From a virus, in IMG/VR virus record IMGVR_UViG_3300037231_000123, positions 1 to 39,414 of that record: a stretch of 39,414 nt of DNA; one strand, written 5' to 3'. The position numbers were made by a program, and so were the translations under genes. The notes under the pieces are model-generated. The model made no database searches and was not told the origin of the DNA. It worked only from the letters and a program-made list of their open reading frames with translations. Within the stretch, counting starts at the first letter, position 1. Each line of letters begins with the position of its first letter. Below, one piece after another: positions 1 to 39,414 of this stretch.

Positions 1-127
1 CAGCCACACCAACAATAGTCGGTACACCAGCAGTTAAAGCACTTCCAGTAGGCCGGAATTCAACTACATCTCCCGCAGCTGCAGGTATAAAGGTAACTAA
101 CAAAGTCACAATTATATTCGGAAGCGT
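1..127. repeat. Terminal direct repeat, left copy
   Basis: Bases 1-127 are identical to bases 39288-39414. The length of exactly 127 is a common assembler k-mer size, and the reading frame of the gene crossing it is continuous from 39414 back to 1. It is therefore best read as the overlap of a circular contig, giving a unit genome of 39,287 bp, and not as a biological terminal repeat. Confidence 0.95.
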
Positions 128-688
128 AGTAGTTGGAATAGCGGCAGCTAAACTAACAGCAGTAAATGTAGTTGCGTCACCGCCAGACAATACTGATATT
201 GGAGGTTGCAGCAAATATTCTAAAGCACCACCTAGATTCTGAGGCTTATGAGTTGCATATACGAAATGCGCAGCGCCATCAGTCTCAATGAATCCAATCA
301 AGCGATAAGAATCATACCCAAAAGGCAACAAGGGGAAAGCATTCCCAGTTTGAGACATCACAGTAGCAACTTGATTGTATCCGCGTGAATCACCGATAAC
401 ATAAACTGCATATTGAGTGGTCGCGCCCAACACCCCAGTATCTAGTCCGTTCACACCATTAACAGCGGAGTTTAAGAAAAGACCAGGAATATAACCATTA
501 AACAAAGTAGCCGGAAATACATTGCCCTGTAAATTAGGATAACCAATTGGCATATCGATGACATCTTGTGAATCCCGACACTGCCCAGGCGCAATACCCA
601 AAACAGTCGTGGAGGCAATAGATATATTCATTCCAGCGATATATAAATGAGCTAAGCCATATATAGGGTCGTTCTGAATAGCTGACAT
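1..688 (-). CDS. Virion protein (281 aa), N-terminal part; rest at 39130-39287
   Basis: The gene starts at ATG 688 (MSAIQNDPIYG), runs leftward off the window start and continues in frame from 39287 to a stop at 39130, giving 281 residues. It is a clear paralogue of the 283-residue product at 38260-39111. Shared blocks are CRD-(S/D)-x-D-(V/I)-x-D, G-x-LD-x-G-x-L, the near-identical YA-(V/I)-Y-(V/I)-I-x-DSRGY and (P/A)-GYD-x-(Y/K)-RLIGF. The C-terminal half is a Thr/Val/Ala-rich beta-type sequence with a shared F-x-P-x-AAGD motif. It lies in the late head operon between the HNH gene and its paralogue, so a capsid-surface or tail-attachment role is inferred. No named family was recognised. Confidence 0.85.
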   Translation of the reverse strand, partial: MSAIQNDPIYGLAHLYIAGMNISIASTTVLGIAPGQCRDSQDVIDMPIGYPNLQGNVFPATLFNGYIPGLFLNSAVNGVNGLDTGVLGATTQYAVYVIGDSRGYNQVATVMSQTGNAFPLLPFGYDSYRLIGFIETDGAAHFVYATHKPQNLGGALEYLLQPPISVLSGGDATTFTAVSLAAAIPTTTLPNIIVTLLVTFIPAAAGDVVEFRPTGSALTAGVPTIVGVA

Positions 689-698
689 AATGAGTTCC

Positions 699-1295
699 TT
701 ACTTAGTTAGGTGACTATTTTTATGAAGCTCGCGATGATGGTGTCTGCATAACCATATTATATCTAATGGCTTTGAATAATCATCATGATGCGCTTCAAT
801 ATTTTCATTTGTTCCGCAAACCTTACATGGTTCCTTAATTAAAACGCCACTTTTAATGCAGTTTCTCGTAAAAAGCCTGACATCCACTTTAAAGGTTCGT
901 TCCCTAAATTCTGGATTTTGCCTCTGTTTATCCCTGTACTTTCGATAACAATCTACGCATTGGTATGTACTATAACTTGCAAATTCATTCCCGCATCTAC
1001 ATTTACCTGTTCGATGCCTTTCTGTTCTGCCAGTTCTTAACATCCAATCCTTATTTTGTTGTGCTTTACAGGCATGGCAATATCCAACCTTAGGATTCTC
1101 TTTTACTCCACCACATTTGTAGCAGTTCGCAGCTCTTCTGCCAGAACCAAGTGGTTGAAGTCCTTTTTCAGCACGCTTCTCTGCTCTAAGTTCTTTCGAT
1201 CTTGCCTTTCGGCACTTAGTGCATCTCCACACACCTTCTTTGTCAATCTTATCTTTTTGTTCACCACATTTAGGACAAGTCATTACAACTGGCAT
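699..1295 (-). CDS. HNH endonuclease with N-terminal zinc ribbons (putative homing nuclease)
   Basis: 198 residues. The N-terminal two thirds carry repeated CxxC pairs (MTCPKCGEQK, CTKC, CYKCGG, CHAC, CRCG, CVDC) that look like several zinc-binding modules. The C-terminus has a compact HNH-type core: CKVCGTNENIEAHHDDY, then IIWLCRHHHRELH, with paired cysteines holding a zinc and the AHHDDY histidines as catalytic candidates. ATG 1295 has AAGGA seven bases upstream. The gene sits between coat and another virion gene in the late operon, a usual place for free-standing homing endonucleases that invade conserved phage genes. The gene is intact. Target specificity cannot be read from the sequence. 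Confidence 0.8.
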   Translation of the reverse strand: MPVVMTCPKCGEQKDKIDKEGVWRCTKCRKARSKELRAEKRAEKGLQPLGSGRRAANCYKCGGVKENPKVGYCHACKAQQNKDWMLRTGRTERHRTGKCRCGNEFASYSTYQCVDCYRKYRDKQRQNPEFRERTFKVDVRLFTRNCIKSGVLIKEPCKVCGTNENIEAHHDDYSKPLDIIWLCRHHHRELHKNSHLTK

Positions 1296-1353
1296 TCTAA
1301 TTCCTTCAAGACTAAAGGGATATTATCCTCTAATCTTGAAGTTGGATCAACAT

Positions 1354-2670
1354 TTATCCCTGAGAAAGAGGGATCATATATCGCATTGTATATTCTGGAA
1401 CCATTACCGAACCATGGACTTCATCATAAATCATACCGGTCTGATTTTGCCCGAATACAGAACCATACGTGAGACGTAAGCTACAAGCTGTGTCTTCATC
1501 ATATTCATTCGCTGTATCATATGGTGATTGTTCAGGCAACGCAGGCATTGCTAAATAGAATGCTTCACCACCCAAAATACCACCGCAACGATGTGATGGG
1601 AATGTTAACAACTGCATGCCAGCCGCAATTGGATTATTCAGGTTAATGCTATTGCCACCAGCCCAATTTAGCGCAGGAAGAATAGTCAAAGTCACAAGAC
1701 CCGCAGCATTAGCAGCAGAATTGGCAGTAACACGGAACTGAACAGGATTGGCTGATGGAAAATGGCCAGTAAATGTCAAATAACGCATATTAGGTTGACC
1801 TGTAACACCATCTGCAAACTGGAACATATCTGCAGAAAACACAGCATTCGCATCACTTGCTGTAGCACCTGAAACAGTGATTTGTGTCACGTTCTGACCG
1901 GTAGGGTCATTAGTAGAAACAACAGTCAATGTTTGTCCCAAAACACCAGTATTACCTGATACATGAATGGGCATTAAGTTTGACTGATAATATTCAACCT
2001 TAGGTGTGCCAAAATCACCAATTTCCCATGACATTGCAATATCATCATTTCGATGAGGAACGAATTGATTTAATCCATTACCAACAATCGCAGGAACAAC
2101 AGTATCTGGCAGATAAACCTTAATGCCCTCAGCCACAGAGCCATAGTTCTTGAAGAACATGATTGCTTGAGCTAATTGTTGATAGGAAGTTAGAGCAGTA
2201 GAACCATTACCAAAGAAGCGATAAGGACCTGAATAAGTATTTAAAGTATTGTCTACTTGACTCTTAACAGCAGAAGCCCAGTTCAATGCAACATTGCCTT
2301 CAACCTGCGTAGCCAATTCAGCAATGAAAGACTTACCAAACACACGCATGTAGTCCTCTTCACCCTTTTCTAAGTTGAAGATACGTTGTTGTGAAGTCAC
2401 TGCGAATGAACTGTTGTTTGATTGGTCAGCAACAAGCTGCAATACACGTTGGTCGGCAGGCTGAAATGCAGCAACCAAACCAGCCACAGTAGTAGCACGT
2501 GGAGGCAAATCAAAGGTTACTGTAGAGCCAAGGTTAGCTTGAACTTTATCAAAATCTTTGAATTTAGTATTAGCTGTGCTGATGTGACAACACAAGTTTT
2601 GTAACAATGCCAAACCAGAACGTTGGTATGTTTGGACTTGTTGCAAAATATTCGTAGGGAAAACCGCCAT
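1354..2670 (-). CDS. Major capsid (coat) protein, P22 gp5-like
   Basis: 438 residues, close to the 430 of P22 coat. The call rests on position directly after the scaffold gene in a portal-scaffold-coat order, on length, and on general character: a helical N-terminus, then a Val/Thr/Ala-rich central segment (about residues 245-340) that resembles the inserted I-domain of P22-type coats, then a conserved-looking C-terminus (HRCGGILGGEAFYLAMPALP). ATG 2670 follows a strong AGGAG. It forms the icosahedral shell with HK97 fold in the P22 family. No residue-level match to P22 was checked, so the family name is an inference. Confidence 0.8.
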   Translation of the reverse strand: MAVFPTNILQQVQTYQRSGLALLQNLCCHISTANTKFKDFDKVQANLGSTVTFDLPPRATTVAGLVAAFQPADQRVLQLVADQSNNSSFAVTSQQRIFNLEKGEEDYMRVFGKSFIAELATQVEGNVALNWASAVKSQVDNTLNTYSGPYRFFGNGSTALTSYQQLAQAIMFFKNYGSVAEGIKVYLPDTVVPAIVGNGLNQFVPHRNDDIAMSWEIGDFGTPKVEYYQSNLMPIHVSGNTGVLGQTLTVVSTNDPTGQNVTQITVSGATASDANAVFSADMFQFADGVTGQPNMRYLTFTGHFPSANPVQFRVTANSAANAAGLVTLTILPALNWAGGNSINLNNPIAAGMQLLTFPSHRCGGILGGEAFYLAMPALPEQSPYDTANEYDEDTACSLRLTYGSVFGQNQTGMIYDEVHGSVMVPEYTMRYMIPLSQG

Positions 2671-2715
2671 GATATAAACTCCTGACTATTAAGTAATAGT
2701 AAGGATTCAGGGCAA

Positions 2716-3423
2716 TTATCCGCGGTATTTAGCCTTCAAATCCCGCATTGACATGGTGTTGCCTGCTGAATCCGTCCCAACAGTAGAAGGTCGTTGTTGA
2801 CTCAAAGGCGAATTAGGAATGCGTGTTTTACCGGCGTTTGCATTTGCTTTAAGAGAACCCGCCAATCGCTTAGCTTCCTCTATTGCGTCTTCAGAAGACA
2901 TTAAAGCCAATTGCTCAAGTTGTGCTAATTTTCCTCGATTACGACCGAGTTCATATAGCAACTCATCCGCATTATCGACGTGCTCTGATAATAACTGAAC
3001 CACGTTTGGAAAACGTGCAAGCTTGATAGAGCCGGTTACTTGCTCAAAGTCTTCGTACTTATCTTTACCAGATTCCACTTTATCCCAGAAGTTTTTGACA
3101 ATCCGCTGAGCATTATCTTGCTCATATTTGGATTGTGATTCCGCTTGCCACGCTTCACGTTGCTTTTGGATCTCTTCTGCCGCAACTCGCTTAACTTCAG
3201 CCGCGGATAAGTGCTCTATAGAAGGTTGAGCGCTGTACTTTTGTTCAGCATATTGTGGCTGATTGGCCTGTAGTCGCCTATAGTCCTCAACCGCATCATG
3301 CTTCACACGCTTAACTATCTCATTCACTTCGGATTGCTTAAGTGTGCGCTCAACTGGTTCTGCTGGCGCGACTACTGCTGGTGCCGATTCATTACTTACA
3401 CTTTGACCTAATACCTCTTCCAT
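2716..3423 (-). CDS. Scaffolding protein
   Basis: 235 residues from ATG 3423 (MEEVLGQSV), which has AAGGA six bases upstream. An upstream GTG at 3456 lacks a site and is less likely. The protein is highly charged and predicted mostly helical or coiled, rich in E, K, Q and A, with no hydrophobic core segments, ending in a basic stretch (MRDLKAKYRG). Scaffolding proteins of P22-like phages bind coat through a basic C-terminal helix-loop-helix and leave the procapsid before packaging. The position between portal and coat supports the call. Confidence 0.75.
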   Translation of the reverse strand: MEEVLGQSVSNESAPAVVAPAEPVERTLKQSEVNEIVKRVKHDAVEDYRRLQANQPQYAEQKYSAQPSIEHLSAAEVKRVAAEEIQKQREAWQAESQSKYEQDNAQRIVKNFWDKVESGKDKYEDFEQVTGSIKLARFPNVVQLLSEHVDNADELLYELGRNRGKLAQLEQLALMSSEDAIEEAKRLAGSLKANANAGKTRIPNSPLSQQRPSTVGTDSAGNTMSMRDLKAKYRG

Positions 3424-3582
3424 CTCACATCCTTCGGTTATTGAAATCCCCACCACGGTGAATGCCCCAAATCATAGCATGGGTCTCTAGACTATTTCGC
3501 CGTCACGCTAATGCCTCGCTATATGTCACGAGTCTACATTTTTACAAGTACAGTACTATCTTGATAATCTTAACATAAATTT

Positions 3583-3608
3583 GTGCCCAAGCAAGCAGTT
3601 ATGGGCAC
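3583..3608 (-). terminator. Hairpin downstream of the 302-aa gene
   Basis: A perfect 7-bp stem (GTGCCCA / TGGGCAC) with a 12-base loop lies in the 224-bp gap between the 302-aa gene and the scaffold gene. Read leftward it is followed by AAATTTA, not a clean U-run, so it may be a partial terminator or processing site that lowers readthrough into scaffold and coat. The rest of the gap shows no convincing sigma70 promoter. Confidence 0.45.
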
Positions 3609-3647
3609 TATTGTTTTAAAATACTACTATAGTGACAAATATAGTTA

Positions 3648-4556
3648 TTAGAACACTGTATAGCCAATTACGATAGTTCCATTCAAAGCTGTGGCAGCTG
3701 TCAAATTAGTAATAGTTAATGTTGCAGTGCCAGCACCCGGAACTACTTTATAATTGAAATCGGCAGTTGTATTTGTTCCACCTTGGGTTGTTAAACCAAT
3801 AACAGATGTAGTCGTAATAAAACTATCTGTCCAGGTAATAACATAAGTAGCACCACCAGCCGTAGTTAATACAGAGGTCGTGATCGCACCCGCAACGCCA
3901 TTCGCAGTAACTGCGTTTGCAGCTTCAGTTCCATTAACTTTGGCAAGTACAATACTGCTTCCAGCCGCCATTGTTTGTGGGCCTGCATTTAATAGGAAAT
4001 TAGCAGTTGCAGCACCTGGGTCGGGAATACTAATAACCGATGCCTGTCCCATAGCAGCATTACTAATAGTCGTTGTGGTATTTCCGGTATTAGCAACACC
4101 TGCCACAACCAGCGAACCTCGAGCAGCGGTTGCCGGAAAACTAATTAATGTCCCCGCAACACCAGAAGCGCCTGCTTGCACAGAACCATTATTAATAGCA
4201 GTGCCTGTTAAATTACCCAATTGACCTGAAGTATTTGTCGAAACAACTAGATGATTCAAAATTGTTGGTAATGTTACACCGCCTGTTAAATCAGCCAATG
4301 CCAATGTAATTGTGCCGGTTCCATCAATGGATACTGTAAATAAACCGTAAGTTCCTGCGGTGGTTTGCAGATTATAAGCGTAAAGAACTTGTAAAATGTC
4401 GGTGTTAGCAAGTGGATTACTTTCAAGACTAACTTGATTCAGATAGCCAGAAGTTGTAATAGTTGCAAGTGAATCACCTGTGACCATGAACTTTTGATTA
4501 GGTAGAACGCCAACCATGCCTGGGACCTGCATGGGCAACTGGTATATTAATGACAT
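3648..4556 (-). CDS. Structural protein, head-fibre/decoration-like (302 aa)
   Basis: The N-terminus (GDSLATITTSGYLNQ) followed by DILQVLYAYN and FTVSIDGTGTITL has the pattern seen in phage head-fibre or decoration proteins, where short beta repeats follow a capsid-binding head. A phrase of the type QASVISIPDPGAATANFLL is also common in such virion proteins. The C-terminal 60 residues (TWTDSFITTT to IVIGYTVF) look like an Ig-like beta domain. It lies between the micro-gene cluster and the scaffold gene. The function is an inference from composition and place. Confidence 0.55.
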   Translation of the reverse strand: MSLIYQLPMQVPGMVGVLPNQKFMVTGDSLATITTSGYLNQVSLESNPLANTDILQVLYAYNLQTTAGTYGLFTVSIDGTGTITLALADLTGGVTLPTILNHLVVSTNTSGQLGNLTGTAINNGSVQAGASGVAGTLISFPATAARGSLVVAGVANTGNTTTTISNAAMGQASVISIPDPGAATANFLLNAGPQTMAAGSSIVLAKVNGTEAANAVTANGVAGAITTSVLTTAGGATYVITWTDSFITTTSVIGLTTQGGTNTTADFNYKVVPGAGTATLTITNLTAATALNGTIVIGYTVF

Positions 4557-4577
4557 GATTGTATATTCCTTATTTAA

Positions 4578-4769
4578 TTAAGCTTTGCGTGGAGTCAAAG
4601 AAGCGCCAGTACGTTTGAAACCAGCATCGCTTCTATGAGCATGTTTCATGCAGCCTTGATGGCCTTCATGGTCAGCTGCCATTCTTTCGCTTTTGCGCTG
4701 AAGAACCCGACTAATGCCTTCTTGATGACTGTCTTTAACGCGGCGATTGTCTTGCATTCTATCTTTCAT
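4578..4769 (-). CDS. Small basic, His-rich protein (63 aa)
   Basis: 63 residues, strongly charged (K, R, D, E, H), with no hydrophobic segment. ATG 4769 has AGGAG six bases upstream. It is the last of a chain of micro-genes between portal and the head-fibre-like gene. No family recognised. A virion-associated or DNA-binding role is possible because of its basic nature. Confidence 0.6.
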   Translation of the reverse strand: MKDRMQDNRRVKDSHQEGISRVLQRKSERMAADHEGHQGCMKHAHRSDAGFKRTGASLTPRKA

Positions 4770-4782
4770 TTTGTTCTCCTAG

Positions 4783-4965
4783 TTATTTTTTCTTCATTTT
4801 ACCGAGCGTTTCAGCGAGAACAGCACGCTTGCGCTCTAAGGGGTTCTTGCTATGTTCAGCTTTTTTAATCTTGGTCTTCCCTATTTTTTTACCAAGAGGC
4901 ACATGTAACTCTTTATGTAATGCGCCTTTCTTCATATGCATCTTTTGTATGAATTTCTCAGCCAT
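4783..4965 (-). CDS. Small lysine-rich protein (60 aa)
   Basis: 60 residues, about one quarter lysine, ending in GKMKKK. ATG 4965 overlaps the stop codon of the previous gene (TAATG) and uses an AGGAG that lies inside that gene, so translation is coupled. No family recognised. The strong positive charge would suit binding to packaged DNA or to RNA. Confidence 0.6.
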   Translation of the reverse strand: MAEKFIQKMHMKKGALHKELHVPLGKKIGKTKIKKAEHSKNPLERKRAVLAETLGKMKKK

Positions 4966-5276
4966 TACTTTCTCCTAGTGTCACCTCTATCGCCATGCTT
5001 ATCGACACCTTTAGGGTCGGGACTACCAGCCTTAGGGCTTCGAGTGCCATATTTCGTAGGCTTAACCGGCTTACGGCGAGTCTTATTAGTATCATAAGCA
5101 ACCGTTTTCACGCTCTTTTTTGTAGACGCCATAGCCTTTTTTGTTACTTCTTGCTCTCTCTTATCATATGGCAATGGCTTATTCTTATTTTCAAAATCTT
5201 TTTTTATTATTTTCTTGATGAGCTTTTTGTCCTGCTTCTCATCTTTATGCACGGGCTTTTTAACTTTTGCTTTCAT
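4965..5276 (-). CDS. Very basic low-complexity protein (103 aa)
   Basis: 103 residues dominated by K, R, D and E with little hydrophobic content, for example KKLIKKIIKKDF and a histone-tail-like C-terminus (KPVKPTKYGTRSPKAG). The start at 5276 overlaps the end of the upstream gene by 17 bases. It is probably disordered. A nucleic-acid-binding or internal head protein is an inference from charge only. Confidence 0.6.
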   Translation of the reverse strand: MKAKVKKPVHKDEKQDKKLIKKIIKKDFENKNKPLPYDKREQEVTKKAMASTKKSVKTVAYDTNKTRRKPVKPTKYGTRSPKAGSPDPKGVDKHGDRGDTRRK

Positions 5277-5478
5277 CGCTAGGTATCCTCTTCAAAGAAA
5301 CATTCTTCTGGGCTCTTATCATTGTATTATCTACCGTCCAACATTCCAAACTTTCATCGATAAAACACACCCAATAAATATGATGCTCTTGAGAGTAATC
5401 AATCATTGCCATCGCATAACCATCACCTTTACCAATGACAGTCACTGGGATGGGAGGATTTAATTGCAATATACTCAT
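5260..5478 (-). CDS. Hypothetical protein (72 aa)
   Basis: 72 residues with alternating beta-type segments ([40 protein letters not shown]), suggesting a small beta-barrel. ATG 5478 shares ATGA with the stop of the 47-aa gene upstream. Phages carry similar small proteins next to portal genes, but the function is unknown. Confidence 0.6.
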
Positions 5479-5618
5479 TTTTTCTTTTTCTTTAGTTTAG
5501 ACTTTCCTGCTTCTTTCATTGCAATCGCTATTGCTTGGTTTGCAGGGCGCCCTGAATTTTCGAGCTCAGCAATGTTCTTTGACACGGCTTGTTTAGAGCG
5601 GCCCTTTACTAATGGCAT
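5475..5618 (-). CDS. Small protein of the DUF6496 type (47 aa)
   Basis: 47 residues beginning [20 protein letters not shown], with [19 protein letters not shown] and a lysine tail. This matches the widespread short phage and bacterial family that starts MPLVKG-S--A-S-NI and continues K(P)-QA-AIA. ATG 5618 overlaps the upstream stop (TAATG), and the gene ends ATGA into the next. The function of the family is not known. Confidence 0.7.
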
Positions 5619-5794
5619 TATGATTTCCCCTTATCTGTAAATACGTGCTGATAAAATCCACGACGTTCACTAGCACTTGCACCATCTAACTCACGCCTAA
5701 CACGTACCTCAAGTTGTTTACTATCTATCTTATAGACGCGCTTCAATTCAGATTGCGGCACGTTTACCAAATCAAGATAAGTTGGCTTACCCAT
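5618..5794 (-). CDS. Hypothetical micro-protein (58 aa)
   Basis: 58 residues from ATG 5794 ([17 protein letters not shown]), charged, with an EVRVRREL helix. It is linked by TGATG to the gene before and TAATG to the gene after, so it is a translationally coupled member of the portal-linked cluster. No family recognised. Confidence 0.6.
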
Positions 5795-5958
5795 CAGTCT
5801 AACTCCTTTTTCAAGGCAACTTGTTGCTCTCTATCTAATTGGATATATGCAAAACCATCATCATCTACGACAAATGGAATCACACCAACACCAGGGATGC
5901 TCATTGCTGGATGCGGTTCTTGTTTCTCATTCGTAATACTACCTAATTCAAATATCAT
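5794..5958 (-). CDS. Hypothetical micro-protein (54 aa)
   Basis: 54 residues starting MIFELGSITNEKQE, with IPGVGVIPFVVDDDGFAYI in the middle. ATG 5958 shares ATGA with the portal stop, which implies coupled translation. No family recognised. A conserved partner of portal is plausible only from its place. Confidence 0.6.
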   Translation of the reverse strand: MIFELGSITNEKQEPHPAMSIPGVGVIPFVVDDDGFAYIQLDREQQVALKKELD

Positions 5959-8075
5959 TCTTTAGTTTCCTTTATTTTCTTGGTTTCTTGTTGTGTCTTT
6001 TTAATTTCATGAATGAGATTAAGCCTGTCATGATGGTGCCGATGGTCCATATCAATGCGCTTTATTTTAAGATCGGCATCAGTCTTATGACGCTCCGTCA
6101 TCGCCTTAACCAATCCCACACTCGCTGATGTCTCATTCATCTTTAGCTGACCTGCAGCCTTTTCTTTTTCAGCTTCAATCTTTAGCATATCGACCATAAA
6201 TTGCTTCTTATCTTTCTCTTTCTCATGCTCTAATTTCTGCATATCAACTTGCATCTTCATCATCGCAGGATTTTGTTGCGCTTCTTGTTGCTGCTGCTGC
6301 ATAGCCTGTTGCTTCATCTTCTCTTGTTCTTTAGTCCATTCAGCTACCATTGATTTAAGCTGCTCAACGCCCTTTCCTTCAATATTATCAAGCAGGAATG
6401 TCAGCCCTTTTTCTCCCATAAATTGCGCGAACGTTGGGTTCATAGACTGTAGCGCACCAACCATTTGTATGGTACGTGATTTCTGAATCTGGAAGCTAGC
6501 GCCCGCTTTAACCACGATATTTAATGCATTCGTATCAAAATCAAATGGCATTCCATCCTCTTGATTAATCTTAACGAATTGGCGTTTACCCTCTTCATCC
6601 ATTACAGGAATAGTTCGGGGAGTAGTATAATATTTAGGCAATAAATCCACATATATTTGAGCGGCTCGCTGCAATCCTTGCATGAATCCAACTACATAAG
6701 GCATCGCGGCAGAATTAGATTGCGTAGCGCCCTCAACAATGGCTACACCAGATAACTGATTATCATTAATTCCCAATGAAGCATCATAAGAACCCAGTAT
6801 TTGCTCCATAAGTGAATCAGCACCTGTAAACGCTTGCACAATTTCAGGAGGCGCCGGCACACGTTGAACTTCACGGATTGGATTGCTAATAGGCAATTCT
6901 GGATTTGATTCATGGACACTGTTAAATACATAATTGCTAGCCTTCTGAACATCGGTATAAGCCGCTAACCATTGTTCTTCTTTTGGCAATGCTTCCTTCG
7001 CTATCATTACTTTATGTTGGACTGTGTTTTCAATCTCATTTGCCAGCGCAATGCCCGCAAAGTTCTTCAAGCGTTGAGCGCCTTTTGCATGAAATACATA
7101 GGGCAAGCATACTTGGCGAATATTGCCATTTTTATGATTTTTAACGAGGGTACTAGAGCCATCAACGAACACCAGAGGTAGCATTGAATAATCTGTTTCT
7201 TCGTACTCTATAACCTGATTTTCAACCAACCGATACCGAACAATAGTATCAATTAATGTCTTACGTTCATTAGTAATGACAGGGGGCACTGTAAAATCAT
7301 CGGTCCACTCTTTGACCATTTTATTATATTCGGTTTTCGTCATGACCTTGCCGTCACGCGTCTGTACTATCGTCTTTTCTTTCTTAACTTTCTCGTAATA
7401 ATCGGCAACTAATACTATCTGGGTATTATCATTTATATAAGACCAATTAAATCCCGCAAAATCACGCGAAAAGCTGATGGTTTCGATGGATATATCCGGA
7501 TATTCTTCGATGAATTCATCTTTAGATTTAGGGAAGAGTTCGGCACAGAATGTGCCATCACCTTTGTGACTGAACTTAGCGAGCTTATCGAAAACTGCTA
7601 ATGTAGGTTCGGCTCTTTCGATTTTAATCACAGGGTCCAGGCTCATAGAATTAGCATAATCGGGATAGAGTTTAAAGCAGCTAAAGCCGCCTATGAGTAA
7701 ATCCTTATAAACTTGATATCTTGTATGGTGATTATCAATATCTAATAGTGTGTGGCGTAGATGTTGCTCCACGACTTTCATAGTTAACCAATCGGCTTTT
7801 TCTTCATCGTCGGCGGTCACCATTATATCTGGTTCTTGTTTGCTGAATTCGCCGAGTAGGCGTGCGACGCGACTAGCTAAGGTATTAAATTCTAATTGAG
7901 GTCTGTTTAGTGTTTGTAATAGGGTAATGTCATCGGGAGTTAGATTGGATTCGCACACAAAACGTACGAATTCATTAAAGCGATCGTAATTTTCTCTAAA
8001 ATATTCATATGAGTTTTTAATACGCTTTTTAATGCGCGCAAGTTGTTCTTGTTTTTCGGGTGCAACTGGCTTCAC
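5955..8075 (-). CDS. Portal protein, P22-like
   Basis: 706 residues, near the 725 of P22 gp1 and much larger than siphovirus portals. The N-terminus is helical (YEYFRENYDRFNEFVRFV), followed by RPQLEFNTLASRVARLLGE, typical of P22-type portals. The C-terminus is a long Q/K/E-rich coiled coil (about residues 590-706), matching the barrel helix of P22 portal. The start is a GTG at 8075 with AAGGA seven to eight bases upstream, since no ATG is in frame nearby. It forms the dodecameric ring for DNA entry. It follows terL and precedes the micro-gene chain with an ATGA overlap. Confidence 0.88.
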   Translation of the reverse strand: MKPVAPEKQEQLARIKKRIKNSYEYFRENYDRFNEFVRFVCESNLTPDDITLLQTLNRPQLEFNTLASRVARLLGEFSKQEPDIMVTADDEEKADWLTMKVVEQHLRHTLLDIDNHHTRYQVYKDLLIGGFSCFKLYPDYANSMSLDPVIKIERAEPTLAVFDKLAKFSHKGDGTFCAELFPKSKDEFIEEYPDISIETISFSRDFAGFNWSYINDNTQIVLVADYYEKVKKEKTIVQTRDGKVMTKTEYNKMVKEWTDDFTVPPVITNERKTLIDTIVRYRLVENQVIEYEETDYSMLPLVFVDGSSTLVKNHKNGNIRQVCLPYVFHAKGAQRLKNFAGIALANEIENTVQHKVMIAKEALPKEEQWLAAYTDVQKASNYVFNSVHESNPELPISNPIREVQRVPAPPEIVQAFTGADSLMEQILGSYDASLGINDNQLSGVAIVEGATQSNSAAMPYVVGFMQGLQRAAQIYVDLLPKYYTTPRTIPVMDEEGKRQFVKINQEDGMPFDFDTNALNIVVKAGASFQIQKSRTIQMVGALQSMNPTFAQFMGEKGLTFLLDNIEGKGVEQLKSMVAEWTKEQEKMKQQAMQQQQQEAQQNPAMMKMQVDMQKLEHEKEKDKKQFMVDMLKIEAEKEKAAGQLKMNETSASVGLVKAMTERHKTDADLKIKRIDMDHRHHHDRLNLIHEIKKTQQETKKIKETKE

Positions 8076-8094
8076 ATTAGAGTCCTTACGTGAA

Positions 8095-9630
8095 TTATTG
8101 CTTATAGGCAGCCTGCCTTAATCTATCTAGCTTATTATGCCCCGCCGTCGACATTTGCGCCAGTGCATTATAATCTGTTTTTGCGCTATTTGCATGTAGA
8201 AGTGTCTTGTCGATAAGTGCAATTTTGACACCATCTGCAAAAGTATCGGCTATATCGTCCCTTCTATGCGATTCATTGGCAGTGATTTTACTCATGTGAT
8301 TAATGCACATTTCAACATGTCGAGCACCATGAGTAAAGCTTACTAGGCGTGCTGCGACATAAGGCTGGCATGCTAAGAATCGTTTGGTTTTGTTTCCGCT
8401 AGCTGCATTACGCGGAATATCACGTATTTGCATGCCTCTAAATTCCTTTAGCGTAGATAAAAGAGTGACTCCTGTGCTTTTCTTTTCGCCAGCAAACAAT
8501 AAAGGGGGGCTTTTATGTCGTAAGCATTCCGCATAGAAATCAACAAATGTTGATTCTAGATCTTTAGGCTCGACGAATACTTCAATGCAGTCTATCCAAT
8601 GCAATCCATATTCACCTATTTTACGCCCCATAGATTCAATCTCATAAACACCAAAGAAGCTAAATACAGTCGCATCATTATATGTTTTATCTGTCTCAGC
8701 GGTATCACCCGTCATGAATGTGGCTATCATTACGGGATCATAATCTAATTCTACAAACCAATCTTTCTTAAAGACCGCCCCCCCAGCTGGTTGAGGGTCT
8801 TGCTGAAATTGTGAAGCAAATAGATATATGTCCCGTTCTTGCCGGATGCGCAACATCTCCAAAGGAAAAGCCTCGGGATAAAGAGCATTTCCAGCATCAT
8901 CAATAGCTTTTAATATAACTCTATTCCAGTGATGTCCATCTTCACCCGCTAATAAATAGGCCGCTAAATCAGCTTCATGTAATCGTTGTCCAATAAATAT
9001 AGTAGGAACATTTATGCCTCTCGACCGTTGCTGAATGGTTTCACGGTAATTATTATTTACCTTTTCTCGCATTGTGTCCGAATGCGCATCATCCGGCTTC
9101 AATGCATCATCTATGATAGTAGCTCCAGAAAACCTATCTAATCCCGGAAGACCACTGTCCCGCCCTGTTATTGCGCCACCCGAACCAAAAGCAGCAACTT
9201 GACCGCCAGCTGTAGTTTGAAAAAAATCTTTTGCTTTAGAATCTGAGCGCAGATAAACGGAGAATAATTCTTGATATTCTTTTAGCATCATAATTCGGCG
9301 AATAGTATCTGTATGCGATGCGGCCAATGTTTGAGAATAAGAAATATATAGAAATCTAGAGTCTGGATATTTTGCCAAACACCATGCTATCCACATCGAC
9401 AAAAGAGTGCTTTTACCATGGCCCGGAGGAACGTTTATGATCAATTTATTTGTTTCTAGCTTAGATACTTTCATCAATTCACGACAAATAGTAACAATGT
9501 GATTCTCGCGCCCAGGAGGACTTGGAATTATAAAATCACGACCCGTTAAGATTGGATAAAATGTGCGCACGAATAGGAAGAATGAGGATTGAAGATCGGA
9601 TATTAATTGGGCGTGCTCATCATCTGTCAT
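8095..9630 (-). CDS. terL: Terminase large subunit
   Basis: 511 residues. The ATPase domain has Walker A VPPGHGKST (about residues 67-75) and a Walker B-like TIIDDALK (171-178). The C-terminal nuclease domain begins near MTGDTAETD (about 310) and has later acidic residues in RRDDIADTFADG, consistent with the RNase-H-like packaging nuclease. It cuts the concatemer and drives DNA into the prohead through the portal. The start at 9630 shares ATGA with the upstream 61-aa gene. The first ten residues (MTDDEHAQLI) are nearly repeated as the start of that upstream gene. Confidence 0.95.
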   Translation of the reverse strand: MTDDEHAQLISDLQSSFFLFVRTFYPILTGRDFIIPSPPGRENHIVTICRELMKVSKLETNKLIINVPPGHGKSTLLSMWIAWCLAKYPDSRFLYISYSQTLAASHTDTIRRIMMLKEYQELFSVYLRSDSKAKDFFQTTAGGQVAAFGSGGAITGRDSGLPGLDRFSGATIIDDALKPDDAHSDTMREKVNNNYRETIQQRSRGINVPTIFIGQRLHEADLAAYLLAGEDGHHWNRVILKAIDDAGNALYPEAFPLEMLRIRQERDIYLFASQFQQDPQPAGGAVFKKDWFVELDYDPVMIATFMTGDTAETDKTYNDATVFSFFGVYEIESMGRKIGEYGLHWIDCIEVFVEPKDLESTFVDFYAECLRHKSPPLLFAGEKKSTGVTLLSTLKEFRGMQIRDIPRNAASGNKTKRFLACQPYVAARLVSFTHGARHVEMCINHMSKITANESHRRDDIADTFADGVKIALIDKTLLHANSAKTDYNALAQMSTAGHNKLDRLRQAAYKQ

Positions 9631-9812
9631 TTGGAAAATACTTTAGCATATAAAACCTTGCCATTCATTATGAAGGGCTTTCCTATTTCTTTATGACCAA
9701 CAAAAGTTATTTGATTCCAAAAATTTATAGGATGATTTCTGGAATCAACAAAAGATGATGAAAAATGCCAATGAATGGGCAGAATTAATTGGGCGTGTTC
9801 TTGATCGTTCAT
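9627..9812 (-). CDS. 61-aa protein sharing its N-terminus with TerL
   Basis: 61 residues starting MNDQEHAQLI, a near copy of the TerL start (MTDDEHAQLI), then an unrelated sequence (NHPINFWNQITFVGHKEIGKPF). The DNA is also similar over about 28 bases at both starts. This suggests partial duplication of the terL start with a segment inserted between the copies. It is not known if the product is made or useful. The gene overlaps terL by ATGA and the gene before it by four bases. Confidence 0.5.
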   Translation of the reverse strand: MNDQEHAQLILPIHWHFSSSFVDSRNHPINFWNQITFVGHKEIGKPFIMNGKVLYAKVFSK

Positions 9813-10027
9813 CTATAAGTCTTAAAATGCATGAATTCTCTCAATGCAGTTTCTAAAACAATAATCCTAGCAGATAATTCTGCATGCGAATCTTCAAACA
9901 TTTTTCTTTGACGATTTAATGCGCGATTAATGACGCGAGTGGTTGCTGCGCTTAAATCAGGGCATAATTCTGCGATGTCTTTGTGATAATCACATGATGG
10001 ATTATGCGTGCATATACAATCAGTCAT
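9809..10027 (-). CDS. Small Cys/His N-terminal protein (72 aa)
   Basis: 72 residues. The N-terminus MTDCICTHNPSCDYH contains a C-x-C-x-H-x4-C-x2-H cluster that could bind a metal. The rest is a charged helix (RVINRALNRQRKMFEDSHAELSARIIVLETALREF). It sits between terS and terL in overlapping reading frames. No family recognised. Confidence 0.6.
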   Translation of the reverse strand: MTDCICTHNPSCDYHKDIAELCPDLSAATTRVINRALNRQRKMFEDSHAELSARIIVLETALREFMHFKTYR

Positions 10028-10208
10028 CTAATCTCGCTAAAATAACATAATAGACGTAATTACCCAATTTGTGAGGCACTGGTATATGATTAAAATTGCT
10101 ATTAATCATATCTTGGACTGTAGCAAGAGTCCCGTTTCTATCTTCACACACAGGAAAAGTCACATGAAATGAATCTAACATTTCACCTTCTAGTTCTAGT
10201 TCAATCAT
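10020..10208 (-). CDS. Hypothetical protein between terminase genes (62 aa)
   Basis: 62 residues, beta-rich, with ELEGEMLDSFHVTFPVCEDRNG and a helix VQDMINSNF. It starts at 10208 with an ATGA overlap with terS and overlaps the next gene by eight bases. No family recognised. Confidence 0.6.
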   Translation of the reverse strand: MIELELEGEMLDSFHVTFPVCEDRNGTLATVQDMINSNFNHIPVPHKLGNYVYYVILARLDD

Positions 10209-10666
10209 ACATCACTTGTATTGGTCTTATTCAAATCTGCAACTAAATCACGTATTTTGGTGAGGGTGTCTGCGGGAGATTGTTCTTCATTCAATTTGGT
10301 CACGCCAAATATTTTAGGCGCCATTTTAGAGGCATGCCATTTGAGTATCTCATAATCAAGTTTAGCTTTACCAAGCATTCCCGCGTCTATTTTTTCGTTG
10401 CCTTCTTTGTCTTCAAATGTGGGTATTCTTTCAGCAATATCTAACATGGAATCCGCTAAAACAGCCGCCTGAGCCTTCCTCGCTTCTAAATATAAGTTCG
10501 AGAATTCTTTGTGCTCATACATCCAGCCATAGATAGTAGATTTGTGAGGGAATTGTTCATACATTTTCTCAAGTTTATTTAACCCACAGGCATGAGTGGC
10601 AATCATTTGACAGACAAAGTTAGCTAATTCGGGGGTATATGTAGTTGGTCTTCCAGCGGTCATCAT
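10205..10666 (-). CDS. terS: Terminase small subunit, Sf6 gp1-like
   Basis: About 153 residues. AGRPTTYTPELANFVCQMIA followed by a helix-turn-helix (KMYEQFPHKSTIYGWMYEHKEFSNLYLEARKAQA) matches the Sf6-type small terminase, which begins GRPSDY and has KSTVFRWLAKHEDF. The later block KLDYEILKWHASKMAPKIFG matches the R-R-WALARMNPRKYG segment of that family. It forms a ring that recognises the packaging site and hands DNA to TerL. Two adjacent ATG codons (10666 and 10663) are possible starts; the second has better spacing from AGG. Confidence 0.9.
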   Translation of the reverse strand: MMTAGRPTTYTPELANFVCQMIATHACGLNKLEKMYEQFPHKSTIYGWMYEHKEFSNLYLEARKAQAAVLADSMLDIAERIPTFEDKEGNEKIDAGMLGKAKLDYEILKWHASKMAPKIFGVTKLNEEQSPADTLTKIRDLVADLNKTNTSDV

Positions 10667-10671
10667 GTCAC

Positions 10672-10926
10672 CTACGCAGGTAACTTACTAAATTCATCGT
10701 CAAATATTCGCACAGCTTCATCTTTATCGCAAGCATGCAAATCCATTATCTTAGTCACAGCTTCTTTATATGACTTACTTCTCTTGTCGACTATAGGCTC
10801 TTTAGGCGCCAACGGCTTATCACTAATCTTACCAGTACCTTCACAGGCATTGCAGTCATCCATCATCATGCCGCCACCCATTACAGTACCTGAGCCTACA
10901 CATCGATTACATCTAACTAAAGCCAT
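10672..10926 (-). CDS. DnaJ-type zinc finger protein (84 aa)
   Basis: 84 residues. The first 35 hold two zinc-knuckle motifs of the DnaJ central domain, CNRCVGSG and CNACEGTG, separated by a short Gly/Met linker. There is no J domain and no C-terminal substrate domain. The C-terminus is a charged helical region. Such stand-alone modules are often found next to terminase genes in phages and may assist assembly, which is inference here. Confidence 0.75.
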   Translation of the reverse strand: MALVRCNRCVGSGTVMGGGMMMDDCNACEGTGKISDKPLAPKEPIVDKRSKSYKEAVTKIMDLHACDKDEAVRIFDDEFSKLPA

Positions 10927-10934
10927 AACAAACC

Positions 10935-11135
10935 TTACGCAACAGGTGGCACAGGAGCAGCAGGAGCAGCAGGAGCGGCGGGTGCTAATTTACCATTAAC
11001 CCATACTCCTAACTGAGCGGCAAATGCCTCAATTTCACCTACTAAAGCGGCCTGTACTGCAGGTTCGTTTGCAAGATAAACCTCTTCTAAGGCTGGCACT
11101 AAATGACTTTCTAAAAATGATGATAACAAGCTCAT
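10935..11135 (-). CDS. Small Ala/Pro-tailed protein (66 aa)
   Basis: 66 residues: a helical N-terminal part (LLSSFLESHLVPALEEVY) and a low-complexity tail APAAPAAPAAPVPPVA. The tail is coded by three copies of a 9-base unit at 10953-10979. Similar Ala/Pro or Val/Pro tails end the product at 12057-12413. No family recognised. Confidence 0.55.
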   Translation of the reverse strand: MSLLSSFLESHLVPALEEVYLANEPAVQAALVGEIEAFAAQLGVWVNGKLAPAAPAAPAAPVPPVA

Positions 11136-11221
11136 AATTCAATCTCGTATTTGACTTTCAGGGTCTCAATATATTCACGCACTTTTGCTAAATATATTCT
11201 AATTGCATAAACTTCGTCCAT
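11132..11221 (-). CDS. Micro-protein at the head of the late operon (29 aa)
   Basis: 29 residues starting MDEVYAIRIYLAKVREYIETL, a single charged helix. ATG 11221 is preceded by GGTG eight bases upstream, a weak site. It ends in ATGA overlap with the next gene, the same coupling style as the rest of the operon, which supports it. It would be the first gene of the leftward late transcript. Confidence 0.5.
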   Translation of the reverse strand: MDEVYAIRIYLAKVREYIETLKVKYEIEL

Positions 11222-11394
11222 ATATCACCAATAAATACCCGCGCGATTTGAGCATATGAGGGAGCATAGAGGCTTGGCGGGTGTATAACTTAAAAGTTAA
11301 CCCCATAAACTGTGGATAACTCTGTATATAACTATAAACATACTAAATATAACAAGCATCTTAACTTAAGATTAATAAAAACACAAATAGAGTG
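11222..11394. promoter_or_regulatory. Divergent control region between late and early operons
   Basis: No gene was found here. Leftward late transcription must start in or above this stretch, but no clear sigma70 -35/-10 pair was found on the minus strand, so a phage-specific activator is possible. A direct repeat, GAGCATATGAGG (11250-11261) and GAGCATAGAGG (11262-11272), lies about 30-50 bases above the first late gene and could bind a regulator. The right part (11320-11394) is very AT-rich and next to DnaA-box sequences. Confidence 0.5.
11280..11319. promoter_or_regulatory. DnaA boxes
   Basis: TGTGGATAA at 11311-11319 is a perfect consensus DnaA box (TTATCCACA on the minus strand). A second 8/9 match, GGTGTATAA, lies at 11280-11288 in the same orientation. 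They border an AT-rich stretch, so host DnaA could act here in replication opening or in control of early/late transcription. Confidence 0.5.
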
Positions 11395-11423
11395 TTGACA
11401 TGTTATGATATGTGAGTTATCAT
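11395..11423 (+). promoter_or_regulatory. Early sigma70 promoter with operator-like palindrome
   Basis: TTGACA (11395-11400), a 17-base spacer, and TATCAT (11418-11423) form a near-consensus promoter. A 7-bp inverted repeat TATGATA (11404-11410) / TATCATA (11418-11424) overlaps the spacer and -10 and could be a repressor site. The same -35, spacing and -10 recur at 12680-12708. Confidence 0.8.
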
Positions 11424-11455
11424 AGCGTCATTGAGTTAACAAACGAGGAATAAAA

Positions 11456-11764
11456 ATGCCAGACTGCAAAGAAGACACAGACACATACGAAGGGTACACA
11501 TTTCACACATGGTACGATGGCGAGCACGCAGGAACATGGCAATACCAAATCATGCTTAACGATCCCCAAAGACTATTTTGGACAGGTGAAGACAGTATTG
11601 AAAGCGACGAGTACTACGACAGCTATGAGCAAGCACACGAGGCCGCCTGTGAAGCCATAGACCGCATGATGGACGGCCCAGACGAGCCAGACTACGACGC
11701 ACCAACAGCGAATGAAGTATATCTAAAAGCGCATGAAGACAGACGAAAGTTAAGAGGATATTAA
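11456..11764 (+). CDS. First early gene, highly acidic protein (102 aa)
   Basis: 102 residues with about 26 Asp/Glu against 8 Lys/Arg, rich in Tyr and Trp (GYTFHTWYDGEHAGTWQYQI). It has GAGGAA six bases above ATG 11456 and is the first gene after the strong early promoter. The central part (GTWQYQIMLNDPQRLFWTGEDS to YEQAHEAACEAIDRMM) looks like a small beta sheet followed by a helix. Strong acidity and first-in-cell expression fit a DNA-mimic or host-takeover protein, but this is inference; no family recognised. Confidence 0.75.
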   Translation: MPDCKEDTDTYEGYTFHTWYDGEHAGTWQYQIMLNDPQRLFWTGEDSIESDEYYDSYEQAHEAACEAIDRMMDGPDEPDYDAPTANEVYLKAHEDRRKLRGY

Positions 11765-11766
11765 CC

Positions 11767-11838
11767 ATGACCGCACTTATTTTTGTAATATTTTTTATAA
11801 TCGGATTAATAGTATATTTAATAGCAAAGGCAGAATAA
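11767..11838 (+). CDS. Single-helix membrane micropeptide (23 aa)
   Basis: 23 residues: MTALIFVIFFIIGLIVYLIAKAE, almost entirely one transmembrane helix with a short charged C-terminus. ATG 11767 follows the previous stop by two bases, and its stop overlaps the next start (TAATG). Its place in an early operon suggests a membrane role such as exclusion or host-membrane modulation, which is only inferred. Confidence 0.55.
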   Translation: MTALIFVIFFIIGLIVYLIAKAE

Positions 11839-12020
11839 TGAAACTCAAAGACGCAAAAGAACTAATAGACGAATGCAAAGACAAAGACGGCATGCTAGTC
11901 GAAGCGGAGCTAGAATCACTAATAGTATGGGCATATGACAAGGGATGGACAGAAGGGATCGAAGATTACCGCGAAGAAAAAGATCCAACAGAAGAACAAG
12001 AGTTTTATCGAACACGCTAG
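11838..12020 (+). CDS. Small acidic early protein (60 aa)
   Basis: 60 residues, charged and acidic (MKLKDAKELIDECKDKDG, EDYREEKDPTEEQEF), probably two helices. The start overlaps the stop of the membrane micropeptide. A short hairpin follows nine bases after its stop. No family recognised. Confidence 0.65.
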   Translation: MKLKDAKELIDECKDKDGMLVEAELESLIVWAYDKGWTEGIEDYREEKDPTEEQEFYRTR

Positions 12021-12028
12021 CAGATAAC

Positions 12029-12042
12029 CCCGCCTAAGCGGG
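12029..12042. terminator. Short GC hairpin between convergent genes
   Basis: CCCGC / GCGGG stem with loop CTAA lies between the rightward gene ending at 12020 and the leftward gene ending at 12057. There is no U-run on either side, so it is a weak candidate for a bidirectional stop. Confidence 0.4.
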
Positions 12043-12056
12043 ACCATAAACACCAA

Positions 12057-12413
12057 TTACGCACCTGGAACCGGAGGAACAACAGGCACAACAGGCACAA
12101 CAGGAGCCGCCGAAGTATCTAAAGCCGCCAACTGAGTTGCTACAGTTTGAGAATGTGCCTGAATAGCATCAAGAGATGCTTGGTCAGCTGGCGATATAAC
12201 ACCAGGAGCTGCTTGTAAAGTAACAATTTCAGCTTGCAAGGCTGCCACTTCAGTTTGGATGTCTGCGATTGAGGCATCCATTTGAGCATTATATGTAGCT
12301 TGTTGAGCTGCAAAATCACTGATTGCTGTCAAAATAGTTTCCCCTTGAGTAATTAAAAAGCAAAGTTTTTCTTCGATGCATCGGATATCGTCTTGTTTAA
12401 AATGAGAGAACAT
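12057..12413 (-). CDS. Coiled-coil protein with Val/Pro tail (118 aa)
   Basis: 118 residues. Residues 30-75 form a long heptad-like helix (AQMDASIADIQTEVAALQAEI) and the C-terminus is low-complexity (APVVPVVPVVPPVPGA), coded by three 9-base repeats at 12079-12105. ATG 12413 has AGGAG ten bases upstream. It is the only leftward gene inside the rightward early region and points the same way as the late genes. Its helix-plus-Pro-tail plan resembles the gene at 10935-11135, which suggests a late structural or accessory role. Confidence 0.65.
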   Translation of the reverse strand: MFSHFKQDDIRCIEEKLCFLITQGETILTAISDFAAQQATYNAQMDASIADIQTEVAALQAEIVTLQAAPGVISPADQASLDAIQAHSQTVATQLAALDTSAAPVVPVVPVVPPVPGA

Positions 12414-12485
12414 TGCAACAATACTCCTAGCAAATGTACATTAGTCACTCCCCACCATAACACATTCATCAAGACAAGGATTGTC

Positions 12486-12683
12486 ATGTACAAAACCGGA
12501 CAACGTACACATTTTGCAACCACATTGAACCCAATCGTTTATAAGACTCTAGACGAAGCCAAATATGACGCCGAAAAACTGCCCGACTCCAAATGCCAAG
12601 TAATCATCAAAGAATTTGGGCGAATAGGCTTTCTTTATAGAATAAGAACAATTGAAGGATATATTTGGGTGCATAGGTATTGA
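12486..12683 (+). CDS. Small early protein (65 aa)
   Basis: 65 residues from ATG 12486 (MYKTGQRTHFATTLNPIVY), with AAGG about seven bases upstream. A longer reading from 12393 would run across the start of the leftward gene and is less likely. It looks like a small alpha/beta protein (YKTLDEAKYDAEKLPDSKCQVIIKEF). The next promoter begins inside its last codons. No family recognised. Confidence 0.6.
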   Translation: MYKTGQRTHFATTLNPIVYKTLDEAKYDAEKLPDSKCQVIIKEFGRIGFLYRIRTIEGYIWVHRY

Positions 12684-12708
12684 CAGCATAGGCTAAATGT
12701 ATTATCAT
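12680..12708 (+). promoter_or_regulatory. Second early sigma70 promoter
   Basis: TTGACA (12680-12685), a 17-base spacer, and TATCAT (12703-12708) repeat the -35, spacing and -10 of the promoter at 11395. The spacer differs and lacks the palindrome of the first promoter. Transcription would start near 12715, which rules out a TTG start at 12711 for the next gene. Confidence 0.75.
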
Positions 12709-12737
12709 AGTTGCATATTAACAAAGTGGAGAAGGAA

Positions 12738-12956
12738 ATGAACAAATTAACATTATATGAAATATGTGGTGAAGACCATTCCATCTTCTCGAATCTAGAA
12801 CAAGATAACGAAATAACCGTTGAAGTTTGGAATGAAACCCATGATGTTGTCTACAAAGAAAAAAGCAATCAGCATGCGTGGGATAGTTTAGTATGCTTCG
12901 CGAAGATGATTTTGGCTCAAGATAAGAAGATTCAGAAGGAGATAGAGAGTGAATAA
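12738..12956 (+). CDS. Small early protein (72 aa)
   Basis: 72 residues from ATG 12738 (MNKLTLYEICGEDHSIF), chosen because GGAG and AAGGA lie just upstream and the promoter excludes the earlier TTG. Acidic and probably alpha/beta. It is the first gene of the second early transcript, followed by GTG-started and ATGA-coupled genes. No family recognised. Confidence 0.65.
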   Translation: MNKLTLYEICGEDHSIFSNLEQDNEITVEVWNETHDVVYKEKSNQHAWDSLVCFAKMILAQDKKIQKEIESE

Positions 12957-13116
12957 CGATACTTTGGATTTAATAATTAATCTTGAAAAAGAAAAGATTA
13001 GATTGGCTATTAACCTTTGGAATGAATATTTTAAAAAAGTAGAAGAACCATCTGAGATAAATAATGATGATAACGAGCCTTTGTATTTTGGCTTTCGGAG
13101 CTTTGGTGATGATTAA
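12949..13116 (+). CDS. Small acidic protein, GTG start (55 aa)
   Basis: 55 residues from GTG 12949 (MNNDTLDLIINLEKEKI) with AAGGAG seven bases upstream, ending in an aromatic tail (EPLYFGFRSFGDD). It overlaps the previous gene by eight bases and the next by eight. No family recognised. Confidence 0.55.
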   Translation: MNNDTLDLIINLEKEKIRLAINLWNEYFKKVEEPSEINNDDNEPLYFGFRSFGDD

Positions 13117-13267
13117 CGACGAGAAACTAAAAACCCTACAAGAAATTGTAAGCCGGCAAGCCGAGGACTATGGGCTCTGGTTCTGTGCAAAATATACAAG
13201 CGAACAGTATCTGCAGAGGGCACTTAGGAAACTGCATAGTATGATTGAGGATTTAGAGAATGAATGA
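13109..13267 (+). CDS. Small helical phage protein (52 aa)
   Basis: 52 residues from ATG 13109, which has GGAG eight bases upstream and overlaps the previous stop. The segment LWFCAKYTSEQYLQRALRKLHSMIE has a pattern common in small phage proteins (LWF-A-T-SE-YLQ--LR-LH), predicted as two helices. The function of the group is unknown. Confidence 0.65.
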   Translation: MINDEKLKTLQEIVSRQAEDYGLWFCAKYTSEQYLQRALRKLHSMIEDLENE

Positions 13268-13485
13268 CTTCACGAAAGAAGAACTGATCGAATTGCTCGA
13301 TATATGTAAAGCTGCTTATGTTTATGGGGAAATAAACCCTCAAACACCTTCACGTGTGAAACAAAAAATTCAAACCATGATCAACAACTATTGCGAGCAT
13401 GGCGGAAAAATAGGCAAAGATTATCCAGCTGAAAAATGCATGCAATGTGGGGTTATGTGGGAATGAATGACTTCACGAAAGAAGA
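13258..13485 (+). repeat. 25-bp direct repeat at the starts of two tandem paralogues
   Basis: A 25-base stretch at 13258-13282 is identical to 13461-13485. Each copy spans the previous stop, the ATG and the codons for MNDFTKEE, so it marks a tandem gene duplication 203 bases apart whose later parts have diverged. Confidence 0.8.
13260..13466 (+). CDS. Zinc-ribbon-tailed protein, copy 1 (68 aa)
   Basis: 68 residues beginning MNDFTKEELIELLD. A C-terminal C-x-H ... C-x-x-C arrangement (NYCEHGG, then EKCMQCGVMWE) looks like a small zinc ribbon. It is a tandem paralogue of the next gene and shares 25 identical bases around the start codon. Helical N-terminus plus zinc tail suggests a nucleic-acid or protein adaptor. 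No named family. Confidence 0.65.
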   Translation: MNDFTKEELIELLDICKAAYVYGEINPQTPSRVKQKIQTMINNYCEHGGKIGKDYPAEKCMQCGVMWE

Positions 13486-13684
13486 GTTACAAATTATAGA
13501 GCTTGATATGAATCACAATATCCTTAAGGAAAAGATACTAAATGTAGCTTCTAGTTACATTGCTCTAAGAGACAAGGTTGAGTTAATGATCGACAACTAT
13601 TGCGCTCATGAAGCATGCGGAGAACAAGAAATTTTTGTGGACATTTGTAATAAATGTAACGGGGTAATGGTGAGAAATGATTGA
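13463..13684 (+). CDS. Zinc-ribbon-tailed protein, copy 2 (73 aa)
   Basis: 73 residues from ATG 13463 (MNDFTKEELQIIELD), overlapping the stop of copy 1. It keeps the MIDNYCAHEA block and a C-terminal DICNKCNGVMV, matching MINNYCEHGG and CMQCGVMW of copy 1. The middle is expanded. Same proposed fold as copy 1: helices and a zinc ribbon. No named family. Confidence 0.65.
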   Translation: MNDFTKEELQIIELDMNHNILKEKILNVASSYIALRDKVELMIDNYCAHEACGEQEIFVDICNKCNGVMVRND

Positions 13685-14213
13685 CTTTGAGAAATTAAAG
13701 ACAAAAATACACGAATGCTTGCAAGGATTAAATAAAAGTTGCGAGCACCCAATGTTTAGAAATAATGAAGATGTTCGCATGTCCTATAAAAACCAAGCGC
13801 ATGCTTTGGAGTGGGTAATTAATCAAATAAAAATTCTTGAGGAATCTGATGATTTCCATCGTGGAGCACACAATGCCATCAAGAGCACATATAAAATCGG
13901 TCAAGAAGTTTGGTATTTAGATGATGCGAATGAAATATCCTCTGAAAAAATTGCAGAAATTGATGCCAATTCTAATGAAAAATATTTATTAGAGGACGAA
14001 AATTGGTGGCACTATGAAGATACGTTGTTCATTTCAAAATCAGCCTTGATACAAGCACAAATTAATCACTGGCAAAGCTTAGCGATTAACGAAATATGCT
14101 CCACGAATAGTGAGGATAAATGCAATCATATTCCAAATCTAAATATGTCTAATCCAGATGAATACACCCAAAGAACATTTGAATGCAAACGATGCGGAGA
14201 ATTTTATAAATGA
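13677..14213 (+). CDS. Early protein with C-terminal zinc ribbon (178 aa)
   Basis: 178 residues. The N-terminus is related in style to the two small genes before it (IHECLQGLNKSCEHPMF, helical). The middle (IGQEVWYLDDANEISSEKIAEIDANSNEKYLLED) resembles a small beta-barrel of the SH3 or Tudor type. The C-terminus, KCNHIPN to FECKRCGEFYK, has C-x-H and CxxC pairs for zinc. The start overlaps the previous stop by eight bases. No named family. Confidence 0.65.
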   Translation: MIDFEKLKTKIHECLQGLNKSCEHPMFRNNEDVRMSYKNQAHALEWVINQIKILEESDDFHRGAHNAIKSTYKIGQEVWYLDDANEISSEKIAEIDANSNEKYLLEDENWWHYEDTLFISKSALIQAQINHWQSLAINEICSTNSEDKCNHIPNLNMSNPDEYTQRTFECKRCGEFYK

Positions 14214-14476
14214 CTGATTATGTATTTATAGATAATAATAATGGTCATTTTTGTGAGTATTATAATTTCAAAAGCAATGCTACAGCCGAGCAAATAAAAA
14301 TAGCTACCCAAGAAATGAAGGAAAAAAAACCGGAATATCAAAGATGTGGAAGTAAAATTTATGATTTGGCTGAAAAATTACTTGAATTAGGTTTTATTAT
14401 TAATCTTGAAGACAACCCAAGAAATCGACAATATATTGATCGGATTGCGATTCAATGTATATCAGGAAATTATTGA
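14210..14476 (+). CDS. Hypothetical early protein (88 aa)
   Basis: 88 residues beginning MTDYVFIDNNNGHFCEYYNF, alpha/beta, with ATGA overlap to the previous gene. No family or motif recognised. Confidence 0.6.
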   Translation: MTDYVFIDNNNGHFCEYYNFKSNATAEQIKIATQEMKEKKPEYQRCGSKIYDLAEKLLELGFIINLEDNPRNRQYIDRIAIQCISGNY

Positions 14477-14494
14477 CACCGGAGAGTTCTACAA

Positions 14495-14698
14495 ATGAAC
14501 ATCGATGAAATAGAACCAAAACTTTTAGCCCTTGAAGAAAAAATAGGCGCAATAGATAATTTAGTGAATGCATTACGCAATATCATGTTTCCGATTAAGG
14601 AGAAAAAATGCCAGCATGTGTGGCAAGTAAACCCTATGGATATTAATTTAACGCCATTTTGCAGAAAATGTGGTCACAAAGGATATAGTGATGACTAA
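14495..14698 (+). CDS. Helix plus zinc-ribbon protein (67 aa)
   Basis: 67 residues: an N-terminal amphipathic helix (IEPKLLALEEKIGAIDNLVNAL) and a C-terminal C-x-H ... CxxCG ribbon (KKCQHVWQVNPM, FCRKCGHKGYSDD). GGAG is present upstream of ATG 14495. It repeats the plan of the three zinc-tailed products in the same transcript. Confidence 0.65.
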   Translation: MNIDEIEPKLLALEEKIGAIDNLVNALRNIMFPIKEKKCQHVWQVNPMDINLTPFCRKCGHKGYSDD

Positions 14699-14711
14699 AA
14701 AAGGAAGCCCC

Positions 14712-14792
14712 ATGAACAGTAAACTAAAATTATTTATAGTCGGCCTAATCTGGTTAATCATAGTATTTTGTGTAGACTATTATTTACATTAA
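14712..14792 (+). CDS. Single-helix membrane micropeptide (26 aa)
   Basis: 26 residues, MNSKLKLFIVGLIWLIIVFC then VDYYLH: one transmembrane helix with a positive N-terminus. ATG 14712 has AAGGA upstream, and the csrA-like gene follows after ten bases. The function is unknown. Confidence 0.55.
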   Translation: MNSKLKLFIVGLIWLIIVFCVDYYLH

Positions 14793-14802
14793 AGGATGAA
14801 CC

Positions 14803-15021
14803 ATGCTAGTAATCACAAGGAATGTCGGCGAAGCTATCATCATAGATAATTGCATCAAAATAATGTATCTTGGAAAAGGCCATTATGATGAATGCAAGAT
14901 TGGCATTTACGCCCCCAGTGAAATGATTATCCATCGTGAAGAGATACAAAAGCGGATTAATCGGATTAATGCCGCTGCACAGAAAGAGATAACTATACTG
15001 AACATATTACAAAGCGTATAG
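14803..15021 (+). CDS. csrA: CsrA/RsmA-family RNA-binding protein
   Basis: 72 residues. The N-terminus MLVITRNVGEAIIIDN matches CsrA (ML-LTR-VGE---IGD), and APSEMIIHREEIQKRI matches APKEV-VHREEIYQRI. The two RNA-contact regions are kept: L2 to R6 in strand one and R45 in the HRE motif (R44 in host CsrA). The central loop is a few residues longer (GKGHYDECKIGIYAP). CsrA dimers bind GGA in RNA hairpin loops and usually block Shine-Dalgarno sites. It is the last gene of the early transcript, and its own SD region reads AAAGGATGAACC before ATG 14803, overlapping a CsrA-type target. Probably acts on host or phage mRNA soon after infection; this role is inferred. Confidence 0.88.
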   Translation: MLVITRNVGEAIIIDNCIKIMYLGKGHYDECKIGIYAPSEMIIHREEIQKRINRINAAAQKEITILNILQSV

Positions 15022-15199
15022 TTGCCAGGGAAGGCCCCTATTGGGCTCGTAGTCAAGTTTTAAATGCTAGCGCTACATAGCTATGCATAATAGCGTTAAC
15101 GCAACACAGCGCCCTTTAGCCTCCACTTTTGGACGTTATCTTGCGAAGGCAGTCACTAGGCACCAATTTTGGTCAGCGACTTCGACTGGTGCCTAGTTC
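15022..15199. other. Structured non-coding gap after csrA, with strong hairpin
   Basis: The gap between the csrA stop and the convergent gene end at 15200 has no ORF with a start site. It holds a GCCC/GGGC hairpin near 15035-15050, the 10-bp palindrome GCGTTAACGC (15093-15102), and a perfect 11-bp inverted repeat ACTAGGCACCA (15155-15165) / TGGTGCCTAGT (15187-15197) with a 21-base loop. Neither strand has a U-run after the large hairpin. It may be a bidirectional stop or part of a small RNA. No tRNA fold was found. Confidence 0.5.
15155..15197. terminator. 11-bp perfect hairpin between convergent operons
   Basis: Arms at 15155-15165 and 15187-15197 pair perfectly. The position between the convergent csrA and 15200-15433 genes suits a bidirectional terminator or 3' end stabiliser, though no T-run follows. 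Confidence 0.5.
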
Positions 15200-15433
15200 C
15201 TAATTCCCACCCAATAAACCTCTAAGCCAAATATTAGCACATCGACGCCCAACGTTCTGCGCCTGCACTTCGTTCTCAAATCCCTGCATCTCAGCTACCC
15301 AAACGCCAATATAACGCCTCAAAACGTCTGTGCGTTCGTTTAATGGCACTTTAAGCACGTATTTTCGCAAGTATGTTATATCCTCTTGCAATAATAAGCA
15401 TCCTGATTGAGTTGCATAGTCAGTGAATTTCAT
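15200..15433 (-). CDS. Hypothetical protein, last gene of the cro operon (77 aa)
   Basis: 77 residues from ATG 15433 (MKFTDYATQSGCLLLQEDI), overlapping the stop of the gene before it by 14 bases. It is helical and basic, with NERTDVLRRYIGVWVAEMQ and NVGRRCANIWLRGLL. Position after the initiator suggests a replication accessory role, but no family was recognised. A start at 15448 is possible, but the AAGGA there abuts it with no spacing. Confidence 0.6.
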   Translation of the reverse strand: MKFTDYATQSGCLLLQEDITYLRKYVLKVPLNERTDVLRRYIGVWVAEMQGFENEVQAQNVGRRCANIWLRGLLGGN

Positions 15434-15926
15434 GAGTACCAGAAACATTCCTTAAAGGTTTGCGACAATCGTCATCATCATTTTTTGTAAATTTAAGATC
15501 ACTTCCTGACATAAGAACATTATCCTTATCAAACAAAGAACGATAATAAATATTTTTATCATCGCAAAACAACCTGAAATGTTCTCCCCCCACATACATT
15601 TTATTGCCATTATTGTTTAAAGCACAAAGTTCCCAGATAACATTATCGCCTTTTGGATGACCTAAAACGATCAATTTAACGGAATCATGTTTAATAATAG
15701 AAAATGCTTTTTCCATGGGAATATCCTCAAGCGTAACAAATGACAATTCATCCCCATGAACAGAACCAGGGTAATTTAAACCCGTGATAAGCATGCAAAA
15801 CTCCGTCCAATCATCGGGCGCTCTTATAATTTCATCAAGCTCAATTATTAATGTAAAACCGTCGTCCTTTATTTCGGGCTTTATCTTTGAAAATTCTTCT
15901 ACTAAAAATTGTTGTTTATTGTTCAT
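15420..15926 (-). CDS. Hypothetical protein (168 aa)
   Basis: 168 residues from ATG 15926 (MNNKQQFLVEEFSKIKPEI), with AGAAGAG about seven bases upstream; an upstream ATG at 15962 has no site. It appears alpha/beta, with DDGFTLIIELDEIIRAPDDW, KLIVLGHPKGDN and an acidic patch KNDDDDC near the end. It follows the initiator gene. No family recognised. Confidence 0.6.
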   Translation of the reverse strand: MNNKQQFLVEEFSKIKPEIKDDGFTLIIELDEIIRAPDDWTEFCMLITGLNYPGSVHGDELSFVTLEDIPMEKAFSIIKHDSVKLIVLGHPKGDNVIWELCALNNNGNKMYVGGEHFRLFCDDKNIYYRSLFDKDNVLMSGSDLKFTKNDDDDCRKPLRNVSGTHEIH

Positions 15927-15962
15927 CTTAAAACTCTTCTGCGTGATTATTAAGTATATCAA

Positions 15963-17060
15963 TTAATTGGCCCTTAATTCTTCCGGCAACATCATACGTT
16001 TAAATGATTTTGATTTTTTTGGTTTCTCAATATCTTTTTGAATTTGTTTTTTAATGCGTAATAATCGTTCCTCTTCCTTTTGTTTGTTTTCTTTATAATT
16101 TTTATCCCCGGTCAATCTGGTTAAAATATTATTAAGACATTTTGGTGATGAAATTGAGCCCACTATATTTTTGGGAGCTGAGGAATTACGCATTTTCTCC
16201 TCAATAGCTTTCTGTTTTGCATCACCGATCTTTCTATTCTTTTCTCGTCGCCTGGATTTAATCCATTCTTCGTCACCTTCGAATCTTCCCGATTCTACAA
16301 GACTCTTAATGCCCGCGCGTCTTCGGTTGAGGATCATATCTCCCCTATTGCGAATGAGCCAATATGATGCAGCCAAGAAATCTTCTAGTCCTAAAATGTC
16401 ATTGGTTACGAACGGATGAGCTGCATAGATGTCTGTTAGATAATCGGTACTAGATGCCTCGTCCCTGGTTAGCTGGGGTTTACCTTGGGGTTGGGGTTTA
16501 GGGTTTGAAAAATCATTAGTTACTACTACAAGTTCAGGGTGATTTTTTGAATCTTGGAGGACAGGTTGTGTAGTAGTAGTATTTCTTTTTATTTCTTTCT
16601 TATTTATGTCCGTCAGATTTGACGGGGGGGTACCGTCAGATTTGACGGGGGGTACCGTCAGATTTGACGGGGGGTATGATTCATTATTATTCAGGACCGT
16701 CAGATTTGACGGTGTAGTCGTATGATACAACAGGTTGTTATTTATTTGTTCATGCATCCAAGGATGATCATAGAACTCAAAATGATTAAGCCCTCCAGCC
16801 TGCGGATGGAAAGTACCTATTAATCCTGAATCTTTTAATTCTTTGATGTATCTCTCTATTGCGCTAATTGAAGTGCCGATTTCTAGACTAAGTTGAGGGC
16901 ATGATCTAAATACTTTTCCATGTGCATTACTCCATTGGGCAAGTCGTCCATAAAGAATCTTTGCGCCATGTGAAAGTAACTTAATAGGGATTTGACTAAG
17001 CCAACATGAAATATAAAGAGCGGGAGAATTAGATTTAGGGTTGTATAATTTTTGTGACAT
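15963..17060 (-). CDS. Replication initiator, lambda O-like, with internal origin
   Basis: 365 residues. The first 95 hold a winged helix-turn-helix of the O/phage-replication type (AKILYGRLAQWSNAHGKVF, then QLSLEIGTSISAIERYIKELKDSGLI). Residues about 115-155 are a Pro/Thr/Asn-rich linker with PSNLT repeats. The C-terminus is a basic helical region (KNRKIGDAKQKAIEEKMRN, KKQIQKDIEKPKKSKSFKRM) that could recruit a helicase loader. Four copies of CCGTCAGATTTGACGG in the linker DNA form an origin inside the gene, as in lambda O. ATG 17060 has AAGGA seven bases upstream. It lies downstream of a Cro-like gene, also as in lambda. Confidence 0.8.
   Translation of the reverse strand: MSQKLYNPKSNSPALYISCWLSQIPIKLLSHGAKILYGRLAQWSNAHGKVFRSCPQLSLEIGTSISAIERYIKELKDSGLIGTFHPQAGGLNHFEFYDHPWMHEQINNNLLYHTTTPSNLTVLNNNESYPPSNLTVPPVKSDGTPPSNLTDINKKEIKRNTTTTQPVLQDSKNHPELVVVTNDFSNPKPQPQGKPQLTRDEASSTDYLTDIYAAHPFVTNDILGLEDFLAASYWLIRNRGDMILNRRRAGIKSLVESGRFEGDEEWIKSRRREKNRKIGDAKQKAIEEKMRNSSAPKNIVGSISSPKCLNNILTRLTGDKNYKENKQKEEERLLRIKKQIQKDIEKPKKSKSFKRMMLPEELRAN
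16610..16712. repeat. Four palindromic iterons: putative replication origin
   Basis: CCGTCAGATTTGACGG occurs at 16610-16625, 16633-16648, 16655-16670 and 16697-16712 with no mismatches. Each copy is an inverted repeat (CCGTCA/TGACGG around GATT). Start-to-start distances are 23, 22 and 42 bases, close to two, two and four helical turns. The left three are separated by G6-G7 tracts and TA. AT-rich DNA lies to the left (16565-16609) as a possible unwinding site. Copies 1, 3 and 4 encode PSNLT, while copy 2 is read in another frame as VKSDG. Confidence 0.82.
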
Positions 17061-17072
17061 GATAAAATCCTT

Positions 17073-17115
17073 ATCGTTAGTAAAGCTTAATATTAGTAAT
17101 ACAAATCGTTAGTAA
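17073..17115. repeat. Three 11-bp repeats with 16-bp period upstream of the initiator
   Basis: ATCGTTAGTAA at 17073-17083 and 17105-17115, and the related AATATTAGTAA at 17089-17099, are spaced exactly 16 bases apart. They sit between the initiator ATG/SD (17060-17072) and the conserved motif at 17146. A regulator-binding array or second set of initiator sites is possible. Confidence 0.6.
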
Positions 17116-17145
17116 TGCTTTTCGTTTCTTTTCTAACCGTCGTAC

Positions 17146-17169
17146 AGGTTGTACCTCACCATGCTAGAA
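17146..17169. repeat. Duplicated regulatory motif, copy A
   Basis: AGGTTGTA, CC, TCACCATGC, then TAGAA. The same blocks AGGTTGTA-TCACCATGC-xxGAA recur at 17918-17940 with a two-base gap. In both places a strong hairpin follows on the plus-strand side and a leftward gene start lies on the other side, so the pair looks like a duplicated RNA or operator element. Confidence 0.6.
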
Positions 17170-17178
17170 CATGATGTG

Positions 17179-17205
17179 TGAGGGCGGGATTGCCCTCATT
17201 TTTTT
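17179..17205 (+). terminator. Rightward intrinsic terminator opposing the cro operon
   Basis: A 7-bp stem TGAGGGC/GCCCTCA with loop GGGATT, followed by seven T on the plus strand, is a typical intrinsic terminator for rightward transcription. All nearby genes run leftward, so it would end an antisense transcript that starts near the initiator gene. Read leftward, the A-run precedes the stem and no U-run follows. Confidence 0.75.
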
Positions 17206-17434
17206 ATTTCAATTTTTCATAATAAATCTCTAGAATAGTTTGAATACTTTCATAAGCCATTTCAATTTCAGTTAAATCTTTAGCTATTATTCCATTATGA
17301 ACTACACCAGCATAATTATGTAATTCTTCAATGCATTGGGATGAACTTGCAGAGTTTAATTTTTCTCTCAGGCGCTTTTCATTGCTCCTCATAAAAGCAG
17401 AATATATGAAGGGATCTTCTAATTTACTTTTCAT
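17204..17434 (-). CDS. Hypothetical helical protein (76 aa)
   Basis: 76 residues, helical (RSNEKRLREKLNSASSSQCIEELHNYAG, then EMAYESIQTILEIYYEKLK). ATG 17434 has AAGGA and overlaps the preceding stop (TAATG), so it is coupled to the gene before it. Its stop sits against the rightward terminator. No family recognised. Confidence 0.6.
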   Translation of the reverse strand: MKSKLEDPFIYSAFMRSNEKRLREKLNSASSSQCIEELHNYAGVVHNGIIAKDLTEIEMAYESIQTILEIYYEKLK

Positions 17435-17811
17435 TATTTTCCTTTTTTATAAATAACAATAACTGATTTCTGAGACTCTGGGCTCATAGCATTGGCTTTT
17501 ATAGATGCTTGTTTATCATATTCTTGATCAGCTAATTCTTCCGGTGTAGGCTCAACCTTTATTGGCTCAACCTTTACGAGTTCTAAGTTAATGGATTCTT
17601 TTTTATTTATCTGATTCTGTGCTAAGGCCCTGCAAAACCAGACACATGCCTCTTGCATACGATAAATAGCTTGTTGTTTTTCTTCGCTGCTAGGACATTT
17701 CCTGCTCATATTTTCACAGAATCTTTCAAAACTTAGCTGAATGAAATGAATGTTTTTTGCGGATTTTTTGTTGATATCTAATTTTTGAAACAGTATCTTT
17801 TGTTCTTTCAT
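17434..17811 (-). CDS. Possible Acb2/Tad1-like (DUF7681-type) protein (125 aa)
   Basis: 125 residues from ATG 17811 (MKEQKILFQKLDINKKSAK). An upstream start at 17856 exists but has no site. Residues about 25-65, FERFCENMSRKCPSSEEKQQAIYRMQEACVWFCRALAQN in outline, follow the pattern CP-S-EK--A---L-EA--W---AIA-N of short phage proteins related to Acb2, which sequester cyclic nucleotides of CBASS and Thoeris defence. The rest is a Glu/Lys/Pro-rich tail with a repeated VKVEPIKVEPTPEE. The match is from pattern memory, so the function is tentative. Confidence 0.45.
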   Translation of the reverse strand: MKEQKILFQKLDINKKSAKNIHFIQLSFERFCENMSRKCPSSEEKQQAIYRMQEACVWFCRALAQNQINKKESINLELVKVEPIKVEPTPEELADQEYDKQASIKANAMSPESQKSVIVIYKKGK

Positions 17812-17867
17812 CTTTATTCCAATAAAATTTATATGATAAGAATTCATCGAACACATCGAATTATTTA

Positions 17868-17903
17868 TTATTTGGTTTTTATTTGTGATAATATAATAAA
17901 CAT
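17868..17903 (-). CDS. Possible 11-aa leader peptide
   Basis: ATG 17903 opens MFIILSQIKTK and a stop. It is preceded by a very strong AAGGAGGT six bases upstream, better than the SD of the following gene. The SD lies inside a small inverted repeat AACCT/AGGTT that could hide it. It may be a leader or uORF controlling the 17434-17811 gene, or a spurious site. Confidence 0.35.
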   Translation of the reverse strand: MFIILSQIKTK

Positions 17904-17917
17904 ATAACCTCCTTTTT

Positions 17918-17940
17918 AGGTTGTATCACCATGCAGGAAT
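17918..17940. repeat. Duplicated regulatory motif, copy B
   Basis: AGGTTGTATCACCATGC followed by AGGAAT. It matches copy A at 17146-17169 apart from a two-base gap and the bases before GAA. It lies immediately above the leader peptide SD on the leftward strand. Confidence 0.6.
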
Positions 17941-17947
17941 GCAAGAT

Positions 17948-17977
17948 GGCCTGTTGATGCTATAACATCTTCAGGCC
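17948..17977. other. Two-tier hairpin next to motif copy B
   Basis: GGCCTG (17948-17953) pairs with CAGGCC (17972-17977). Inside, TT/TT mismatches separate a second GATG/CATC stem with loop CTATAA. No U-run follows, so an RNA regulatory fold is more likely than a terminator. No gene was seen in 17904-18007 apart from this. Confidence 0.55.
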
Positions 17978-18007
17978 AATCACTTTACTAGAAAAATCAA
18001 TGCTTTA

Positions 18008-18157
18008 CTATACAGACCCCCTAAGTTTCAACTTGCCTTCGTACAACTCGGCAATTTCCTCAGAAAGCTTAAGGATTAACGTATCATCTATAATGTTTCC
18101 CTTGGACCAATTGAGGGAAACCCTGATTATGGATTTTAATAATTCTAGATCAGTCAT
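18008..18157 (-). CDS. Small helical protein (49 aa)
   Basis: 49 residues from ATG 18157 (MTDLELLKSIIRVSLNWSKG), which overlaps the stop of the previous gene. The longer reading from 18235 would lie deep inside that gene. One or two amphipathic helices (LILKLSEEIAELYEGKLKL). It occupies the place of cII in lambda-like operons but is too short for a clear helix-turn-helix, so no function is given. Confidence 0.55.
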   Translation of the reverse strand: MTDLELLKSIIRVSLNWSKGNIIDDTLILKLSEEIAELYEGKLKLRGSV

Positions 18158-18398
18158 CGTCCGACGCCTCCAAAACATCCAACAATCTCTCCCAAGCTTC
18201 TTTATCCATTTGATGTCCATAGTTATTCGTTTCAATGGCGTGATGAATATCCCGTATCATGACCTCTCGTGAACTCACAGTTAATTCTTGTCGGTTGGCG
18301 ATAATAATATCTGAGACATCCTCTGTAATGTAGGTTTTGCGCCCTATAGCATAGCGTAGGGCGCACATCATAAGGGTATTGAGGTTAAGGCGGTTCAT
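18150..18398 (-). CDS. Conserved-type phage protein after cro (82 aa)
   Basis: 82 residues. CALRYAIGRKTYITEDVSDII followed by REVMIRDIHHAIETNN and MDKEAWERLLDVLE is a pattern often seen in phage proteins of unknown function (ALRYALGR-TY----V---L, then I--EI-EAL, then D--EW--LL). ATG 18398 shares ATGA with the Cro-like stop. Confidence 0.65.
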   Translation of the reverse strand: MNRLNLNTLMMCALRYAIGRKTYITEDVSDIIIANRQELTVSSREVMIRDIHHAIETNNYGHQMDKEAWERLLDVLEASDDD

Positions 18399-18586
18399 GA
18401 TTCATCCCCTAAATGCGCCAAACTCGCTAGCAACTTACCACTTGTCATCTGCTCCAGCTTAATCTGCGTCTTAATGGGTATAAATCCCTTCTGCGACCAG
18501 TTCAAATAACATGAATGATGCATTCCTGTCTGCTTATGAAATGCATAACATGTACCGAAATGTTCTTTAACGTCTTCAATTAACAT
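18395..18586 (-). CDS. Cro-like repressor
   Basis: 63 residues. The helix-turn-helix runs from EDVKEHFGTCYAFHKQTGMHHSCYLNWSQKG, with PIKTQIKLEQMTSGKLLASL after it. This matches the Cro group of P22/Sf6-like phages (DV--HFGT---A----GIS---VS-W----IP-----LE--T-GKL). ATG 18586 follows a strong GGAGG. It is the first gene of the leftward operon, under a near-consensus promoter at 18604-18631 that overlaps a divergent promoter. It probably represses one or both. No CI gene faces it. Confidence 0.8.
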   Translation of the reverse strand: MLIEDVKEHFGTCYAFHKQTGMHHSCYLNWSQKGFIPIKTQIKLEQMTSGKLLASLAHLGDES

Positions 18587-18603
18587 TATTTACCTCCATG
18601 GTC

Positions 18604-18631
18604 ATTATAAAGTATAGACATGACAAGTCAA
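18604..18631 (-). promoter_or_regulatory. Leftward sigma70 promoter for the cro operon
   Basis: On the minus strand TTGACT (18631-18626), a 16-base spacer and a perfect TATAAT (18609-18604). It drives the Cro-like gene at 18586. Its -35 overlaps the -35/spacer of the divergent promoter. Confidence 0.8.
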
Positions 18632-18643
18632 TTAGCTTATTAT
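18615..18643 (+). promoter_or_regulatory. Rightward sigma70 promoter for the recombination operon
   Basis: TAGACA (18615-18620), a 17-base spacer, TATTAT (18638-18643). It overlaps the leftward promoter, so the two must compete or be switched by a shared factor. Transcription would start near 18650, after the upstream in-frame ATG at 18620. Confidence 0.7.
18618..18628. promoter_or_regulatory. Quasi-palindromic operator candidate
   Basis: ACATGACAAGT reads as AC-W-TG-W-CA-W-GT, symmetric apart from three A/T positions. It covers the -35 regions of both divergent promoters, so a dimeric repressor such as the Cro-like protein bound here would block both. Confidence 0.5.
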
Positions 18644-18685
18644 GGTTGTTCGGCAATGAGCCGATGGACAACTGAGGAAGATGTA

Positions 18686-19201
18686 ATGAATGATAACTTT
18701 ATAAAAGCAGTTCAAGAAATGACAGATAATATTGTGATCCCAGAGTTGTGTGGTTTTGATATACCTGTTAGCCAGGATGATTTAGCTGAGGAGTATTTAG
18801 CCGAACTTCAAAAGATTAGTTATTGTATAGCGGATTTGAACAAAACCAAAGTAGAGCTTGAGAAACGTGTTAGCGCCTTGTTAGAGCATGGCGATAGCGG
18901 TCAAGCGACATATTATAAAGGTCGTTTCAAAGTCACTATTAACGGTGGTTATAACTATAACTTAAATAAAGAAGAATATGAAATCATTAAGGATCATATT
19001 CCTGCATGTTTCGATCCTGTACGCAAACGTATGGCTTATGATTTAAATAAAAGCGTATTAAGGGACATTGATAATTTTGGTGATGAAGCTGTTAAGGCGT
19101 TGATATTTGGAAGAGTGGTTGATAATGAGCTTGTAGGTGGCATGATTACGTCTTCACCAAAGAAAGTTAGTGTTAAGATTTCGCCGCGAGGTGGGAAATG
19201 A
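18686..19201 (+). CDS. Hypothetical protein, first of the recombination operon (171 aa)
   Basis: 171 residues from ATG 18686 (MNDNFIKAVQEMTDN), with GAGGAAG eight bases upstream. Earlier in-frame ATGs (18620, 18656) lie in the promoter or have no site. A central coiled coil (EELKISYC-like segment to NKTKVELEKRVSALLEHG) precedes a beta-rich part (YYKGRFKVTINGGYNYNLNK). It ends by overlapping the Sak4-like gene. Similar proteins often precede phage recombinases. No function assigned. Confidence 0.6.
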   Translation: MNDNFIKAVQEMTDNIVIPELCGFDIPVSQDDLAEEYLAELQKISYCIADLNKTKVELEKRVSALLEHGDSGQATYYKGRFKVTINGGYNYNLNKEEYEIIKDHIPACFDPVRKRMAYDLNKSVLRDIDNFGDEAVKALIFGRVVDNELVGGMITSSPKKVSVKISPRGGK

Positions 19202-19851
19202 GTTATACAACATTGATTATAGGTGAATCAGGAAGTGGCAAATCAACTAGTTTACGCAATCTAGATCCAAAAACTACATATATTATCAATATTCTTGGAA
19301 AGCCTTTACCATTTAGGCGGTTCCAAGAGAAGTACAGCACTACAAATAAAAATTATTATGTAAGCGATGATTATAATAATTTATTGAGATGTATTGAAGG
19401 AGTGAATAATAAAAGACCTGATATTACGACGCTTATTATTGATGATTTTCAGTACCTTTTAGCTAATGAATTTATGAGGCGTTCTAGCGAGAAAGGTTAT
19501 GAACGGTTTACTGATATTGGTAAGCATGCTTGGGATGTTATCAAGAGTTTAACGGAAACTAGAAATGATTTGTTTTGTTTTGTGCTTTCTCATAGTGACC
19601 AAGATAATAATGGACGAATGAAGTGTAAAACTATTGGTAAGATGTTGGATGATAAAATAACTCTGGAAGGTATGTTTACGACTGTATTTCATTGTCTAGT
19701 TATTGAAGGAGAATATAAATTTCTAAATCAACATGATGGCATTCATTTGGCTAAGAGTCCTATGGGAATGTTCGATGAAAAATATATTGAGAATGATTTG
19801 AAGATGGTTATTGAGTATATGAATGATTATTTTAATGGAGAAGATGAATGA
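19198..19851 (+). CDS. Sak4-like RecA-fold ATPase (recombinase)
   Basis: 217 residues. Walker A GESGSGKSTSL (residues 9-19), Walker B TTLIIDDFQY (about 77-86) and a sensor-like FVLSHSDQD. This is the plan of phage AAA_24/Sak4 nucleotide-binding proteins: a minimal RecA/Rad51 core without N- or C-terminal DNA domains. Sak4 proteins anneal single strands and need SSB, and an SSB-like gene lies 1.2 kb downstream in the same operon, which supports the call. Overlaps neighbours by four bases on each side. Confidence 0.75.
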   Translation: MSYTTLIIGESGSGKSTSLRNLDPKTTYIINILGKPLPFRRFQEKYSTTNKNYYVSDDYNNLLRCIEGVNNKRPDITTLIIDDFQYLLANEFMRRSSEKGYERFTDIGKHAWDVIKSLTETRNDLFCFVLSHSDQDNNGRMKCKTIGKMLDDKITLEGMFTTVFHCLVIEGEYKFLNQHDGIHLAKSPMGMFDEKYIENDLKMVIEYMNDYFNGEDE

Positions 19852-20192
19852 ATGAAATAACAATTAATGGTGAAATTTATATCAAAAAAGAATCTTCTGA
19901 TTCCATGGTGTATGTGATCGTGAGAACACATTCAGCTGGCTGTTTTGCAGGATATTTAGATTCGTATGGCGAAAATGGATCGGAAATAAATCTAGTCAAT
20001 GCTAGACGTCTTTGGTACTGGGACGGTGCATCATCATTAAGCCAATTAGCAATGGAAGGTGTTACAAAACCAGAGAATTGTAAATTCCCATGCGAAGTAG
20101 ATAAGATTAAATTAATGGGTGTTATTGAAGTAATAAGCGCTACAGAAAAAGCTAGGAAATGCCTGGCTAAGGTTCCTGTATGGCAGCAATAA
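19848..20192 (+). CDS. DUF6948-type phage protein (114 aa)
   Basis: 114 residues. VYVIVRTHSAGCFAGYLDSYGENGSEINLVNARRLWYWDGASSLSQLAMEG in outline is a beta-sheet core ending in the NARRLWYW-GA-SL-QLA motif of a common phage family, often next to glycine-rich genes. The C-terminus has VDKIKLMGVIEVISAT. The family function is unknown. It overlaps the Gly-rich gene by 13 bases. Confidence 0.7.
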   Translation: MNEITINGEIYIKKESSDSMVYVIVRTHSAGCFAGYLDSYGENGSEINLVNARRLWYWDGASSLSQLAMEGVTKPENCKFPCEVDKIKLMGVIEVISATEKARKCLAKVPVWQQ

Positions 20193-20485
20193 AAAAAATT
20201 CACCATTACGGCCACGGCCACTGCCACGGCGATGGTTACGGCGATGGTTACGGTGACGGTGACGGTTCTGGTTCCGGTTCTGGTTCCGGTGACGGTTCTG
20301 GTTCCGGTTCTGGTTCCGGTGATGGTGACGGCGACGGTAATGGAAACGGTTACGTTTACGGTTCCGGTTACGGTTACGGTGACGTTTACGGTTCCGGTGC
20401 CGGTTATGGTGACGGTAACGGTTATGGTGACGGTTCCGGTTTCGGTTCCGGTGACGGTTATGGTGAGGATGACGCCTATGGTTAA
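20180..20485 (+). CDS. Glycine-rich repeat protein (101 aa)
   Basis: 101 residues. After a short basic start (MAAIKKIHHYGHGHCHG) the whole protein is a two-residue repeat G-D, G-S, G-Y, G-N. It is coded by hexanucleotide units of the form GGTNNC. ATG 20180 has AAGG eight bases upstream and overlaps the end of the DUF6948-type gene. Phages often carry such a gene here, but the role is unknown. The sequence should be disordered and prone to change in repeat number. Confidence 0.65.
   Translation: MAAIKKIHHYGHGHCHGDGYGDGYGDGDGSGSGSGSGDGSGSGSGSGDGDGDGNGNGYVYGSGYGYGDVYGSGAGYGDGNGYGDGSGFGSGDGYGEDDAYG
20201..20480 (+). repeat. Hexanucleotide minisatellite (GGTNNC units)
   Basis: Tandem six-base units GGTTAC, GGTTCC, GGTGAC, GGTTCT and GGTTAT run for about 280 bases and encode Gly-X dipeptides. 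Blocks of GGTTCTGGTTCC are repeated exactly. The base composition is much richer in G and C than in neighbours. Confidence 0.8.
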
Positions 20486-20515
20486 TTTGAAATCATCAGA
20501 AGAATAGGAAAATAC

Positions 20516-20722
20516 ATGACAAATTTTATAAAAATATATACTCCTAAAAACACCACTGATTTTCAAAAAGGCATCATTCTTTTAGATGAAGCAGTATATA
20601 GATTTGGGCTTTCAGATGACGAACACGGGGACACATTGCATAGGATTATTGCTGCCATTGTTAGAGAATTTGATGGTTGTGAAGATGATGATATTGATGA
20701 AGATGATGAGGATATAAAGTGA
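20516..20722 (+). CDS. Small protein with acidic tail (68 aa)
   Basis: 68 residues: a helical body (DFQKGIILLDEAVYRFGLS) and a C-terminus of 14 mostly Asp/Glu residues (CEDDDIDEDDEDIK). AGGA lies seven bases above ATG 20516. The acidic tail could mimic DNA or bind the SSB-like or Sak4-like partners. No family recognised. Confidence 0.6.
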   Translation: MTNFIKIYTPKNTTDFQKGIILLDEAVYRFGLSDDEHGDTLHRIIAAIVREFDGCEDDDIDEDDEDIK

Positions 20723-21030
20723 TTAACATAAAGAATTTTAGGCTTGGAGATGATAAAGAGTTTTTTCATTTTTTCACAAAAGTAGATGGATTGATTTTTT
20801 CCAACAAGCTTTCTGAAGAAGGCTTTTATAACATCAAAATAATTGGAGAACAAAAAGACGCGTTTGCAGATTTTCTAACCTTTGAAGATGCCGAAAGATT
20901 TTATAATGATTTAATATTATTAATTCTTATACAAAATACACACCCTGGAATCTTGTCTATTGATATCGCTGAATATGGCCACAACGAAGCCAGACAAAAT
21001 AAAATAAATTCAATATTAAACAAGGAATAA
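20719..21030 (+). CDS. Hypothetical protein, GTG start (103 aa)
   Basis: 103 residues from GTG 20719, with GAGG eight bases upstream and GTGA overlap to the previous gene. Alpha/beta (FFHFFTKVDGLIFSNK, FADFLTFEDAERFYNDLILL). No family recognised. Confidence 0.6.
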   Translation: MINIKNFRLGDDKEFFHFFTKVDGLIFSNKLSEEGFYNIKIIGEQKDAFADFLTFEDAERFYNDLILLILIQNTHPGILSIDIAEYGHNEARQNKINSILNKE

Positions 21031-21032
21031 TT

Positions 21033-21602
21033 ATGTCATTTTACGGAACGGCTACTGGAAATCCTGAATTAGCTTTCATGCCTGAATTTTCAATCATTCC
21101 TAATGGAACTACTTCATTAGCAAGAATCAAGAAATTTGAAATAGTATCAAAAGAAAATCAATATACTGGCATGCAAAAATTCATGCAAATTACCTGGGAA
21201 ATATGCAGTGACCAATTTAAAGGCCAGCATGTTACGCAGAAAATTAAGGTATTCGATGGCAAGCCTGCACAGATAGAACGCAATCAAGAAATGCTTATGC
21301 TGGTTATGAAATTATGTAATTTTCATCCTGCACATGATAACGAACCCACTAATCAAGAATTAATGGCTATGAATGGCAAAATATGTGGAATTAAGATTCG
21401 TGAGTGGTCGATGCCAAAGCAAGATGGTTCAGGAATGATGGAAGGTAATTTCGTAGGTGAAGTTCATCCTGCAGCTGGATTTGAGCTAGTTACTGGCGTT
21501 AAAGAGGAGCATGTGCATTCTCGACCTACTGATAGTGCTTTGAATCGGAATGCGAGTAGCAAGACTGATAGTCTGGGTGATGATTCCGATATACCATTTT
21601 AA
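21033..21602 (+). CDS. SSB-like single-stranded DNA-binding protein
   Basis: 189 residues. The N-terminal 140 residues are a beta-rich domain (GTTSLARIKKFEIVSKENQYTGMQKFMQITWEI in outline) like phage DUF669/SSB-type proteins. The C-terminus ends DDSDIPF, the acidic hook by which SSB proteins bind partners. It is distinct from typical bacterial SSB in the body. AAGGA lies seven bases above ATG 21033. The likely partner is the Sak4-like ATPase of the same operon. Confidence 0.75.
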   Translation: MSFYGTATGNPELAFMPEFSIIPNGTTSLARIKKFEIVSKENQYTGMQKFMQITWEICSDQFKGQHVTQKIKVFDGKPAQIERNQEMLMLVMKLCNFHPAHDNEPTNQELMAMNGKICGIKIREWSMPKQDGSGMMEGNFVGEVHPAAGFELVTGVKEEHVHSRPTDSALNRNASSKTDSLGDDSDIPF

Positions 21603-21613
21603 TTGGACAAAAA

Positions 21614-21778
21614 ATGATAAAAGATATGCTTTATGGAATGAAATCGACAAGCAATAAAAATAGACCAATTTCCCCTCGAAATCAACGCCGCTTAGCCTCC
21701 AAAGCCGAGGCCAGAGCGGCTGGGGAAAAAGTTATGAATAAATATGCAGTTGCGATTAAGAATTTGGATGAAAAATGA
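21614..21778 (+). CDS. Small basic protein (54 aa)
   Basis: 54 residues (MIKDMLYGMKSTSNKNRPIS onward), rich in Arg/Ala (RNQRRLASKAEARAAGEK). It shares ATGA with the next gene. A short nucleic-acid-binding peptide is possible from charge. No family recognised. Confidence 0.55.
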   Translation: MIKDMLYGMKSTSNKNRPISPRNQRRLASKAEARAAGEKVMNKYAVAIKNLDEK

Positions 21779-21969
21779 ATTTAAATATAAGCGAAGATAT
21801 AAAAATAGCATTAAAATATTATATAGAAAACGATTTGAATCCTGGCTCTTATCTTATGGCTATTATCAATAATGATTTAAGAGGGGCTATTAACAATGCT
21901 CATACTTTGGAGCTTCCTCATATTTTAGATACTATTTTCTATGTTGATTTGAAAATGAGGAAAAAATGA
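21775..21969 (+). CDS. Conserved-type small phage protein (64 aa)
   Basis: 64 residues. IENDLNPGSYLMAIINNDLRGAINNAH followed by LELPHILDTIFYV follows a pattern found in many phage genomes (G--PGSFL-AVL-NDL--A---AD, then L--I--YLYN). The function is unknown. It is coupled by ATGA on both sides. Confidence 0.65.
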   Translation: MNLNISEDIKIALKYYIENDLNPGSYLMAIINNDLRGAINNAHTLELPHILDTIFYVDLKMRKK

Positions 21970-22691
21970 ACAGCGAAGAATTAGAATTAATTTACAACTA
22001 TTTACATGATAATTATGAGTATAAAGATGGTGATTTGTTTCATAAATTTGATTTATTAAATAAATCAAAACTAAAAGGAGATAAACTTGGTAGTTTTTTT
22101 TCAAATACATCACGACCATACATGGCAACTTCACTTCGTATAAATAAAAAAAAATATTGCCTAAAGCTGATAAAGTTTATTTATATCTATCATCACAAAT
22201 ACTTGCCTTCTAGACTTTATCAAATTGATGGCAATCCAATGAATACTAGAATTGAGAATTTAGAGGCGTCAACTCAAACTATTATTCAACATAAGTCTAA
22301 TTCGTATAAAAATTTTAATGCGCCTAAGGTTATTAATAAAGATGGAACAGAAGGCTATTCAGTGCGCACACACTATTTAGGAAAAATTTTAGATTTAGGT
22401 ACATATCGAACAGCACAGATAGCAAAGGAGGTATATAAAGAAGCTAAAGATTTAATTCTAAATTCTGACTTAAATTGTGAGGAAATTAAGAAAAAAATAG
22501 CTATTATGTTTCCTGAATCTTCATTAAATATCATTTCTAAGCATGGTTTTAAAGGGGTATCAAAATCGCATAATAAATATCTTGCTAATATTCGCATTCC
22601 TGGAAAGAGAATTTATTTGGGAAGCTTTGATACCGCTAAGGAAGCCTCGAAAGCTTATTTAGCCGCTGAAAAATTATATAAAAAATCATGA
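21966..22691 (+). CDS. HNH-AP2 homing-endonuclease-like protein, HNH probably inactive
   Basis: 241 residues. Residues about 75-100 align with the HNH_3 pattern (H--H-Y-P---DHIDGNP-NNRIENL), but read LPSRLYQIDGNPMNTRIENL, so the usual Asp-His before IDGNP is Tyr-Gln and the first catalytic histidine is lost. Residues about 190-235 (GFKGVSKSHNKYLANIRI to FDTAKEASKAYLAAEKLY) form an AP2 DNA-binding domain, and a second weaker copy may lie near 125-155 (YSVRTHYLGKILDLGTYRTA). The gene is intact and fits without gaps into the operon by ATGA overlaps. Confidence 0.75.
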   Translation: MNSEELELIYNYLHDNYEYKDGDLFHKFDLLNKSKLKGDKLGSFFSNTSRPYMATSLRINKKKYCLKLIKFIYIYHHKYLPSRLYQIDGNPMNTRIENLEASTQTIIQHKSNSYKNFNAPKVINKDGTEGYSVRTHYLGKILDLGTYRTAQIAKEVYKEAKDLILNSDLNCEEIKKKIAIMFPESSLNIISKHGFKGVSKSHNKYLANIRIPGKRIYLGSFDTAKEASKAYLAAEKLYKKS

Positions 22692-24391
22692 AAACCTTGC
22701 GCCCCTACCAACAAATAATAGTCGACGATATCCTAAGGGAACTAAAATCTTCTTCAGATCCCATTCTCATCGACGCATCAGTAGGCTCTGGAAAATCCTT
22801 AATCCTTGCCAGTGTTCTCCTTGTGCTCGAGCGTGCAGGCTTCCGCGCGTTGTGCTTGACGCTCAATAGCACCTTGATAGATCAGAATGCCAACACGTAC
22901 AAATTGCAAGGCGGAAATCCAGGCATTTACTGTGCCTCCCTTAACGCCAAGAATTTCGAAGAAATGGTAATATTCGCTTCCCCACACTCCGTTTGCAAAG
23001 ATATCAATAAAAAGGGCAATATCAGTAATCAACCATTTCGCTTGATAATTGTGGATGAATGCCATCAAATTAATTTTCATAATCCTGCCTCCATGTATAT
23101 GCGAATAATCAATCATTATTCCATGTTAGCTCAATTGGAAGATTATAGTTTTCGTATTATAGGATTGAGCGGTACATGCTATCGAGATAAAGCCCAATCT
23201 ATAGTAGGTCCTGAGTTATTATTTAAATCTAAATTATGCTCCATATCTACTTCATGGTTAATTGAACAAGGTTATTTAGTTAAACCCCATTTTGGAATGA
23301 CTCAAGCACAGAAGATAGATTTTAGTGAATGCAAAGTGCTTTCAACCGGTAACTTTGCAACGAAAGATTTAGAAAGAGCGATTCATAAGGATGAACGTCT
23401 CACAGGCGAGATAATGCGCGAATTGCAGACGATTAAATGTAATGGTGTCTTTATCTTCGCGTCCACTCGCAAGCATTGTGAGGAGTGCGCTAGAAGCCTT
23501 CCTGATGGAAGTTGGGCAATCATAACAGGAGAAACGCCACATGAAGATAGGAAAAATTATCTTAAAAGAGCCTTGGTTGGTAGTCTGCGCTATCTTATTA
23601 GTGTTAATTGCTTGGGTGTTGGCGTGGACATACCTAACTTTGACGCCTGTGCATGGTTGCGTCCGACCGAAAGTCTTATTCTTTACGTCCAAGGAATTGG
23701 ACGAGTTCTACGATTGTCTCCGGAAAAAAAGCAGGCGATCATTTTAGATTATGCCGGCAATTTAAAACGTCATGGCGATGTAGATAATTCAATTATTAAT
23801 GAAGCACTTCAACCAAGAGAAGAAAATGAGAAAGATTATTGCATTCCTTGCTACACCTGTTCGACTCTCAACACGACTACTGCTCGTCGTTGTATTGGTC
23901 ATGTTAATCAACACCGCTGTGACCATTATTTTGAGTTCAAAGATTGCCTATCTTGCAGAACAGTTAACGATATTACAAGCCGACATTGCCGAGAGTGTGA
24001 CGCCGAACTCATAGATCCAAACGCAAAATTATCAAGATTAAAAGATGGGCTATTTGAGTTTGATGTAGAAGAGGCACTATACTGGATATCAATTACAACC
24101 AATCAATATGGAAAATTTCCTATCATAAATGCCCAATATAAAACCAATGTAAGAATGATATTCGAAAGCTATACAACGCATTCTGAGAAAGCCAAAAATA
24201 TTACATATGCTCGTTTTATCCGTCCTCATCTACAAAATGCATCCTATTGGTATATGGAAATGCATTCTGTGGAACGCATGCAAAACATGATTAAATCATC
24301 TGGCATTAAGACACCGCATACTTTGATGTGTAAGCAGAATGAATATGGGAGATATGAGATTGTTAAGAAGCTATTCCAGACCATAGAATGA
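22688..24391 (+). CDS. SF2 DNA helicase with C-terminal zinc ribbons
   Basis: 567 residues. TLRPYQQIIVDDI (Q-like motif), Walker A ASVGSGKS (30-37), motif II VDECHQ (about 121-126), motif III GLSGT, motif V ISVNCLGVGVDIP and motif VI QGIGRVLR give a complete superfamily 2 helicase of the XPB/RecQ-like phage type. Residues about 385-445 hold zinc-ribbon cysteines (CIPCYTC, RRCIGH, DCLSCRT, RHCRECDAEL). It probably unwinds DNA in replication or recombination. Its end overlaps the end of the convergent VRR-NUC gene by 21 bases. Confidence 0.88.
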   Translation: MKTLRPYQQIIVDDILRELKSSSDPILIDASVGSGKSLILASVLLVLERAGFRALCLTLNSTLIDQNANTYKLQGGNPGIYCASLNAKNFEEMVIFASPHSVCKDINKKGNISNQPFRLIIVDECHQINFHNPASMYMRIINHYSMLAQLEDYSFRIIGLSGTCYRDKAQSIVGPELLFKSKLCSISTSWLIEQGYLVKPHFGMTQAQKIDFSECKVLSTGNFATKDLERAIHKDERLTGEIMRELQTIKCNGVFIFASTRKHCEECARSLPDGSWAIITGETPHEDRKNYLKRALVGSLRYLISVNCLGVGVDIPNFDACAWLRPTESLILYVQGIGRVLRLSPEKKQAIILDYAGNLKRHGDVDNSIINEALQPREENEKDYCIPCYTCSTLNTTTARRCIGHVNQHRCDHYFEFKDCLSCRTVNDITSRHCRECDAELIDPNAKLSRLKDGLFEFDVEEALYWISITTNQYGKFPIINAQYKTNVRMIFESYTTHSEKAKNITYARFIRPHLQNASYWYMEMHSVERMQNMIKSSGIKTPHTLMCKQNEYGRYEIVKKLFQTIE

Positions 24392-24712
24392 CTTTATATA
24401 CATAATGGCTTCTTCAGCACCATAAGCTACCTCAGCGCCATAACGCTCTAATCTCATTTCTCGTTGAAATGCTATTTGATTTAATGAAGCTCTTCCATTT
24501 TCAGTCTTCATTTCTAGCCATAAACCTTTTGAAACATGATTACCACGTGGTAAAAATAGATCGCTTACACCTGAACGAACGCCCATCCGTGCAAGAAAGG
24601 CGCCCATTTGAGGAGTTGTTTTCCGTTCGTTAGCAATATGAAAAAAAGGAATATCAGTAGTTTGTCTTAGCCATTCTACGACTTTTAATTGTTCAATTGC
24701 TTCTGCATTCAT
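24371..24712 (-). CDS. VRR-NUC domain nuclease
   Basis: 113 residues spanning a full VRR-NUC domain: VEWLRQTT, FHIANERKT, then RMGVRSGVSDLFLPRG (catalytic Asp), LWLEMKTENGRASLNQIAFQ (E-x-K and Gln). These are PD-(D/E)XK-fold nucleases found in phages as structure-specific or junction-resolving enzymes. It is the last gene of the tail-fibre operon and is coupled by ATGA to the gene before it. Confidence 0.88.
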   Translation of the reverse strand: MNAEAIEQLKVVEWLRQTTDIPFFHIANERKTTPQMGAFLARMGVRSGVSDLFLPRGNHVSKGLWLEMKTENGRASLNQIAFQREMRLERYGAEVAYGAEEAIMYIKSFYGLE

Positions 24713-24948
24713 TCTATTATTTGCTCTGCAGCTTCAACAATTGGGACCGCTGCTGGATCCACAACTGCTAACACGGCTTCAGCAACAGGAGCAACCGCTT
24801 TAGCTTCCGCATGCACCTGTTCCAAGGCTGCTTTAGCGCCTAATAAAAAATTATGATTTGCGAGTGAATGTTCAATCTTTGCACCTAATTCTTTCAATTT
24901 TGCTTCTAATGCTTGTAACATTTTTTTTATCCTTTTGTGTTTTATCAA
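24709..24948 (-). CDS. Small Ala-rich helical protein (79 aa)
   Basis: 79 residues: basic start (MIKHKRIKKMLQALEAKLKE), then an Ala/Val/Glu/Pro-rich helix (AKAVAPVAEAVLAVVDPAAV). No signal or clear membrane segment. It lies between a fibre gene and the nuclease and overlaps both by ATGA. No family recognised. Confidence 0.55.
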   Translation of the reverse strand: MIKHKRIKKMLQALEAKLKELGAKIEHSLANHNFLLGAKAALEQVHAEAKAVAPVAEAVLAVVDPAAVPIVEAAEQIIE

Positions 24949-25511
24949 ACAAGATAATCTATTGAACCAAATATTTGATAAGTAGTTGCTGTTAAAAATT
25001 GTGTCGTTGAAAAAGGAGTCTGAAAAACACCTGTTCCTTGAGCAATCAAAGACATTATAGATGAACCTTGCTGAATGTATGACTGAATATTAGTACATCC
25101 TGTAGGGTATGTTAATAGTCCCCCAGATATGAATCCACCGATTGCTGTATTTCCTCCTGACCCATAACTAGTAAATGGTAAACCAGTTATAGATATTGCT
25201 CCGGATGCCGTTGTATAAGTAGGGATAAAGGTTAAATACCATGATAATCTAACAAAGCTGCCAATACGAGTGTAGTATCCAAGTTGATCTGAATAAGCTA
25301 CTGATAAATTTCCAGGCGTAGCAAAAGTTATTGCGGGAGTCCATAACCCTTCTGACACATAATTTGATAATGGGCTTCCACCAAAATTTATACTAGTAGC
25401 TAAAGCAACACCTAATGTTGGTGTCACCAATGTAGGTGATGTAGATCCCACAAATAAACCTGTACCCGTCGCTCCTGTGAGCCCGTTACCTACTGAGTTA
25501 ATTGTCGCCAC
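24945..25511 (-). CDS. Tail fibre / receptor-binding tip protein (188 aa)
   Basis: 188 residues. The N-terminal NGLTGATGTGLFVGSTSPTLVTPTLGVA and the block SEGLWTPAITFATPGNLSVAYSDQLGYYTRIGSFVRLSWYLTF in outline are typical of phage tail fibre tips and adhesins. The rest is Gly/Ser/Thr-rich beta structure. It follows two larger fibre genes. Receptor is unknown. Confidence 0.7.
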   Translation of the reverse strand: MATINSVGNGLTGATGTGLFVGSTSPTLVTPTLGVALATSINFGGSPLSNYVSEGLWTPAITFATPGNLSVAYSDQLGYYTRIGSFVRLSWYLTFIPTYTTASGAISITGLPFTSYGSGGNTAIGGFISGGLLTYPTGCTNIQSYIQQGSSIMSLIAQGTGVFQTPFSTTQFLTATTYQIFGSIDYLV

Positions 25512-25523
25512 TATTGATTACTC

Positions 25524-26222
25524 CTAAATATAAGTTAAAACACCCTGAGGGCCTGAAATATTTTTCCAAATAAGATTGGGGACCACACAATAAAGTTCAA
25601 TACCATCATATTGATTGGTCGATGATAAACTACCACCAACACCAACTGTAGTGGATTCATCACCGATAATAATCTGTTGACCAGTTCCTTGAACAATAGC
25701 CCAACCACCAGCGCCATAACCAGATACCCATAAAGCATCACCAAATGTAGATGTTGTGGGTAATGTCAATGTTACCAAAGAAGAATTGTTTGCCTGGTAA
25801 GCATTATTAGTAACCATGGCAGCTGATGCACTTGTTATATTGTTAAATATAAGACCTTGCACAGCGGCTGCGCTAATTTCAATTATATTTCCACTCTGCA
25901 GTATCGTTACACCAGAGCCAGCAGTTAATGTTATAGATTTGCTCCAAACCGCAGTAGTAGCTGTACCAGACATGGTACAAACGTATAATATACCGTTCAA
26001 TCTATCATAATATAATTGATACGTTGTACCAGCAAAGACGCCGTTAGGATTACCTGAGCCTGCGAGCACAAAGGATGATTGCATTAACCCCAAAATGGAT
26101 TGCAATGATTCCTGGACACTAGTCCCAGGTAATGAGGGCGAACTATAGCCCTGCACCGCATACACGACATCACTTAAGGTGGGTATTCCTACCGGCAATT
26201 GGGTAAGTTCTTCACTTGGCAT
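25524..26222 (-). CDS. Tail fibre protein (232 aa), paralogue of the long fibre ends
   Basis: 232 residues. The N-terminus (PTLSDVVYAVQGYSSPSLPG) resembles that of the 851-aa fibre (TATDLLYLVHSPYSPGTD), and the last 85 residues (VTLTLPTTSTFGDALWVSG to ELYCVVPNLIWKNISG) match its C-terminal domain (VTLPTTFAVGQQIGVQG to VANTTWSILHQAS). It is thus a short version with the head and end of the long fibre but not its shaft. Probably virion-attached through the N-terminus. Confidence 0.7.
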   Translation of the reverse strand: MPSEELTQLPVGIPTLSDVVYAVQGYSSPSLPGTSVQESLQSILGLMQSSFVLAGSGNPNGVFAGTTYQLYYDRLNGILYVCTMSGTATTAVWSKSITLTAGSGVTILQSGNIIEISAAAVQGLIFNNITSASAAMVTNNAYQANNSSLVTLTLPTTSTFGDALWVSGYGAGGWAIVQGTGQQIIIGDESTTVGVGGSLSSTNQYDGIELYCVVPNLIWKNISGPQGVLTYI

Positions 26223-26236
26223 GACTAATCCTTATA

Positions 26237-28792
26237 TTAACTTGCTGTTAGTCCAGTAGAAGCCTGATGCAATATACTCCAGGTCGTATTTGCCACCGTA
26301 GCAATTAATACAACAGAGTCACTATTATTCGTACTTGCAAGACTTGTGGTATAAGTATTACCAAATTGCTTTATATTAGTAGCAGCGCCTAATGCCAACG
26401 TCCAAGCAGCTCCTTGGCCCTGTACACCAATCTGTTGTCCCACTGCAAAAGTTGTTGGTAATGTAACCGTAGTAGCCGAACCACTCGTTAGAATATAACC
26501 ATTTCCTACAGCAGCTGCTATAGTGCTCGATGCATTAGCAGCCCATAGTAAATCTTGTGTAGGTATACCCTGCCATGATGGGGGAGCTCCGCTATTAGCG
26601 GTCAATACAAAACCTGCCGTGCCACTATTTGCCAAAAATGATGGTATTCCCGCATTGCTTGTAATTAAGACGCCATTACTAGCCGTTGCTAATGCCGACA
26701 TCACATTAGCCGCCGAGGCATAAAGTAAAGTATTAACGGCATTCGTAGCAGGATAAGTTGTTGTTGACCATGTGGGGGCCGCAGTAGCGCCTGATTGTAG
26801 CATTTGACCTGCAGTTGCAGTCCCGGCAAGAAGTGCGCCATTTGTTGCATTAGAATAATATATACCACCATTACTAGCTGTAATGGCTGCACCTAAACCA
26901 CCTCTAGAGCCCGCTAAAGTACCTGACCATCCGGCAGTAATAGATACAGCTTGTAACAATGCTGTTGCAGGAGTGCCGCCCAGTGTTAGTGTTACATTGG
27001 TATCATTTGTTTCTGTTAATGCAGCTGGCGTAGGTAGTTGCGATGTAGTAGCTAATGTTCCAGTTGTTGGAAATGTTACAGTAGTTGTATTTGTCAAGGT
27101 TCCTGTAAAAGCAAAGGCGCCCGATAAAGTCATTGCACCGCCAAGCGTAATAGTCGAGCCTGCGAGATTGGCCACTCCTGTTCCACCATGAGTTGGCAGT
27201 AATGTTCCGGTTATTCCTGTGGTTAAAGGTAATCCGGTTGCATTGGTTAGTACACCACTTGCTGGTGTTCCTAAATTGGGAGCTACTAACGTTATTCCAG
27301 ATGGTAAAGTAGAACTAATACTAGGAACACCGGTGCCGGAAGTAATTAATACGCCACTATTAGCGGTTGCCAGAGGCGATACGGCGCTGCTAGTAGTTGC
27401 GTAATAAGCTAAATCATTAATTGTGCCTGGGATTACAGTACCGCTGCCTGTAGCATTAATAGTAATGGCGCCAGCTGTATTGGTAATTGTTATATTCGTT
27501 CCTGCTGTCAATATAGCAGCTGTATAATCGGTGCCATTCCCTATAGGTATTTGCCCATTAATAGGTGTGGTATTTATTCCTAAGCCACCACTACTAACGG
27601 CCAATGGAACGCCTAAAGTTAAACTTCCCATTGCCGCAATACTTCCCACTAATAATTCAGTTGCAACTTCAACAATAGCAGGATTAATTAATTGTGCACT
27701 TCCAATTGGGCTTAATAGTGAATAGATAAGGTGACCTGTTCCATCTATAAAATATCCATCGCCATTGTCTGAGTCGAAAATAACACTATGTATAAGTGCA
27801 CTGCCTCCACTCATCTGCAAACTTGCGAACGTGTCTGATAATACAAGTGCATTATATATTTCTATCGCACCTCCTGACATATTGAATGAGTCTGTTAGTT
27901 GACTTGAATAAAAACTAATAGTTCCACCACTTATTGTTGATGCCGTATCAATAAAAAAGTTTATATGACTAAATGCAGTAACAGTTCCACTGGTTATATT
28001 CATGCAACTACCGCCGCTTTCTGCCTGCCATAAGCAACCATCTAATAAAACGGAAGTAGTGGCACTTGTGCATTCAAAACCAAGACCCGCTTGTGCATCT
28101 ATAAAACATGATTGAAGATTAACAATAGCTGCACCTGTACTTTGAAGCGAAAGAGCTGCAGCTGTATTGCTAGTTTGAAAACCTATATTTGTTAATGATA
28201 AATTTCCTGTATCTGCATAAATTGTATTTCCAATAATTAAAACTGCAGCTCTGTTAGGAACCGAGGAGGACGCTAGATTAACACCATTTGCGAGTGCTAA
28301 ATCTTCTGTATAAGTACCTGCCCATATCCATACCGTTGTTGGCGTTGCCGTAGATGCGCCATCAGCGACGGCTTGATCAATAGCTGATTGAATGGTTGTA
28401 TAAGGCGTTATGCCTGGAGTAGGAGTAACTACATAAGGAGCAACGGGGTCATTAGTTGGTATTTCATCAATTGTAGCAAGGGTTCCAGAATTTGGAAAAA
28501 TTACCGATGTTCCGGCTGTCATTGTAAATGTGGAATTAAAAGCGCCTGATGTGGTTAAATTTCCACCTAAGGTCAGGGTATGTGTACTGTTATTTTTACC
28601 CGTACCACCGTTTTCGGGTGACAATGGTGTGGCTAATGTCCCTAATGCAGTAATGCTTGTTTGCAGATTGCTCCATTGAATGGCGGAATCAGTACCAGGG
28701 GAATAAGGTGAATGAACCAGATATAATAAATCGGTAGCTGTCATCGTAGTTGATGGGTTGGTGGTGTATATCTGATCTAATGTTGATGACAT
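26237..28792 (-). CDS. Long tail fibre protein with beta-helix domain (851 aa)
   Basis: 851 residues. After an N-terminal attachment region (about 1-110), residues about 125-380 form a likely right-handed beta-helix, opened by YTTIQSAIDQAVADGA and VWIWAGTYTEDLALANGVNL, the pattern of pectate-lyase-like phage adhesins. Residues about 390-740 hold repeats typical of fibre shafts (LGTPASGVLTNATGLPLTTG, TFPTTGTLATTSQLP). The last 100 are a small domain shared with the 232-aa fibre. A glycan-degrading activity is possible but no catalytic residues were identified. Confidence 0.75.
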   Translation of the reverse strand: MSSTLDQIYTTNPSTTMTATDLLYLVHSPYSPGTDSAIQWSNLQTSITALGTLATPLSPENGGTGKNNSTHTLTLGGNLTTSGAFNSTFTMTAGTSVIFPNSGTLATIDEIPTNDPVAPYVVTPTPGITPYTTIQSAIDQAVADGASTATPTTVWIWAGTYTEDLALANGVNLASSSVPNRAAVLIIGNTIYADTGNLSLTNIGFQTSNTAAALSLQSTGAAIVNLQSCFIDAQAGLGFECTSATTSVLLDGCLWQAESGGSCMNITSGTVTAFSHINFFIDTASTISGGTISFYSSQLTDSFNMSGGAIEIYNALVLSDTFASLQMSGGSALIHSVIFDSDNGDGYFIDGTGHLIYSLLSPIGSAQLINPAIVEVATELLVGSIAAMGSLTLGVPLAVSSGGLGINTTPINGQIPIGNGTDYTAAILTAGTNITITNTAGAITINATGSGTVIPGTINDLAYYATTSSAVSPLATANSGVLITSGTGVPSISSTLPSGITLVAPNLGTPASGVLTNATGLPLTTGITGTLLPTHGGTGVANLAGSTITLGGAMTLSGAFAFTGTLTNTTTVTFPTTGTLATTSQLPTPAALTETNDTNVTLTLGGTPATALLQAVSITAGWSGTLAGSRGGLGAAITASNGGIYYSNATNGALLAGTATAGQMLQSGATAAPTWSTTTYPATNAVNTLLYASAANVMSALATASNGVLITSNAGIPSFLANSGTAGFVLTANSGAPPSWQGIPTQDLLWAANASSTIAAAVGNGYILTSGSATTVTLPTTFAVGQQIGVQGQGAAWTLALGAATNIKQFGNTYTTSLASTNNSDSVVLIATVANTTWSILHQASTGLTAS

Positions 28793-28801
28793 GATTTGTC
28801 C

Positions 28802-28984
28802 TTATGCTAAGGCTATAAAAGTTCCATTTGTAAGCAATATTGGTGTTGTGTCAGTTTCTAGTAAAAATGCTTCAGGAGGTGGAGATGGACCTACCATTTC
28901 TTGGTCTTTTAATGTAAATACGCTTTCAGATCCCATGCTGAAATTAAGGTCAAACATAAAATCATGTAAGTGTGAAGGCATCAT
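28802..28984 (-). CDS. Small tail-operon protein (60 aa)
   Basis: 60 residues from ATG 28984 (MMPSHLHDFMFDLNF), which shares ATGA with the preceding stop. The reading from 29002 would overlap that gene further. Hydrophobic and acidic residues alternate (PPEAFLLETDTTPILLTNGTFIAL). Probably part of the fibre module. No family recognised. Confidence 0.55.
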   Translation of the reverse strand: MMPSHLHDFMFDLNFSMGSESVFTLKDQEMVGPSPPPEAFLLETDTTPILLTNGTFIALA

Positions 28985-29340
28985 GGATAACTCACCGGCC
29001 ACATGACTACACTGACATCTGCAGTCGCTAGAGCTGTAATCATACTGATATTTGTACCGGCTAATAATGTTAAGGATGCTGGATTCAATTCAGAAGTTGT
29101 TGCCGCTAATGTAGCTCCTGCTGGTATTATTGCAGCGACGCCCGATGTATCAACCCATACATCATTTGGATAATAACGAAAAGAAACTACCCATACTGCA
29201 AATGTTGAAGGAACCACAACACTAGCCGGCAATCCTGCGGTGAGAGTTGCTGCATATTTTACAGTGCTTGGGTCTGGAGCATAGCTACAGTATCCTTGTG
29301 TATCACGCCCAAAATGTAATGGAGGTACTGGGATTGCCAT
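28981..29340 (-). CDS. Tail-operon beta protein (119 aa)
   Basis: 119 residues. HFGRDTQGYCSYAPDPSTVKYA begins a chain of beta segments (VWVVSFRYYPNDVWVDTSG, AAIIPAGATLAATTSELNPA). The composition is like small fibre or virion accessory proteins. ATG 29340 follows an AAGGA. No family recognised. Confidence 0.6.
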   Translation of the reverse strand: MAIPVPPLHFGRDTQGYCSYAPDPSTVKYAATLTAGLPASVVVPSTFAVWVVSFRYYPNDVWVDTSGVAAIIPAGATLAATTSELNPASLTLLAGTNISMITALATADVSVVMWPVSYP

Positions 29341-29353
29341 AATTTTATCCTTT

Positions 29354-31087
29354 CTATAGTTTCATGAAGAAATTTAAATATCTTGTTGGCTGATATGTAG
29401 ATACATTAAATGGTGCCCCTGGATTAGTTAAAGCAGCCGGTGAATCTGGGGCTGTAGTATTTCCAGTTCCTGTGCTAGGAGCACTGAGGGCGCCTCCATT
29501 AACAGGAAATCCCCCTGCGGATACATTTAAAGAAACCGAAATAGGTAAACTATATGTATGCGTATGAGCAGCCATATTTGCAGAGGTCAATGAAACCGAT
29601 GTTGTTGGGGCGCCCAAACCTAAACCTAAAGGGGCTGTTCCATAAAAATTATCAGCAGTTCCTGCTATAACTTGTCCTAATGAAGGTGTAACTTGTATGC
29701 GATTATTAGCATTAAAGTCCGCGTAAGCACTGGCCCCATAAGAGGTTAATACCCCGGAACTTGTATATAAAGGCGCATTAGTAGCTCCAACAGCATTCCA
29801 TAGCAGATTAAATAATGGCCATGTGTCAATATTTGCACGAGTAGATGCGCTTGCTCCGGCAGCTACATTTGACAATGCATTCCCGATAGAACCATTATTC
29901 ATCGGGATCCATCCGAAATAATAAACATTATTTAAGCTAGACCTAACATCTCCTGTTCTTGGTTTGGCAATTATCGTATCTATTTGATCATATGTTTGGA
30001 ATGAATTCGTAGGAAGAATACTACCCAAAACAATAGTTGGTAACGTGAAATTTAAATTGCAAAGTGTATTTCTCGGCATATTTATTTGAAGATACAAGGC
30101 GTCATCCCCCGTCCCACTTAATATTTGGCCTACTGTTGATGGAAAAGTAAATGTAAGAGGCCATTTTTGCCAAGTATTCGTTAATGTTATAGTTCCTTTA
30201 ACTACTGGAGGAGAAACTGAAGCGACACCTGTTCCCAGGAATTGATAAATACTAAATGTAATTGTAGGATTGCCAGTAACTGTCATTCCTTGGATCGTAA
30301 ATGTTGCGGGCACACTATCGAGTGTCTCAACATGAAATGAGATTGGGAATTGATAGGTCTTTAATGTCTCACCAGTTCCTGCAACTGTTGTAGTATGATT
30401 AATATAGTATTCCGGCGTAATGTCATTTGTTAAAGTTTGCCCAGCAGTGGCAGGAAATGGTGTGAATGTGATTGCTTCCGTGGCAGTGTTATTATCTTTA
30501 ATGTAATTGAAATCCGGCATGCTAAATCCATCATTTTGTGATGGAGCTAATGTTACATAGTAATAATTTCCTGAAGAATTATACGCTGTTGTGAAGTTAT
30601 TAGATAATGTGCTTGCATTAAATGTTGTGGGTCCAATATTGCGCCAAAATCTATTGTTTAATACGAAATTATCTAAGGTTTGAACGCCACCTGTTGTTCC
30701 CCCACCACCGCTTCCGTTTCCGTTTGCTCCGAAGGGAAAATTAGAACGGATAAACTCTTCAATACCATATTGATCTTGAACTTTTATGAAATAAGGTTGA
30801 GAAATAGTTGGATCTGTTTCTGACCATGGATTCCAGAAAGGAATCACATCATTACCATTAACATCGACAAATGTGCCAGCAGCACTTAATACCATTGGAT
30901 TAGGACCAGCCAAATAGGTAAACGGTCCTTCACCAGTACCTGATTGATAATACCAATTCTTCAACGTTATCATATCAGATTCATAAAAGGTAATTATGCC
31001 ATTGGATAATGCAATGCCTAACTTACTCACAATTAAATCTTGTAATGTAGGTGAGGAAATTAGCTGCGAATCAATGACTATACCCAT
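29354..31087 (-). CDS. Tail fibre protein with collar-type C-terminus (577 aa)
   Basis: 577 residues. The N-terminus (ALSNGIITFYESDMITLKNWYYQSGTGEGPFTYLAGPNPMVLSAAGTFVDVNGNDV in outline) is typical of phage tail proteins that anchor to the virion. The C-terminal third has the tail-collar plan, GWIPMNNGSIGNA, then LFNLLWNAVG, SLTSANMAAHTHTYS and a last YQPTRYLNFFMKL. It is the first gene of the leftward fibre operon, 79 bases from the divergent gp10-like gene. Confidence 0.78.
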   Translation of the reverse strand: MGIVIDSQLISSPTLQDLIVSKLGIALSNGIITFYESDMITLKNWYYQSGTGEGPFTYLAGPNPMVLSAAGTFVDVNGNDVIPFWNPWSETDPTISQPYFIKVQDQYGIEEFIRSNFPFGANGNGSGGGGTTGGVQTLDNFVLNNRFWRNIGPTTFNASTLSNNFTTAYNSSGNYYYVTLAPSQNDGFSMPDFNYIKDNNTATEAITFTPFPATAGQTLTNDITPEYYINHTTTVAGTGETLKTYQFPISFHVETLDSVPATFTIQGMTVTGNPTITFSIYQFLGTGVASVSPPVVKGTITLTNTWQKWPLTFTFPSTVGQILSGTGDDALYLQINMPRNTLCNLNFTLPTIVLGSILPTNSFQTYDQIDTIIAKPRTGDVRSSLNNVYYFGWIPMNNGSIGNALSNVAAGASASTRANIDTWPLFNLLWNAVGATNAPLYTSSGVLTSYGASAYADFNANNRIQVTPSLGQVIAGTADNFYGTAPLGLGLGAPTTSVSLTSANMAAHTHTYSLPISVSLNVSAGGFPVNGGALSAPSTGTGNTTAPDSPAALTNPGAPFNVSTYQPTRYLNFFMKL

Positions 31088-31166
31088 AGAAAGTCCATGC
31101 TCTACTTATGTCAACATTACCCTAATTGTATGATAAACTTCTATAAAAGACTAGCGAGCAAATCAT
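31088..31166. promoter_or_regulatory. Divergent gap between fibre and tail-hub operons
   Basis: The 79-base gap must supply start signals for both directions. No convincing -35/-10 pair was found on either strand at usual spacing; a TTGACA on the minus strand would place the start inside the first codons. A phage late activator is therefore likely. Confidence 0.4.
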
Positions 31167-33044
31167 ATGATTACACGCGGGGCGAATAATAAGGAATTAC
31201 CCATAAATGTAGTTGGAAGCTCTGTATTTGGTCGTTATGATAAAATATCCACTGAACGTACTATGAATATGTTCATAAGTGATACGGCATTAGTTCCTTA
31301 TGCGGGATATCAGATTGAAATATCAGCTACTGAATTCTCTTCAACTGGTGTTGGTAAAGAAGGCCGGGCGATATTTTCAAGCATTAAGTTTAATTGTTTA
31401 GTTATTGTTGTTGATGCTAATGTTTATCTAGTCACTTGCACGTTTAATCAAGAACTTCAGATGGTTCAATTTGTAGATGTAATCTTTATAGGTGCTTTAG
31501 CTACAGTGACAGGAATTGTTTATATAACGGAAAATAATAAGCCTCAAATTTTATTTTCAGATAATATTAATTTATATATTTACGATCCAACCGTCACTCC
31601 TGCATTTTCACAAGTGGCTGGATTAAATTTCACCCCAGGTTATATTACGTTTCATGATACTTATTTCATAGCCGCAGCATCTCAGGATACTACTTACACT
31701 CCTCCTGCGAACAATACTTGGAGATTATCAACAAGCAATGAAGGTTATTTAAACTCAACAACATTCACAAGTGTTGCTAATGTAATTACATATGCAACGT
31801 CAATAGGTTTAACGGCAGGAAGTCCAATCACATTTCTGAATACTACAATCCTAATTCCAGGCACTATTTATTATGCAGGCAATTTTTCTGGTAATACATT
31901 TCAGGTTTTTGCAACTTATGCTAATGCCATAAATAATGTAAGCCCATTAGCAACTGATGCATCTGGAATTGTCGGTTCGAATGCGTGGCCGTCTAGTGCT
32001 GCATATGTTGGTTTATTGTCAACAAAACCAGATAATGTTCAAGCAGTAGTTCGATTTCCTTCCAAAGGAAATATGATATTTGTTATGGGCTCTATCGTAA
32101 CAGAAGCATGGTTTGATACAGGCGCCCAATTATTCCCCTACCAACGTAATAATCAGTTTAATATCGATTATGGTTGTCTCTCTCCAGCATCAGTAGCCTA
32201 CATGGATGAGATTGTTGTTTGGTTGGCGCAAAATGAGAAATCAGGTCCTATTATCATGTATAGTGATGGTGGGATGCCTAAGAAGATTACCACTGATGGT
32301 ATTGATTACGCTTTTTCTCAACTACAGACCCCTTCAGATTCCCAAGGTTTTCTTTATCGTCAAGATGGGCATTTATTTTACCATATAAACTTTTATTCAG
32401 ATAATATTTCATATTTTTATGATTTCAATACTGAGAAGTTTTTTAATGCATCTGATCAAGATAATAATTATTTCATCGCATCAGAAATAGCATTTTACGG
32501 TAATCAATATTATTTTGTAACCAGAAATAATGGCAATCTTTTTGCCTTTGATACCAGCTTTACTTCTTATCAGGACGTTGAAAGTTATCCCTCAACCACA
32601 GTGATAAACTATATCATCCCGCGCTTTAGGATTTGTAAAAATATACGATTACCATCACAAGATTATGTCATTTTAAATGACATTGGATTTACGATTGAAT
32701 CTGGTGAGACTGATGCATTTATTCAGCCTACAGTCCCATCCATAGGTTTATTATTATTACAGAATGGATTTCCCCTATTATTACAAGATGGAATTACGGA
32801 CTTACAACTTAATGTAAATTCAAATGTCACTTATACTACGCCAACCGTCTATCTATCACTTTCCTATGATGGTGGCGCGACTTTTGCTAATGCAGTTCCC
32901 TACGCCTTACCTACCATTGGATATCGCAGGAATCGTCTTATGTGGTGGCAGTGTGGCATGAGTAATGACACTGTTCCTAAGTTTAATATGGTCAGCTATG
33001 GGCGGGTAGTCTGCTTCGATGGCATTGCCAATGTGAGGATATAA
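31167..33044 (+). CDS. Tail hub / DNA-stabilisation protein, P22 gp10-like
   Basis: 625 residues with many beta strands. The first 60 residues (NVVGSSVFGRYDKISTERTMNMFISD) resemble the start of P22 gp10-type proteins (DY----P-NM), and the middle has VVRFPSKGNMIFVMGSIVTEAWFDTG, DYGCLSPASVAYMDEIVVWLAQN and a propeller-like repeat, as in gp10 (I---SSTIEYFS, GI-GTYCKTPFADSYAFIS). gp10 closes the portal channel. It overlaps the next gene by one base. Confidence 0.72.
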   Translation: MITRGANNKELPINVVGSSVFGRYDKISTERTMNMFISDTALVPYAGYQIEISATEFSSTGVGKEGRAIFSSIKFNCLVIVVDANVYLVTCTFNQELQMVQFVDVIFIGALATVTGIVYITENNKPQILFSDNINLYIYDPTVTPAFSQVAGLNFTPGYITFHDTYFIAAASQDTTYTPPANNTWRLSTSNEGYLNSTTFTSVANVITYATSIGLTAGSPITFLNTTILIPGTIYYAGNFSGNTFQVFATYANAINNVSPLATDASGIVGSNAWPSSAAYVGLLSTKPDNVQAVVRFPSKGNMIFVMGSIVTEAWFDTGAQLFPYQRNNQFNIDYGCLSPASVAYMDEIVVWLAQNEKSGPIIMYSDGGMPKKITTDGIDYAFSQLQTPSDSQGFLYRQDGHLFYHINFYSDNISYFYDFNTEKFFNASDQDNNYFIASEIAFYGNQYYFVTRNNGNLFAFDTSFTSYQDVESYPSTTVINYIIPRFRICKNIRLPSQDYVILNDIGFTIESGETDAFIQPTVPSIGLLLLQNGFPLLLQDGITDLQLNVNSNVTYTTPTVYLSLSYDGGATFANAVPYALPTIGYRRNRLMWWQCGMSNDTVPKFNMVSYGRVVCFDGIANVRI

Positions 33045-33412
33045 TGCCTGAGCAACGAATATTGCAATCAATCTTTCCGGACGTTCCCCGGGAATCGCCA
33101 GAGGTTGATAAGGATGGTAATTTCACCCAACTTTGGTCGTTGTTCTTTGGGGCATTGGCTCAGGCATTGCAAGATAATTTTAAGAATGAGGGCATTGTCT
33201 TTCCACCTTTGAATGCAACTAATGTGGCAACTATTCAGGCTATTTATACGCCTTTGATCGGCGGTCCATTACCGCAAAATATCCCAGATATTTCAGGCCA
33301 AACGATATTTAATAGTACCATTCGATTACCACAACAGTTTATTATAAGTTATGACGCATCTACGCCACCAATCATTACTTCAGCTCGATGGTGGACGTTT
33401 ACACTTACATAA
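33044..33412 (+). CDS. Tail-associated protein (122 aa)
   Basis: 122 residues. FTQLWSLFFGALAQALQDNFKNEGI is a helical segment, then a Pro/Ile-rich part (IVFPPLNATNVATIQAIYTPLIGGPLP) and a beta end. The place between gp10-like and gp7-like genes matches small tail or ejection genes of P22-like phages. No family recognised. Confidence 0.6.
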   Translation: MPEQRILQSIFPDVPRESPEVDKDGNFTQLWSLFFGALAQALQDNFKNEGIVFPPLNATNVATIQAIYTPLIGGPLPQNIPDISGQTIFNSTIRLPQQFIISYDASTPPIITSARWWTFTLT

Positions 33413-33421
33413 GGAAATATC

Positions 33422-34036
33422 ATGACACCATGGGGAATGGCAAGCGGTGCTGCACAAGTTGGCTCAGGTCTATATGGTTTGTTTGGCGACAATAAAAATC
33501 CCGCAGATGAGGCCCAAGGCTATTTAGGCCAAATTTCCGGCAAAACTAATCAATATAATCAGCCTTATTTTAATGCAGGCACAAATCAATTAGGACAAGT
33601 AAATAAACAATATACTGACTTACAGAATGACCCTGGTGGAAAATATAATGAGATAGGATCGCATTATAAAGAATCTCCAGGATTCAAATTTGCTATGCAA
33701 CAGGCATTGCAAGGTGCCGGTCATGGCGCTGCTGCCGGTGGAATGGCAGGAAGTCCACAGCATGAACAACAAAATATGCAACTTGCTAATGATATCGCCT
33801 CTCAGGATTATAATAAATACATGCAGGGTGCGACTGGATTATATGGTGAAGGTCTTCATGGCGGCCAAACAGTCGCAAATCAAGGCCAACAAGCAGGACA
33901 ATCTCAGCAAGATATGATTGCGCAACAACTCGCTGCACAGGGTGATGTTGCCTATAAAGGTGCTGCAAATCAAAATGAGCAACGTGGCAATGCATTTTCT
34001 AATATAGCCAGCGGTATTGGTGATTTTTTCTATTAA
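33422..34036 (+). CDS. Ejection protein, P22 gp7-like
   Basis: 204 residues, Gly/Gln/Ala/Asn-rich. PWGMASGAAQVGSGLYGLFGDNKNPADEAQGYL in outline with YNQPYFNAGTNQLGQV is the layout of gp7-type ejection proteins (small glycine-rich start, then a repeat of short helices with Y--G motifs). Such proteins enter the host with the DNA. Next genes carry two more ejection candidates. Confidence 0.65.
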   Translation: MTPWGMASGAAQVGSGLYGLFGDNKNPADEAQGYLGQISGKTNQYNQPYFNAGTNQLGQVNKQYTDLQNDPGGKYNEIGSHYKESPGFKFAMQQALQGAGHGAAAGGMAGSPQHEQQNMQLANDIASQDYNKYMQGATGLYGEGLHGGQTVANQGQQAGQSQQDMIAQQLAAQGDVAYKGAANQNEQRGNAFSNIASGIGDFFY

Positions 34037-34043
34037 GGAGTAA

Positions 34044-35159
34044 ATGATGGGATTTACCTATAATCCAGTTCCCTTGTTGAAACCTGAACAACAAAATCCT
34101 ATGGGAAATATGATTCAGAATGCTATGAAGATGCATATGCAGAATGTACAGGCACAATATGCTAGGCCACAGCAGGAGGCGGATATCTTTGCTAAGAAGA
34201 TGACGCCTATAAGTGCATTAGCTGCTAGTCCTTATTTTAATGCAATGAATGATAAACAGAGAGAACAAATAACAGCGATGATGTCTAAATTGTTTGAGGA
34301 ACAAAATGGAGGCAATGGAGAATCTGGCGCACAAGGTGGTGGCGGACCCATGGATTGGCTTAAACATTTCCTTCATATTGGCGGCCAAAATGGCAGCAGC
34401 AATGGCCAGCAAGAAGATACAAATAAGCCTTACGATCCCAATGCAAAACCTGAGAATGCATTGCAGAAAAGTATCGAAGAAGACAATAGACGTAAGGCCC
34501 AACAAGCAACTGCTGAATCTTATAAAAATAAACTGACAGAGGAACAGATTGCACAAGGTGGTATTTCACAACAAAACGGTCAGACAATATTGAATCCAGC
34601 ATCAAGTCGTGAAGAATTCGAAAAAGCATCAGTGGGTCTTCCTCGGCTTGATAAAATAACCGATGGATTAATTGCTGACTTGGAAAAGATTGGTAAAGGA
34701 AATAAGATATCAGACTATATATCTTCTGCTGGATTAGCTGCCGAAGGAGCCCATTTTCCTTTATTGCAAGCCGCGGTGCCTCAGGCAGTGCGTCAAAAAC
34801 AACAAGATTTAGCTTCTGTATTGATTAAAAACTTTGACTATTCACCTGAACAGGCTGATGCGGCTACGCAAAAGGGTATAAGAGAAACCAGCGGTGAATT
34901 TGCCACCCGTTTAAAAACTTTGGCAAAAGATTTGTCTAATCGAACTTCTCAATTGAAAAATGTTGTTAAGAATAAAATAAGTTTAGAAAAGAATGCGCCA
35001 CAAGAAGAGCATGATATGAACTTTTCTAAACAATTATCTCAGGATATTAAAACTAAAATAGGCAAAGATATTCCAGATACTGTGATTTTTAATTATTTAA
35101 GCCAACATCCTGGTAAAGTCCATATACCATCTTTATTAAAAGCGGCAGGTATGAGATGA
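34044..35159 (+). CDS. Ejection protein, P22 gp20-like candidate
   Basis: 371 residues, helical and Gln-rich, with a low-complexity linker (GGNGESGAQGGGGPMDWL). Two adjacent ATGs (34044 and 34047) follow AAGGAG, and the second has better spacing. The C-terminal half is long helices (LPRLDKITDGLIADLEKIG, YSPEQADAATQKGIRETSG). Assigned by order and composition. Confidence 0.55.
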   Translation: MMGFTYNPVPLLKPEQQNPMGNMIQNAMKMHMQNVQAQYARPQQEADIFAKKMTPISALAASPYFNAMNDKQREQITAMMSKLFEEQNGGNGESGAQGGGGPMDWLKHFLHIGGQNGSSNGQQEDTNKPYDPNAKPENALQKSIEEDNRRKAQQATAESYKNKLTEEQIAQGGISQQNGQTILNPASSREEFEKASVGLPRLDKITDGLIADLEKIGKGNKISDYISSAGLAAEGAHFPLLQAAVPQAVRQKQQDLASVLIKNFDYSPEQADAATQKGIRETSGEFATRLKTLAKDLSNRTSQLKNVVKNKISLEKNAPQEEHDMNFSKQLSQDIKTKIGKDIPDTVIFNYLSQHPGKVHIPSLLKAAGMR

Positions 35160-36961
35160 CAACTTCTAAGCGTGAGATTGACTGGGGTGATACTGCACCT
35201 GCGCCTATTAAAGCAGGCAAACCTGCTGTTGCTGAGCGTGAGGTTGATTGGGGCGATCAAGAGCCTCAACAACAATCTAATGCCGAGACCCATCGAGCCG
35301 ATATTCAATCTCAACATCCAATACTATATAAAATAGCTGAGATGGTGGCGAAACATCCTGACTTACAAAAATTTGTGAATAAAGCTGGTGAGGATGTTAA
35401 TGAGCATATTAATAAGCCCATTGAACGCTCGGGACTTCCTATTGTTGCAGAACATGCTTTGACATTGCCTAGAACTATTGCTGAGCTAATGACAGGCCGT
35501 GAGCATCATGCACCAACTGAAAATATTAATCCTGATGTTGCGCAAGCAGAAAAAAGAATTGGACAAACATTAAGTGCCGCAACGGGTGGACCAATGGTTA
35601 AGAATATTCCTGGAATGTTTGGACCATCTACCGCTAAAAAATTACAAGAAGCATTAATGGAATCAGGAGAAAATGAACAAACTCTTAGAGAACAGCAGGC
35701 TAAAGCATCACATGAATTTGGATCTAATAAACCTGAGCGCTTAGATTTAATGACACAAGATAAAACTAAAGCTCTACAAGAAGCCATGCAACGCATGCAG
35801 GAACAATTTGGTGGTAGAACTGGCCCCCATCAGCCAAGTGAGATGATATCTGAAAATGCGAATCAAGCATTGGCTAATGCTCGCCAAGGCGTCCAGCAAT
35901 ATGGTGGTCAAGGACAGAATTTCCCAAAACGTATTTCAGATGAATTCATGACGCAATTGCGTGGTGAAGAAAATCCAGAAACAGGACTTAGACAAAATGG
36001 TTTTGAACAAGCGATTGGTAATCGTTATACAGTATTAAGTCATAAAATGCGCACCGATCCAAATCCTGTAGAAATAACAGAAACACCAAATTTAAGTGAA
36101 TTAGCAATTAAAGTTAAAAAGCAACTTCCAGAATTAGCGGATGAATATCAGCAACAAATCACAAAAAAATGGGCCGATGAATTAACAACTAATAAAAAAG
36201 TTAATGGGGCAGACTTTTTAGAAAGTTACCGTGGATTCAGACAAGAATTACGAAAATTGAATGATAAATATTGGGGAGCATCTATTGCAGAACAACGTGC
36301 GCTAAGACCTGAACAGAAACAATTAAAAGATACTATTCGCATCATGAGAGATACGATGGATAAGCAATTAGGAGGGCATTATCTTGCCGAATTACAGAAT
36401 ATCGATAAACAATATGCAACATATGTCGCGCCTCTAGCTAAAAACTCTATCTATAGACTATTAAAAAAAGGCGAAACACCCGAAAATCCATTACAAAAAA
36501 TCAGTTTGAATCAAAAAGGAAACAAAACTTTAAGACTTATTTTAGATGAAAATCCGGAATTACAGCGTTTATTATTTGGCGAACAATTTGCCGCTAAACC
36601 TGAAAAATTATTACAACCCAATGAAGTGGTTGATGAATTAACGACCAAAAACCCACAAATTCACGCCATTAGACAAAAACTATGGGAGGCAGAACAAAAC
36701 TTAGAACCTAAATTACAACAAGCTGCCGAACAAAAGGAATTTGAAGCCTTAAGTCATAATATTCCCAAGCTTAAAGAAGAAATAAAGTTAGCAGAACAAT
36801 TGTCTGAGGATATCAGGAAATCTTTAAAAGCCAAGAATCTATCCAAAGAAGAAGTTAATAAATTAGAGGCTAAATTAACAAAAATATCAAATAGACGAAA
36901 AGGATTAGCTAAGTTATTAGGTTTATCTAGTTATCTAAAGATATTAAAACCGTGGGGTTGA
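35156..36961 (+). CDS. Large ejection / internal virion protein (601 aa), P22 gp16-like place
   Basis: 601 residues. The first 40 hold two copies of a short motif, REIDWGD and REVDWGDQEP, common at the start of large phage ejection proteins. The rest is almost all helix and coiled coil, with EFEALSHNIPKLKEEIKLAEQL near the end and a basic C-terminus. No peptidase or lysozyme motif was seen. It is the last of three likely ejection proteins. Confidence 0.6.
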   Translation: MTTSKREIDWGDTAPAPIKAGKPAVAEREVDWGDQEPQQQSNAETHRADIQSQHPILYKIAEMVAKHPDLQKFVNKAGEDVNEHINKPIERSGLPIVAEHALTLPRTIAELMTGREHHAPTENINPDVAQAEKRIGQTLSAATGGPMVKNIPGMFGPSTAKKLQEALMESGENEQTLREQQAKASHEFGSNKPERLDLMTQDKTKALQEAMQRMQEQFGGRTGPHQPSEMISENANQALANARQGVQQYGGQGQNFPKRISDEFMTQLRGEENPETGLRQNGFEQAIGNRYTVLSHKMRTDPNPVEITETPNLSELAIKVKKQLPELADEYQQQITKKWADELTTNKKVNGADFLESYRGFRQELRKLNDKYWGASIAEQRALRPEQKQLKDTIRIMRDTMDKQLGGHYLAELQNIDKQYATYVAPLAKNSIYRLLKKGETPENPLQKISLNQKGNKTLRLILDENPELQRLLFGEQFAAKPEKLLQPNEVVDELTTKNPQIHAIRQKLWEAEQNLEPKLQQAAEQKEFEALSHNIPKLKEEIKLAEQLSEDIRKSLKAKNLSKEEVNKLEAKLTKISNRRKGLAKLLGLSSYLKILKPWG

Positions 36962-37020
36962 TTGCTTTTTGTTTATGGTGCTCATATAATACCAGTGTGT
37001 TTTATTATTGAGTAATTGTT

Positions 37021-37200
37021 ATGGGTTTCTATATTTTTTTGTTTTTAGGTTTGATTTATTTGGGTTATTTAAAGCTCCTAGATAGATTTGATTCTAGCAT
37101 GGAATTGTTAGGTTTTTTAGGAAGATTGACATTGGGATGCGCGATGATAGGTATTCTAACTTATGCTATCGGGTCTGATATTATTAGAGATATTTTATGA
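37021..37200 (+). CDS. Putative holin, two-helix membrane protein (59 aa)
   Basis: 59 residues: helix one FYIFLFLGLIYLGYL and helix two RLTLGCAMIGILTYAIGS, separated by a charged loop (KLLDRFDSSMELL). It sits after the ejection genes and shares ATGA with the next membrane gene, the usual place for a lysis cassette. No endolysin was recognised next to it. Function inferred from topology and place. Confidence 0.6.
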   Translation: MGFYIFLFLGLIYLGYLKLLDRFDSSMELLGFLGRLTLGCAMIGILTYAIGSDIIRDIL

Positions 37201-37364
37201 GCAAACAATCATTCCCTAGTGACTTCTACATAAACCATGAAGTCAGAATCCAATTATTAGAAAAAACAACAAAAGATATCCATCACTTGTTGCGATGGAT
37301 ATTGGGTGCAGTCGTTATAGGCGTCGTCATTCCTGTTACATTGCATTCTTTTGGTTTGATTTAG
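37197..37364 (+). CDS. XhlA-like membrane protein (55 aa)
   Basis: 55 residues. A helical cytoplasmic part (NHEVRIQLLEKTTKDIHHLL) precedes a single C-terminal membrane helix (RWILGAVVIGVVIPVTL). This matches the haemolysin XhlA pattern (RV--LE-----I--L--W-IG-VI), which acts with a holin in host lysis. ATGA coupling to the 59-aa gene supports a joint function. Confidence 0.65.
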   Translation: MSKQSFPSDFYINHEVRIQLLEKTTKDIHHLLRWILGAVVIGVVIPVTLHSFGLI

Positions 37365-37423
37365 GTTTGCATTGTTTTAATAAAGAAAACCTAATCGTGC
37401 ATTTTTCAATGTAGAGGATTAGG
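37363..37423. terminator. Two alternative hairpins between convergent operons
   Basis: AGGTTT (37363-37368) can pair with AAACCT (37387-37392), or CCTAATC (37390-37396) can pair with GATTAGG (37417-37423). They share three bases, so only one can form. They lie between the rightward lysis genes and the leftward adaptor gene. The 125-base gap 37365-37489 holds no gene. Confidence 0.45.
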
Positions 37424-37489
37424 CCGTGTTGTTAATATTCATATAAATTGTATAAAAATTTAGTCAGTTGTCCACCCTCTCCCAATGCA

Positions 37490-38242
37490 CTATGGTACCC
37501 ACCCACGACCAAGGTTGACCTGGGCCCATGTCATTGCACCACTTCGCTCTGATTGTAAATTTGACATCTTATGAATAGACAAATCGGGTGGTGATTCATA
37601 CATTAATGTTCTTTGATAAGACATTAATGTTTTCATTGCTTGAGGATTAAACTCAACGCCATATTCCTCACACATCATAGAGGATAGTTTATATCTTAAA
37701 AATTCCATATAACCTGTATCATAACCTTGATTGGCACTATTTATAAATGTATATGGGACCATTTCACTTATGTTCATCATGTCAGTGGTTAAAGTAACAT
37801 CGGTTAAAAACAATTTAACCATAGCTTTTAGCATATAATTACTATCTGGCAAAAAGTAAATAGCCAGATTTCCGCCGCCTAATCCACGATCATAATTATA
37901 TGAATAAGGTAACGTGGATATATTATCAACACGAGCGGAGCCATAATAATTCGTACGGGATACCCCACCCATGGGATACCTCACAACTGATAAATTAAAG
38001 GTAAGTGATTCAATAAGTGCCACGTACGGCAAGAAATAAAATTCCTGATTCGGTACACAAGGGAATTCCACATATTGATAATATGGTATTAAATCTGTAC
38101 GAATCTGCATAAAATCAAGCAAACTGTTCAGTATTTGTAGGCCGTTTTCTATTTGATCACCCGTAGGCACCTGCAAGTTACGAGCTACAATCCCTGATAA
38201 AAACCAGGAGCGTGTTATCAACTCTTGCGCAGTATATGGCAT
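37490..38242 (-). CDS. Head-tail adaptor, P22 gp4-like
   Basis: 250 residues. MPYTAQELITRSWFLSGIVARNLQVPTGDQIENGLQILNSLLDFMQIRTDLIPYYQ in outline follows the gp4-type start (T--ELV-RAL-KLG-----P----Q--D----LN-MLD-W------Y). The middle has P-Q-FYFLPYVALIESL and the rest a mixed fold. gp4 binds portal and receives gp10. It is the last gene of the late leftward transcript and longer than the 166 residues of P22 gp4. Confidence 0.65.
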   Translation of the reverse strand: MPYTAQELITRSWFLSGIVARNLQVPTGDQIENGLQILNSLLDFMQIRTDLIPYYQYVEFPCVPNQEFYFLPYVALIESLTFNLSVVRYPMGGVSRTNYYGSARVDNISTLPYSYNYDRGLGGGNLAIYFLPDSNYMLKAMVKLFLTDVTLTTDMMNISEMVPYTFINSANQGYDTGYMEFLRYKLSSMMCEEYGVEFNPQAMKTLMSYQRTLMYESPPDLSIHKMSNLQSERSGAMTWAQVNLGRGWVP

Positions 38243-38259
38243 GATTACATTCCTTGTCT

Positions 38260-39111
38260 TTAAACGCTTATGCTAAAACCAGCTACGTATATAGCAACTG
38301 TATCAGTTCCAGATACTTTGTATTGAATCGAAGGCAAAGGTAATGGGAAAGGAGGGAAAAAAGCACGTTGAACTATTACAGAACTAGTTGTGGTGACTTT
38401 AACACCCGAAACTTGACCTGTGATTACAATCTGTCCGCCAGGCGCAGTACTGCCTCCCGTAGCCATTGTCAATGTATCTCCAGCAGCTCCGGGAGTAAAT
38501 ACCGTATATATTGATGCCGGACTATTATATATCTCTGGTACAAAGTTAAAAAGATTAACATTAGCATATGTATTTGATGATCCAGCAGTAACCGTAGTTT
38601 CTTGCGGAACATCATATGTAAATACTAAATCATTTCCTAGCCCATAATAATATCCTGTGAGCCAAAATGTATTAATATCAGTAGCCCAGAATCCGATAAG
38701 TCTCTTACAATCATATCCGGCAGGCATTAATGGCCCAGGTGGTACAGAAAATATATTTAAAGCTAATGTGGCAACTGCAGAAATAGGCAAGTAACCTCTT
38801 GAATCAGAAATTATATAAATTGCATACATTGTACTGGCAAGTATATTTCCTTGATCAAGTCCACCTGGACCGTTTATTGTATTATCTATACGGACAGGTG
38901 CACTTGTTATAAACCCACTTATATTAGGATTTGTATCACCAAATCTGATGTCTGTAATATCCTCATCATCACGACAAACTCCTGATAAAATACTTAATTT
39001 CGTCTCAGGATTAAGAGTGCCATTTATAGAAGTACTATTTTGTATCGTCAATCCATATTTATAAAGAAAAGGGATATCTACAATTGGATAATTTTCAATT
39101 ATATTCGACAT
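38260..39111 (-). CDS. Virion protein (283 aa), paralogue of the 281-aa product
   Basis: 283 residues, Thr/Val/Ile/Pro-rich and mostly beta. It shares motif blocks along its length with the 281-aa gene that spans the window ends (GVCRDDEDITD, LDQGNILASTMYAIYIISDSRGY, PAGYDCKRLIGFW, FTPGAAGDTL). The two tandem genes probably arose by duplication. Structural role inferred from the operon. Confidence 0.75.
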   Translation of the reverse strand: MSNIIENYPIVDIPFLYKYGLTIQNSTSINGTLNPETKLSILSGVCRDDEDITDIRFGDTNPNISGFITSAPVRIDNTINGPGGLDQGNILASTMYAIYIISDSRGYLPISAVATLALNIFSVPPGPLMPAGYDCKRLIGFWATDINTFWLTGYYYGLGNDLVFTYDVPQETTVTAGSSNTYANVNLFNFVPEIYNSPASIYTVFTPGAAGDTLTMATGGSTAPGGQIVITGQVSGVKVTTTSSVIVQRAFFPPFPLPLPSIQYKVSGTDTVAIYVAGFSISV

Positions 39112-39129
39112 AAATATCCCTTATTCTTA

Positions 39130-39414
39130 TTACACTAAAGCAGGGTAAGCAGTATTAGATACGCCTGTCCATGTTACTACTGATACAGATACCGCATCAC
39201 TTGCAGATGTTACCAAGTAATCGATAGAAGGAACGGCAGTACCAACGCCTGCTATCATCACAAGATATTGAGTCTGAGCCACACCATCAGCCACACCAAC
39301 AATAGTCGGTACACCAGCAGTTAAAGCACTTCCAGTAGGCCGGAATTCAACTACATCTCCCGCAGCTGCAGGTATAAAGGTAACTAACAAAGTCACAATT
39401 ATATTCGGAAGCGT
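39130..39414 (-). CDS. Virion protein (281 aa), C-terminal part; starts at 688
   Basis: This is the end of the gene that starts at ATG 688 and is cut by the window. An ATG at 39396 within this part is internal and not the real start. The visible end has VTFIPAAAGDVVEF and VTWTGVSNTAYPALV. The last 127 bases duplicate bases 1-127. Confidence 0.85.
   Translation of the reverse strand, partial: TLPNIIVTLLVTFIPAAAGDVVEFRPTGSALTAGVPTIVGVADGVAQTQYLVMIAGVGTAVPSIDYLVTSASDAVSVSVVTWTGVSNTAYPALV
39288..39414. repeat. Terminal direct repeat, right copy
   Basis: Exact copy of bases 1-127; see the left copy. Removing one copy gives a circular sequence of 39,287 bp with no interrupted gene. Confidence 0.95.

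Follow-up and report, generated by a model that had tools for sequence, protein, structure and literature searches.

CsrA homologues and the window

What might a CsrA-like protein do for a phage that carries its gene, and how long has the gene been there? The question is raised by an open reading frame of 72 codons plus stop (ATG start, TAG stop) at 14803-15021 (+) of a viral record of 39,414 bases, which was analysed over its full length and is referred to here as the window. The gene and its surroundings comprise the following features:

11395-11423 (+): promoter-like site, with hexamers (TTGACA-17-TATCAT) identical to those at 12680, heading another rightward gene group
12680..12708 (+): promoter-like TTGACA-17-TATCAT, 11/12 match, a consensus match only, ahead of the rightward operon whose last gene is csrA
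12738..14698 (+): small early-type genes at 12738, 12949, 13109, 13260, 13460, 13677, 14210 and 14495, from tblastn synteny
14713..14793 (+): putative 26-aa membrane peptide, encoded immediately before csrA within one operon, from reading the sequence
14803..15021 (+): csrA-like gene, 72 aa, from PF02599, phrog_9500 and CsrA/RsmE entries in the PDB
15155..15197 (no strand): 11-bp perfect inverted repeat, ACTAGGCACCA...TGGTGCCTAGT, in the convergent gap past csrA, from folding

Family assignment and predicted structure

In the Pfam profile search that the preliminary description had proposed, the 72-residue product matched PF02599 with 55.4 bits against a cut-off of 27 (E 5.9e-15), the alignment spanning profile positions 1-52 (52/53). 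It also matched phrog_9500, 'CsrA-like regulator', in PHROGs (E 1.3e-15), and all nine matches of a PDB sequence search at E<=1e-3 are CsrA/RsmE-family entries. At the level of sequence the match to CsrA is far beyond chance, which confirms the homologue and the coordinates proposed for it. The product scores under both NCBIfam equivalog cut-offs (49.3 bits vs 70.1 for TIGR00202, 50.5 bits vs 73 for NF002469). These profiles therefore do not warrant treating it as functionally equivalent to chromosomal CsrA, and by them the protein is a member of the CsrA family outside the chromosomal CsrA equivalog. The GC content of the gene is 37%, against 39% for the genome.

The window protein resembles E. 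coli CsrA and Pseudomonas RsmA and RsmE in length, in its full-length profile match, in the R6 and HREE-I RNA-contact residues and in the predicted strand-strand-strand-helix order, but has one more residue in the central loop and a longer C-terminal helix. Identity to E. coli CsrA is about 40%, with I in place of L4 and N in place of R7. In the alignment of the two proteins R6 and the His-Arg-Glu-Glu motif are retained, and the E. coli RNA-contact positions L4, R6, R44 and I47 correspond to I4 (a conservative change), R6, R45 and I48; R6, H44 and R45 are invariant across 31 diverse viral CsrAs. The retention of R6 and of the HRE arginine had been read correctly from the sequence, and the slightly longer central loop described with them amounts to one net extra residue relative to E. 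coli CsrA.

A single-chain AF2 model built from a 31-row alignment reached a moderate pLDDT of 81, with one of five models good. Its top ten PDB matches in Foldseek are all CsrA/RsmA-family chains (probability 1.0, E about 1e-3, TM about 0.5), its best matches among viral structures are phage 'carbon storage regulator' models, and the protein as modelled has the CsrA fold. Proteins of the CsrA family form dimers, and the TM near 0.5 is probably due to the model being a single chain, without the swapped dimer.

Genome and csrA neighbourhood

The record has identical 127-bp ends (1-127 and 39288-39414), which fall within a single gene, and it is therefore probably complete or circularly permuted. 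It encodes large and small terminase, a P22-type portal, scaffold, head closure and ejection protein, as well as Sak4, SSB, a helicase and an O-like replication protein, whereas no integrase was detected among the window proteins scanned against PHROGs. The genome is podophage-like, of the P22-portal type, and the terminase, portal, scaffold, Sak4 and SSB genes bear out the proposal that csrA is phage-encoded. Cultured Vibrio and Shewanella phages have capsid proteins only about 23% identical to that of the window, but in the best 80 of 181 uncultured viral relatives the identity is 81-94%. The genome lacks a close relative in culture.

The csrA gene is the final rightward gene and is followed by a convergent leftward block. 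From the promoter-like site at 12680 up to csrA the + strand showed no terminator-like site, so that the description of csrA as the end of an operon holds as a matter of gene order. We infer that this operon is early from its position and from the gene order in relatives. Promoter-like sites are not enriched in the window overall (23 seen vs 27.8 expected). In the gap past csrA, the fold of 15016-15200 has a z of -2.14, and the inverted repeat is a candidate bidirectional terminator. A CsrB-like decoy RNA was also considered for this gap and rejected, there being only two GGA on the + strand and no Rfam match.

Among the small early-type genes (+, within 13260-14698), the products of 13260, 13677 and 14495 have zinc-ribbon-like Cys/His C-termini in common. 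In addition, 13260 and 13460 match one and the same place in relatives.

csrA in related phages

A csrA gene above the cut-off was found in 7 of 50 related records, plus one fragment; five carriers are among the 24 long relatives (at least 34.7 kb), and the remaining two are shorter. In all seven, tblastn synteny puts csrA in the identical place and with the same orientation: the terminase-side block lies on one side and, where the contig extends that far, the Cro/Sak4/SSB or replication module on the other. Several of the small genes in 12738..14698 have homologues upstream of csrA in relatives: several precede it in G014, G019, G020 and G023 and one in G015 and G025, and in G035 tblastn detected none before csrA. 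Every syntenic copy retains R6 and the His-Arg pair.

In a tree of 42 CsrA sequences, weak in general because of the few columns, the window CsrA forms a clade with the syntenic copies of G014, G015 and G025 (support 96/90), which stands apart from the E. coli, Acinetobacter, plasmid and other phage CsrAs included. The pN/pS ratio is 0.26-0.56, below 1 in every csrA pair, with synonymous sites saturated in most. The shared place, the supported clade, the pN/pS below 1 and the invariant residues together show an old, maintained phage gene and not a recent host capture. In this phage group csrA is long-resident and selected, yet optional.

Phage-borne csrA has been listed in 30 of 2517 phages (Sobrero and Valverde, PMC7366521). 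Our own scan with an alignment query found CsrA relatives in at least 343 viral contigs; the window protein alone, used as query against viral contigs, retrieved no relatives, so the alignment query was needed. Matches labelled 'Acinetobacter phage MD-2021a' were discarded as bacterial chromosome contigs, judged by the neighbouring alaS and hisZ. The published phage CsrA/RsmA proteins (Pseudomonas F116, Burkholderia DC1/Bcep22/JC1, Vibrio VvAW1 and others; PMC7366521, PMC8450108, PMC9144972) are encoded, as here, in tailed-phage genomes, but csrA adjoins an exonuclease gene in VvAW1 and lies between portal and capsid in JC1, whereas in the window it closes a rightward small-gene operon in a different phage group. 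Plasmids and integrative elements likewise carry csrA relatives (Legionella CsrT, plasmid Rsm), but the ones we looked at have conjugation genes as neighbours and are separated in the tree from the window clade. The preliminary description mentioned paralogues on some mobile elements, where they are indeed known, but they had also already been catalogued on phages (PMC7366521, PMC8450108). Phage-borne CsrA is thus already known by sequence, and the window gene adds a member; in the literature we found no functional study of a phage-encoded CsrA. What is new is a syntenic, vertically kept phage csrA lineage, together with, in one relative, a hairpin that is a candidate for self-control.

Candidate CsrA sites in the csrA leader

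We scored 66 window gene leaders against the published CsrA consensus, RUACARGGAUGU (maximum 20). Two sites lie at the start of csrA:

14788..14799 (+): ATTAAAGGATGA, csrA ribosome-binding site resembling the CsrA consensus (17/20), candidate autoregulatory site
14819..14821 (+): second GGA, in ACAAGGAAUGU context, csrA codons 6-7, 25 nt from the first, from direct reading

With 17/20, the csrA leader ranks joint first of the 66, tied with the leader of the scaffold gene (ACCGAAGGATGT), and its consensus-like site overlaps the ribosome-binding site. The second GGA is in part a consequence of the conserved protein sequence TRNVGE, and neither folding nor a stem search predicted a hairpin presenting the leader's own GGA. 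In G025 the csrA leader contains a textbook hairpin at -31, GCACA(GGA)TGTGC (GCACA-GGA-UGUGC in RNA), whose ACARGGATGT occurs nowhere else on the two strands of five csrA-bearing relatives, and the G015 leader has a 9-bp stem with GGA in the loop at -76. GGA hairpins with a stem>=5 occur at 0.038 per 100 nt, so that about 0.4 would be expected in the examined leaders and two were seen, a suggestive excess. Since the window leader ranks joint first and G025 has the textbook hairpin, autoregulation of csrA is plausible for this phage lineage.

An orphan abiF-like RNA

The phage also carries an abiF RNA (RF03085) at 11237-11281 (-), with 38.4 bits against a cut-off of 37 and letters nearly all consensus. 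It is an orphan, as no Abi_2 gene is present in the phage genome. Of other viral contigs, 26 contain an exact match to the abiF consensus pattern; many are fragments, and one of the 26 has an Abi_2 gene; within the phage group the position of the RNA varies among relatives. The cyanophage S-CREM1 has been reported with an abiF motif (PMC9964418). In C. difficile an abiF-motif RNA neutralises AbiF in trans (PMC12373285), and orphan viral abiF RNAs could for this reason be stand-alone anti-AbiF RNAs; by this analogy the present one is possibly such an antitoxin RNA, and it may be more novel than csrA.

Proposed role of the phage CsrA

We favour, with moderate confidence, the view that the csrA product is a homodimer that lowers translation of host mRNAs during the first part of infection and limits its own synthesis, as a member of an old, selected lineage. 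As in its family, the protein would act as a homodimer, which would bind GGA motifs at ribosome-binding sites and so reduce protein synthesis from host mRNAs. Plausible targets include transcripts for metabolism, motility or defence, cas mRNAs being an example. This repression would fall in the first part of infection, and CsrA would probably hold down its own production through binding to the csrA leader. A phage group with a resident, syntenic, selected csrA and a candidate hairpin in a relative offers a small, concrete and testable model of phage post-transcriptional control.

CsrA could instead chiefly time phage genes, by binding its own and a few other phage leaders and shifting translation from early to late. 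The joint top scores of the csrA and scaffold leaders and the textbook site in G025 are consistent with this, but the phage leaders contain less GGA beyond the Shine-Dalgarno zone than do the within-gene controls (0.79 vs 1.15 per leader), and this lack of enrichment of CsrA sites in other phage leaders points towards host targets. Moreover, as most relatives are without csrA (five of the 24 long records have it), the gene cannot be essential to the phage programme. We regard a chief role in gene timing as possible, though unlikely. The timing of phage genes had been suggested from the sequence, along with possible repression of host mRNAs and a freeing of host metabolism; as a general role timing is unsupported by the leader scan, whereas self-control is supported by the csrA leader score and the G025 hairpin. 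Host targets might include defence functions in particular: Serratia RsmA acts as a repressor of type I and III cas mRNAs, and RsmA/CsrA homologues of phages have been proposed as anti-CRISPR (Campa et al., PMC8450108). By analogy, the window CsrA may be a regulatory anti-CRISPR or anti-defence factor that represses translation of host defence mRNAs, and since the phage carries the abiF antitoxin-like RNA, other RNA-based counter-defence is conceivable. We hold this to be doubtful, and quite unlikely in its extended form, in which a self-limiting, lineage-specific CsrA, distinct from the host protein, silences specific host defence mRNAs in the first minutes, alongside the abiF RNA acting against another defence.

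Dimer formation, as a family trait, would also allow the phage protein to disturb the host Csr circuit, through heterodimers with host CsrA or by titration of CsrB-type small RNAs. The presence of phage csrA correlates with csrA-bearing hosts (PMC8450108), but the window CsrA is only about 40% identical to the E. coli protein, and we consider such interference decidedly improbable. The patchy distribution of csrA among relatives and its divergent C-terminus might suggest a passive passenger or decaying remnant, presently functionless; given the conserved place in seven relatives, the pN/pS <1 in all pairs and the invariant RNA-contact residues, this is disfavoured and seems very remote. Equally remote is a virion protein injected with the DNA and acting at once, as could be imagined from Burkholderia phage JC1, in which csrA lies beside the capsid gene and purified virions yielded a single CsrA peptide (PMC9144972), since the window gene sits among small early-type genes of one operon, at a distance from those for structural proteins.

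Host searches and other genome features

Scanning bacterial genomes for the terminase yielded no host, and an MCP scan found only MAG contigs, of conflicting phyla. Two of these, L234 and L235, are possibly misbinned, as their size is about that of one phage genome. A capsid relative with 50% identity occurs in L237 (CP070751.1), a 5.2-Mb chromosome labelled as a Thermoplasmata MAG, for which both the label and the host look doubtful.

The tail/ejection module at 31167-37364 is inverted with respect to its neighbours relative to G015; G020 is arranged as the window, and the inversion is therefore probably natural. Near the capsid gene, 2-688 (-) and 38260-39111 (-) are apparent paralogues, matching the same places in relatives. 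In the replication region, 20180-20485 (+) encodes a short Gly/Asp/Ser/Tyr repeat protein (GYGDGDGSG...), with imperfect 6-bp repeats.
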